Assembly: GCA_016873715.1 (NCBI GenBank)
Contig: VGWF01000018.1
Location: 1-45,168, forward strand
DNA: 45,168 nt
Source of the DNA: Lentisphaerota bacterium
GTDB taxonomy: Bacteria > Verrucomicrobiota > Kiritimatiellia > PWTM01
Direction of reading: 5' to 3'
In this document: piece by piece, positions 1 to 45,168 of the stretch
How positions within the stretch are numbered: position 1 is the first letter of the stretch
Layout of the letters: the number at the start of each line of letters is the position of its first letter
Notes under the pieces: generated by a model
Told to the model about the DNA's origin: nothing
The model's database searches: none
What the model saw: the letters and a program-made list of their open reading frames with translations, nothing else
Position numbers and translations under genes: made by a program

Positions 1-15
1 GATTGACCGCCCCCG

Positions 16-1365
16 TCAGACCCCGACGATGCCGAGCGGCGGCGCGGTCCTCCACGCGCCGCCGGTGAAGTCCGGAATCGAGACGGACGCGCCGTCGTTC
101 CGCACCGAGCGTTCCGTCAGCTCGACCAGCGAACTCCACGCGGCGCCGTCGTAGACATCCTGGTCGAGGGGAAGTCCGTTCAGCAGGCAATGGACCAGCC
201 GGTATTCCATGATGTAGTCCATGCCGCCGTGTCCGCCGTTGGCCCGGGCGATTTCGCCGATCTTCGCCCAGAGCGGATGCGTGTGCTGCGCCTTCAGGCC
301 GGCCAGGTCCTTCTCCGGCATCCAGTCGTGGGCCTTGGGTTCCAGCGCCACCCGAAGGGGGAACGACGCCAGGGTGCCCTTCGTGCCCGAGATCAGGTTC
401 AGCCGGCTGTAGGGACGCGGCAGGTGTCGCGCGTACTGGATCATGATCGTGCGACCCCGCTCGGTGCGGACGATCGTCGTGTTCATGTCCCCCGCCGCGT
501 AGGCCACCTTGCCGCGCGGGTCGTTTTCCCCGAACTTCGCGCGGATGTACGGCGTAAGCCCGAACTCGCCCGACTCGAGCGAGACGAGCCGGCTCATGCG
601 ATCGCCGCGGTTGATGCCCAGGATCTGGCAGATGGGCCCGAGCCCGTGCGTCGGATACGAGTTCCCGCAATGCAGGCGGTGGTACTCGAGCGGGTAGTTC
701 TTGTAGTACGTCCCGTCCAGCAGCCCGGCGCGCAGTTCGTGGATGTAGCCGCAGTCGCCGTGGACCAGGTCCCCGAGGATGCCGCGGCGGGCCAGGCAGA
801 GGGCGAAGAGCTCGTCTTCTCCGTAGCAGCAGTTCTCGAGCATCATGCAGTGCAGGCGCGAGCGCTCCGCGGCGCGGACCAGCCGCCAGCAGTCCTCGAC
901 GGTCATCGCCATCGGGACCTCGGTGCAGACGTGCTTGCCGCAGGCCATCGCGTGCAGGGCCATGGGCGCATGCCAGTGCCACGGCGTGCAGGCGTAGACG
1001 AGGTTGACATCCTCCCGCTCGCACAGCCCGCGGAACACCTGCTCGGACCCCGCGTAGATCGCAGGCGCCGGATGCCCCGCCGCCACGATGTCGGCCGCGG
1101 CCTTCGCGGCACGGTCCTCGAAGACGTCGCACACGGCGACGATCCGTACGCGCGGGATCCGGCACAGGCGGCGGACGCCGCCGGGCCCCCGGTGGCCGAG
1201 CCCGATGAACCCGATTCGAACCTCGTCGAGCGGCGGGGCCCGGAAGCCCATCATCGATCCCCCCGCGCCCGCCCCGCGGACCGTCGCGCAACCGGCCGCG
1301 TGGACCATCGACACCGCACCCGTCACCGCTGCGGCCTTCAGGAACTCCCTCCGGTCCGTCCTCAT
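16..1365 (-). CDS. Tat-exported GH109-like alpha-N-acetylgalactosaminidase (Gfo/Idh/MocA fold)
   Basis: 449 aa. The N-terminus has a twin-arginine signal (RREFLKAAAVTG), so export of the folded, cofactor-loaded protein is expected. A Rossmann segment follows (GFIGLGHRGPGG, about residues 51-62), then CTPWHWHAP and TEVPMAMTVEDCW. Ordinary Gfo/Idh oxidoreductases have an EKP motif there; EVP together with MMLENCCYGE, GYIHELR, YPTHGLGP and GGMDYIMEYRL is the pattern I know from GH109 glycosidases, which use tightly bound NAD+ to cleave alpha-GalNAc linkages. The start is well supported by GGGAGGAGG just upstream. It is the last gene of a minus-strand run, 40 nt after the FAD/Fe-S gene. GH109 assignment is family recognition; the substrate is inferred. 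It could instead be a non-GH109 member of the same fold. Confidence 0.85.
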   Translation of the reverse strand: MRTDRREFLKAAAVTGAVSMVHAAGCATVRGAGAGGSMMGFRAPPLDEVRIGFIGLGHRGPGGVRRLCRIPRVRIVAVCDVFEDRAAKAAADIVAAGHPAPAIYAGSEQVFRGLCEREDVNLVYACTPWHWHAPMALHAMACGKHVCTEVPMAMTVEDCWRLVRAAERSRLHCMMLENCCYGEDELFALCLARRGILGDLVHGDCGYIHELRAGLLDGTYYKNYPLEYHRLHCGNSYPTHGLGPICQILGINRGDRMSRLVSLESGEFGLTPYIRAKFGENDPRGKVAYAAGDMNTTIVRTERGRTIMIQYARHLPRPYSRLNLISGTKGTLASFPLRVALEPKAHDWMPEKDLAGLKAQHTHPLWAKIGEIARANGGHGGMDYIMEYRLVHCLLNGLPLDQDVYDGAAWSSLVELTERSVRNDGASVSIPDFTGGAWRTAPPLGIVGV

Positions 1366-1405
1366 GCGTCCTCCTCCCGACGTCGGCCACCCCGACGGCT
1401 CCAGC

Positions 1406-4400
1406 CTAGAAACTGATCACCTCGGCCCGCCGCACCTTCCGCAGCGCCGCGGCCCGCCAGTCCGCGCCGGACATGCGCAGGGCCAGTTCGACGGCCAGGT
1501 GGCGGACCCCGCCGCGCGGCATCGCATGGCGGCCCAGCCCCTGCAGGCACGAGGGACAGTTCGTCAGGATCACGTCCGCCGCGGGGTTCCCGCGCACGGC
1601 CCCGCCCAGCGCCTCCGCCTTCCGGTGCAGCATGGCGTGGCTGATGTCCGGCCGCGACATCGCCAGCGTGCCGGCCTCGGAGCAGCAGTGCGGCACCGGC
1701 ACGAGACGCGCGCCCGCCAGGACCTCGAAGGCCTCCACCGCGCGGCCGTCGAGCGAATCGTGGCACGGCGCGTGGTAGAGGCAGGTCCCGCCCCCGCCCG
1801 GCCGCGCGCCGCGCTCCTGCGCGAAGCGGGCCAGGTCGACCACCGGCGCGCCGAAGATGCGGCCGGCCTCCATCTGGCCGAGCGCCTCGCGGCACGTGCC
1901 GCACGTCACCACGACCGCGTCGAACGAGAGGTAGGCGAACATCTCGCGGATCTGGGCGAAGACGATCGTGTCGCGCAGCGCGATCCGGCCGTGCGGCTCC
2001 CCCTTGGCGTTGGCGCGATGCGGGAACCCGCAGCACAGGAACGGCGGCGGCAGGACGACCCTCGCGCCCATCTCCAGCAGGACGTGCAGCGCGGCAAGGG
2101 AGACGTCCGACTGGAGGCGCTCGGAGCCGCACCCGGGGAAGTAGAAGGCGCTGGCCCGCGGCTCGCCCTCCGGCGCGAATACGAGGACCTGGTTCGGGCC
2201 GCAGTCGGGCAGCCCGTCGCGCAGCGTGCCCGGCGACGCCGGCGGCACCGGCGAGCGGAGGATGTCCAGCGGGGCGCGCGGGCCGAGCACGCGGGCCGCG
2301 GTCCGCTGCGCGAACCCGCCGGCGCGGACGACCGCCGCGCGGAAGGCCCGGTTGAACAGCGGCGAACGGCTCTCGAGATAGCGCAGCGTCGCGCGCGTCG
2401 CCGGGGCCGTGTGCTTGTAGCCGCGGGCGACCAGGATCCCCCGCTCCAGCACCGAGACCTCGCCGGTGTCGATCGAGACCGGACACGGCTTCAGGCACTT
2501 GTGGCAGATGGTGCAGTGGTCGGCGACGTCCTCGAGCTCGCGCAGGATGCCGAATCGGGCCGACCGCTCGCGCTGGGCGCCGTAGAGCAGCGCCTCGATC
2601 AGCGCGCCGATCGCCAGGTTCTTGTTCCGCGGATGGTAGAACAGGCCGCGCGGCGGGTGGAAGACGCAGCAGTTCGGCTTGCACTTCCCGCAACGGACGC
2701 ACTGCGCGATCTTGAGGGCCAGTTCCTCCAGCTTGCCGAACTGCAGGATCCGCGCCTCGAGCTTCAGCAGGTTGAACGACGGGGTGTAGATGTGCTGGAT
2801 CACCGCCCGGTCGGACAGCTTGCGCGGGTTCATCCGCCCGTCCGGATCGACGCCGGCGCGGTAGGCGTCGAGGTCGCGGAGGAACCCCTCGTCGAGATAC
2901 CGGAGCTTGGTGATGCCGATGCCGTGCTCGCCGGAGCAGACGCCCCCGAGACGGGCGACCTCCGCCATGACCCGGTCGACCACCCGCTCGGCGCGGCGCA
3001 TCATGATCCGGTCGTTCGACATCACCGGGATGTTCACGTGCACGTTGCCGTCGCCGGCGTGCATGTGCGTCGCGATGACGATGCGCCGGCGGCGCACGTC
3101 CTCGTGCAGCTCGCCGAGCTCCGCGACCAGCGCCTCGTAGCCCTGCAGGAGGCCCTCGAGCTCGGCGCGCGCCGCGGACGGCACGGCCATCGAGCGGAGG
3201 TCCTCCGGACCGGCCGCGGCGAGGCGCGCCTGGGCCCGCTCGCACACGTCGACGGCGGGCGCGACCTTGTCCGCCAGCCACGGCGAGCCGGCGCGGGACG
3301 GGGCCTCGCGCAGGAGCGCCGCCGCGCGGACGAGGAAGACGTGCTGCGCGTGCCGCTCCTCCTCCAGGTTCACCTCCGCGCAGATCCGCGCGAAGTCCGC
3401 CAGGGCGTCGAGCGGAAGGACGACGTCCTCGTTGAGCTTGAAGGCATTCGTCCGCGCGGCGATCGCGCCGAGCTTCTTCCGGTCGTCCCAGAAGAGACGC
3501 GCCTCGGCGCGGTCCCGGGCCTCGAACAGGTGCGTGTTGTCGTGGCCCGCGAGCAGCGCGCGGATGCGCGCCACGCCGCGCGCGACCTGCGCGTCGTCGC
3601 GGCCGACGATGTCGACGAGCAGCACGGCCTTCGGCGTGCCGGCGCGGGCCGCCTTGACCTGGTAGCCGATGGCCCGGACGTACTCGTCGTCGAAATGCTC
3701 GAGCGCCTGGAGCACCTCCTCGCCGCCGAGGGGGAACGCGCCGACGATCCGGTGGATGACGCGGCTGGCCTCGTCCATGTCGGGCCCGAAGAACTCGAGG
3801 CAGAGGGTCGCCACGGCCTCGTAGCGCGGGTAGAGGACAAACTCGGCCGACGTGATGACGCCGTCGGTGCCCTCCTTCTGCACGCCGGGAAGCCCCTGCA
3901 GCGCCTTGTTCGTGATGTCCTTCCACAGTCCCCGACGCTTGATGGCGTCGCCGCGCAGGTCCAGCGTTCGGACGACCGCGCCGTCCGCGCCGGCGATCGT
4001 CCACGACAGGACGTCGTCCGGCAGGATCTTGCGCAGCGGGTGGTTCGTCCGCCGCACGGTCCAGCGGACCCCGCCGGGCATGGCGATGGAGTAGCCGAGG
4101 AGGTTGTCCAGACATGACCCCCAGAGCACCGCGGTCTTCCCGCCGGCGTTCTCGGCGATGTTCCCGCCGATCGTGCTGGCCCAGGCGCTGGTCGGATCGG
4201 TGGCGAAGACGAGGCCGCGCTCGGCGGCGTGGTCCATCGCGTGCTCGGTGATGACGCCGGCCTCCAGCCGCAGGACCGATCCGGTCGTCCGGCCGCCGTC
4301 GGGCCCGACGAACTCCCGGACCTCGATGCCGTGGATGCGGTCGAGCTTCTCGGTGTTGACGACGATGCAGTCCGGCTCCAGCGGCACGGCCCCGCCGGTC

Positions 4401-4999
4401 AGGCCGGTGCCGGCGCCCCGCGGCACGGCGTGGAGGTCGAGCGAGGCGATGGCGGTCAGCAGCGGGGCGACCTGGGCCTCCTCCGTCGGCATCACGACGG
4501 CCAGCGGGAGGTGGAGGCGCCAGTCGGTCGCGTCCGTGCAATGGCTGACCCGGGCGAAGGCGTCGAAGAGGACGTTCTCGCGGCCGACGACGGCGCCGAG
4601 GCGCGAGGCGATCCGCTGGCGCTGCCGGGGCACCGCCGCGATCTCGCGCTGGAACGACTCGATCAGGCCGCGGCAGGCGGAGAGCACGCCGATGACGAGA
4701 TCGTCGCCCCCCGAGTGCTTCTCGATGATGGCGAGATCGTCCGCCAGATCGCGGTACAGCCGCCGCCGCCGCGCCGGGTCGGCCACGATCTGCTCGTAGA
4801 GGTAGGCGTTCCGCCGGTGCACGAGCACCTCGCCGATGACCCGCAGCAGGAGGCGCGCGGAGCGCCCCGTGACGCGGCGGGAGCGCAGCGCCTCGAGTTT
4901 CTGCCACACGTCCTCGCCGAGGATCCAGGCGATCGCCTGGCGGTCGTCGGCGGACGTGTAGTTGAACGGGATTTCGCGGTGGCCGAGATCCGGATTCAC
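1406..4999 (-). CDS. Giant FAD-linked oxidase / Fe-S / CCG-domain oxidoreductase (DUF3683 family)
   Basis: 1197 aa, starting with GTG. The N-terminal 140 residues (REIPFNYTSADDRQAI onward) match DUF3683. A GlcD-type FAD-binding domain follows (PRGAGTGLTGG, about 193-203; GGNIAENAGGKTAVLWG, about 278-294) with its C-terminal oxidase domain. Two ferredoxin-type cysteine clusters lie near residues 765-777 (CVRCGKCKPNCC) and 827 (CTICHKCLKPCP). Two CCG/heterodisulfide-reductase-like modules lie near 956-990 (YFPGCGSE, CCGFPH) and 1071-1104 (CLYHAPCH, PHCCSEAG). This is GlcD plus GlcF in one chain, so it probably oxidises a 2-hydroxy acid such as lactate or glycolate and passes electrons through Fe-S centres; the substrate is unknown. 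The GTG start has a weak ribosome site but fits the DUF3683 N-terminus. It lies between the DMT exporter (43 nt) and the GH109 gene (40 nt). Confidence 0.88.
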   Translation of the reverse strand: MNPDLGHREIPFNYTSADDRQAIAWILGEDVWQKLEALRSRRVTGRSARLLLRVIGEVLVHRRNAYLYEQIVADPARRRRLYRDLADDLAIIEKHSGGDDLVIGVLSACRGLIESFQREIAAVPRQRQRIASRLGAVVGRENVLFDAFARVSHCTDATDWRLHLPLAVVMPTEEAQVAPLLTAIASLDLHAVPRGAGTGLTGGAVPLEPDCIVVNTEKLDRIHGIEVREFVGPDGGRTTGSVLRLEAGVITEHAMDHAAERGLVFATDPTSAWASTIGGNIAENAGGKTAVLWGSCLDNLLGYSIAMPGGVRWTVRRTNHPLRKILPDDVLSWTIAGADGAVVRTLDLRGDAIKRRGLWKDITNKALQGLPGVQKEGTDGVITSAEFVLYPRYEAVATLCLEFFGPDMDEASRVIHRIVGAFPLGGEEVLQALEHFDDEYVRAIGYQVKAARAGTPKAVLLVDIVGRDDAQVARGVARIRALLAGHDNTHLFEARDRAEARLFWDDRKKLGAIAARTNAFKLNEDVVLPLDALADFARICAEVNLEEERHAQHVFLVRAAALLREAPSRAGSPWLADKVAPAVDVCERAQARLAAAGPEDLRSMAVPSAARAELEGLLQGYEALVAELGELHEDVRRRRIVIATHMHAGDGNVHVNIPVMSNDRIMMRRAERVVDRVMAEVARLGGVCSGEHGIGITKLRYLDEGFLRDLDAYRAGVDPDGRMNPRKLSDRAVIQHIYTPSFNLLKLEARILQFGKLEELALKIAQCVRCGKCKPNCCVFHPPRGLFYHPRNKNLAIGALIEALLYGAQRERSARFGILRELEDVADHCTICHKCLKPCPVSIDTGEVSVLERGILVARGYKHTAPATRATLRYLESRSPLFNRAFRAAVVRAGGFAQRTAARVLGPRAPLDILRSPVPPASPGTLRDGLPDCGPNQVLVFAPEGEPRASAFYFPGCGSERLQSDVSLAALHVLLEMGARVVLPPPFLCCGFPHRANAKGEPHGRIALRDTIVFAQIREMFAYLSFDAVVVTCGTCREALGQMEAGRIFGAPVVDLARFAQERGARPGGGGTCLYHAPCHDSLDGRAVEAFEVLAGARLVPVPHCCSEAGTLAMSRPDISHAMLHRKAEALGGAVRGNPAADVILTNCPSCLQGLGRHAMPRGGVRHLAVELALRMSGADWRAAALRKVRRAEVISF

Positions 5000-5042
5000 A
5001 ACGCCCGATCGTGCAGGATTGCGGCGGGTGAATCAAACCGCT

Positions 5043-5930
5043 TCAGTGGAACAGCATCGCGACCCCGGCGAACGCGAGGACCGCGCCGGCGACCGACCGG
5101 ACCGTGATCCGCTCGCGATGGATGAAGTGGCTGACGGGGATGATCAGGACCGGCGTCGTCGCAGCGAACGTCTGCGCCAGCCCGGCCGGGATCAGGGTCA
5201 TGGCGTACATCAGCAGCCACACGCCGGCGACGGGCCCCGCGGCGGCGCCGAGCGCAACCGTCGCAACCGCCGTGCGATCGCGGAGGGCGGCCCGGAGGCG
5301 CGGCCCCTCCCGGCGGAGCGCGGCGAAGACTAGGAAACCGGCGGCGCCGGCCAGCACGCGGATCGCCGTGGCGTCGAACGCGGAGTCGATCGTCCGCAGC
5401 CCGACCTTGGCGACGGTCATCCCGGCGGCCTGTCCGACCGCCCCGCCGAAGGCCAGCGCCCCGCCGCGCCAGGTGAACCGCAGCGGGGTTCCGGCCCCCT
5501 GCCGCTCGGTCACCACCACCGCCACGCCGGCGAGGGTGACGGCCATGGCCGCCATCTCGAACGGCGTCAGCCGCTCGCCGAGGAAGACCGCCGCCAGCAC
5601 GGCGGTCATCGGCGGCGCGAGGGACATGATCAGCAGGCTGTGGCGGGGGCCGATCTCCACGAGCGCCCGCATCAGGCACAGGTCGCCGAAGAAGAAGCCG
5701 ACGAGGCCCGAGAGGGTCATCCACAGCCAGCCGGACGCGGAGGCGTCGAACGGGAGCGGCCGGCCGTCGACCGCCAGTCCGATCGCCGCGAAGAGCGCCA
5801 GCGCGATCGTCATGCGGATCACGTTGACCGGCAGGGAACCGATCCGCGCCCCGGCCAGCGAGAACGACGTCGCGCTGACGGTCCAGCAGACCGCCGTCAG
5901 CACCGCCGCCCATTCGCCGGAGTGCGCCAT
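5043..5930 (-). CDS. DMT-superfamily (EamA) membrane transporter
   Basis: 295 aa with about ten hydrophobic helices in two EamA repeats. The first repeat runs from WAAVLTAVCWTVSATSFSLA to a boundary near residue 140; the second runs from WRGGALAFGGAVGQAAGMTV to the end. Features usual in the family are visible: GFFFGDLCLMRALVEIGP in repeat 1, and GPVAGVWLLMYAMTLIPAGL followed by TTPVLIIPVSHFIHRERIT in repeat 2. Such proteins move small metabolites across the inner membrane, often outward, and the substrate cannot be read from sequence. The gene begins 7 nt after the stop of the aldo/keto reductase gene, so the two are very likely co-transcribed. Confidence 0.88.
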   Translation of the reverse strand: MAHSGEWAAVLTAVCWTVSATSFSLAGARIGSLPVNVIRMTIALALFAAIGLAVDGRPLPFDASASGWLWMTLSGLVGFFFGDLCLMRALVEIGPRHSLLIMSLAPPMTAVLAAVFLGERLTPFEMAAMAVTLAGVAVVVTERQGAGTPLRFTWRGGALAFGGAVGQAAGMTVAKVGLRTIDSAFDATAIRVLAGAAGFLVFAALRREGPRLRAALRDRTAVATVALGAAAGPVAGVWLLMYAMTLIPAGLAQTFAATTPVLIIPVSHFIHRERITVRSVAGAVLAFAGVAMLFH

Positions 5931-5937
5931 GAGGACG

Positions 5938-6930
5938 CTAGTCGAACCGCGGCGGGACTTCCCACATGTCGACCGAGCGTCCCATGCGGTCCTTCAGCGT
6001 CCGGGTGGCCTTGGCCAGTTCGTCCACCGTGCCGGGCGGAAGCATCAGGCCCCCGGCCCGCGCGTTGCGGCGCGACTGCAGGGCGTTCTCGGACCCGACG
6101 ATGGCGGCGGCGACCCCCTTCTGGGCGCTCAACCACGACAGGGCGACGCTGCCCATCGGCTCGCCGAGATCCGCCGCGATGCGACGGATCGCGGCGATGG
6201 CCTCGAAGGTCTCCTTCTCGAACCCCGCCTGCTTGTGCGGCGCATCCGCGCGCGTGTGGTTGAAATGGCGCGCCTTCGCCACGCGCGGGGGGACGTCGTC
6301 CGGCCGTTCGTAGCGCCCCGTGAGCAGCCCCAGGAACAGCGGCGCCCGGCAGAGCACCGACATCTGCTGCTTCACGCACAGCGGAAGCACGTCGGCCTCC
6401 GCCGCGCGGAACAGCAGGTTGTAGCTGACCTCGGTGCAGACCGGCGGCGTCGGGCACTTGATCGCGCGGGCGAGGTTGTGGGCGCCGTAGCGGCAGACGC
6501 CGATGGCGCGGATCTTGCCCTGTTCCCGGAACTTGTCGAGCTGGCCGAGGATGTCCGACGCCGGCAGCCGGGGGTGCGGAAGATCGACCATGTAGAGGTC
6601 GATGTGGTCCGTCTGGAGGTTCTGAAGGCTGCGGTCAAGCGCCAGGCCCAGTTCCCGGGGCGGGTGGTTTTCGGGACCCGTCTTGGTCGCGAAGAACACG
6701 TGATCGCGCACCTCGCAGAGCGCCGAACCGATCCGCCGCTCGCCGAGGCCGTCGCCCTCGGAGTCGGACATGACGAAGAGATTGACGCCCTCGTCGAACG
6801 CCGCCTCGATCGCCCCGAAGGCGTCGTCGTCCGACGGCGGCTCCTCGCCCGGCCGCCCGCTGATCGCGTAGGCCCCGAACGCGATCGTCGACACCTTCAT
6901 GTCCGTCTTGCCCAGCTGAACGTATCTCAT
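5938..6930 (-). CDS. Aldo/keto reductase-like protein with degenerate active site
   Basis: 330 aa with the AKR (beta/alpha)8 layout: MRYVQLGKTDMKVSTIAFG start, FFATKTG, the DHIDLYMVD strand, KIRAIGVCRYG and a C-terminal VGSENALQSRRNA. The usual catalytic stretch GVNFFDTAxxYGxSExxLG reads here GVNLFVMSDSEGDGLGERRIG (about residues 50-70), so the Asp and Tyr positions are Val and Glu. The His of the YLLH strand is Asp (LYMVD). Only the Lys of FFATK remains. Normal AKR hydride-transfer chemistry is therefore doubtful. It is the first gene of the AKR, DMT, FAD/Fe-S, GH109 run. The fold is clear; the function is unknown. Confidence 0.82.
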   Translation of the reverse strand: MRYVQLGKTDMKVSTIAFGAYAISGRPGEEPPSDDDAFGAIEAAFDEGVNLFVMSDSEGDGLGERRIGSALCEVRDHVFFATKTGPENHPPRELGLALDRSLQNLQTDHIDLYMVDLPHPRLPASDILGQLDKFREQGKIRAIGVCRYGAHNLARAIKCPTPPVCTEVSYNLLFRAAEADVLPLCVKQQMSVLCRAPLFLGLLTGRYERPDDVPPRVAKARHFNHTRADAPHKQAGFEKETFEAIAAIRRIAADLGEPMGSVALSWLSAQKGVAAAIVGSENALQSRRNARAGGLMLPPGTVDELAKATRTLKDRMGRSVDMWEVPPRFD

Positions 6931-7065
6931 GGCACCCGACTCCCGCCGCCGGCCGGCGGCAACCCGATGGACAGAATCGATGGAGCAAGACTACTCCCTC
7001 ACCGTGCTCCCGTCGATATCGCCCCCGCCCCCTGCGCCCCGTCCCTCGCCCCTCCTCTTCGCCCC

Positions 7066-7815
7066 TCACCCCTCCGGCGGCACCGCCTCGACGACGCGGT
7101 CGTCCGCGCGGGCGCGGATGGCGCCGCCGGGCGGCACGACGATGAACGCGTCCTCCTCCCACGGGCCGTTGACCAGGAGACGGAGGACCGTGAGGTCGCC
7201 GTCCATCGACACGAAGCGCCAGCCGCGCGACTCCGCCCGCGCCCGGGCCTCCGGCTCGAAGACGGCGTCGGGGCCGACCCCGGTGCGGATGTAGAGCATC
7301 TGCGAGTAGTGCGTCGCGCCGCCCCCGAGCGTCTCGGCGATGTAGGCCGCGTTGTCCTCGCCGTACTCGCGGACGAGTTCGTCGTACGACAGGTCGAGCC
7401 CGAGCTGGTGCGGAATGCCCGCCTGGCGCAGCTCCCCCTGCGCCTCGCCGCGCTCGATCCAGCCGGGCGTGAGGAAGTAGGTGCCGGGATGCGCGTCGAA
7501 GACCTCGCGGTAGCGCCGGTGCCCGCCGACGAAGAGGCCGATGCAGTCGTGCGAGCGCGGCAGCACCAGCGGAAGCCCGCGCGCGCGGACGCCGGCCAGC
7601 CCGTTGTTGCAGAGTCCGTAGCCGAGCAGGATGCGGTCGTACCCCGCCGCGTCCACGGCGTCCACCCGCGCCTGCAGCCGCTCCCGCATCTCCGCCGACT
7701 TCATGTCGTGCAGGCCCTTCGGGATGAACTCGAGGTCGATCGTGTGCGGCGAGGCGGCGGCGAGCGAACACAGCTCCCTCTGGAGCACCTCGCAGGCGAT
7801 CAGTTTCAGACGCAT
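7066..7815 (-). CDS. DUF1638 family protein
   Basis: 249 aa from the start used here. The opening MRLKLIACEVLQREL, then LEFIPKGLHDMK, YDRILLGYGLCNNGLAG and LVLPRSHDCIGLFVG match the DUF1638 family, in which conserved Cys and His residues suggest metal or corrinoid-linked chemistry. Related proteins often occur near methyltransferase or corrinoid genes, but none is in this window. The start at 7815 was preferred over an in-frame codon at 7980 because family homology begins there and AGGAAGGA lies just upstream. The gene stands alone, with 135 nt before the next gene and 174 nt to the upstream operon. Confidence 0.8.
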   Translation of the reverse strand: MRLKLIACEVLQRELCSLAAASPHTIDLEFIPKGLHDMKSAEMRERLQARVDAVDAAGYDRILLGYGLCNNGLAGVRARGLPLVLPRSHDCIGLFVGGHRRYREVFDAHPGTYFLTPGWIERGEAQGELRQAGIPHQLGLDLSYDELVREYGEDNAAYIAETLGGGATHYSQMLYIRTGVGPDAVFEPEARARAESRGWRFVSMDGDLTVLRLLVNGPWEEDAFIVVPPGGAIRARADDRVVEAVPPEG

Positions 7816-7949
7816 GGCGCTAGGTTCCTTCCTCGCGGCCCCGAATTCAAGCCGCCGGCCGGGCTCGAATCCCCGACGGACTCGAGGCGCAGCGGCGCGG
7901 GGTCGCGGCCGGATCCATGCAGGCGTCGGGCGGGGTGGGCCCGAGCACG

Positions 7950-7980
7950 GTGTGCCGGCCGGTGATGGGGGCCGGCGCAC
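7950..7980 (-). terminator. Putative hairpin terminator after dciA
   Basis: An 11-bp stem (7950-7960 with 7970-7980, one G-T pair) encloses a 9-nt loop, about 10 nt beyond the stop of the last gene of the comF-dciA operon. There is no U-tract, so intrinsic termination is only plausible. Confidence 0.42.
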
Positions 7981-7989
7981 GCGGCGGGC

Positions 7990-8385
7990 CTACGCGCCAT
8001 CGCCCGGCGGCTCCCCACGGCCCGGGTCGGAGCGGAAGACGACGCGGTCGAACGGGACCTCGGGGACCGCCGCACGGATGCGCGCGAGGAGGTCCCGGAG
8101 CCCGCGCTCCGCCTCGAACTGGATGACCGGATGGTCCGTGAAGACGACCAGCGTCCGGCCGCGGATGCCCTCGGACGGACCCGGCCGCAGGTGGGCGGCG
8201 TAGCGCGGACCGACGATCTGCGGCCAGGCTTCCGCCAGGCGCGCCTTCCACGGCGGGGCGGCGCGGCAGACATCCTCCCAGAGGCGCGGCAGGAGATCCG
8301 CCACCTTGCGCGACGCATCAACGGGCGGGGGCGCGCGCCTCGCACCCGAGCTGGGCCAGATGCCGTCCGGGGGGCGGCGTTTCAT
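7990..8385 (-). CDS. dciA: DUF721 / DciA-like protein
   Basis: 131 aa. The core has the DUF721 pattern: DLLPRLWEDVCRAAPPWKARLAEAWPQIVG (positions about 30-59; WPQIVGP is the typical centre), then RTLVVFTDHPVIQFEAE and LRDLLARI. DciA-type proteins act as loaders of replicative helicase DnaB in bacteria without DnaC or DnaI. The basic, proline-rich N-terminus (MKRRPPDG) and tail look disordered. Its start overlaps the stop of the upstream methyltransferase gene by 4 nt (ATGA), so translation is probably coupled. It is the last gene of the minus-strand operon. The family is well supported; the helicase-loading role is inferred from the family. Confidence 0.72.
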   Translation of the reverse strand: MKRRPPDGIWPSSGARRAPPPVDASRKVADLLPRLWEDVCRAAPPWKARLAEAWPQIVGPRYAAHLRPGPSEGIRGRTLVVFTDHPVIQFEAERGLRDLLARIRAAVPEVPFDRVVFRSDPGRGEPPGDGA

Positions 8386-9584
8386 GCGACCTCGCAGAGG
8401 ATCCCCTTGAGATAGCCGCTCTCGGGGAACGTCGCCAGTTCGGGGTGGTCGAAGGGCTGCCCCGAGCGGCCGATGATCCGCACGTCGCGCCGCGCATCCA
8501 CCGCGGCCCAGCGGAGCATCGTGGTGAAGTCGTCCTCCGACACCAGCCCCGAGCACGAGTAGGTCGCGAGGATCCCGCCCGGGGCGAGCAGCTTCATCGC
8601 GAGGAGGTTGATGTCCTTGTAGGCCCGCATGCCGCGCTCCTTCTGCCCGGCGCTGAAGACGAAGCGCGGCGGATCGAGCACGATCAGGTCGAACGTGCGG
8701 CCCTCGTCGCGGAACCGGCGCAGCGCCGTCGGGACGTCGGCCTTGCGGTAGTCGACCGGGATCGCCGTCCCGTTCATCGCGTGGTGCCGGCGCGCGGCGT
8801 CCAGCGCGGCCTCGGACGAGTCGAGCCCGGTGATCTCCGCGGCCCCCGCGCGGGCGGCGGGCACCTCGAAGGCGCCGGAGTAGCAGTAGCCGCTCAGCAT
8901 GCGCCGGCCGGGCGCCCACGCGGCGACGCGGCGACGGTTGTCGCGCTGGTCGAGGAAGAAGCCCGTCTTCTGCCCGCCCGCGGGGTCGGCCTCGAAGGCG
9001 CAGCCGTTCTCGCGGAAGCGGACCGGACCGGTGTGCGTGCTGCGCGCGGCCAGGGCGGCCGGGTCGACCCCCTCGCGCTCCGCCGCGTCGGGCTCGGCCG
9101 CCACGACGACCGCCGACAGGCCGGTCGCGTCGCGCAGCGCGGCGAGGATGTCGTCCATCCAGGCCTCGACCGCGGCGGCATGGACGCGGAGCGAGAGGAC
9201 CTCCGCGTAGCGGTCGACGATGAGTCCCGAGACGCCGTCGGCCTCGGAGAACACGAGCCGGAAGGCGTCGGTATCGGTGGGACCGTGCTTCGCCACGCGG
9301 GCGGCACGCCGGGCCACGGCCTCCCGGATGCGCGCCGCCACGAGGTCCGGTCCCGCGGCGGTGTCCGGCCGCCACGAGTAGAGCCGGAGGGCGAGGTCGG
9401 CCCCGGGATGGAAGACGCCGGAGGCCAGCCAGTCGCCGCCCGAGGAGAGAACATCGGCCACGGCCAGGCCCTCGCCCGCGCCGCCGGCATCGGCGATGGC
9501 ACCGGAGAAAACCCACGGGTGCCGGTTGAGAACGCTGCGTTCCCGTCCCGGCTTCAGGCGGACCGTGATGCGCGGAAGATCCAT
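8382..9584 (-). CDS. rlmI: RlmI-like class I rRNA (cytosine-C5) methyltransferase with PUA domain
   Basis: 400 aa. The N-terminal PUA domain (ITVRLKPGRERSVLNRHPWVFSGAI, about residues 6-30) binds RNA. A central EEHxxLD-like region (LRLVFSEADGVSGLIVDRY) leads to a Rossmann methyltransferase domain with KTGFFLDQRDNRR, SGYCYSGAFEVPAA, LDSSEAALD, the DPPRF motif (LIVLDPPRF) and YSCSGLVSEDDF. The Cys of the last motif is the expected nucleophile. Members methylate 23S rRNA (m5C1962 in E. coli); the exact base here is inferred. It lies 12 nt after murC and overlaps dciA by 4 nt. Confidence 0.85.
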   Translation of the reverse strand: MDLPRITVRLKPGRERSVLNRHPWVFSGAIADAGGAGEGLAVADVLSSGGDWLASGVFHPGADLALRLYSWRPDTAAGPDLVAARIREAVARRAARVAKHGPTDTDAFRLVFSEADGVSGLIVDRYAEVLSLRVHAAAVEAWMDDILAALRDATGLSAVVVAAEPDAAEREGVDPAALAARSTHTGPVRFRENGCAFEADPAGGQKTGFFLDQRDNRRRVAAWAPGRRMLSGYCYSGAFEVPAARAGAAEITGLDSSEAALDAARRHHAMNGTAIPVDYRKADVPTALRRFRDEGRTFDLIVLDPPRFVFSAGQKERGMRAYKDINLLAMKLLAPGGILATYSCSGLVSEDDFTTMLRWAAVDARRDVRIIGRSGQPFDHPELATFPESGYLKGILCEVA

Positions 9585-9596
9585 GGCCCGATCCTA

Positions 9597-10997
9597 TCAC
9601 AGACCGGCCGCAGCCCAGGCGGCGATCCGCTCGACGTCGCCGGCGCCGATCACGAGCAGCAGGTCGCCCGGACGGAGGTCCGACCGGAGCGCCGCCCAAG
9701 CCGCTTCCAGCGAACCGGCGGGCTCGACCGGCACGCCGCCCTGCCGGCGGAATTCCGCCAGGAGATCGTCGGACGTCCCGCCGGGCAGCGGGGCCTCCGA
9801 GGCGGCGTAGACGGGCGCGAGAACCAGCCGGTCCACGCCGCGGAACGCCGGAGGGAACTGCGGACCGAGCGCGCGCGTCCGCGTGTAGCGATGGGGCTGG
9901 AAGACCGCGACGAGCCGGTCGAACGCGAACCCCTCGCGAACCGCGTCCAGAAGCGCGCGGATCTCCGCCGGATGGTGGGCGTAGTCCGAGAAGACGCGGA
10001 TCCCGCCGCGATCGAGGAACGGCTCCAGGCGGCGGCGGGCGGGCCGGAACCCGGCCAGCGAATCGAGCACCGGGCCCGGGGACGCGCCCGCGGCCAGCGC
10101 CGCCGCAATGGCGCCAAGGGCATTGAGCACGTTGTGCCGTCCGGGCACGGGCAGGCGCGCGCGCCCGAGCCGGCCGCCGAAGGCCACGACGTCGAACTCC
10201 TGCGCCGTCCCGTCGACCCGCCTCGCCTCGCCGCGCACGTCGGATGCCGGGTCGAGGCCGAAGCCGACGGCACCCGCGCGCCGGCCGGCGATCCGCGTGG
10301 CGACCTCGTCGTCCCGGCCGTAACAGACCGTGCCCCGCGTGCGCGCGACGACCGACTCGAAGACCGCGTGGAAGGCGGCGACGTCTTCGAAGTGCTCCAT
10401 GTGGTCGAAGTCGACATTGGTCACGATCGCGATCTCGGGCGCGTAGAGCGCGAGGGTCCCGTCGCTCTCGTCGGCCTCGACGACGAGCCAGTCCGACGTT
10501 CCCGTCCCGGCCACGCCGCCCAGGATGTCCACCTCGCCGCCGATGCAGAACGACGGATCCAGACCCGCGGCGCGGAACGCCTGCGCGGCCATCGTCGTGG
10601 TGGTCGTCTTCCCGTGGGTCCCGCAGACGGCGACGCCGCGCGCCGTGGCGACAACCGCGGCGAGGGCTTCGCCGCGCGCGCTGACCGGCACCGCGGCGGC
10701 CAGCGCCGCGCGGACCTCGGGATGCGTGGCCGGCACCGCGGCCGTCCGGACGAGCCAGTCGGGCGGCGGCGCCACGTGGGCGGGACCGTGTCCGAGGGCG
10801 ACCGCGATGCCGGAGGCCTCGAGCGAATCCGTCAGCCGGTTCCGGGCGGTATCGCACCCGGTGACCCGCATCCCGCGGGCGGCGAGGAGGCGGGCCAGGC
10901 CGGCGACGCCGACGCCGCCGATGCCCATGCAGTGCACGGTGCCGCCGCGCCGGAGCGCCGACTGCGCCCGTTCAAGCGGATTCGGAGACGTGTTCAT
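9597..10997 (-). CDS. murC: UDP-N-acetylmuramate--L-alanine ligase MurC
   Basis: 466 aa, full length for MurC. It opens with the nucleotide-binding GTVHCMGIGGVGVAGLARLL (about 19-38), then a Mur-ligase P-loop GTHGKTTTT (126-134), VVEADESDGTL, TNVDFDHMEHF and the C-terminal FQPHRYTRT. The enzyme adds L-Ala to UDP-MurNAc with ATP, the first step of the peptidoglycan stem peptide, in the cytoplasm. The start overlaps the 3' end of murG by 26 nt, so the two are co-transcribed. The murG-murC order is that of the classical dcw cluster, but the other dcw genes are missing here and accD-folC sit upstream. Confidence 0.96.
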   Translation of the reverse strand: MNTSPNPLERAQSALRRGGTVHCMGIGGVGVAGLARLLAARGMRVTGCDTARNRLTDSLEASGIAVALGHGPAHVAPPPDWLVRTAAVPATHPEVRAALAAAVPVSARGEALAAVVATARGVAVCGTHGKTTTTTMAAQAFRAAGLDPSFCIGGEVDILGGVAGTGTSDWLVVEADESDGTLALYAPEIAIVTNVDFDHMEHFEDVAAFHAVFESVVARTRGTVCYGRDDEVATRIAGRRAGAVGFGLDPASDVRGEARRVDGTAQEFDVVAFGGRLGRARLPVPGRHNVLNALGAIAAALAAGASPGPVLDSLAGFRPARRRLEPFLDRGGIRVFSDYAHHPAEIRALLDAVREGFAFDRLVAVFQPHRYTRTRALGPQFPPAFRGVDRLVLAPVYAASEAPLPGGTSDDLLAEFRRQGGVPVEPAGSLEAAWAALRSDLRPGDLLLVIGAGDVERIAAWAAAGL

Positions 10998-12066
10998 GCG
11001 CGACCTGCTCGACGAGGTTCGCCAGGGCCTCGGCGCCGTCGGTCCGTCCGCCGCGCGACAACGCCGTACGCATGCGGCCGAGCCGCGGCCTCGCCTTCAT
11101 CATGCCCGTCAGGTACTCGGCCAGCCACCCGCAGTCGAGGTCCTTCTCCTCGACCATGTCCGCGGCGCCGTGCTTGGCCATCGCCTTCGCATTCGCGAAC
11201 TGGTGATTGCGCGCCGCGAAGGGATACGGCACCAGCAGGGCGGGCAGCGCGAAGATCATCAGTTCCGTGCAGGTCGCGGCGCCCGAACGGCAGATCGCGA
11301 GGTCCGCCTGCCGGTACATCGAGGCGATGTCGTGCGAGAAGGCGTGCACCTCGTGCGCGACGCCGGCGGCCTCGTAGGCGGAGCGCACGCGCGCCTCGTC
11401 CGCCGTGCCCGTCAGGTGCAGGAACCGCATCGCCCGGCCGTCGCGCCCCAGCATGCGCACCGTCTCGGTGACGGTCTCGTTGAGGCGCCGCGCGCCGCGG
11501 CTGCCGCCGGTGACCAGCACCGTGAAGAGGCCGCCCGGGGCGCGTTCCCCGTGCGCCGCGCGGCGGTCGATGAGGTCCTGCCGCAGCGGCATGCCGGTGA
11601 TCGTGATCTCGCGGCGGGGGAGGTAGTAGCGCGTCTCCTCGAAGACGGCGGCCACGGCGGCGGCGCGGCGCGACAGCATCGCCACGGCGCGCCCGGGGAT
11701 GACGTTGGACTCGTGCAGCACCACGGGGATGTCGAGCTTGAACGCCGCGCGCGCGGGCCCGACGGAGGCGTAGCTGCCCATCGCCAGGAGCACGTCGGGC
11801 GGCTCCTTCGCCATCACGCGGTGGCAGGTGCGCGAGGCCCGCAGCAGCGAGAGCGACGTGCGGACCACGCGCCACCCGGGCAGGCCGGCGGTGAACCCCT
11901 CGGCGGGCACGGTGTGCACGGGGCCGTCCCATCCCCGCACCGCCGACGCCTCGACGTCCTTGCCCGCGAGCCACAGGGTGACCGCGTGCCCGCGGTTGCG
12001 CAGCACCGCGGCCGTCGCCAGCCCCGGGAAGATGTGGCCGCCGGTGCCCCCGCACGCCAAGTGCAC
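10972..12066 (-). CDS. murG: UDP-N-acetylglucosamine transferase MurG
   Basis: 364 aa from the GTG start chosen here. The glycine-rich HLACGGTGGHIFPGLA lies at the very N-terminus, followed by GSYASVGPARAAF, VLHESNVIPGRA, ITGMPLRQDL, VTGGSRGARRLNE, ADLAICRSGAATCTELM and PYPFAARNHQFANA, all typical of MurG (GT28). The enzyme transfers GlcNAc to undecaprenyl-PP-MurNAc-pentapeptide to make lipid II at the inner membrane face. The frame is open upstream into folC, but there is no ATG in the 43-nt gap. GTG at 12066 gives the normal length and places the GGTGGH loop correctly. It overlaps murC by 26 nt. Confidence 0.93.
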   Translation of the reverse strand: MHLACGGTGGHIFPGLATAAVLRNRGHAVTLWLAGKDVEASAVRGWDGPVHTVPAEGFTAGLPGWRVVRTSLSLLRASRTCHRVMAKEPPDVLLAMGSYASVGPARAAFKLDIPVVLHESNVIPGRAVAMLSRRAAAVAAVFEETRYYLPRREITITGMPLRQDLIDRRAAHGERAPGGLFTVLVTGGSRGARRLNETVTETVRMLGRDGRAMRFLHLTGTADEARVRSAYEAAGVAHEVHAFSHDIASMYRQADLAICRSGAATCTELMIFALPALLVPYPFAARNHQFANAKAMAKHGAADMVEEKDLDCGWLAEYLTGMMKARPRLGRMRTALSRGGRTDGAEALANLVEQVAHEHVSESA

Positions 12067-12109
12067 GTTCCATCGTCTCGTCGTCCCGTCGTTGCGCCCG
12101 TTTCCATGG

Positions 12110-13429
12110 TCAGGTCCATCCGTCCCATCCGCGCCGCTCCAGCACCTCGCCGGCGAGGTACAGGGACCCGGCGATGCAGACCCAGCCGCCGGCCTCTCGC
12201 GCCCAGTCGAGCGCGGCGGCGAGACCCGCGTCGACCGAATCTGCCGCCTCGGCGCCGATCCCGGCCGCGCGGGCGGCGTCGCGGAGAGCCGCCGGCGGCG
12301 CGGCGCGTTCGCAGCGCACCGGCACCGTCCAGCACCGGGTCGCCGCCGGGGCGATCGCCCGGAAGAACCCGGCGGCATCCTTGTCCGCCATCACGCCGGC
12401 CACAAGCCCGATCGGACGCCCGCCGCGCAGCTCGTCCAGCGCGCCGGCCAGCGCCCGGGCGCCATGGGGATTGTGCGCGCCGTCGAGGAGGACCGGCGGA
12501 TCCCGGTCGAGCACCTGGAGACGCGCAGGCCATCGTACGGACTCGAGGCCCCGCACAAGGGACGCCGCGCCGACCGCCACCCCGGTCGCATCGCCGAACG
12601 CCTCGACGACCGCGACGGCGACCGCCGCGTTGGCGGCCTGGTGCCGGCCGAGGAGCGGAAGGCGCACCGGCGGGAAGTCGGTCTGCGACGTCGAGATCGA
12701 CAGGCGCTGCCCGTCCAGCCCGGCGGGCCGGCGCCGCACCGACACCGCGGCGGCGGCATCGATCAGCGTCGATCCGGCGGCGGATGCGGCGGCACGGATC
12801 ACGGCGACGGCGTCCGGGTGCGTCGCGCCGCAGACGACGGGGCGCCCCGGCTTGACGATGCCGGCCTTCTCCGCCGCCACCGCCGCAATCGTCCGCCCGA
12901 GGTACTCGCCGTGGTCGAGGTCGACCTCGCAGATCGCGGCGACGAGCGGGTCGACGACGTTCGTCGCATCCCAGCGTCCGCCCAGCCCCGTCTCGATCAC
13001 CGCCGCCTGCACGCCCGCGCGCCGGAAGTGCTCGAACGCGACGGCGGTGCCGATCTCGAAGAAGGTCGCCTCCCCCGCCCCGCCGCCGGCAGCCCGCGCC
13101 GCCTCCGTCTCGACGGCATCGATGCAGGCGGCGAGGTCGGCGTCGCCGACCGGCGCCCCGTCGACGCGGATGCGCTCGTGGAAACGGACGAGGTGCGGCG
13201 AGGTGTAGAGCCCGGTGCGGACTCCCTCCGCGCGCAGGATCGACTCGACCATCGCGCAGACCGAACCCTTGCCGTTCGTCCCCGCGACGTGAACGGCGGC
13301 GAAGGCGCGCTCGGGGCGGCCGAGGAGGTCGAGGATGCGCCGCACCCGCTCCGTGCCCGGCCGGATGCCGTGCGTCGCGCGCAGGTACAACCGCCCGAGG
13401 GCCGCATCGAGTGAGGCGGGAGAGGTCAC
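12110..13429 (-). CDS. folC: Bifunctional folylpolyglutamate / dihydrofolate synthase FolC
   Basis: 439 aa. The Mur-ligase-like P-loop VAGTNGKGSVCAMVESIL (about residues 48-65) is followed by TSPHLVRFHERIRVDG, ETGLGGRWDATNV, ICEVDLDHGEYLG and AEKAGIVKPGRPVV, then a C-terminal domain with LLDGAHNPHGARAL. The set is diagnostic of FolC, which joins glutamate to dihydropteroate or folate. It lies 19 nt after accD and 43 nt before murG. The accD-folC order is common in bacteria; the join to murG-murC is less usual. Confidence 0.94.
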   Translation of the reverse strand: MTSPASLDAALGRLYLRATHGIRPGTERVRRILDLLGRPERAFAAVHVAGTNGKGSVCAMVESILRAEGVRTGLYTSPHLVRFHERIRVDGAPVGDADLAACIDAVETEAARAAGGGAGEATFFEIGTAVAFEHFRRAGVQAAVIETGLGGRWDATNVVDPLVAAICEVDLDHGEYLGRTIAAVAAEKAGIVKPGRPVVCGATHPDAVAVIRAAASAAGSTLIDAAAAVSVRRRPAGLDGQRLSISTSQTDFPPVRLPLLGRHQAANAAVAVAVVEAFGDATGVAVGAASLVRGLESVRWPARLQVLDRDPPVLLDGAHNPHGARALAGALDELRGGRPIGLVAGVMADKDAAGFFRAIAPAATRCWTVPVRCERAAPPAALRDAARAAGIGAEAADSVDAGLAAALDWAREAGGWVCIAGSLYLAGEVLERRGWDGWT

Positions 13430-13448
13430 CGGCGCACGCGGGCGGCGG

Positions 13449-14318
13449 TCAGGCCGACGCCGGGGTCGCCGCCGGCGCCCCGGTCATGTACGACAGGATG
13501 CCGACCAGCGTCGCCTTCAGATCGCGCCGGTGGAGCACCATGTCGAGCAGCCCGTGCTGGAGGAGGAACTCCGACTTCTGGAAGCCGGGCGGCAGCTCCT
13601 GCTGCGTCGTCTCCCGGATCACGCGCGGACCCGCGAAGCCGATCAGCGCGTTCGGCTCGGCCAGGATCACGTCGCCGAGCGTCGCGTAGCTCGCCATGAC
13701 GCCGGCGGTCGTGGGATTGGTCAGGACCGTGATGTAGGGCAGCTTCGCGGCGGCATGCCGCGCGACGGCCGCGCTGGTCTTGGCCATCTGCATGAGGCTG
13801 AGCATGCCCTCGTACATGCGGGCGCCGCCGGAGGTGCAGACCACGACGACCGGGAGCTTCCGCGCCGTGCCCCGCTCGATGGCGCGGGTGATCTTCTCGC
13901 CCACGACCGAGCCCATGCTGGCGCCGAGGAACGAGAAGTCCATCACCGCCAGCGAAATCGCGTGCGGGCCGATGCGGGCGCCGCCGCAGGTGACCGCGTC
14001 CTTCTGGCCGGTCTTGCGCATGTTCTGCTCGAGCTTCTCCGCGTAGGACGCCTCGCCCACGAAGTCCAGCGCATCGGCGCTCCGGAGGTCCGCGTCCCAC
14101 TCCTCGAAGGAGCCGGGCTCGGTGAGAAGGGCGATGCGCTCCTCGCGGCCCAGGGGAAAGTGATGGTCGCACTTGGGGCACACGCCGAGCGCCTCGGCGA
14201 GTGCGTTCTTGTAGATCATCTCGCCGCAGGACGGGCACTTGACCCAGAGCCCGTCGGGGATGTCGCGTTTGCGGACCTTGACGGTCGCGTAGTTCGTCTT
14301 CTTCCCGAAAAGCGCCAT
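13449..14318 (-). CDS. accD: Acetyl-CoA carboxylase carboxyltransferase subunit beta
   Basis: 289 aa. An N-terminal zinc ribbon (CPSCGEMIYKN and CPKCDHHFPL, about residues 26-50) is followed by the carboxyltransferase core: FVGEASYAEKLEQN, DFSFLGASMGSVVGEKITR, CTSGGARMYEGMLSLMQM, TNPTTAGVMASYATLGD and IGFAGPRVIRETTQQELP. With AccA, not in this window, it transfers carboxyl from biotin to acetyl-CoA for fatty-acid synthesis. The start MALFGKK at 14318 was preferred over an upstream in-frame codon because it matches the family and has GGAGG about 9 nt upstream. It is second in the comF-dciA operon. Confidence 0.95.
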   Translation of the reverse strand: MALFGKKTNYATVKVRKRDIPDGLWVKCPSCGEMIYKNALAEALGVCPKCDHHFPLGREERIALLTEPGSFEEWDADLRSADALDFVGEASYAEKLEQNMRKTGQKDAVTCGGARIGPHAISLAVMDFSFLGASMGSVVGEKITRAIERGTARKLPVVVVCTSGGARMYEGMLSLMQMAKTSAAVARHAAAKLPYITVLTNPTTAGVMASYATLGDVILAEPNALIGFAGPRVIRETTQQELPPGFQKSEFLLQHGLLDMVLHRRDLKATLVGILSYMTGAPAATPASA

Positions 14319-14356
14319 ATGCCGGAATCCTCCGTCCGCCGCCCCGGGCGCACCGG

Positions 14357-15061
14357 TCAACCGCGTGCGACCGTGACGGCCGAAACCGATGCCGCACCGC
14401 CGGCCTTCAGGGCCGCCGCGCACTCGTTGGCGGTCGCCCCGGTGGTCATGACGTCGTCCACCAGCAGCACCCGGCGACCGCGCAACGGGCACATCCTGCG
14501 CGCCCGAAACGCGCCGCGGACGTTATCAGCCCGCCCGGGGACTGTCAAACGGGTCTGGGTCGGCGTCGGCTTCACCCGGACCGCCGTTCCGCGGGCGGGA
14601 AGGCCCAGCCGCCGCGCGAGATCCCGCCCCAGTTCCGCGGATTGGTTGAAGCCGCGCATCCGGCGCCGCGTCGCATGCAGCGGCACCCAGGTCACCAGGT
14701 CGAACGCCAGGGCCGGGAAATGCACCCGCACCGCGGCCTCGAGCAACGCCCCGAGGTCGGAAACAACCCAAAGGTGGTTGTTGTACTTCAGGTTCCGAAT
14801 GGCCTCCCCGGCGGCCCCCTCGTAGCGGACGGCCGACCGGGCCCGGTCGAAGCCGGCGGACCGCCCCGCGCACAGCGCGCAGGTGAAGGCGTGATCCACA
14901 CGGCCCGAGACCGGATCGCCGCAGCGCTCGCAGAAGGGGGGCTGGATGAACTGGAGGTCGGCAAGGCAGTCCCAGCACAGGTGATGACCGTCCGCCGTCA
15001 CCTCCGCCCCGCAGCCCGCGCAGACGCGCGGGAACACCAGATCGAGCAACGGTCCGATCAT
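14357..15061 (-). CDS. comF: ComF family protein (zinc ribbons plus phosphoribosyltransferase domain)
   Basis: 234 aa. The double zinc ribbon at the N-terminus has CAGCGAEV, CWDCLADL, CERCGDPV and CALC pairs (about residues 14-60). The C-terminal half is a type I PRTase-like domain with VPLHATRRRMRGFNQS and the PRPP loop RRVLLVDDVMTTGATANEC. ComF proteins support natural transformation in some bacteria (uptake of single-stranded DNA with PriA and ComFA), but the family is also widespread in non-competent lineages, where its role is unclear. It is first in the minus-strand operon; GGAGG lies about 10 nt before the start. The 124 nt between it and the helicase stop are GC-rich and hold no clear site. 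Confidence 0.85.
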   Translation of the reverse strand: MIGPLLDLVFPRVCAGCGAEVTADGHHLCWDCLADLQFIQPPFCERCGDPVSGRVDHAFTCALCAGRSAGFDRARSAVRYEGAAGEAIRNLKYNNHLWVVSDLGALLEAAVRVHFPALAFDLVTWVPLHATRRRMRGFNQSAELGRDLARRLGLPARGTAVRVKPTPTQTRLTVPGRADNVRGAFRARRMCPLRGRRVLLVDDVMTTGATANECAAALKAGGAASVSAVTVARG

Positions 15062-15185
15062 GCGTCGCCGCCTCCGGCCCGATCATGGCGCACCGCGGGC
15101 GGCCGCGCGAGCCGAAACGGAGGGGGCGCGGGCCGCGCGGCCAGCGCTCGCCCGGCCCCCCTCTCCCGGTTCCCGTTTCCCGCCC

Positions 15186-16643
15186 CTACCGGCGCACCGA
15201 ACCGAACGAGCGCACGCCGCGGAACGGACGCGCGCCATGCCCGCCGCCCGGATGGCCGCCGCCGCCATGCCCGCCGCGGGGGGCGGCGTGCGAACGGCCC
15301 GGCTGTCCGCGACCGGTCTTGGGCGGCGGACGCGCCGCGGCGCCCGTCGCGTTGCGGGCGGTCTCGGAATGGAACGGGTGGGCGGACTCCACGGGCACGG
15401 GGCGGCGGACCAGCCGCTCGATCGAACGCAGGTCGTCGCGTTCCTCGGCGCAGCAGAACGAGATCGCATCGCCGTCCGCCCCCGCGCGGGCCGTGCGGCC
15501 GATGCGGTGGACGTAGGTCTCCGGCTCCGCGGGCAGGTCGTAGTTGATCACGTGCGTGATCCCGTCGACATCGATGCCGCGCGCGGCGATGTCCGTCGCG
15601 ACCAGCACGCGGACGCGCCCGGCCTTGAAGCCCGCCAGCGCGCTGGTGCGCGCGGACTGGCTCTTGTTGCCGTGGATGGCCGAGGCGGGGACCCCGACGC
15701 GCCCGAGTTTCTCCGCGACGCGGTTGGCGATGTGCTTCATCCGCGTGAACACGATCACGCGGTCGATCCCGGGATCGCGCAGCAGGTGCGCGAGGAGGTC
15801 GTCCTTGCGCGGCTTGTCGACGAACATCACCGACTGCGCGATGCGCTCCACCGCCGGAGCCTCGGGCCGGATCGCAACGTGCACGGCGTCGCGCACGAGC
15901 GTCCGGGCGAGTTCGACGACCTCGGGCGCGAGGGTCGCCGAGAAGAACAGCGACTGGCGCCGCGCGGGCAGCGCCGCGATGACCTTGCGGATGTCGCGGA
16001 TGAAGCCCATGTCCAGCATGCGGTCGGCCTCGTCCAGGACGAAGATCTCGACCGCGTCCAGCCTGGCGAACCCCTGCTGCATCAGGTCCAGCAGGCGGCC
16101 CGGCGTCGCGATGGCGATGTCCACGCCCCGGCGCAGCGCCTGCACCTGCGGGTTCTGCCCCACCCCGCCGAAGATCACGGTGTGCGTGACGCCGCGGACG
16201 TGGCGTCCGTAGGTCTTCACGCTGTCGCCGATCTGCGCGGCGAGTTCCCGGGTCGGCGCGAGGATCAGCACGCGCGGGCGCATCGACGCGGCGGGCCGGG
16301 GGTGCGTCACCAGGTGCTGCAGGATCGGCAGCACGAACGCCGCCGTCTTGCCGGTGCCGGTCTGCGCGCAGCCGAGCAGGTCGCGCCCCGTCAGCAGGTG
16401 CGGTATCGACTGCACCTGGACGGGCGTCGGCGTGGTGTAGCCCTCCTCCGCCACCGCGCGCCGGATCGGCGGCAGGAGCAGGGAGAAGACATCCCCCGAC
16501 GGCGCCGCGGACGGCGCGGGCGGATGCGGGGCCGGACCGCGGGATGCCGCGGTCCAGGGGGCGGCGTGGATGGAGACGGGGGCCCCGGGAACCGGGGCCG
16601 GGCCTGCCAGGGCAGGCGAATGGGCACTACGGGCTTCGTTCAT
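15186..16643 (-). CDS. rhlE: DEAD-box ATP-dependent RNA helicase, RhlE type
   Basis: 485 aa from the start used here. All helicase motifs are present in order: Q motif ([13 protein letters not shown]), motif I ([11 protein letters not shown]), Ia (PTRELAAQI), Ib (ATPGR), II ([13 protein letters not shown]), III (FFSAT), V ([13 protein letters not shown]) and VI ([10 protein letters not shown]). A Gly/Arg/His-rich tail ([20 protein letters not shown] region) probably binds RNA. It unwinds or remodels RNA, probably in ribosome assembly or mRNA decay. In-frame ATGs at 16670 and 16676 and a longer codon at 16766 are alternative starts; 16643 removes a non-homologous leader. A good promoter at 16806-16834 gives a leader of about 155 nt. 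Confidence 0.9.
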
Positions 16644-16805
16644 CGTTTCGTACTTTCGTCCGGGGTTCATCTGCATCTTCCGCCCGCCGGACGCGTGGAG
16701 AAAAGAGGGCTGCGCGATTCGTTGCGCTGAAGGCACACAGGAGGGAAATCGATCCTGCGAAACCAAGGCCTGCGCCGGGGCTGTCGAGCCGCCGACGACA
16801 CAGGC

Positions 16806-16834
16806 ATCCTACGCCACCACCCGCCGGACGTCAA
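16806..16834 (-). promoter_or_regulatory. Sigma-70-like promoter of the DEAD-box helicase gene
   Basis: Read on the minus strand: -35 TTGACG (16829-16834), 17-nt spacer, -10 TAGGAT (16806-16811). The predicted start of transcription is near 16799, giving a 5' leader of about 155 nt, which suits the post-transcriptional control common for RNA helicase genes. It overlaps the region just upstream of nikR on the other strand. Confidence 0.6.
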
Positions 16835-16888
16835 CCTCGCGTCGCCTTTTCCGTGTATGGTAGTCTCACGCCAAGCGGGAGAACCACG

Positions 16889-17305
16889 ATGTCGCGGTTG
16901 ACGAGATTCAGCGTGTCGCTCGACGGGGACCTGGTGCGGACCTTCGACCGGCGCATCGCCGAGCAGGAGATCCCCACGCGGTCGAAGGCCATCGGAGACC
17001 TCATCCGCCAGAGCCTGATCGCCCGCGATTGGGTCGAGGGCCGCGAGGTCGCCGGGGCCGTGATCCTCGTCTACGACCATCACCTCGCGGACGTCGTGCG
17101 CAAGATCAACGCCGTCCAGCACGATTTCCACGACCGGATCCTCGCGACGCAGCATTTCCACCTCGACCACGACAACTGCCTCGAGATCGTCGCGGTGCGC
17201 GGCAGCCCGGCGGACATCGAGCCCCTGACGCGCCGTCTCCGCGCGCTGAAGGGCATCAAGAGCGTCTCCCTCGCCACCGCCACGACGGGACAGCACCTGC
17301 CATGA
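16889..17305 (+). CDS. nikR: NikR nickel-responsive ribbon-helix-helix regulator
   Basis: 138 aa, the usual NikR length. A ribbon-helix-helix DNA-binding domain (MSRLTRFSVSLDGDLVRTFD, with RSKAIGDLIR) is joined to an ACT-like metal-sensing domain. The high-affinity Ni ligands of E. coli NikR (H76, H87, H89, C95) align with H78 (VQH), H89 and H91 (QHFH) and C97 (HDNC), all present. The protein should be a tetramer that binds a dyad operator when loaded with nickel. The start was set by family homology with GGGAGA upstream. Its stop overlaps the uxaE start by 4 nt (ATGA). No nickel transporter or nickel enzyme gene is visible in the window, so the sugar-acid epimerase is its only evident partner. 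Confidence 0.93.
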   Translation: MSRLTRFSVSLDGDLVRTFDRRIAEQEIPTRSKAIGDLIRQSLIARDWVEGREVAGAVILVYDHHLADVVRKINAVQHDFHDRILATQHFHLDHDNCLEIVAVRGSPADIEPLTRRLRALKGIKSVSLATATTGQHLP

Positions 17306-18546
17306 ACCTCGGACGCTTCTCCATGGGCATCGGCGACCGGTTCGCGCGCCAGGGCCGCGCCCAGCTCTCCGCCTTCGTCGAGGCCCGGCACGCCGGCATC
17401 GACGTCACCCCCGTCTGGAACAAGTCGCACCGCGAGCACTCGATCGTGGGCTCCGTCCCCGCCGACGTCCGCCGCGAGGCCGACGCCGCCGTGCAGGCGC
17501 TCGGATGGACCGGCGGGTACCGCGTCGACGCCGACCACATCGGGCTCGGCACCGTCGATGCCTTCCTCGCCGCGAGCGATTTCTTCACGCTCGACGTCGC
17601 CCACTTCATCGGCCGGCCGGCTCCCGAGGACGACATCCGCGCGTTCTGCAGCCGCCACGCCGCCCTCGCCCGCGAGATCGCCCTCCCCGGCCTCGACCGT
17701 CCCATCGTCGTGACCGCCGCCGCGATCGAGGCCGCCGCCCGCAAGTTCCTGCTCGCCGTGAAGGAGGCCGGGCGGACCCACCGCCACATCGAAACCGCCC
17801 GGGGGGCGGACACCTTCATCACCGAGGTCTCGATGGACGAGACCGACCTCCCCCAGACGCCCGCCGAGCTGCTGCTCATCCTCGCCGCCATCGCCGACGA
17901 GCGCATCCCGGCGCAGACGATCGCGCCGAAGTTCACCGGCCGGTTCAACAAGGGCGTCGACTACGAGGGCGATCCGGAGATCTTCGCCCGCGAGTTCGAG
18001 GCCGACGTCGCCGTCGCCGCCTTCGCCGCGCGCGAGTTCGGCCTCCCGGCCGGTCTCAAGCTGAGCGTTCACTCCGGCAGCGACAAGTTCAGCCTCTATC
18101 CGCACCTGCGCGCGGTCCTGCACCGCACCGGCGCCGGGCTGCACCTGAAGACCGCCGGGACGACGTGGCTGGAGGAGCTGATCGGCCTCGCGGCGGCCGG
18201 CGGCGAGGGCCTGGCCGTCGCCCGGGACGTCTACGCCGGCGCCCTCGCCCGCTACGACGAGATGGTGACCCCCTACGCGGCCGTGATCCACGTCCGCCGC
18301 GACGAGCTGCCGCCGGTCGCGGACGTGATGCGGATGAGTGCCTTCGACTTCACGTCCGCCCTGCGCCACGACCCGCGGAACCCGCGCTTCAACTCCCAGT
18401 TCCGCCAGTTCCTGCACGTGAGCTACAAGGTCGCCGCGGAAATGGGCCGCCGCTTCCCCGACGCGCTCGACGCCTGCGAGGCGACGGTGGCCGGCAACGT
18501 GCGGACCAACATCCTCGACCGCCATCTCCGCCCCGTGTTCGGGTGA
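17302..18546 (+). CDS. uxaE: UxaE-type tagaturonate/fructuronate epimerase
   Basis: 414 aa. Motifs I recognise from the UxaE family include SHREHSIVGS, YRVDADHIGLGTVD, FFTLDVAHFIG, KYLLAVKEAG-like KFLLAVKEAGR, TIAPKFTGRFNKGVDY, LSVHSGSDKFSLYP and LHLKTAGTTWLEEL. Family members convert D-tagaturonate to D-fructuronate, linking galacturonate catabolism to the glucuronate branch, and depend on a divalent metal bound by His and acidic residues. Translation is coupled to nikR by a 4-nt overlap. No uxaA, uxaB or uxuA genes are nearby. The convergent purF-like gene ends 24 nt away. The family call is firm; the exact substrate is inferred. Confidence 0.84.
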   Translation: MNLGRFSMGIGDRFARQGRAQLSAFVEARHAGIDVTPVWNKSHREHSIVGSVPADVRREADAAVQALGWTGGYRVDADHIGLGTVDAFLAASDFFTLDVAHFIGRPAPEDDIRAFCSRHAALAREIALPGLDRPIVVTAAAIEAAARKFLLAVKEAGRTHRHIETARGADTFITEVSMDETDLPQTPAELLLILAAIADERIPAQTIAPKFTGRFNKGVDYEGDPEIFAREFEADVAVAAFAAREFGLPAGLKLSVHSGSDKFSLYPHLRAVLHRTGAGLHLKTAGTTWLEELIGLAAAGGEGLAVARDVYAGALARYDEMVTPYAAVIHVRRDELPPVADVMRMSAFDFTSALRHDPRNPRFNSQFRQFLHVSYKVAAEMGRRFPDALDACEATVAGNVRTNILDRHLRPVFG

Positions 18547-18570
18547 GGGGGCGGGCGGCGGGCCGAGGGC

Positions 18571-19971
18571 TCAACCGCACCGGTTCCAGCAGTAGGTGCA
18601 CAACCGCGACAGCGGAAGGCCGATCGCCGACGCCATGTCGTCGAGGCGCTGGTACAGGACCGAGCTCAGGCCCAGGGTCTCGCCGATCCTCGAAAGCATC
18701 TCGCGGTACTGCGGCGTGTCGGGGTCGCAATACGCCGCGGGCGGCTCGCCGTCGTGCCCCTCCATCTCGCGCACGATGCGCCGGGCGATCAGGTCGAACT
18801 CCGACTTCGACCGCGAGAAGTTGAGGAACGGGCACCCGTGCATCAGCGGCGGGCACGCCGGGCGCATGTGGACCTCGCGCGCGCCGGCCTCGAAGAGCCG
18901 CCGGATCGTGTCGCGAAGCTGCGTTCCGCGGACGATCGAGTCCTCGCAGAAGAGGATCCGCTTGCCATGGATCAGCTCCGGCACGGGGATGAGCTTCATG
19001 CGCGCAACGAGGTCGCGCACCTTCTGGTTCTGCGGCATGAAGCTGCGCGGCCACGTCGGGGTGTACTTGACGAACGGCCGGCGGTACGGCACGCCCGCCT
19101 CCGCCGCGTAGCCGAGGCCGTGCCCGACGCCCGAGTCCGGGATGCCCGCGACGGCATCCACCTCGATCCGCTCGCGCAGCGCCAGCAGCGCGCCGCTGCG
19201 GTTGCGCATGTCCTCGACGTTGCGCCCCTCGTAGGTCGAGGCCGGGTAGCCGTAATAGACCCACAGGAACGCGCAGACCCGCATCTCGGCGCGCGGCGGC
19301 ACGAGCGTTTCGGCGCCCTCGGCGGTCAGCCGCACGACCTCGCCGGGGCCGAGGTCGCGCTCGTGCGCATAGTCGAGGTTGGGAAACGCGCAGGTCTCGA
19401 ACGTCGCGGCCCATGCGCCGTCCTTCCGGCCCAGGATCACGGGCGTCCGGCCCCATCGGTCGCGCGCGGCGTAGATCCCCTCCCGGGTCAGCAGCAGCAG
19501 GGAGCACGACCCGCGGATCGTCTCCTGGACGCGACGGATGCCGTCGGCGAAGGTCGCCTCCTGGTTGATCAGCGTCGCGACGAGTTCCGTCGGATTGATC
19601 TCGCCCCCGCTCATCTCGGAGAAGTGCGTCGCGCGCTTCTGGAACGCCTGGGCGGCCAGTTCGTCGAGGTTCCGGATGACGCCGACGGTGACGATCGCGT
19701 AGAGGCCGAGGTGCGACCCGATGAGGAGCGGCTGGTCCTCGTAGTCGCTGATCACGCCGATGCCGTTCCTGCCGGACAGGCGGTCGATGTCCGCGTCGAA
19801 TTTCGAGCGGAACTGCGCGTTGGTGATGTCGTGGATGACCCGGTCGATCCCGGTGCCGTTCCACACCGCCAGGCCGCCCCGCATCGTGCCCAGGTGCGAG
19901 TGGTAGTCGGTGCCGTAGTACAGGTCGGTCACGCAATCCGTTGCCGACGCCACCCCGAAGAAGCCGCCCAT
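18571..19971 (-). CDS. purF: Amidophosphoribosyltransferase-like protein lacking the N-terminal Cys
   Basis: 466 aa with the PurF layout: an Ntn-hydrolase-like glutaminase domain, then a PRTase domain with the PRPP loop ILFCEDSIVRGTQ. True PurF begins, after processing, with a Cys nucleophile (CGxxG). This protein begins MGGFFG, so that residue is Gly. The oxyanion region GHNGNL reads TVGVIRNL. The four cysteines that hold the 4Fe-4S cluster in Bacillus-type PurF do appear: RVCAFLWVYYGYP, LMHGCPFLNF and the terminal CTYC. It may use free ammonia or do something other than the first step of purine synthesis. A promoter lies at 20017-20046 and GGGAGGACG precedes the start. Similar MGGFFG proteins exist in other anaerobe-rich phyla, to my knowledge. 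Confidence 0.85.
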   Translation of the reverse strand: MGGFFGVASATDCVTDLYYGTDYHSHLGTMRGGLAVWNGTGIDRVIHDITNAQFRSKFDADIDRLSGRNGIGVISDYEDQPLLIGSHLGLYAIVTVGVIRNLDELAAQAFQKRATHFSEMSGGEINPTELVATLINQEATFADGIRRVQETIRGSCSLLLLTREGIYAARDRWGRTPVILGRKDGAWAATFETCAFPNLDYAHERDLGPGEVVRLTAEGAETLVPPRAEMRVCAFLWVYYGYPASTYEGRNVEDMRNRSGALLALRERIEVDAVAGIPDSGVGHGLGYAAEAGVPYRRPFVKYTPTWPRSFMPQNQKVRDLVARMKLIPVPELIHGKRILFCEDSIVRGTQLRDTIRRLFEAGAREVHMRPACPPLMHGCPFLNFSRSKSEFDLIARRIVREMEGHDGEPPAAYCDPDTPQYREMLSRIGETLGLSSVLYQRLDDMASAIGLPLSRLCTYCWNRCG

Positions 19972-20016
19972 GTCGTCCTCCCGCCGTTCGTCCGTCCGCC
20001 GCCCCGCACCCGCCCG

Positions 20017-20046
20017 ACCCTACCGCAGCGGGTGACTCCGGGGCAA
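20017..20046 (-). promoter_or_regulatory. Sigma-70-like promoter of the purF-like gene
   Basis: On the minus strand: -35 TTGCCC (20041-20046), 18-nt spacer, -10 TAGGGT (20017-20022), about 45 nt before the start codon at 19971, leaving room for the clear ribosome site GGGAGG. Confidence 0.5.
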
Positions 20047-20223
20047 GGACCGGATGTCCGAGGGCGCATCCGCGGCTCACGGACCGGATCCCGCGGGCGC
20101 CTCCAGGAATCCGCACGGCTGCCGGGATCCATCGAACGGCCGGGCCGAACGGAACGCCCGCACGAGCGTCTCCGTCATCGCGGCAACGGACCGGAGAAGC
20201 GCCCGATTCCGGAACGCGCAGCC

Positions 20224-20252
20224 TTCCCTCCCGCGCCGGTTTCGGCTATGAA
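20224..20252 (+). promoter_or_regulatory. Weak candidate promoter of hpt-FHA
   Basis: -10 TATGAA (20247-20252) with a poor -35 TTCCCT (20224-20229) at 17 nt spacing. The -10 is one of the few AT-rich hexamers in the region and lies about 45 nt before the hpt start, which has GGAGG. Confidence 0.32.
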
Positions 20253-20297
20253 TGCTGCGCGCGGACGCCGCGGTCGAGGGCGCCGTCGCGGAGGCCC

Positions 20298-20840
20298 ATG
20301 GAGCCGCACCACGTGCACGACGTGCTGATTCCGGAGACCGACCTGGAGGGCCGGGTGGCGGAGCTTGCCGCCGGGATCGGTCGCGATCTCGACGGCCGCG
20401 AACTGGTGCTCGTCGGCATCCTCCGGGGCAGCTTCATGTTCCTGGCGGACCTCGTCCGGTCCTTCCACCGCCACGGGATCCGCACCCGCATCGACTTCAT
20501 GATCCTCGAGAGCTATGGCTCCGGGACCGAGTCCTCGGGCACCGTCCGGCTCGCGCGCGACTGCTCGATCGACGTGGCCGGACAGGACGTCCTCGTCGTC
20601 GACGACATCCTCGACACCGGCCGCACCCTCTCGCACGCCGTCCGGCACCTGGAGTCCCGCGGGGCCTTGCGCGTCCGCACCTGCGTGCTCCTCGACAAGC
20701 CGTCCCGCCGCGTCGTGCCGTTCGAGGCGGACTACGTCGGGTTTCCCGTCCCGGATGTCTTCGTCGTAGGCTACGGCCTCGACTACGACCACTACTACCG
20801 CGACCTCCCCTGGATCTCCAAAGTGACCTTCACCGGCTGA
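20298..20840 (+). CDS. hpt: Hypoxanthine phosphoribosyltransferase
   Basis: 180 aa, normal size. ELVLVGILRGSFMFLADLVR (about residues 35-54), the FMILESYGSGTESSG flexible loop, the PRPP-binding VLVVDDILDTGRTL and the C-terminal VGYGLDYDHYYRDLPWI are the complete HPRT signature. It converts hypoxanthine or guanine plus PRPP to IMP or GMP (purine salvage). The ATG at 20298 has GGAGG six nt upstream; in-frame sequence further upstream is not family-like. It is followed after 14 nt by an FHA gene, so they are probably an operon. It diverges from the purF-like gene. Confidence 0.95.
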   Translation: MEPHHVHDVLIPETDLEGRVAELAAGIGRDLDGRELVLVGILRGSFMFLADLVRSFHRHGIRTRIDFMILESYGSGTESSGTVRLARDCSIDVAGQDVLVVDDILDTGRTLSHAVRHLESRGALRVRTCVLLDKPSRRVVPFEADYVGFPVPDVFVVGYGLDYDHYYRDLPWISKVTFTG

Positions 20841-20854
20841 GAAGGAGCCCCCCC

Positions 20855-21277
20855 ATGCAACTCGTCTACACCCGCCCGGATGGAACCGAGGCCGTCGTCC
20901 CCGTCGAACGCTGCCCCTTCACCATCGGCCGCAGTCCCGACGCGGACCTCCGGCTCGAGAACGAGTTCGGCGGCGTGTCGCGCCTGCACTGCCGGATCGT
21001 CGAGATCGAGGACGGCTACGGCATCGAGGACCTCCGGTCGCGAAACGGCACGGTGGTCAACGGACAGGTGACTCCCGCGTGCCTTCTCAGCGACGGCGAC
21101 GTGATCGAACTGAGCCTCTGCCGCCTGGTGGTCCGCGACCGCCGCGCCAAGGGCGTCCAGACGATCATGATGGAGGTCGGCCAGGAGATGGAACAGGGCG
21201 CGGGCTACTCGACGATGCTCCGCGGCTTCGTCAGCGAGGCCTCCAAGGGCGGAAAGCCGAAGCCTCCGAAGGCCTGA
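20855..21277 (+). CDS. FHA-domain protein
   Basis: 140 aa. The FHA core covers most of the chain: GRSPDADL (25-32), GGVSRLHCRI (39-48), DLRSRNGTVVNG (59-70) and DGDVIEL. The Arg, Ser, His and Asn-Gly residues that bind phosphothreonine are all present, so it should dock onto a phosphorylated partner. A 40-residue tail is Met/Gly/Lys-rich and probably disordered. There is no signal peptide or membrane segment. AAGGAG precedes the start. It shares an operon with hpt. No Ser/Thr kinase gene is in the window, so the partner is unknown. Confidence 0.85.
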   Translation: MQLVYTRPDGTEAVVPVERCPFTIGRSPDADLRLENEFGGVSRLHCRIVEIEDGYGIEDLRSRNGTVVNGQVTPACLLSDGDVIELSLCRLVVRDRRAKGVQTIMMEVGQEMEQGAGYSTMLRGFVSEASKGGKPKPPKA

Positions 21278-21284
21278 ACGCAAC

Positions 21285-21311
21285 GACCCCCGGGACCGGG
21301 TCCCGGGGGTC
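21285..21311. terminator. Bidirectional hairpin terminator between FHA and barrel genes
   Basis: A perfect 11-bp stem (GACCCCCGGGA at 21285-21295 with its complement at 21301-21311) and a 5-nt loop lie between the two convergent genes, 7 nt after the FHA stop and 22 nt after the barrel gene stop. No long U-tract is present on either side. Confidence 0.7.
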
Positions 21312-21333
21312 ATCGCCTTCCGTCAGGGACGGA

Positions 21334-21900
21334 TCAGAACCGGAACAGCAGGCCGGCGTTGATGCCGAGGCCGCCGAAGTCGATATCGACCGGAAGATCG
21401 ACGTCATCGATGACGATGGAGTCGTACTCGGCCAGCAGGTACTTCACCTCGCCGAAAACCCCGAAGTTCGGGTTGAACATGATCTGCAGTCCCGCGACGG
21501 CGAAGAAGCCGAACACGTCGTCGGGATCGATGTTCGGTTCGAGACTCGAGCCGAGCGCGACGTCGCTCTCGTACTCCGGGAACACGTAGTAGCCGCCGCC
21601 CGCGCCGACATAGACCTTGAGCACGTCGCCCAGCGGGATGCCGAGCGTCAGGTTCCCCTCCACGCTGGCCATGTACGAATCCCTCGCAGCCTCGTCCCCG
21701 TAGTCGGTCAGGCCGCCCAGCCGCACCTCCACGCCGAGGGCTTCGACGATGTCCGCCTGGAGCTTGAGTCCGCCGCCCATGCCCGGGTCGTCGTAGTCGC
21801 CCATGTCCATGTAGCTGCCGTACACGCCGAAGCCGCCGCCCGCCATGGCCGCCATGGAACTCAGAGCGATGGCCGAGATCACTGCACTCAGTTTCCTCAT
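21334..21900 (-). CDS. Small outer-membrane beta-barrel protein
   Basis: 188 aa. A signal peptide (MRKLSAVISAIALSSMAAMA, cleavage near 20) is followed by alternating hydrophobic/polar strands (GVYGSYMDMGDY, LKLQADIVEALGVEVRLGG, VYVGAGGGYYVFP, VGLQIMFN-like LQIMFNPNFGVFGEVKYLL) and a last strand ending in Phe (LGINAGLLFRF), the usual barrel-assembly signal. It resembles 8-stranded OmpW/OmpA-like barrels. It is acidic in its loops (IDPDDV, SIVIDDVDLPVDID). It has a strong promoter and a GGAG ribosome site, so it may be abundant. The precise role is unknown. Confidence 0.8.
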   Translation of the reverse strand: MRKLSAVISAIALSSMAAMAGGGFGVYGSYMDMGDYDDPGMGGGLKLQADIVEALGVEVRLGGLTDYGDEAARDSYMASVEGNLTLGIPLGDVLKVYVGAGGGYYVFPEYESDVALGSSLEPNIDPDDVFGFFAVAGLQIMFNPNFGVFGEVKYLLAEYDSIVIDDVDLPVDIDFGGLGINAGLLFRF

Positions 21901-21959
21901 GTCCCACTCCTTCGCCTGTAACGGACATCGCCCCCACGGCGACGCCTCTTCGTGGGAAG

Positions 21960-21987
21960 ATCATACACCAAGCCGATCCCGCGGCAA
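21960..21987 (-). promoter_or_regulatory. Strong sigma-70-like promoter of the beta-barrel gene
   Basis: On the minus strand: -35 TTGCCG (21982-21987), 16-nt spacer, -10 TATGAT (21960-21965), followed by a leader of about 50 nt with AAGGAG before the start at 21900. Confidence 0.68.
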
Positions 21988-21997
21988 GTGTTCGTGA

Positions 21998-22951
21998 TCA
22001 CCGCAGGAAGCCGGCGAGGACGACCGCGGCGGCGCTGAGCAGGCCGAAGGGCACCATGAACTGGGCGGTGGCGCCATCGAGCGTGACGAACTCCATCGGA
22101 TCCCGCGGCGCGTGGCGGCGGCGCGCACGGCCCCAGAGCTTCACCGCCGGGGGAAGGCTGAGGAAGGCGAGCAGGAACGTCCACGGCATCGGCGTCCAGC
22201 CGGCCGAGGCGGCGATCCGCGGCACGACGATCATCGCGAGCAGCAGCGCGAAGGGGCCGAAGATCAGCGCGCCGTAGTAGGCCAGCGATCCCCGGTCGCC
22301 CAGCAGGCCCGCCACCGAGACGATGCCGCGCTCGCGGTCCGACGCCCGGTCGCGCCAGTTGTTCGCGTGGAGCACCGCGATCACGACGAGGCCGAACGGG
22401 ACCATCCACACGAACGGGAGCCATGAGAACGAGCCCGTGAAGACCGCCCACGTGCCCAGCGAGATCATCGGGCCGAAGGCCACGAACACCGCGAGATCGC
22501 CCAGCGCGACGCGCTTGAGCCCCGTGTAGGCGACCGCCAGCACGAGGCCCGCCGCCGCGACCCGCAGCGGCACCGGTCCGGACACCGAGGCGAGCCACGC
22601 GCCGATGATGCCGCCGACGAGGATGAACGCCGCGCCCAGGCCGAAGGTCTGCCGCTCGGTGAGCCACCCGCGCACGACGCTGCCGCTGACCGGGAGCGGC
22701 GCGCGGTCCAGCCCGTTGCGGAAGTCCGCGACATCGCTGAGCATGTTCGACGCCGAGTGCACCATCCACACCGCGAGCATCGTCAGCGCCAGCCGCCCCC
22801 CGTGGAGCGGCGCCCCGCCGTACACGACCGCCATCGCCGCGCCCATCAGAACGGGCACGACGGAGATCGGGGTGCCCCACGGCCGGCAGGCCGTCAGCAC
22901 GCGCACGGGCAGCGAGGGCATCGACGCGGCGGACGCGGGGGTGGAGCTCAT
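21998..22951 (-). CDS. UbiA-family prenyltransferase (MenA-like)
   Basis: 317 aa, with about eight or nine hydrophobic helices. The first Asp-rich motif is NMLSDVADFRNGLD (about residues 65-78) and the second is NNWRDRASDRERG (about 198-210), the Mg-prenyl-diphosphate sites of the UbiA superfamily. The pattern (NDxxD-like site after RPWGTPISVVPVLMG, and the AVLHANNWRD loop) is closest to MenA, which joins dihydroxynaphthoate and a polyprenyl chain in menaquinone synthesis. No men genes are nearby, so this is inference. ATG at 22951 fits a promoter whose -10 ends 7 nt upstream, implying a leaderless mRNA; an in-frame ATG at 22963 would lie inside that promoter. Confidence 0.85.
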   Translation of the reverse strand: MSSTPASAASMPSLPVRVLTACRPWGTPISVVPVLMGAAMAVVYGGAPLHGGRLALTMLAVWMVHSASNMLSDVADFRNGLDRAPLPVSGSVVRGWLTERQTFGLGAAFILVGGIIGAWLASVSGPVPLRVAAAGLVLAVAYTGLKRVALGDLAVFVAFGPMISLGTWAVFTGSFSWLPFVWMVPFGLVVIAVLHANNWRDRASDRERGIVSVAGLLGDRGSLAYYGALIFGPFALLLAMIVVPRIAASAGWTPMPWTFLLAFLSLPPAVKLWGRARRRHAPRDPMEFVTLDGATAQFMVPFGLLSAAAVVLAGFLR

Positions 22952-22958
22952 GGCCGCC

Positions 22959-22987
22959 ACCATACCGCCCCGGCGGCACGCGCGCAA
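22959..22987 (-). promoter_or_regulatory. Promoter of the UbiA gene, leaderless type
   Basis: On the minus strand: -35 TTGCGC (22982-22987), 17-nt spacer, -10 TATGGT (22959-22964), and only 7 nt to the ATG at 22951. Transcription would begin at or next to the start codon. Confidence 0.5.
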
Positions 22988-23011
22988 ACGACGCGTCCCC
23001 CGGAACGCGAA

Positions 23012-23042
23012 GGGCCGCGCGACGCCCGGCGCCGCGCGGCCC
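23012..23042 (-). terminator. Hairpin terminator after the trpB2-like gene
   Basis: A perfect 10-bp GC stem (23012-23021 with 23033-23042) and 11-nt loop start 18 nt after the stop of the TrpB-like gene, upstream of the UbiA promoter. Only a short TTCGCGTT stretch follows on the minus strand. Confidence 0.58.
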
Positions 23043-23059
23043 CTGCACCCCGCACCGGC

Positions 23060-24430
23060 CTACAGCGCCGGCGGCTTCGGCAGTCCTTCGATGGACTTCA
23101 ACGACTTCGCCATCTCGTCCGGCGACATCAGGTAATTCGTCAGCTTGCCCGCGAGATAGGCGTCGTAGCCCGTCAGGTCCATCAGCCCGTGCCCGGACCA
23201 GTTCATGAGGATGACCTTCTGCCTGCCCTCCTCCTTGGCGCGCTTCGCCTCGCGGATCGTCGCCGCGATGGCGTGCGAGGTCTCGGGCGCCGGGATGAAG
23301 CCCTCCGTCCGCGCCCACAGCATCGCGCTTTCGTAGCACTCGAGCTGCGGCAGCGCCGCGGCCTCGATCAGGTCGAGGCGCTTGAGGTGCGAGACCAGCG
23401 GCGCCATGCCGTGGTAGCGCAGGCCGCCCGCGTGGATCGGCGGCGGCACGAACGTGTGGCCGAGGCTGTACATCGGCAGCAGCGGCGTCATCATCGCCAC
23501 GTCGCCCGAGTCGTAGACGTAGGGGGCCGCGGTCATGCGCGGGCACGCGGCGGGCTCGGCCGCGATCACGCGCAGGTCCTTCCCGTGGATCTTGTCGCAC
23601 ACGAACGGGAAGCTGATGCCCGCGAAGTTCGATCCGCCGCCGGCGCAGCCGATGACGATGTCCGGATACTCGCCGAACTTCTGCATCTGCTTCTTCGCCT
23701 CGAGACCGATGATCGTCTGGTGCATGCAGACGTGGTTCAGCACGCTGCCCAGCGAGTAGCGCGTGTCCTTCGAGGTCACGCAGTCCTCGATCGCCTCGCT
23801 GATCGCGATGCCCAGGCTGCCCGGCGTGTTCGGATCCTTCTCGAGGATCATCCGCCCGGTCTGCGTCGTCGGCCCGGGGCTCGGCAGGCACTCGGCGCCC
23901 CACGTCTGCATCATCATCTTCCGGAACGGCTTCTGCTCGAAGGAAATCCGGACCATGTAGACGCGGCACTGGAGGCCGAAGAGCTGGCAGGCGAACGAGA
24001 GCGCGCTGCCCCACTGGCCGGCGCCGGTCTCGGTCGTCAGCCGCTTGATGCCGAAGACCTTGTTGTAGTAGGCCTGCGGCACCGCGGTGTTCGGCTTGTG
24101 GCTGCCGGCGGGCGAGACGCCCTCGTTCTTGTAGTAGATGTGCGCGGGCGTGCCGAGGGCCTGCTCCAGCGCGCGGGCGCGGTAGAGCGGCGACGGGCGC
24201 CACATCAGCAGCTTCTCGAGGACCGGCTCCGGGATGTCGATCCAGCGCTGCGTCGACACCTCCTGCTCGATGATGTTCATCGGGAAGACCGGCGCAAGGT
24301 CCTGCGGGCCGACGGGCGATCCGTCGGGCTTCAGCGGCGGCGGCATCGGCTTCGGAAGGTCGGCCGCGATGTTGTACCACTGGCGCGGGATCTCGTTGTC
24401 GTCGAGCACTGCCTTGATGCGTTCCGTCAT
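23060..24430 (-). CDS. trpB: TrpB2-type tryptophan synthase beta-like PLP enzyme
   Basis: 456 aa, longer than classic TrpB (about 400), as for TrpB2. It opens with [19 protein letters not shown], then [12 protein letters not shown], the PLP lysine in [26 protein letters not shown], the phosphate-binding [11 protein letters not shown], and a C-terminal MNWSGHG. These are TrpB2 hallmarks. TrpB2 condenses indole (or phosphoserine-derived aminoacrylate) to tryptophan and often acts without TrpA. No trpA is nearby, so it is a stand-alone enzyme here and may salvage indole. GGGGGACACC precedes the start. The 123-nt upstream gap holds heptamer repeats. Confidence 0.92.
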
Positions 24431-24443
24431 GGTGTCCCCCGTT

Positions 24444-24464
24444 GTTTCAGGTGTCAGGTTTCAG
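24444..24464. repeat. Three GTTTCAG-family heptamers
   Basis: GTTTCAG, GTGTCAG, GTTTCAG stand head to tail (24444-24450, 24451-24457, 24458-24464) in the leader of the trpB2-like gene. Period is exactly 7. Confidence 0.75.
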
Positions 24465-24503
24465 GATGAAGAGCTTGAAGTTGGAGCAAACAGTCCCGCT
24501 TCG

Positions 24504-24545
24504 ATGTTGGATGTTCGGTGTTCGATGTTCGGTGTTCGGTGTTCG
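24504..24545. repeat. Six RTGTTCG heptamers
   Basis: Six head-to-tail 7-mers: ATGTTGG, ATGTTCG, GTGTTCG, ATGTTCG, GTGTTCG, GTGTTCG. They lie between pyrE and the trpB2-like gene, just beyond the pyrE stop, and are AT-richer than their surroundings. A second, different heptamer family sits 40 nt away. Confidence 0.85.
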
Positions 24546-24553
24546 CCACCGTC

Positions 24554-25126
24554 TCAGCTCCCCGGATGCTCCGCCGTTCCTCCGCCCTTGCACAGCGGAC
24601 ACTCGACCGGCGGCCACGTGACGGGCGCGAGGGCCAGAAGGCTCAGAAGAGGCACGCCGAACTGCGCCGCGCCGCCGCTGCGGTCGACGAGCACCGCGAC
24701 GGCGCTGACGATTCCGCCCAGGCCGGTGACGATGTCGATCGTCTCCTGCACGCGGCCGCCGCGCGTCACCACGTCCTCGGCCACGATGAACCGCTCCCCC
24801 TTCCCCACCGTGAAGCCGCGGCGGAGAACCAGCTTCCCCTCCTGCTTCTCGGCGAAGATCGAGCGGACGCCCAGCGCCCGCGCCACCTCGTGGCCGACGA
24901 AAAGACCGCCCATCGCCGGCGAGATCACGGTGTCGGCGGAGAGGCCGGCCGCGCGGATCTTCTCGACGAGCGAGCCGCACAGGCGGGCCGTGACGACCGG
25001 CCACTGCAGGACCTTCGCGCACTGGAAGAACTGGTCGCTATGAAGGCCGGAGCGGAGCGAGAAATGGCCGGACAGCAACGCCTGCGTCTCCCGGAATGCC
25101 CCCAGCACCTCGTCCTGCGTCATCAT
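24554..25126 (-). CDS. pyrE: Orotate phosphoribosyltransferase PyrE
   Basis: 190 aa. HFSLRSGLHSDQFFQC, ISPAMGGLFVGHEVARAL, the catalytic IFAEKQEGKLVLRRGF and the PRPP loop RFIVAEDVVTRGGRVQE make a complete OPRTase. It joins orotate and PRPP to OMP in pyrimidine synthesis. The C-terminus ends with a CPLCKGG metal-binding-like pair, which I know from PVC and some other PyrE proteins. Tandem ATGs at 25126 and 25123 are possible starts; the longer in-frame codon at 25201 runs into the upstream repeat region and is rejected. No other pyr gene is adjacent. Confidence 0.92.
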   Translation of the reverse strand: MMTQDEVLGAFRETQALLSGHFSLRSGLHSDQFFQCAKVLQWPVVTARLCGSLVEKIRAAGLSADTVISPAMGGLFVGHEVARALGVRSIFAEKQEGKLVLRRGFTVGKGERFIVAEDVVTRGGRVQETIDIVTGLGGIVSAVAVLVDRSGGAAQFGVPLLSLLALAPVTWPPVECPLCKGGGTAEHPGS

Positions 25127-25161
25127 GCGCGTCGTCGTCCCCCGGTTCCCCGGCCTGTGGT

Positions 25162-25177
25162 CCTTCCAATCCTTGGA
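25162..25177. repeat. TTCCAA-TCC-TTGGA palindromic repeat, copy 1
   Basis: CCTTCCAATCCTTGGA: two 6-bp (here 5+) arms around TCC. Shares 16 bases with copy 2, 16 nt away, in the pyrE upstream region. Confidence 0.75.
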
Positions 25178-25193
25178 CGCCCGTCGCGCGGGA

Positions 25194-25210
25194 CCTTCCA
25201 ATCCTTGGAA
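25194..25210. repeat. TTCCAA-TCC-TTGGAA palindromic repeat, copy 2
   Basis: CCTTCCAATCCTTGGAA with perfect 6-bp arms (25196-25201 and 25205-25210). The repeat has the same sequence and direction as copy 1; only the flanks differ. Confidence 0.78.
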
Positions 25211-25256
25211 ACAGGCGCCGATTGTGTCGTTTGCCGGCGAAAGATAAAGCCCAAAA

Positions 25257-28200
25257 TCAACGCTCGTCCGCCCACGGCGCGCCCTGCTGGATCCAGTGGA
25301 CGATCGAGAGCGTCTCCGCCGCGTTCACCGCCGGCCGGCCGGGGGGCGGCATCGCATCCGGATGCTCCGGAGGCAGCAGGATGCGGCGCGCCAGTTCGCT
25401 CTGCGCGGGATCGCCGGGGACGATGCCCGCCGTGCCGGCGGTGACGCCCTGGAACGCGCCGGCCTTCCGGTCGAGCGCGTAGCCGCCCGCCGGGTGCTCG
25501 CCGCCGTGGCACTGGAGGCAGTGCTTCTCGAGGATCGGTCGGACCGTCTCGGCGAACACGTCTGCCGGCTTCGGCGCCGGCGACGCGCGCCCGGTGATCG
25601 CGGCGATGACGCGCGGCATCGGCTTCGTCAGGTGGCCCTTGCCGTGCGTCACGGCTCCGCCCAGGTGCCCCGCCAGGACGGTGCAGACCACGGTGGCGAA
25701 CAGCGAAACGGGATAGAGGGCATGCGGCGGGCGGCGGCCGCCGCGCAGGAAGACCGCCACGACCGATGCCGCGGCCGCCGCGGTGCCCATCCATCGATGC
25801 GGATCGAGGAGCGCGGCATCGTAGGCGCCGACCGCCGCGAACATCCATCCGAGCCCCGCGGCCACGACCGCCGAGAACGATCCGAGGTGCAGCAGCAGGA
25901 AGGCGCCGTGGCTGGCCCACGTCACCTGGCGCCACCACCAGATCCCCTCGAAGAGGAGGGCGGCGAAGAGAAGCGCGATCGGGAAGTGGAGGACCACGAG
26001 GTGATGGCGTCCCAGCAGGTCGAGGATGGCGTTCGGCTCCTTCCGGGGCACCGGCGGCGGCGGCGGCTTCGGAATCTGGATCCGGCCGGCTGCCGCTCGG
26101 GCGAACTCGATGCGGCGCGTCAGCCCGCCGGGATCCGCGCCCTGCGAGGATACGCGCGCCGCGACGGTGCCCAGAATCGAATCGAGTTGTGCGGCCTTGA
26201 GCGTCAGCAGCCCCTGCTCCAGCGACTCGATGCGCGCGGCCGCGGCATCGCGCGCGGCCAGGGCGGCCCCCGCCGCCTGCCGCGCCTCCTCCGCCTCCCG
26301 GGCCGTCGCCACGGCCACGGGCCCGGTCGCGGCCTTCGCCGCCGCAACGGCATCCCGGCGTTTCACCGCCTCCCCGGCGGCCGCCCGCGCCTTCGCGAGG
26401 GCGGCCTCGGAAGCCTGCTTCTGCTTGCGCGCCTCGTCGCGCAGCCCCGCGGCGGAGGCGGTCGCCTCCACGGCGCGCGCGGCCGTGGCCTCGCAGGGAC
26501 CGATCGCCACGCGTGCGGCGGCGATCCGTGCCTCGACGGCTCCCAGCGCCTCGGCGGCCATGCGCGCCGCCTCGCCCGCGGCGTGCAGCGCCTGCTTGGT
26601 CATCGTCTCCGCGGGCGCGGCCTGCGCGGCCGCGGCGGCCGCGGCGGCCGCCGCGTTGGCCTGGACCTCGGCCTGCTGGGCGGCCACGGTCGCGGTCTCC
26701 GCGGCCTGCATCGCCTCCCGGGCGGCGTTGAGCGCGGTCTGGGCCTCGGCCCGCATCGCGTCGTTCGTCGCGGCGGTCATGGCGCCGGCGCGGCGTTCGA
26801 CCTCCGCGCGCGCGGCCGCCAGCTGCTGCTGGCTGGCGGTGACGCGGCCCGCGGATTCCTTCGCGCGCGCCGCGGACTCGGTGGCCACGGCCCGCTTGGC
26901 CGCGCCGTCCGCATCCGCGGCCCTCGCCGCGGCCAGGGCCGCATCCGCCGCCTCGACCGCCTTGCGCCGCGCGGGCACCTCGGCCTCCGCCGCGGGCACG
27001 GCCGCGCGGGCCGACTTCAGGGCCGCCTCGGCCTGCCGCTGCGCGTCGACGGCCGCCGCATGGCGCGCCTCGACCGTCTCCGTCGCCTCCACGTAGGCCG
27101 CGTGCGCGGCGACCGCCTGCGTCACCACCGACGACGACTGCGTGACGGCCGTCTCCGCCTCGGCCAGCGCGGCCGCCGCCTCCCGGTCGGCCTGGGCGGC
27201 CTGCGCGGCCGCCGCCTCGGCGGCCGCGGCCGTCCGCCCGGCCTTCGCCGCGGCGACGACAAGCTTCGCATGCTCCGCCCGCACGGCCGGGAGTTCCGCG
27301 GACGCTTCCTCGATCCGCTGGGCGACCGGGCGGGGGTTGGCCGGAACGACGCCGACCTTCGTGCCGTCCGCCGTCTCGACGACGCGGATGGCGCCGGTCC
27401 AGTCCCCGATCAGCAGGCGGCGGCCCTCGAGGGCGAACGCGGCGCGCAGGGGAAGGTCGGCGAAATCCTTGATGACGCGCTCCCCGACGCCGTCGTCGGT
27501 CCAGATACGGACGACGCAGTCGCGGCCGCAGGTCGCCATCCGGCCGTCGGGCGCGAAGTCGACGGAGAGCACGCCCTCCTTGTGCGCCGGCCAGGCCTTC
27601 ACCGGCGCGCCGTCCGCCGCGTTCCAGAGGCGCACCGTCCCATCCTCGCCCGCCGTGGCGAGCACGGCCGAATCGCCGCGCCATGCCAGGTCGGCAACCG
27701 CCCCCTGGTGTCCGGCGAGGGTGTGGAGTTCCCGCCCGGTCGCCGCATCCCACACGACGGCGACGCCCGCGCGATCGCCGGAGGCCAGCAGGGCGCCGTC
27801 GGGGCTGTACGCCACCGCCGTGACCCAGTCGGCATGCTTCTTCAGTTCGTGCAGCCGGCTGCGGTCGGCGGCGGAGACGACCTTCACGATCCGGTCCGTT
27901 CCACCGAGCGCAACGGCGGACCGGTCCGCGCGGAGGTCGGCCGAGAGCACGGCATCGGGCTCGTCCCCGGTCTCGATCACGCGGGTGCCGTCGGCCACCG
28001 ACCACGCGACGACGCCGCCCGACGCGCCGCCCCGGCCGCCGCCGGCCAGCAGAAGGGCGCCGTTCCGGCTGAACCGGAGCCCGTACGGTACGCCCTCGGG
28101 AAACGGAAGGACGCCCAGCAGCTCCAGCGTCTCCGCGTGATACAGGAAGACCTGCCGGCTCGACCCGACGGCGAAGACCGGCGCCCACGGGCTTGCCGCG

Positions 28201-28397
28201 AGCGCCATCACGGAATCCGCGCGCTCCGTCACCGCGACGGGCTCCAGAGGAAGAACGCCGCGGGCGGGCATCGGGGGCGGGCCCTCGGGGCGCCCGGCCG
28301 GAGCGGAACCGGCGGACGCCGCCAGCGCAAGCAACGGCCCGGCGAGCGCCGCCGCCGCCGACCGCAGACTCCACCCCGACCCGCACGATGTCTTCAT
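25257..28397 (-). CDS. Exported WD40 / Ala-rich coiled-coil / DUF2231 / PSCyt1 cytochrome fusion
   Basis: 1046 aa. A signal peptide (about residues 1-34, ending near SAPA) leads to a WD40 propeller of about seven blades (about 45-345; WVTAVAYSPDGALLASGD, DGTVRLWNAAD). A very long Ala-rich coiled coil follows (about 355-785, with runs such as AAAAAAAAAQ). Then comes a membrane domain of the DUF2231 kind with four hydrophobic helices (HHLVVLHFPIALLFAALLFEG start), and a planctomycete-type cytochrome c domain with the heme motif CLQCH at about 959-963 and MPPPGRP as possible Met ligand. It is probably an envelope heme protein that may pass electrons or bind a substrate through the propeller. It has its own promoter and GGGAGG ribosome site. 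Confidence 0.86.
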   Translation of the reverse strand: MKTSCGSGWSLRSAAAALAGPLLALAASAGSAPAGRPEGPPPMPARGVLPLEPVAVTERADSVMALAASPWAPVFAVGSSRQVFLYHAETLELLGVLPFPEGVPYGLRFSRNGALLLAGGGRGGASGGVVAWSVADGTRVIETGDEPDAVLSADLRADRSAVALGGTDRIVKVVSAADRSRLHELKKHADWVTAVAYSPDGALLASGDRAGVAVVWDAATGRELHTLAGHQGAVADLAWRGDSAVLATAGEDGTVRLWNAADGAPVKAWPAHKEGVLSVDFAPDGRMATCGRDCVVRIWTDDGVGERVIKDFADLPLRAAFALEGRRLLIGDWTGAIRVVETADGTKVGVVPANPRPVAQRIEEASAELPAVRAEHAKLVVAAAKAGRTAAAAEAAAAQAAQADREAAAALAEAETAVTQSSSVVTQAVAAHAAYVEATETVEARHAAAVDAQRQAEAALKSARAAVPAAEAEVPARRKAVEAADAALAAARAADADGAAKRAVATESAARAKESAGRVTASQQQLAAARAEVERRAGAMTAATNDAMRAEAQTALNAAREAMQAAETATVAAQQAEVQANAAAAAAAAAAQAAPAETMTKQALHAAGEAARMAAEALGAVEARIAAARVAIGPCEATAARAVEATASAAGLRDEARKQKQASEAALAKARAAAGEAVKRRDAVAAAKAATGPVAVATAREAEEARQAAGAALAARDAAAARIESLEQGLLTLKAAQLDSILGTVAARVSSQGADPGGLTRRIEFARAAAGRIQIPKPPPPPVPRKEPNAILDLLGRHHLVVLHFPIALLFAALLFEGIWWWRQVTWASHGAFLLLHLGSFSAVVAAGLGWMFAAVGAYDAALLDPHRWMGTAAAAASVVAVFLRGGRRPPHALYPVSLFATVVCTVLAGHLGGAVTHGKGHLTKPMPRVIAAITGRASPAPKPADVFAETVRPILEKHCLQCHGGEHPAGGYALDRKAGAFQGVTAGTAGIVPGDPAQSELARRILLPPEHPDAMPPPGRPAVNAAETLSIVHWIQQGAPWADER

Positions 28398-28451
28398 CCG
28401 CCTCCCGGCACCCGGGTCCGCCCATCGGTCACAGGGCCCCGGCCGGAACGG

Positions 28452-28480
28452 AGTCTAGCGGAAACGCCGCCGGACTCCAA
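28452..28480 (-). promoter_or_regulatory. Sigma-70-like promoter of the WD40-cytochrome gene
   Basis: On the minus strand: -35 TTGGAG (28475-28480), 17-nt spacer, -10 TAGACT (28452-28457). The start codon is 54 nt downstream at 28397. It stands back to back with the nadA promoter 18 nt away. Confidence 0.58.
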
Positions 28481-28497
28481 GACGAGCCGCTCCCGCG

Positions 28498-28526
28498 TTG
28501 CGGAACGCCCCCCCAACCCCTATTCT
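28498..28526 (+). promoter_or_regulatory. Sigma-70-like promoter of nadA
   Basis: -35 TTGCGG (28498-28503), 17-nt spacer, -10 TATTCT (28521-28526), then a leader of about 15 nt with AAGGCGA before the ATG at 28548. Confidence 0.62.
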
Positions 28527-28547
28527 GTCCCGCAAGGCGATCGATCC

Positions 28548-29819
28548 ATGACAGCCCGGTCCATGTACGAGAAGATGAAGGCGCGGCTCTCCAAGGTCGT
28601 GCCGGATGCGGAATTGCGGATCAAGGCGGACATCGCCGTGGAGATCCTCCGGCTCAAGGCCGAACGCAACGCCGTGATCCTGGCCCACAACTACATGGAG
28701 CCGGCGCTTTTCTACTCCGTTCCGGACTTCCAAGGCGATTCGCTCGACCTGAGCCGCCGGGCGGCGACGACGGACAAGGACGTGATCGTCTTCTGCGGCG
28801 TCCGCTTCATGGCCGAGACGGCGAAGATCCTCAGCCCGTCGAAGACCGTCCTGCTGCCCGCGAAGAAGGCCGGCTGCTCGCTGGCCGAAAGCATCACCGC
28901 CGAGCAGGTCCGCGAGCTGCGCGCCCGCTATCCCGGCGTGCCGGTCGTGACCTACGTCAACACCTACGCGGACGTGAAGGCGGAGTCCGACATCTGCTGC
29001 ACCTCGGGCAACGCGAAGGCGGTGGTGGAGTCGCTGAACGCCGACACGATCATCTTCCTGCCCGACCAGTACCTCGCCTCCAACGTCGCGCGGGAGACCG
29101 GCCGCCACATCGTCTTTCCGGTGCGGGGCCCGGTCGCCAACCCGGACCCCCTGCTCGACGTGCAACTGGTCGGCTGGACCGGCCGCTGCGAGGTGGGCGA
29201 GAAGTTCACCGTCGAGGACATCGCCAACGCGCGCCGCCAGTTCCCCGACGTCGTCGTCCTCTCCCACCCCGAGTGCAGCCCGGAGGTCGTCGCCGCGTCG
29301 GACTTCTCCGGCAGCACCAACGCCATGATCCAGTATGTCGCGAACCACCCCGCCGGGCGCTACCTCGTCCTCACCGAGTGCGCGATGGGCGACAACATCG
29401 CCGCCGCCCACCCGGACCGCGAACTCCTGCGCATCTGCAGCATCCGCTGCCCGCACATGAACGAGATCACCATGGAGGAGACGCGCGACGCGCTGAAGTT
29501 CATGCAGTACGAGATCGACGTGCCCGAGCCGACCCGCACCCGCGCCCGGCGCGCCGTGGAGCGCATGCTTCGGATCGGCTGCCCCCCCCCATGCGCCCCG
29601 CCCCCGCGATCGTGCCGGCGATGCTGCTGGCCGGGGCGTTGCTCGCTCCGGCCGCGGATTCCGCGGCCCCCGTTCCCGAGCCCCGGCCGCCGCTCCTGCC
29701 GCCCCCCGCGTTCCTCCCCGCCGCCGGGCCGGACGGCGATTCCCCGACCCCGCTCCCCGCGGCCGGGAACACCACCAACCGCTTCGCCGCCCGCGCCGAT
29801 CACTGGCACGCCGCGCTGA
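28548..29819 (+). CDS. nadA: Quinolinate synthase NadA, with an anomalous C-terminal extension
   Basis: The first ~345 residues are a normal NadA: VILAHNYMEPALFYSVPDF, the Cys-bearing TYVNTYADVKAESDICCTSGNA, IIFLPDQYLASNVA, WTGRCEVGEKF, VVLSHPECSPEVVAASDFSGST and CSIRCPHMNEITMEETRDAL. The three cysteines that bind the 4Fe-4S cluster are the Cys in SDICCTS, HPECSPE and IRCPHMN. It joins iminoaspartate and DHAP to quinolinate for NAD synthesis. After MLRIGC the frame passes a nine-C tract (29582-29590) and stays open for about 80 Pro/Arg-rich residues that overlap the next gene. A shift by one base at the tract would not give an early stop in either other frame. The extension is probably not functional. 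Confidence 0.9.
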   Translation: MTARSMYEKMKARLSKVVPDAELRIKADIAVEILRLKAERNAVILAHNYMEPALFYSVPDFQGDSLDLSRRAATTDKDVIVFCGVRFMAETAKILSPSKTVLLPAKKAGCSLAESITAEQVRELRARYPGVPVVTYVNTYADVKAESDICCTSGNAKAVVESLNADTIIFLPDQYLASNVARETGRHIVFPVRGPVANPDPLLDVQLVGWTGRCEVGEKFTVEDIANARRQFPDVVVLSHPECSPEVVAASDFSGSTNAMIQYVANHPAGRYLVLTECAMGDNIAAAHPDRELLRICSIRCPHMNEITMEETRDALKFMQYEIDVPEPTRTRARRAVERMLRIGCPPPCAPPPRSCRRCCWPGRCSLRPRIPRPPFPSPGRRSCRPPRSSPPPGRTAIPRPRSPRPGTPPTASPPAPITGTPR

Positions 29820-30637
29820 GCAGCCGGATCGTGTCGACGGTCGAACGCGTCGACCGCTTCTTCGGCGACGAACGGCTGCTGGAGGACAACAAGGCGACCG
29901 TCATCCGCGCCGGCCTGGGCGTCGACTGGAACGAGGCCGACGGCGCCTCGCTCAAGACACGCATGAGCGCCCGCCTCTCGCTTCCCCACCTCGAGGAGCG
30001 GCTCCAGCTGATCGCGGACAACATCACCGACGCCGAGGACCCGGCGGAAAGCGGACGTGTCGAGGATTCGCTGCGCGACTCGCGCCCCGACGCGGGCCTG
30101 CGCTACGTGGTGAAGGACGAGGGCCCCATCCGGTTCTCCGGCGACGCCGGGCTCCGCCTCGGCAGCGAGTCGCAGGTCTTCGGCAAGCTCCGCGCGCGCC
30201 TCATCGTCCCCCACGACCCGTGGGAGATGCGGTTGACGCAGGTCGCCCAGTGGTTCTCGCGTGACGGTCTCGGCACCACGTCCGAGATGCGGTGGAGCCG
30301 AGTCCTGAGCCGCGACTGGGTCTTCCAGACCCACACCCGCCTGACGTGGCGCGAGGACCGCGACGGCGTCGCGCCGGGACAGTCCTTCTCCTGGCACCGC
30401 GCCGTCGGCAACTCCTCGGGCCATCGCATCGCCGTCGACGCCGAGTGGCCGGAGTTCCCCCACACCACCGAGGACGTCTACGTGATGTCCTACGGCTACC
30501 GCCGCCTCATCCACCGCGACTGGCTCTTCGTCGAACTCGTGCCGGGCGTGGACTTCAACCAGGCCCGCGACTACGAGCCGAACCCCCGCTTCGCCCTGAT
30601 GTTCGAGGTCATGCTGGGCGAACTGCGCAAGCGATGA
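29591..30637 (+). CDS. Probable outer-membrane protein of unknown function
   Basis: 348 aa. The N-terminus MRPAPAIVPAMLLAGALLAPA is a signal peptide. After a Pro-rich linker come SSRIVSTVERVDRFFGDERLLEDNK and LKTRMSARLSLPHLEERLQLIADNI. The rest is alternating amphipathic strands (IRFSGDAGLRLGSESQVFGKLRARLIV, WEMRLTQVAQWFS, WVFQTHTRLTWRE, LFVELVPGVDF, FALMFEVMLG) as in beta-barrels. I have seen similar DRFFGD proteins of unknown function in proteobacteria. Its start lies inside the overextended nadA frame, 229 nt of overlap. There is no obvious ribosome site in the C-tract before ATG; translation may follow nadA. Function unknown. Confidence 0.68.
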   Translation: MRPAPAIVPAMLLAGALLAPAADSAAPVPEPRPPLLPPPAFLPAAGPDGDSPTPLPAAGNTTNRFAARADHWHAALSSRIVSTVERVDRFFGDERLLEDNKATVIRAGLGVDWNEADGASLKTRMSARLSLPHLEERLQLIADNITDAEDPAESGRVEDSLRDSRPDAGLRYVVKDEGPIRFSGDAGLRLGSESQVFGKLRARLIVPHDPWEMRLTQVAQWFSRDGLGTTSEMRWSRVLSRDWVFQTHTRLTWREDRDGVAPGQSFSWHRAVGNSSGHRIAVDAEWPEFPHTTEDVYVMSYGYRRLIHRDWLFVELVPGVDFNQARDYEPNPRFALMFEVMLGELRKR

Positions 30638-30662
30638 CCGCCGTTCGGACGCCCGGCCGGGC

Positions 30663-30690
30663 TTGACCCGGGCGCGCAATCGGGCAGGGT
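30663..30690 (+). promoter_or_regulatory. Candidate promoter of the SDR gene
   Basis: -35 TTGACC (30663-30668), 16-nt spacer, -10 CAGGGT (30685-30690; weak), about 40 nt before the ATG at 30729. Confidence 0.38.
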
Positions 30691-30728
30691 TGGGGAGGGA
30701 CGCGCGGGGCGGCCCCGGGGAGCGACGC

Positions 30729-31451
30729 ATGGAACTCGCGGAATCGACGGTGCTGGTGACGGGCGGCGCGGTGCGCATCGGGCGCGCCATCGGCCTCGCG
30801 TTCGCCCGCGCCGGCGCGCGCGTCGTCATCCACCACCGCGCCTCCGCCCCGGCCGCCGGGGCGCTCGCGGCGGAGATTCGCGCGGCGGGCGGCACCGCGT
30901 TCACCGTCGCGGGCGACCTCGCGCAGCCCGGCGCGGCGGAGGCGCTGCTGGCGGACGCCGTCGCGGTCGCGGGGCCCGTCGACATTCTCGTCAACAACGC
31001 CGCCGTCTTCCACAAGCACACGCCCGACACGCTCGACGCCGCCGCGCTCGAGGCCGAGTTCGCGGTCAATCTCTTCGCGCCGCTGCTGCTGATGCGGGCC
31101 TTCGCGGCCCAGGGGCGTCCGGGCCGGATCGTGAACCTCCTCGACCGCCGCGTCGCGGGCATCGACCCCTCGTGCGTGCCCTACGAGTTGTCGAAGAAGG
31201 CCCTCGCCGCGGCCACGCGCTCGGCCGCGCTTCACTGGGCGCCGCGCATCACCGTCAACGCCGTCGCCCCCGGCGCCGTCCTGCCGCCGCCGGGCGAGGG
31301 GCCGGACTACATCCGCGACCGCGCCGGGGTGATTCCGACGGGCCGTCCGCCCACGCCGGAGGAGGTCGCCGACGCCGTCGTCTTCCTCGCCCGCTCCGGC
31401 TCGATCACCGGCCAGGTGCTCTTCATCGACGGGGGCCAGCACCTGGGCTGA
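30729..31451 (+). CDS. Pteridine-reductase-like short-chain dehydrogenase (FolM/PTR1 type)
   Basis: 240 aa. The cofactor loop TGGAVRIGRA (residues 11-20) and VVIHHRASA (32-40) are of the NADPH-binding pteridine-reductase type. The normal SDR Ser is Asp139, with Tyr152 and Lys156. The spacings 13 and 4 equal those of D181-Y194-K198 in Leishmania PTR1, and FolM also carries Asp in this place. It probably reduces dihydropterins or dihydrofolate. Start set at 30729 with GGGGAG upstream. The gene ends inside the convergent GH27 gene (29-nt overlap at 31423-31451). Substrate is inferred; it could be another SDR. Confidence 0.78.
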   Translation: MELAESTVLVTGGAVRIGRAIGLAFARAGARVVIHHRASAPAAGALAAEIRAAGGTAFTVAGDLAQPGAAEALLADAVAVAGPVDILVNNAAVFHKHTPDTLDAAALEAEFAVNLFAPLLLMRAFAAQGRPGRIVNLLDRRVAGIDPSCVPYELSKKALAAATRSAALHWAPRITVNAVAPGAVLPPPGEGPDYIRDRAGVIPTGRPPTPEEVADAVVFLARSGSITGQVLFIDGGQHLG

Positions 31452-33393
31452 GCCGGATCAGCGCGCAGCCGTGGCGCGGCACCCGCGCCTCGAATCGGCC
31501 GTCGTGCGGACCGAGATCCTTCTGGCGCCAGAGATCCCGCACGCGGTGCGGACCGGAGAGCCCCAGGTCGGCCCACTCCACCGCGACCGCCTGCTCCTCC
31601 TCGTCGAGGTTGAACAGGCCCGCCGCGGTCGACCCGTCCTCCATCGCCTTCGCCCACACCTGGGCGGTCCCGCGCACCGCGACGCGGGCGGCCTGGCGGC
31701 CGAGGGGATCCTGGTTGACCCCGATCACCTCGTCGTTCGTCAGCAGGTTCAGCGTGAAGGCGTCGAGGGACTCGATGTCGCATCCGATCAGAAGCGGCGC
31801 GGCCAGCAGGCACCAGAGGCTGATGTGGGAGTACTGCTCGCTCGGCGTCAGGCGCGTCGGATGCAGCTTCGGCCCCCACCCCACGCGCCCGACGACGAGC
31901 ATGTCGGGGTCGTTCCAGTTGCCCGGCCCGGCGAAGGGCTCCAGCCCGAACTGCTGGAAGCCGATCGACGTCACGCTCGCCCACGTGTCGACGATGTCGC
32001 CCGTCGTGCGCCAGCAGTGCCCGCCGGCCTTGTCGCCCCACGCCGACACGTTGCCCATGCCGTACTGGCACAGGCTGTAGACGATGTCGCGCCGCTGCGC
32101 CCGCAACGCGCGGGCCATCGCGACATAGGGCTTCATGAGTTCGAAGAGCGTGCTGCCTTTCGCCACCTTGGTGTAGGTGCACCAGTCGTACTTGAGGTAG
32201 TCGAAGCCCCAGGCGGCGTACTGCGCGGCGTCGGCCGCCTCGTGGCCGTGGCTACCGACGCAGCCGCCGCAGGTCAGCGGCCCGGGCGACGAGTAGATCC
32301 CCGCCTTCAGGCCCAGCGCGTGGATTCGCGCCACGAGCCCCGGCATGTCCGGGAACCGCGGATTCGGCGCGATGCGGCCGTCGGGATGGCGCCCGGGCCC
32401 CTGCAACGTCGGGTCCGGGTCGCCCGGCTTCACCTGCCAGAAGTCGTCGATGTTGATGTAGGTCCAGCCGTGGCGCGCGAGCCCGCTGCGCACCATCGCC
32501 TCGGCCGCGCCGGCGATGCGCTCCTGCGTCACCGCGCCCGCGAAGCAGTTCCAGCTGTTCCAGCCCATCGGGGGCGTCAGTGCGAGCCGGGCCCCGGCGA
32601 CGATCCGCAGTTCGCGCGCCGCGACCCCGCGCGCATTGCGGGCGGTGAGAGCCACCCGGTACTCGCCCGCGGCCGGCGTCGTGCCGGCCAGGATGCCGGT
32701 CTGCGGGTCGAGTTCGATGCCGGCGGGCAGCCCCTCCGCCGCAAAGGTCATCGGCCGGTCGCCCGAGGCCGCGATCGTGAACAGGAACGGGTTGCCGGGA
32801 CGCGCACCGAACACCTGCGCGCCGTTGATGCGCGGCTCCGGCGGTGCGGGCGGCGTCAGGACGTAGGGCTCCTCCGCCGGCGCGGGCTCGAGGGCCTCGG
32901 GCCGGCCGCCCTCCGTCACGAAGACCGCCTCGGCCCAGTCGGCATGATCGTAGTCGACCCCGTCGCCGCCGTCCGTCACCCGCAGCACGACCTCCCTGGC
33001 GCCGGAGAGATCGACGTCGACCGGCACCGCGGGCGCGCCCAGGCGGACGACGCCGCTGGTCCAGAGGCGCTTCCCGCCGGAGAGGAGGACGAATTCGACG
33101 CTCCCCTTCTCGTTCGCCCGGACCTCGTCGTCCACCCCGACCTTCGCGCGAAACCGCGCCGGTCCGCCGGGGAGTTTCACGCGCATCACGCTCTCCGCGT
33201 GCGTGCCGACGCCGTGGGCGTACTCGACGCCCGCGATCCTCAGCTTGTTGGCGTCGACGCTGTGGTCCGGCAGCGCCTTGCCCCAGCCCGACGTCATCCG
33301 CTTGAGATCGAGCGACGACAGCCGCGTCTCCTCCGCCGCCCGCGCCACGCCCGCCGCCAGGATCGCCGCACCGAGAAACCACCGCACGTTCAT
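31423..33393 (-). CDS. Secreted NPCBM + GH27 alpha-galactosidase
   Basis: 656 aa. A signal peptide (MNVRWFLGAAILAAGVARA) is followed by an NPCBM carbohydrate-binding domain (about 25-165; YAHGVGTHAESVMRVKLPGG, DEVRANEKGSVEFVLLSG), an Ig-like domain (about 190-265) and a GH27 catalytic domain starting TPPMGWNSWNCFAG. The nucleophile is Asp403 in YLKYDWC; the acid/base is Asp466 in RTTGDI. WNDPDML follows. GH27 enzymes remove terminal alpha-galactose or alpha-GalNAc with retention. GAGGTG precedes the start. The promoter at 33411-33439 is divergent from the hydrolase gene. Confidence 0.93.
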   Translation of the reverse strand: MNVRWFLGAAILAAGVARAAEETRLSSLDLKRMTSGWGKALPDHSVDANKLRIAGVEYAHGVGTHAESVMRVKLPGGPARFRAKVGVDDEVRANEKGSVEFVLLSGGKRLWTSGVVRLGAPAVPVDVDLSGAREVVLRVTDGGDGVDYDHADWAEAVFVTEGGRPEALEPAPAEEPYVLTPPAPPEPRINGAQVFGARPGNPFLFTIAASGDRPMTFAAEGLPAGIELDPQTGILAGTTPAAGEYRVALTARNARGVAARELRIVAGARLALTPPMGWNSWNCFAGAVTQERIAGAAEAMVRSGLARHGWTYINIDDFWQVKPGDPDPTLQGPGRHPDGRIAPNPRFPDMPGLVARIHALGLKAGIYSSPGPLTCGGCVGSHGHEAADAAQYAAWGFDYLKYDWCTYTKVAKGSTLFELMKPYVAMARALRAQRRDIVYSLCQYGMGNVSAWGDKAGGHCWRTTGDIVDTWASVTSIGFQQFGLEPFAGPGNWNDPDMLVVGRVGWGPKLHPTRLTPSEQYSHISLWCLLAAPLLIGCDIESLDAFTLNLLTNDEVIGVNQDPLGRQAARVAVRGTAQVWAKAMEDGSTAAGLFNLDEEEQAVAVEWADLGLSGPHRVRDLWRQKDLGPHDGRFEARVPRHGCALIRLSPGAGPRR

Positions 33394-33410
33394 GTCGCAC
33401 CTCGGCGCAG

Positions 33411-33439
33411 GCCATACCCCACGGCGCGACCGCCTGCAA
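33411..33439 (-). promoter_or_regulatory. Promoter of the GH27 gene
   Basis: On the minus strand: -35 TTGCAG (33434-33439), 17-nt spacer, -10 TATGGC (33411-33416). The short leader (about 10 nt) carries GAGGTG before ATG at 33393. Confidence 0.5.
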
Positions 33440-33458
33440 GCCGGAAGCCACCGCGGGC

Positions 33459-33487
33459 TTGGCTTCGTCCGCCCGTCGGCGTGTAAT
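33459..33487 (+). promoter_or_regulatory. Promoter of the tandem hydrolase gene, leaderless type
   Basis: -35 TTGGCT (33459-33464), 17-nt spacer, -10 TGTAAT (33482-33487), 7 nt before the ATG at 33495. Transcription would start at or beside the start codon. An in-frame ATG at 33486 would lie in the -10 box. Confidence 0.5.
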
Positions 33488-33494
33488 GGCGCCC

Positions 33495-35885
33495 ATGAAG
33501 CGACCCCTCCCGCGGCACTCCCGGCGCCACGCCGCCCTCGTCATGCTCCTCGCCGCCGCGGCGGCAGCCGCCGCACCGGCCGACCCCCGGTGGCCGGTCC
33601 TGCGTCCCGCCGACGGAAACGCGCCACTGCCCGGCACCGGACCGCTGGGCCTGACGGGCGACGTCAGCCGCCTGCTGGTCGAGACCAACGACCGGTTCCT
33701 CGACCAGCGCGTCGCCGCGGTCTCCGCGGAAAGGGCCGCGCGATGGCAGCAGGAGGCCGCCTCGGGACTCGACCCCGCCGCGGCTGCCGCCGCGCACCGC
33801 GCCCGCCTGAGACGGAGACTGGGCATCGGCCGCGACCCGCAGGCCGCCTCGCCGGAGTTCGAGTTCCATGGCGCGCACAAGGAAGGTCCGCTGGCCGCGG
33901 GCCCCGGCGTCCGGGTTCACGCCGTGCGCTGGCCGGCGTTCGGCGATGTCCACGGCGACGGCCTCCTCATCGAGCCGGATGGCGCGGACGGGACGCCCGT
34001 CGCCGACCTCGTGCTCCTTCCCGACGCGGACCAGCCGCCCGAGGACCTTGCGGGCCTCGCCGCCGCCGCACCGGCCGCCTCCGCCCACGCCCTCCGTCTC
34101 GCGCGGGCGGGCTGCAGGGTTCTCGTGCCCGGCCTGGTCGCGCGCACGATCAACGCCCACAAGATGACGGACCGGGAATGGCTGCACCGGCCTGCCTTCG
34201 AACTCGGGCGCCACCTGCTCGGGTACGAGATCCAGAAGGCGATCTCCGGGGTTGACGCCCTCCTCGCCTCGCAGGGCGCATCGCGGCGGAAGGTCGGAAT
34301 CGCCGGCTGGGGCGAGGGCGGACTGATCGCCCTCTACGCGGCGGCGTTGGACGAGCGGATCGGCGCCGCCCTTGTCTCCGGCTACTTCGGCCCGCGCGAG
34401 GCGCTCTGGATGGAGCCGGCCGAGCACACCGTCTTCGGCCTCCTGGCGGAGTTCGGCGACGCGGAGATCGCATCGCTCGTGGCGCCCCGCCCCCTGGCCC
34501 TGGAGTCGGGCTGTGCTCCGGACTTCGCCTTCCGCCCCGGCCCCGACGGCGGGATCGAACGCCTCGACCGTCCCGCCGCGCTGAACGGAAAGCCCGGCCG
34601 GTTCCACCGTCCGTCGGCCGACGCCGTCGCGGCGGAGACCGCGCGGCTTCGCCGGCTCGTCGGCGACCGCGGCCCCATCGCATCGTGCACGAGCGCCCGT
34701 CCCTTCGGCGACGCCGCCGTGGCCGCCCTCCTCGAGGGGCTGGGCGCTCCCCGGCCGGCGGGCGGCGCGACGTCCCCGGACGGCGCCCCGGCCGGCCCCG
34801 CCGTGGATCCGGCGCGGATCGCGGCGAACCGCGCGGCCCGCGTCGCGGAAATCGAGCGGCACAACCGGGCGGTGCTCGTCGATTCGGCCGCGGAGCGCGA
34901 GGCGTACTTCCGCGACCTGAAGACCGGCAGCCTCGCCGAGTTCCGGGCAACCATCGAACCCTACCGCGAGCGGTTCCGCACCGAGGTCATCGGCGACTTC
35001 GAGGTGCCCCTCGCGCCCCCGAATCCGCGCAGCCGCCCGTTCCAGGCGGGACCCGCGACCCTCAGCTACGAGGTCGTGCTGGACGTCATGCCCGGCACCC
35101 TCGCCTACGGCATCCTCACGCTCCCCGCGGGCCTCGATCCCGCGCGCGGCCCCCGGCGGCCGGTCGTCGTGTGCCAGCACGGGCTCGAGGGGACCCCGCG
35201 GGACGTCGTCGGCGAGGCGAAGCACGGCGCCTACGCGGCCTTCGCAACGCGGCTCGCCGAGCGGGGCTATGTGACCTTCGCGCCGCAGAACGGCTATCTC
35301 GGACACGACCTCTTCCGCCTGCAGCAGTTCAAGGCGCAGTCCATCGGGCGGACGCTCTTCTCGATCATCGTCGCGCAGCACCGGCAGATCACGGACTGGC
35401 TGGCGTCGCTGCCGTTCGTCGACCCCGATCGGATCGCGTTCTACGGGCTCAGCTACGGCGGCAAGACCGCGATGCGCGTGCCGCCGCTGGTCGGGCGCTA
35501 CGGCCTGACGATCTGCTCCGGCGACTTCAACGAGTGGGTCTGGAAGAACGCGGCGACCGACGCCCGGAGCCTCCGCTACAGCTATGCGAGCCGGCAGGAA
35601 TACGAGATCTTCGAGTGGGACCTCGGCGGCACGTTCAACTACGCCGAGATGGCCGCGCTGATCTGCCCGCGCCCCTTCATGGTCGAACGCGGGCACTTCG
35701 ACGGCGTCGCGCCCGACGAGGCCGTCGCCGCGGAGTTCGCGAAGGTCCGCCGCCTCTACCAGGCCCGGCTCGGGATCGGCGACCGGTGCGCGATCGAGTG
35801 GTTCGCCGGCCCGCACGCGATCCACGGCGTCGGCACGGGGGAGTTCCTGGACCGACATCTCCGCCCGGACGCTCCTCTCCGCTGA
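33495..35885 (+). CDS. Exported tandem alpha/beta hydrolase with one inactive domain
   Basis: 796 aa. The signal peptide (RRHAALVMLLAAAAAAAAPA) is Ala-rich. Two alpha/beta-hydrolase domains of the acetyl-xylan-esterase/dienelactone kind follow. In the first (about 100-400) the nucleophile elbow reads GWGEGG, so residue 273 at the Ser position is Gly. The second (about 480-796) has an intact elbow GLSYGG (Ser653) with Asp736 (RGHFDG) and His774 or His777 (PHAIHG). The second domain should act as an esterase or deacylase; the first may be structural. It diverges from the GH27 gene, consistent with polysaccharide breakdown. Start chosen to fit the leaderless promoter. Confidence 0.8.
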   Translation: MKRPLPRHSRRHAALVMLLAAAAAAAAPADPRWPVLRPADGNAPLPGTGPLGLTGDVSRLLVETNDRFLDQRVAAVSAERAARWQQEAASGLDPAAAAAAHRARLRRRLGIGRDPQAASPEFEFHGAHKEGPLAAGPGVRVHAVRWPAFGDVHGDGLLIEPDGADGTPVADLVLLPDADQPPEDLAGLAAAAPAASAHALRLARAGCRVLVPGLVARTINAHKMTDREWLHRPAFELGRHLLGYEIQKAISGVDALLASQGASRRKVGIAGWGEGGLIALYAAALDERIGAALVSGYFGPREALWMEPAEHTVFGLLAEFGDAEIASLVAPRPLALESGCAPDFAFRPGPDGGIERLDRPAALNGKPGRFHRPSADAVAAETARLRRLVGDRGPIASCTSARPFGDAAVAALLEGLGAPRPAGGATSPDGAPAGPAVDPARIAANRAARVAEIERHNRAVLVDSAAEREAYFRDLKTGSLAEFRATIEPYRERFRTEVIGDFEVPLAPPNPRSRPFQAGPATLSYEVVLDVMPGTLAYGILTLPAGLDPARGPRRPVVVCQHGLEGTPRDVVGEAKHGAYAAFATRLAERGYVTFAPQNGYLGHDLFRLQQFKAQSIGRTLFSIIVAQHRQITDWLASLPFVDPDRIAFYGLSYGGKTAMRVPPLVGRYGLTICSGDFNEWVWKNAATDARSLRYSYASRQEYEIFEWDLGGTFNYAEMAALICPRPFMVERGHFDGVAPDEAVAAEFAKVRRLYQARLGIGDRCAIEWFAGPHAIHGVGTGEFLDRHLRPDAPLR

Positions 35886-35889
35886 CGCG

Positions 35890-36918
35890 TCAGGCCCACA
35901 CGCCCGCGCAGACCGCGCCGCAGGCCGGACACGCGCCGCCGGCGGCGAGGCGGTTCTCCAGTACGCGGAAGCCGTCGCGGCGGACCAGCACGGCGCCGCA
36001 TCCGTGGCAGGACGTGGCGCTTCCCTCGTCGTCGCGGACGTTGCCCGTGTAGACGTGGCGGACCCCGGCGGCGAGCGCGATCCCTCGCGCGCGGCGCAGG
36101 GAGGCGGCCCCGGTCGGCTCGCGGTCGAGCATGCGATGGTTCGGATGAAACGCGCTGAAGTGAAGCGGCACATCCGGCCCGAGACTCGCGACGATCCACT
36201 CCGCCATGCGGCGGAGCTCGCCGTCGGAGTCGTTCTCGCCCGGGATGACGAGCGTCGTCACCTCCAGCCAGACGCGCGTCGCGCGGCGGATGTGGACCAG
36301 CGAGTCGAGGACCGGCTGGAGGTGCCCGCCGCAGAGGCGGCGGTAGAAGCGCTCGTCGAACGACTTGAGGTCGACGTTCGCGGCATCCATCTCCCCGAAG
36401 AACGCGGCGCGCGGGCCGGGCTCGATGTAGCCCGCCGTCACGGCGATCGTCCGGAGTCCCGCGGCGCGGCACGCGGCGGCGCAGGCCCGCGTGTACTCGT
36501 AGGAGACGACCGGCTCGTTGTAGGTGAACGACACGCTCGGGCAGCCGGCGCGGCGCGCCGTCTCGACGATGTCGGCCGGGGAGACGGTCTCGTCCGAGAG
36601 CGCGGACTCGTCCGCCGGACGGCTGATGGGCCAGTTCTGGCAGAAGCGGCAGGCCAGGTTGCAGCCGATCGTTCCGAAGGAGAGCGTCCGCGATCCCGGC
36701 AGAAAGTGGTGGAGCGGCTTCTTCTCGACCGGGTCCGCCGCGGCGCCGCTGATGCGCCCGTACGCGGCGGGCTCCACGATCCCGCCGCGGGCGCGGCGCG
36801 CGAAGCAGATCCCGCGCTGTCCATCCTTCAGGGCGCAGCGATGCGGACAGAGGCCGCATTCGATGCGGCCATCCGGCAGCGCCGCGCAGGGAGCGCGGAA
36901 TTCCGCGGGAACATCCAT
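35890..36918 (-). CDS. amrS: AmrS radical-SAM enzyme (AmmeMemoRadiSam system)
   Basis: 342 aa. The radical-SAM cluster motif is CNLACRFCQNW (CxxxCxxC). An N-terminal zinc-like ribbon (CGLCPHRCALKDGQRGIC) and a C-terminal one (CHGCGAVL, CPACGAVC) are typical. FTYNEPVVSYEY, DAANVDLKSFDERFYRRLCGG, TTLVIPGENDS and HFSAFHPNHRM match AmrS proteins, which occur with AmrA and AmrB; neither is in the window. The precise chemistry of this family is not settled. The start at 36918 has GGAG 5 nt upstream; the longer frame would begin at 36984 inside the palindrome and is unlikely. It lies 4 nt from the convergent hydrolase gene. Confidence 0.88.
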   Translation of the reverse strand: MDVPAEFRAPCAALPDGRIECGLCPHRCALKDGQRGICFARRARGGIVEPAAYGRISGAAADPVEKKPLHHFLPGSRTLSFGTIGCNLACRFCQNWPISRPADESALSDETVSPADIVETARRAGCPSVSFTYNEPVVSYEYTRACAAACRAAGLRTIAVTAGYIEPGPRAAFFGEMDAANVDLKSFDERFYRRLCGGHLQPVLDSLVHIRRATRVWLEVTTLVIPGENDSDGELRRMAEWIVASLGPDVPLHFSAFHPNHRMLDREPTGAASLRRARGIALAAGVRHVYTGNVRDDEGSATSCHGCGAVLVRRDGFRVLENRLAAGGACPACGAVCAGVWA

Positions 36919-36973
36919 CGACTCCAGCATCCCCCCGGCGCAACCGGATGCAAGACGCAAATCCGCCGCCCCC

Positions 36974-37019
36974 CGACGTTGCATGAAATGTAACGATCGT
37001 TACATTTCATGCAACGTCG
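36974..37019. repeat. Perfect 46-bp palindrome with symmetric promoter elements
   Basis: Two 23-nt arms with no spacer (centre between 36996 and 36997) match without error. The inner AAATGTAACGATCGTTACAT core is AT-rich against a GC-rich background. Each strand reads TTGCAT, 16 nt, TACATT (plus: 36979-36984 and 37001-37006), a -35/-10 pair pointing outward to both flanking genes. It may be a divergent promoter-operator, a TetR-size operator, or a mobile palindromic element. Confidence 0.85.
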
Positions 37020-37058
37020 ACGGCGGGCAGGCAGGGCGCCGGACGACCGGCGCGCGCC

Positions 37059-37086
37059 TTGTCGCGGACGCGGAACGGCGTATGAT
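37059..37086 (+). promoter_or_regulatory. Promoter of the exported-protein gene, leaderless type
   Basis: -35 TTGTCG (37059-37064), 16-nt spacer, -10 TATGAT (37081-37086), 6 nt before the ATG at 37093. No Shine-Dalgarno sequence is visible. Confidence 0.55.
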
Positions 37087-37092
37087 GACGGC

Positions 37093-37818
37093 ATGAAGTC
37101 GCGATCGAGCATCGGCCTCGCGGTCCTGGCGGCCGGGGCGGCCGCCGCGGTCACCGAGCCGCCGGCGTTCGACCGGTACCAGGTGATCCTGGACCGCCAG
37201 CCGTTCGGCGTGGTGCTGGTCGCCCAACCGGCGGCGAGCAATGCGTCGCCGGCGATCGTCGCGGGGCCCGGCGGCGAGGCGCTCGGCCTGCGCGCCTGCA
37301 GCCTGATCATGGTCGAGAGCGTCGGTCCGCGGGCCGGCCTGGTCGAGGTCAAGACCAGCAAGAGCTACTTCCTGATCCCCGGCGAGACGCAGGATGGCAT
37401 CAAGCTGGTCTCCGCCGACTACGACGCCGAGGAGATCGTGATCCAGCGCGGCACGGAGATGGCGATCCTCCGGCTCAAGGAGGCGAGCGCGACGGAGAAG
37501 AAGACGACGGGCTCCGCCCTCGCGACGACGTCGTCGAAGCTCTCCTTCGAGGAACGGCGCAAGGCCTTCGAGCAGCAGCGGAACGCCCCCCCGACACCCC
37601 CCGCGGCACCGCCCGCGCCGCGCCTCCAGGGCGCCGATCTCGAGAAACACCTCCAGCAATACCAGATGGAGGTCATCCGTCAGGGCATGCCTCCACTGCC
37701 GATCCCGCTCACGCAGGAGATGGACAGCCAGTTGGTCAAGGAGGGCGTCCTCGCTCCGCAGGCCCCCGTGGTGATCCAGGGCGCGGAGGCCCAGATCATC
37801 ATCCAGCATCAGCCGTAG
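37093..37818 (+). CDS. Exported protein of unknown function (GspC/PilP-like region?)
   Basis: 241 aa. A short signal-like N-terminus (MKSRSSIGLAVLAAGAAAAV) precedes FDRYQVILDRQPFGVVLV. This YQVILDRxPFG beginning resembles GspC/PilP-like periplasmic domains of secretion or pilus systems, but no secretion gene is nearby, so this is a weak hint. The middle (about 55-135) is beta-rich. The C-terminal third is charged, then Pro-rich (NAPPTPPAAPPAPR) with LEKHLQQYQMEVIRQGMPPLPIPLT. Probably periplasmic or surface-associated. Starts just after a strong promoter and beside the palindrome. I do not recognise its function. Confidence 0.7.
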   Translation: MKSRSSIGLAVLAAGAAAAVTEPPAFDRYQVILDRQPFGVVLVAQPAASNASPAIVAGPGGEALGLRACSLIMVESVGPRAGLVEVKTSKSYFLIPGETQDGIKLVSADYDAEEIVIQRGTEMAILRLKEASATEKKTTGSALATTSSKLSFEERRKAFEQQRNAPPTPPAAPPAPRLQGADLEKHLQQYQMEVIRQGMPPLPIPLTQEMDSQLVKEGVLAPQAPVVIQGAEAQIIIQHQP

Positions 37819-37827
37819 GCCGGGCGG

Positions 37828-37852
37828 GCCCGCGATCCGCCGACCCGCGGGC
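37828..37852. terminator. Possible shared hairpin terminator
   Basis: A 7-bp GC stem (37828-37834 with 37846-37852, loop 11 nt) lies in the 57-nt gap between two convergent genes. No U-tract is seen. Confidence 0.36.
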
Positions 37853-37875
37853 GGGGCGCGGCGTCGGCTCCGTCG

Positions 37876-39132
37876 TCATTCCCGGTGCAGCTTCTCGTCG
37901 GCGGCCTTCAGGCGAGCCGCAAGTTCGCGGAGGATGGACCGGCCGATCGCCGGATTCTCGCGCAGGATCGCATCGAAGCTCTCGCGCCGGATCGCGATCA
38001 GCTTCGCATCCTCGACGACCACCGCGGTCGCCGTCCGGGGCGAGTCGATCAGCATCGACATCTCGCCGAAGTACTCGCCCGCGCGCATCGTCGCGAGCAC
38101 CCTCTCCCCGCGCCGCATTTCGACCGCGCCGGACCGCACGATGAACATCTCGTGTCCCGGCTCCCCCTCATGGAAGACCGTCTCGCCGGCCGGAAGGGCG
38201 CGCGAGAAGCGCCCGACGAGCGCGTCCGAGGCCGCGCCCCCCGCCCGCCCCCCGGGCAGGAACATCGTCAGCAGCGCGATCTCCCGCCGCCGCGCCGCCG
38301 CCATGATCTCCGCGCCGTAGAGGATCGCGACGAAGGAGAAGTAGATCCACGTCAGCGTCAGGAAGAGCGCCTTCAGCGACCCGAACGCGAAGCCGTAGTC
38401 GGGGTTGTAGCGCAGGAATGCGGCGAAGGCCGGCCGGATCACCAGCAGCAGCACCGCCGAGACCACCGCGCCGGAGAACAGTTCCCCCGCCCGCAGGCGG
38501 GTCGGGGCGAAGACGACGAAGAGGAAGGCCAGGCCCGCCACCGAGATCGTGAACGAGAAGGCGAGTTGCGTGACGTCCGTCAGGAACGTCACCTGCCCCG
38601 GCAGATGCCGCGCCAGCACCCCGTAGAGGATGCGCCCGGCCACGAGCAGGAAGAACATCGCGACGATCGTCAGCGCCCCGAGGACGTCCCGCAGCTTCGC
38701 GTGCAGCACCCCGGGGATCCGGTCCGGCTGGAACACGCGCGTCAGCGACGCGCGGAAGCCGGCCGCGATCGGCGTGACGGACCAGAACAGCACGAGCATG
38801 CCCAGCACGCCCCAGATCCTCTGCTGGGAGAGCGTGCGGAGCTGGTCGAGCGCGACCACGCCAAAGCCGGCGATCAGCTCGTCCGCCCCCGCCCGGATCG
38901 CCTCCCTCGCGGCCTCCGAGGCCATCACGAGACGGCTGGAGAGGACCGACACGAGCAGCAGCAGCGGCACGATGGAGAGGAAGCCGTAGTAGGACAGCAT
39001 CGCGGCCGTGTCCATGTGCTGGTTGCGCAGGAACGAGCGGGCCGACTCGCGCAGCACGAGCCCCACCAGCGCCCGGCCGCCGCCCCGCGGTCGCGCGGAC
39101 CCCGCCCCCCGGCCGTTGGACACCTCCGCCAT
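37876..39132 (-). CDS. YihY/BrkB membrane protein fused to a cyclic-nucleotide-binding domain
   Basis: 418 aa. The first ~300 residues are a YihY/BrkB domain with six hydrophobic segments (MLSYYGFLSIVPLLLLVSVL, VLGMLVLFWSVTPIAAG, IVAMFFLLVAGRILYG, FTISVAGLAFLFVVFAP, VVSAVLLLVIRPAFAAFL, TLTWIYFSFVAILYGAEI). The C-terminus (about 305-418) is a cNMP-binding domain: FHEGEPGHEMFIVRSGAVEM and the phosphate cassette GEYFGEMSMLIDSPRTATA, which keeps the Glu and Arg expected to bind the ligand. It may be a ligand-gated membrane protein. Function of BrkB proteins is uncertain. It follows the beta-helix gene on the same strand after 60 nt. Confidence 0.86.
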   Translation of the reverse strand: MAEVSNGRGAGSARPRGGGRALVGLVLRESARSFLRNQHMDTAAMLSYYGFLSIVPLLLLVSVLSSRLVMASEAAREAIRAGADELIAGFGVVALDQLRTLSQQRIWGVLGMLVLFWSVTPIAAGFRASLTRVFQPDRIPGVLHAKLRDVLGALTIVAMFFLLVAGRILYGVLARHLPGQVTFLTDVTQLAFSFTISVAGLAFLFVVFAPTRLRAGELFSGAVVSAVLLLVIRPAFAAFLRYNPDYGFAFGSLKALFLTLTWIYFSFVAILYGAEIMAAARRREIALLTMFLPGGRAGGAASDALVGRFSRALPAGETVFHEGEPGHEMFIVRSGAVEMRRGERVLATMRAGEYFGEMSMLIDSPRTATAVVVEDAKLIAIRRESFDAILRENPAIGRSILRELAARLKAADEKLHRE

Positions 39133-39192
39133 CCGTGACTCCGGGGCCAGTGTGACCGCCCCGCCGCCGGCCCCGCAAGCGCAAAGCGCGCC

Positions 39193-41676
39193 CTACGGCG
39201 ACGGCCCGTGGAGCCGGACCCGGAGGTAGACGTTCGATTCCGCCCCCGCCGCCGCGGCCGACGCCGTCGTGCCGGTGGCGTCGACGTAGACGACGTGCGA
39301 CCATCCGCCCGTCGAGAACGCCGCCTGGGATTCGACCGCATACCGCGCGCCGGGCACCGAGCGCCACTCCATCGTCCCGCCCGCGATGGCGCGGATGTCG
39401 AACGGCGCCGGCCGCACCTCCTCCGGCCCCGCGTCCCACGCGCCGTTCTGCGGCACCCCGTCGCCCAGGTCCACGCCGAGCGCCGCCCCCACCCTCGCCA
39501 TCATTGCCGTCGCCGCCACGGGCACCGTCCCCGCGTCGACCGCCGGACTGTTCAGCGGCAGCACCGGCCAGCCCCCCTCGCGCCACGCGAACAGCGGGGC
39601 GGACGGCGCCGCCTGCGCTCCCGTCGCCTCCCAGATCGTCGACGTCCGGATCTGCGTCACGTTGGTGTAGAGCAGGTGACGCCAGGAGTTCGGCTCGTTG
39701 TCCCAGTTGTAGTGATGACGCATCGCCACCGCGCCGGTGCCGGACGGCTGGTAGAAGTTGCGGTCGATGGAGAGCCTCCCGATCGCGGACGTCGGCGCCC
39801 GCACGGAGATGCCGGCGTCGGCGAACACCGTCACCGCGCCGTACGAGGACGGGATGAGGTTGTTGAAGACCCGGTTGCTCGTGTTGAGGTCCGGCATCCG
39901 CCCGACCTGCCCGTCGAGAACGATGCCGAAGGGATTGCCCGCGCAGAGGTTGTTGCAGACGGCCACATCGCGGCTGTGGACGACGTAGAGCCCCGCGTAG
40001 CCGTTGCTCACGGCGACGTTGCGGTGCAGAACCACCGAGTCGACGCCGGCCGTGCCGCTCTTCACGATGTCCACGTAGGCCCCGAACCCGGCGCGCCGGC
40101 CCCGGCTGGTTTCCCACCAGTTGATGACGCTCGCGCCGTAGGTCCAGCCCATCGTGTCGCGGAACAGGTTGCCGAGCACGAGCAGGTCGGACGCGGTCGT
40201 GCCGTCCGCCCAGATCTTGAGCCCGGCCGAGTCGGCGGCGCCCAGCGCGCAACGCTCGAAGACGTTGCCGACGAAGGCGGACAGCGCCGCCGGAGCGCCC
40301 GCCACCTGGACCCCGTTCTGCATCACGTCGCAGACGACGTTGCTGCGGAACAGCAGCCGGTGCGGCGCGCTGAACACGAGCCCGATGCCCTGGTCGACCG
40401 CGGCGCGGAAGCCGAGGTCGTGGAAGCGGCATCCCTCGATCCGGAGGCTGCGGATGCCCGGCGACGCGGGCCCGCCCTCGTGGACCGTCATGAAGCCCGT
40501 GCCGTCGCACGGCCCGATGTCGCAGCCGGTCCACGTCATGTTGCTGATGGAGGCGAGCGCTCCGTTCGCGTAGACATAAACGCCCGCGCCGCAATCGCGG
40601 ATGCGCACGCCGTCGAAGGCGAGCCCCGTCGACGGCAGGTTCCAGTTGGCGATCCACACCGCCGCGTCGGACCCCGTGTAGCCGGAGTAGAGCGCGTTGA
40701 CCCCTTCGATCGCGAGCGACTCGATCCGGATCCACGAACGATGGCGCAGGTTGATGCCGACCGGCCGGCGCGCGATCTCGACCGCGAGGTTCGTCGGATG
40801 GACGCCCCCGGGCGGCCAGAAGTAGATCGCCGCCGGGTTCGAGGTGCAGAGCCACTCGCCCTCGCGGTCGAGCAGCACGCCCACGCCCTCGACGTGGTAT
40901 TTCGTGTTCGTGCTGAACCCGTAGTTCGCCGTCGCGACGCGCACGCCGCCGGTCGCCGGCACGTGATCGAGGATCACCCGGCGGTAGGTGTCGTGTCCCT
41001 GGCGGCCGTCGGTCGCCCAGAGAACCGCTCCGGCCAGCGCGGGATTCGTGACGCCGTTGACGACGCGCAGGCTGCCGGCCTGCACGTCGGGATAGGACCC
41101 CGGCACGTCGTCCGTCGCGTCCCACAGCCGCGTGACCGTGCCGCCCTCCGCGAGCCACCAGTTCTCATGGTGCCGCCACGGCGTGGTCACGACCCAGTCC
41201 GGCTCCCGCGCCTTGGGCAGGCGCACGCGGTTCGTCCCGTCGCGCAGGAACACGAGCTCAGGGAGATTCGTCCAGCCCGTCAGCACGGCCTTGAAGACGT
41301 TCGTCAAGGCGAGGTGCGGCGGCAGGCCGATCTCGTTCGTCGCAAGCCGCGTCCACGCGAGCGAGGCCGACGGCTCCGCGCCGGACACGATCGCCTCCCC
41401 GCCGCCGGCCGGTTCGCCGCGGATCGTGATGGGGAGCGCCTCGGTGCCGCTCGTCGGGGGGATCACGGTCTCGCGGTAGCGCCCGGGGCCCACGCGGACC
41501 ACGTCGCCCGGCGCCGCGTTGGACACCGCCCGGCCGATCGTCCGGAAGGCCGACGCGGGCGCAAGCCCGTTGTTGCCATCCGAGCCCGCGCCCGCGTCAA
41601 CGAAATAGTCGGTCGCGACGGCGCGCGCCGCCGCCAGCACCGCGATTCCAACCCACCATGACCGGGAGTGACGCAT
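39193..41676 (-). CDS. Secreted right-handed beta-helix protein
   Basis: 827 aa. A signal peptide (MRHSRSWWVGIAVLAAARAVA) is followed by DYFVDAGAGSDGNNGLAPASAFRTI and GDVVRVGPGRYRETVIPPTSGT, a DUF1565-like beta-helix opening. The chain goes on with many helix coils (NCCYxxxxGxx-like turns such as NVVCDVMQNGVQV, NNLCAGNPFGIVLDG, NRVFNNLIPSSYG). It ends with a short beta domain (MEWRSVPGARYAVESQ). Such proteins bind or cleave polysaccharides (polysaccharide-lyase-like), but I see no lyase catalytic set. A TACTGT box 5 nt before the start (41682-41687) hints at a leaderless start, without a good -35. Confidence 0.82.
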   Translation of the reverse strand: MRHSRSWWVGIAVLAAARAVATDYFVDAGAGSDGNNGLAPASAFRTIGRAVSNAAPGDVVRVGPGRYRETVIPPTSGTEALPITIRGEPAGGGEAIVSGAEPSASLAWTRLATNEIGLPPHLALTNVFKAVLTGWTNLPELVFLRDGTNRVRLPKAREPDWVVTTPWRHHENWWLAEGGTVTRLWDATDDVPGSYPDVQAGSLRVVNGVTNPALAGAVLWATDGRQGHDTYRRVILDHVPATGGVRVATANYGFSTNTKYHVEGVGVLLDREGEWLCTSNPAAIYFWPPGGVHPTNLAVEIARRPVGINLRHRSWIRIESLAIEGVNALYSGYTGSDAAVWIANWNLPSTGLAFDGVRIRDCGAGVYVYANGALASISNMTWTGCDIGPCDGTGFMTVHEGGPASPGIRSLRIEGCRFHDLGFRAAVDQGIGLVFSAPHRLLFRSNVVCDVMQNGVQVAGAPAALSAFVGNVFERCALGAADSAGLKIWADGTTASDLLVLGNLFRDTMGWTYGASVINWWETSRGRRAGFGAYVDIVKSGTAGVDSVVLHRNVAVSNGYAGLYVVHSRDVAVCNNLCAGNPFGIVLDGQVGRMPDLNTSNRVFNNLIPSSYGAVTVFADAGISVRAPTSAIGRLSIDRNFYQPSGTGAVAMRHHYNWDNEPNSWRHLLYTNVTQIRTSTIWEATGAQAAPSAPLFAWREGGWPVLPLNSPAVDAGTVPVAATAMMARVGAALGVDLGDGVPQNGAWDAGPEEVRPAPFDIRAIAGGTMEWRSVPGARYAVESQAAFSTGGWSHVVYVDATGTTASAAAAGAESNVYLRVRLHGPSP

Positions 41677-41798
41677 TCAATACAGTACCACGCCCCCCGG
41701 CAAAGGCATGAGGACACGGAATGGGGTGAGGATTCAAGCCCAAAGCTGCGCGAAGCGGACCCGCCCGATGCCAGACCCGACGCGACGCGCGGTCGCGG

Positions 41799-44700
41799 CT
41801 ACGGCACCGCGATCGTCCCCTCGGCGGTGTCGCCGGCCTTGATCTCGACGGAGCCCCGGGCGGATGTGCCGTCGACCACGACCTCGTAGCGGCCGGGGCG
41901 CAGGTCCTTCAGATGAAACGTGCCATCCCTGGCCGTACGCAACGACCGGAGCGCTCCGCCGAGGCCGGACGTCCTCTCTCCCGGACGCACGACGGCGCGG
42001 CCGTCCGCACCCGTGATCCGCAGCAACCGCCCCCCGACGGCCTTGGGAGAACCCGTCAGGCGGACCACCATCCCGCCGCCCTCGACGAGGCGCCAGTCGC
42101 GCACCGTCGGCGCGGCGAGGTCGATCTCCACCGTCTCGACCGCGTAGCCGGTGAAGTGCACACCGAGCGTGTATCGCCCCGGCAGCAAGGGAGGCGTGAA
42201 CTCGTACGTTCCATCGTCCCCGGCCGGCTGGAAGCCGTGGGCCATCGTGTTCTCCTTGCAGATCGCGGTGACCACCGCTCCGGCGGCCGGATCGCCGGAC
42301 GGCAGCGTGACTCGCCCGGACAGCTTGAGACCGCGCTGATCCTGCAGGTCGGCGGCGACATCCTTCTCCGCCACGACGATGCCGGACCGGAAGGCGTAGG
42401 CTTCCTCCGCAGGCGCCCCGATCGAGTAGGTGCCCGGTGGCACGGCCTCGAACGCGAAGGTCCCGTCCGCCCGCACCATCGTCCACCGGCTCAGGATCGC
42501 CTGGTGGGCATCCGACATCGCGGATGGCACCAGCATCACGAACCCGGACGACTTCGCCGCGCCGTCGACATCGCGCGACGTGCCGCGGACCGTGACGCCG
42601 TGAAACCGGACCTCGAACGGCCCGTCGCCCGCGGGCAGGTCGGCCACGGTCGCATAGGACGCCTCGGGCCCCTCCTTCCCCATGACATCGGCGCGAACGA
42701 TGTACTGTCCGCCTTTCGCGGCGGAAGCCTCGCACCAGCCGTTGCTGTCCGATTCCGCGCGAACCGACCCGAACTGGGCCTGCATCATCCATTCCTCGGC
42801 GGCGCTTTCGTCAGCCGGCGGCGCGGGGAAGACCTGGACCGAGGCCCCGGCCACCGGCTTGTCCCCCGCCAGGACGCGGAGGCGCCGCGCCGAACCTGCC
42901 GGCTTCGCCCCGCCGAGCTTCAGTTCGGCCGTCTCGCCTGCCTTCACCGTCACGACGGACATCCCGGGCGCGCGACGCGCATCCTCGGATGGAACAACCC
43001 AAAGCACGCGGTACTCCCCAGCCGGAAGCTCCGCGACGGCGAACCGCCCCTGGGCATCGGTCCGCGCCGAATGTCCCGGCCCCTGGACCCCGTCCGATGC
43101 GGGCACGAGGGAGACATACGCCTCGGCCGCAGGCCCCCGGTCGTCACGAATCTCGCCCCTCACCGCGCCCATGGGCGGCAGGCGGATCTCCACCGGCGCC
43201 GCATCGGGGCGCACGACCACGGTCTTCCCGATCAGGGCGCCGAACTCGCCGTCCCCGCCGGTCGGGCGGACCACGACCAGGTTCACCGGCCCTGCGGGCA
43301 GTCCGCGCAGGTCGAACCGGCCGTCCTTGCCCGTCGTCGCCGCTTTCGCGCCGTCATCCTCCTCGTCGTCAAACGCACTCCGCCGCCCGCCCGCACCGAC
43401 GCGCAACCCCTCGACCGGTTTCCCGGCGGCATCGACGACCCGCCCCCCGATCGCAAGGCCGGCGGACATCCTCAGCACGACGTTCGAGACCGGCGCCGCG
43501 GCGAACTCGATCGTCGCCCTGGCGTCCAGCAGCGGCGGCTTCGACGCCGTCACCGTCAGACGGCCGCCCGTGCGGGCCTCCACGCTCCCCCCGCCCTTCG
43601 TGTCCGTCACGTTCGGCGCCCGGGAGCCGAAGGATCCCGAAACGAAGTAAACGCTCGCGCCGCCCCCCGCCGTCCGGGCCGCCGAAAGAACCGCCCCGGC
43701 GACAGGCTTCCCATCGGGATCCAGCACGAGGACCGGGACCCGGACCTTCGGGGCGAGCGAGACGAGCACGTCGTCGGTGCCCGCCACGACCTTGTCGAGT
43801 TCGGCCTCCTCGCTGCCGTAGGTGTCCGGAACCTTGACCTCGAGGCGGTACCGTCCCGGCGCCAGGCCCTCGACGCGGAAGGCGCCCGAGGCGTCGGTCT
43901 CCGCCTCTCGGCGAATCATCCGTCGCGACCCGTCGGTGCTGCGCTCAGCCTCGATCGGACCCTGCACGCTGACCTCGAACGTCGAGGCCGGCGGCTTGTC
44001 ACCCTCCAGCACGACCCCCGCGATGAAGGACCCCTTGCGCAACGTCACGAGATGGTCGGTGCCGCCGGCGGCCAGCCGAATCTCCGCGTGGTGCGGCTCG
44101 TATCCCTCCGCATCGATCGACAGCGAGACGTTGCCCTCCGGCAGGCCGCGGACCGTGTAGCGCCCGTCGGCGTCGGTCGTCGCGGAGCGGCTCTCGGACG
44201 GCGACGCGCGGTATCGCCCGGACTTCCCGGCGGCAGCGTTCGTCGGCGCGGGGAACTCGAACATGACTCCGACACGGACATCGTCCAGCGGCTTCCCCTT
44301 TCCGTCCGTCACGCGGCCGGACAGCGAGAGGCCGGGCTGCAGGACGATCCGCTGCCCGCCGCGGATCGTGGCGAGGTCCCATTCGAGGCGCTGCGGAAGG
44401 TGCGCATCCTCCCCGACCGACACCGCGATGCGGCCGCCGGACAGCCCCCGGGCGATGAAGCGCCCACGGTCGTCCGAACTGAGGTATCGCGTCCGGCGAT
44501 CCGTCCCGTCCCCGACCTCCATCCGCACGCTTGCGTCGTCCACCGGTTTGCCCGCCGCGTCGACGACCATCCCCGTGATCGACAGCGTGCGGGGAAGCAC
44601 GAGGACGACGTCCGACGCCCGCCCCGCGACGACGACCGCCTGGGTCGACGTGCGCCCCCATTCGGCGTCCGACGGCGCGATCTCGTACGACCCCGGCACC

Positions 44701-45168
44701 ACGTCGGCCAGCGTCGCCACGCCGTTCGTCACCGGAGCCTCGAGGTTCATCATGCGGGCCACGCGCCGCCCGCCCGCGCCACCCAGGTTGAACTCCAGCA
44801 CGTGCGGAAGTTCCAGGGCGGGATCCTCGGGTTTCAGCGTCACGCGCAGCCCGCCCGACCGAACGACTTCGACGCGGCACGTCGCGACGGCGCCCTCGAC
44901 GGCGGCGACCGAGATCCCGGCCGGGTCCTTCGAGATCCACCCGCCGCCGCGCACGACGACGCGGTGGCTCTCCGGGTCGAGTCCGCCGACGGAGAACGCG
45001 CCGGCCGCGTCGGTGACGATGGGGGCTGCCGCGTCCGCGATCTCGACCTTCACGCCCGCGACCGGCCCCTCCGGCCCCGCGACGACACCGGCGATCGACG
45101 CGCCGCGCTTGAGGTGGACCTCCAGGTAGGTCTCCGCGCCGACCTTGATCGGGTGCGCCTCGGGGGCG
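41799..45168 (-). CDS. Very large carboxypeptidase-regulatory-like repeat protein, 5' end beyond the window
   Basis: At least 1122 residues are visible, and the frame is open to the window edge, so the start is missing. It is built from ten or more beta-sandwich repeats of about 80-100 residues (CarboxypepD_reg / SpaA-like), each with a DxxGxFxxxGLxPGxYxLxV core: DAAGAFSVGGL, DADGRYTVRGLPEGN, DASGAFRVEGLAPGRY, KDGRFDLRGLPAG, DAQGRFAVAELPAGEY, ADGTFAFEAVPPGTY, RDGTFHLKDLRPGRY. There is no enzyme domain or C-terminal anchor in view. It probably forms a long exported stalk or adhesin-like protein; a catalytic or anchoring part may lie upstream of the window. It is 122 nt upstream of the beta-helix gene. 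Confidence 0.82.
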   Translation of the reverse strand, partial: APEAHPIKVGAETYLEVHLKRGASIAGVVAGPEGPVAGVKVEIADAAAPIVTDAAGAFSVGGLDPESHRVVVRGGGWISKDPAGISVAAVEGAVATCRVEVVRSGGLRVTLKPEDPALELPHVLEFNLGGAGGRRVARMMNLEAPVTNGVATLADVVPGSYEIAPSDAEWGRTSTQAVVVAGRASDVVLVLPRTLSITGMVVDAAGKPVDDASVRMEVGDGTDRRTRYLSSDDRGRFIARGLSGGRIAVSVGEDAHLPQRLEWDLATIRGGQRIVLQPGLSLSGRVTDGKGKPLDDVRVGVMFEFPAPTNAAAGKSGRYRASPSESRSATTDADGRYTVRGLPEGNVSLSIDAEGYEPHHAEIRLAAGGTDHLVTLRKGSFIAGVVLEGDKPPASTFEVSVQGPIEAERSTDGSRRMIRREAETDASGAFRVEGLAPGRYRLEVKVPDTYGSEEAELDKVVAGTDDVLVSLAPKVRVPVLVLDPDGKPVAGAVLSAARTAGGGASVYFVSGSFGSRAPNVTDTKGGGSVEARTGGRLTVTASKPPLLDARATIEFAAAPVSNVVLRMSAGLAIGGRVVDAAGKPVEGLRVGAGGRRSAFDDEEDDGAKAATTGKDGRFDLRGLPAGPVNLVVVRPTGGDGEFGALIGKTVVVRPDAAPVEIRLPPMGAVRGEIRDDRGPAAEAYVSLVPASDGVQGPGHSARTDAQGRFAVAELPAGEYRVLWVVPSEDARRAPGMSVVTVKAGETAELKLGGAKPAGSARRLRVLAGDKPVAGASVQVFPAPPADESAAEEWMMQAQFGSVRAESDSNGWCEASAAKGGQYIVRADVMGKEGPEASYATVADLPAGDGPFEVRFHGVTVRGTSRDVDGAAKSSGFVMLVPSAMSDAHQAILSRWTMVRADGTFAFEAVPPGTYSIGAPAEEAYAFRSGIVVAEKDVAADLQDQRGLKLSGRVTLPSGDPAAGAVVTAICKENTMAHGFQPAGDDGTYEFTPPLLPGRYTLGVHFTGYAVETVEIDLAAPTVRDWRLVEGGGMVVRLTGSPKAVGGRLLRITGADGRAVVRPGERTSGLGGALRSLRTARDGTFHLKDLRPGRYEVVVDGTSARGSVEIKAGDTAEGTIAVP

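Follow-up and report, generated by a model that had tools for sequence, protein, structure and literature searches.

A perfect spacer-free palindrome beside amrS is one of eight near-identical copies dispersed in a Lentisphaerota genome

The 46-bp palindrome at positions 36974-37019 of the window (the whole 45,168-nucleotide stretch of Lentisphaerota bacterium DNA that was analysed) belongs to a set of eight near-identical copies dispersed through its genome (G000; 5.13 Mb in 289 contigs). We read it, with a probability of roughly 0.55, as a REP-like, low-copy, genome-specific, loopless intergenic repeat that spread as a unit and stays near-invariant through either its recency or a symmetric reader. 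The original prediction had set a divergent promoter-operator against a recently mobile palindrome, and proposed a search that would separate a single copy beside amrS from dispersed ones; the search returned eight dispersed copies. Dispersal favours the second alternative, within which mobility itself is something that we infer.

The palindrome, CGACGTTGCATGAAATGTAACGATCGTTACATTTCATGCAACGTCG, is made up of two 23-nt arms that match exactly around a zero spacer, and inspection of both arms bore out the error-free symmetry first described. An imperfect dyad extends beyond the perfect part, to 36965-37028. By a hand estimate, ~1e-8 perfect 46-bp palindromes are expected in 45 kb at ~68% GC, and the longest spacer-free palindrome in 841 kb of unrelated bacterial DNA has 12-nt arms (24 bp). 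The palindrome is real, at a length far above chance expectation. The commonest spacer of bacterial inverted repeats is 4 bp (PMC13155455). Instability is a known property of long perfect palindromes (PMC7999016). Within the shared core, the sequence can be read as two 17-bp dyads around GATC, with dyad centres 21 bp apart (Table 1).

Table 1. Features at the palindrome in the window, and positions and flanking genes of the eight genomic copies
Feature	Position	Strand	Basis or remark
Perfect spacer-free 46-bp palindrome (two 23-nt arms)	36974..37019	none	sequence
38-bp core common to eight genome copies	36978..37015	none	7 identical, 1 with one substitution
Left 17-bp imperfect dyad, GTTGCAT-GAA-ATGTAAC	36978..36994	+	sequence
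Central GATC between the two dyads	36995..36998	none	sequence
Right 17-bp imperfect dyad, mirrors the left dyad	36999..37015	-	sequence
Promoter-like hexamers TTGCAT-16-TACATT	36979..37006	+, and - by symmetry	sequence
C-rich left flank	36958..36977	none	part of the outward G skew at 8/8 copies
G-rich right flank	37016..37035	none	first base purine, as in 16/16 arms
amrS-like radical SAM gene	35890..36930	-	neighbour; start codon inferred
Predicted exported protein	37093..37818	+	neighbour; without Pfam match
Copies of the core (contig:start)	C18:36978, C33:788, C34:21044, C34:23693, C54:12346, C120:4049, C133:11724, C167:7438
Divergent copy			amrS / predicted exported protein
Divergent copy			URO-D gene / GH97-like gene
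Divergent copy			U32 peptidase / GFO/IDH oxidoreductase
Tandem copy			lipA / bioA
Tandem copy			cobW / sulfatase
Tandem copy			alaS / GFO/IDH oxidoreductase
Convergent copy			tctA-like / apiosidase-like gene
Convergent copy			gatB / paaX-like; paaX-like stop codon falls inside palindrome arm

The 38-bp core, GTTGCATGAAATGTAACGATCGTTACATTTCATGCAAC, occurs eight times in G000, with seven identical occurrences and a single substitution in the copy at C34:21044. We found no further copies of the 36-bp core in this genome at up to three mismatches, no lone 17-bp dyads elsewhere at up to one mismatch, and no half or degraded copies; the only other matches were a weak 3-mismatch match to the 20-bp centre and one to the 18-bp arm. 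Outside the core, the sequences flanking the copies are unrelated. The base after the core is nonetheless a purine in 16 of 16 arms (9 G, 7 A), and the next base is T in 11 of 16. Outward G-minus-C skew over 20 nt has a mean of 0.26 and is positive at all eight copies, against 0.00 (sd 0.12) in an intergenic control, where 0 of 20,000 samples reached 0.26. With this outward G-richness on either side, the element has a graded and symmetric edge, which suits protein recognition or a preferred target. By hand calculation, the core holds ~76 bits of information, compared with the ~20 needed to mark eight places in G000, an excess that points to recent copying of the element as one piece, to a reader protein with an extensive contact surface, or to both. 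Joined across the copies, the flanks always meet as Y followed by R. No consistent 2-12 bp direct repeat marked a target-site duplication at any assumed edge, and BLAST of the flanks against all sampled DNA, in which the genus has no other genome, gave no clear empty site.

According to gene calls made around the copies, the neighbouring genes are divergent at three of them, tandem at three and convergent at two. Seven copies are wholly intergenic, one overlaps a stop codon and none lies within a gene body; given a coding fraction of 0.886 for the contigs that carry them, the position of all eight outside gene bodies is not due to chance. Several neighbours were named from Pfam matches and the rest by reading of their sequences; the genes are unrelated and have no function in common. 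At the window copy, gene calling agreed with the original assignment of an amrS-like gene to the minus side and a predicted exported protein to the plus side. A separate observation on contig C54 is a tctB-like gene (L007:4043-4837) with an in-frame tandem repeat of ~17 residues (GVEPGPPGAVDGMSGTA).

This arrangement led us to reject the palindrome as a divergent promoter-operator of amrS, as originally proposed: the core stands at eight unrelated places, and a location at the starts of regulated genes fails for the convergent copies (2/8) and those in tandem gaps (3/8). Because the convergent copies have no gene start to regulate and the neighbours lack a common function, promoter-operator activity is refuted as the element's general role, although an individual copy could yet affect the genes beside it. 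Of the identical outward promoters claimed for the palindrome, the hexamers are present on both strands, but only 7 of their 12 positions fit the sigma-70 consensus, which makes a weak promoter, and the promoter scan did not report them. The same hexamers occur in the identical copies elsewhere in the genome, so if the window copy does drive transcription of amrS or of the exported-protein gene, this would be incidental.

The same contexts bear on two further explanations. The element could act as RNA, folding into a hairpin of 17 bp with GAUC as its loop and terminating or stabilising transcripts of either direction. A strong hairpin is predicted on either strand, its stem lengthened by the C-rich 5' and G-rich 3' flanks. 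We regard this as very unlikely, as the hairpin lacks a U-tract and drew no terminator-like call, three of the copies separate divergent genes, a setting in which transcripts are not expected to end, and conservation extends to the sequence rather than to pairing alone, with the single variant copy breaking a pair. A known RNA family was rejected, with no match in Rfam. It is scarcely credible that the copies are artefacts of library construction or assembly, for instance a palindromic linker built into the contigs. Mate-pair linkers are similar in form to a 38-bp palindrome with two 19-nt arms, and the assembly is fragmented into 289 contigs and has odd local duplications in parB; yet chimeric joins would mostly hit genes, which none of the eight copies does, every arm continues with a purine into flanks that are G-skewed outward, and an independent genome, G005, has a different dispersed palindrome.

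The sequence of the element appears confined to its own genome. Its 20-bp centre was absent, at up to two mismatches, from 96 relatives, members of the same family included, and had no exact match in the genome_contigs and viral_contigs sets. Phages gave no match to the element and plasmids only two partial ones, and a phage or plasmid origin was set aside as having no useful match. By sampling the spacer-free palindromes of family members, we found in G005, of the same family, a different long loopless palindrome; CACACTTYGCRAAGTGTG has 124 matches in G005, one in G003, two imperfect ones in G006 and none in G000. Among 48 distinct G005 copies read, 42 have the centre CGCG and six the centre TGCA, the latter with different outer arms, and both types are symmetric. 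All 40 copies assignable to a gap are intergenic (18 tandem, 11 convergent, 11 divergent), an orientation similar to that of G005 gaps in general (52, 19 and 21, respectively) and thus neutral. One identical one-arm substitution recurs in 13 of the 42 CGCG copies and never on both arms, as would be seen in a copied subfamily, or it could instead be a tolerated base. At positions 14-17, the two arm edges of a G005 copy are more alike than those of shuffled arms. We discarded the idea that each copy has its own pairing between flanks, which was not significant in G000 and weak in G005, at 30 nt only.

Samples of 20 other genomes of the class also contained long loopless palindromes, in G013, G010, G029 and G009, and these further examples belong to other families of the class. 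G029 and G005 both carry TCACACTT....AAGTGTGA, with a different centre. Two loci of G029 (L275:19449/19527 and L284:13324/13401) each have a pair of TATCACAGTTTATAAACTGTGATA palindromes separated by 77-78 bp. The window palindrome is one case of a kind that recurs in its class, among the relatives sampled. Going by gene content and faint signals in relatives of amrS, this class is probably Kiritimatiellia. A literature search on palindromic repeats in Kiritimatiellota found nothing relevant.

Several other repeats were seen in the course of these searches. The G029 pairs enclose unrelated AT-rich DNA, as if two sites bracketed a promoter. In G015, units of 21 bp that contain TTCCA-N7-TGGAA dyads form arrays at many intergenic locations (L024, L026, L028, L030, L032, L034); a relaxed pattern of the two-dyad architecture gave 48 matches in this genome, which we judged to be a different repeat on account of these tandem arrays. 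G005 has a second repeated dyad near its palindromes, TTTTCCAAG-CCTTGGAAAA-like (L153, L156 and other loci), and a recurring GGGACAGAGA(T/A) motif, both representing other repeat families of that genome.

We find it quite unlikely that the copies are operators of a single transcription factor, a regulon in which the window copy would control amrS and the gene for the exported protein. In its favour, a pair of dyads spaced 21 bp apart could seat two cooperating dimers, six of the eight copies have one or more gene starts downstream, and similar palindromes in G029 come in pairs around AT-rich DNA. Regulons, however, show a range of site strengths, and weaker or single-dyad sites are absent from G000. 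Two copies lie between convergent gene ends, the neighbours are functionally unconnected, and no regulator gene adjoins any copy in an autoregulatory position.

The main rival, unlikely in our judgement, is that the copies are binding sites of a chromosome-organising or segregation protein (matS-, Noc- or parS-like). The sites are few, near-invariant, symmetric and intergenic, with symmetrically graded core edges, and are indifferent to gene orientation; the graded edges and the near-absence of decayed copies equally fit selected protein-binding sites. Canonical parS, TGTTTCACGTGAAACA, is absent from G000 at up to two mismatches and from 36 of 37 sampled relatives at up to one mismatch, yet a parB-like gene is present, and the class may use another centromere site. 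The half-sites GTTRCAT loosely resemble the parS half GTTTCAC, although the palindrome differs in sequence from canonical parS, which was rejected as its identity. Sites of this sort are normally common to related species, whereas the 20-bp centre is missing from the 96 relatives, those of the family among them; around parB, the part of the contig that was read contains no copy, in a genome divided among 289 contigs; and the copy number of the analogous element varies widely, from eight in G000 to 124 in G005 and one in G003. The parB-like gene itself (L037; G000:C45, ~23279-23831) matches in two overlapping pieces that lie in different frames, and it contains small local duplications; either the gene is broken or the assembly is at fault.

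Under the preferred reading, that of a dispersed genome-specific repeat, we infer both a spread in trans and a reader protein. The element would be copied as a unit by machinery acting in trans, as is suggested by core information far above the ~20 bits needed, and its copies would be tolerated only between genes. The core would remain near-invariant through recent spread, or through one symmetric protein that reads all of it, possibly as two 17-bp dyads with centres 21 bp apart. More broadly, we propose, tentatively and as the less probable case, that the class carries an undescribed dispersed, loopless and fully symmetric element whose sequence is replaced from genus to genus with its symmetry kept, spread or read by a symmetric protein, and that it might stand in for canonical centromere sites, which the class seems to be without. 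The recurrence of long loopless palindromes that are genus-specific but symmetric points to a protein copying or reading them, and would offer a natural system for how perfect palindromes spread and survive. It also carries a caution, namely that a lone long palindrome between divergent genes need not be their operator.

The element shares features with several known systems. The sites of parS, matS and Noc type number from few to dozens, are near-invariant and indifferent to orientation, and those of parS and Noc are palindromic; the element resembles them in its few near-invariant sites and its indifference to gene orientation, but is longer (38 bp), has another sequence and is not common to relatives. 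QacR-type operators (TetR family) are long palindromes that could seat two dimers, as could the element, which differs in its convergent copies and in having neither an adjacent autoregulated regulator gene nor weaker sites. With MITEs and other small non-autonomous transposable elements it shares dispersed, near-identical copies without coding capacity; it is far shorter and has no separate terminal repeats or target-site duplication.

The closest comparison is with REPs, which typically have a one-sided tag and an associated RAYT transposase that recognises a single strand in folded form (PMC3733652, PMC8266576). Like REPs and REPINs, the element is short (20-40 bp), palindromic, multi-copy, extragenic and different between species, and its eight copies are highly similar and mostly extragenic. 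Unlike REPs, it has no GTAG/CGTC tag on one side, its flanks reading purine then mostly T on both, and as a zero-spacer perfect dyad it has no loop or bulge, whereas the REP stem-loop is needed for strand discrimination. The element is fully symmetric, its strands being indistinguishable, and has only eight copies, some of them between divergent genes, a context from which REPs tend to be absent (PMC3733652, PMC8266576). None of the three Y1_Tnp genes in G000 or the five in G005 has its own genome's palindrome within the ~1.5 kb read on each side, and a RAYT-driven REP was rejected on this lack of linkage. One Y1_Tnp (RAYT-like) gene, at L020 (G000:C27), has on its flanks four copies of CCCACCGGG-5-CCCGGTGGG that alternate in form; this gene and its own palindrome, CCCACCGGG...CCCGGTGGG, are a likely true REP system of G000. 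The window element is REP-like in its distribution and, by the defining tests, distinct from a REP.
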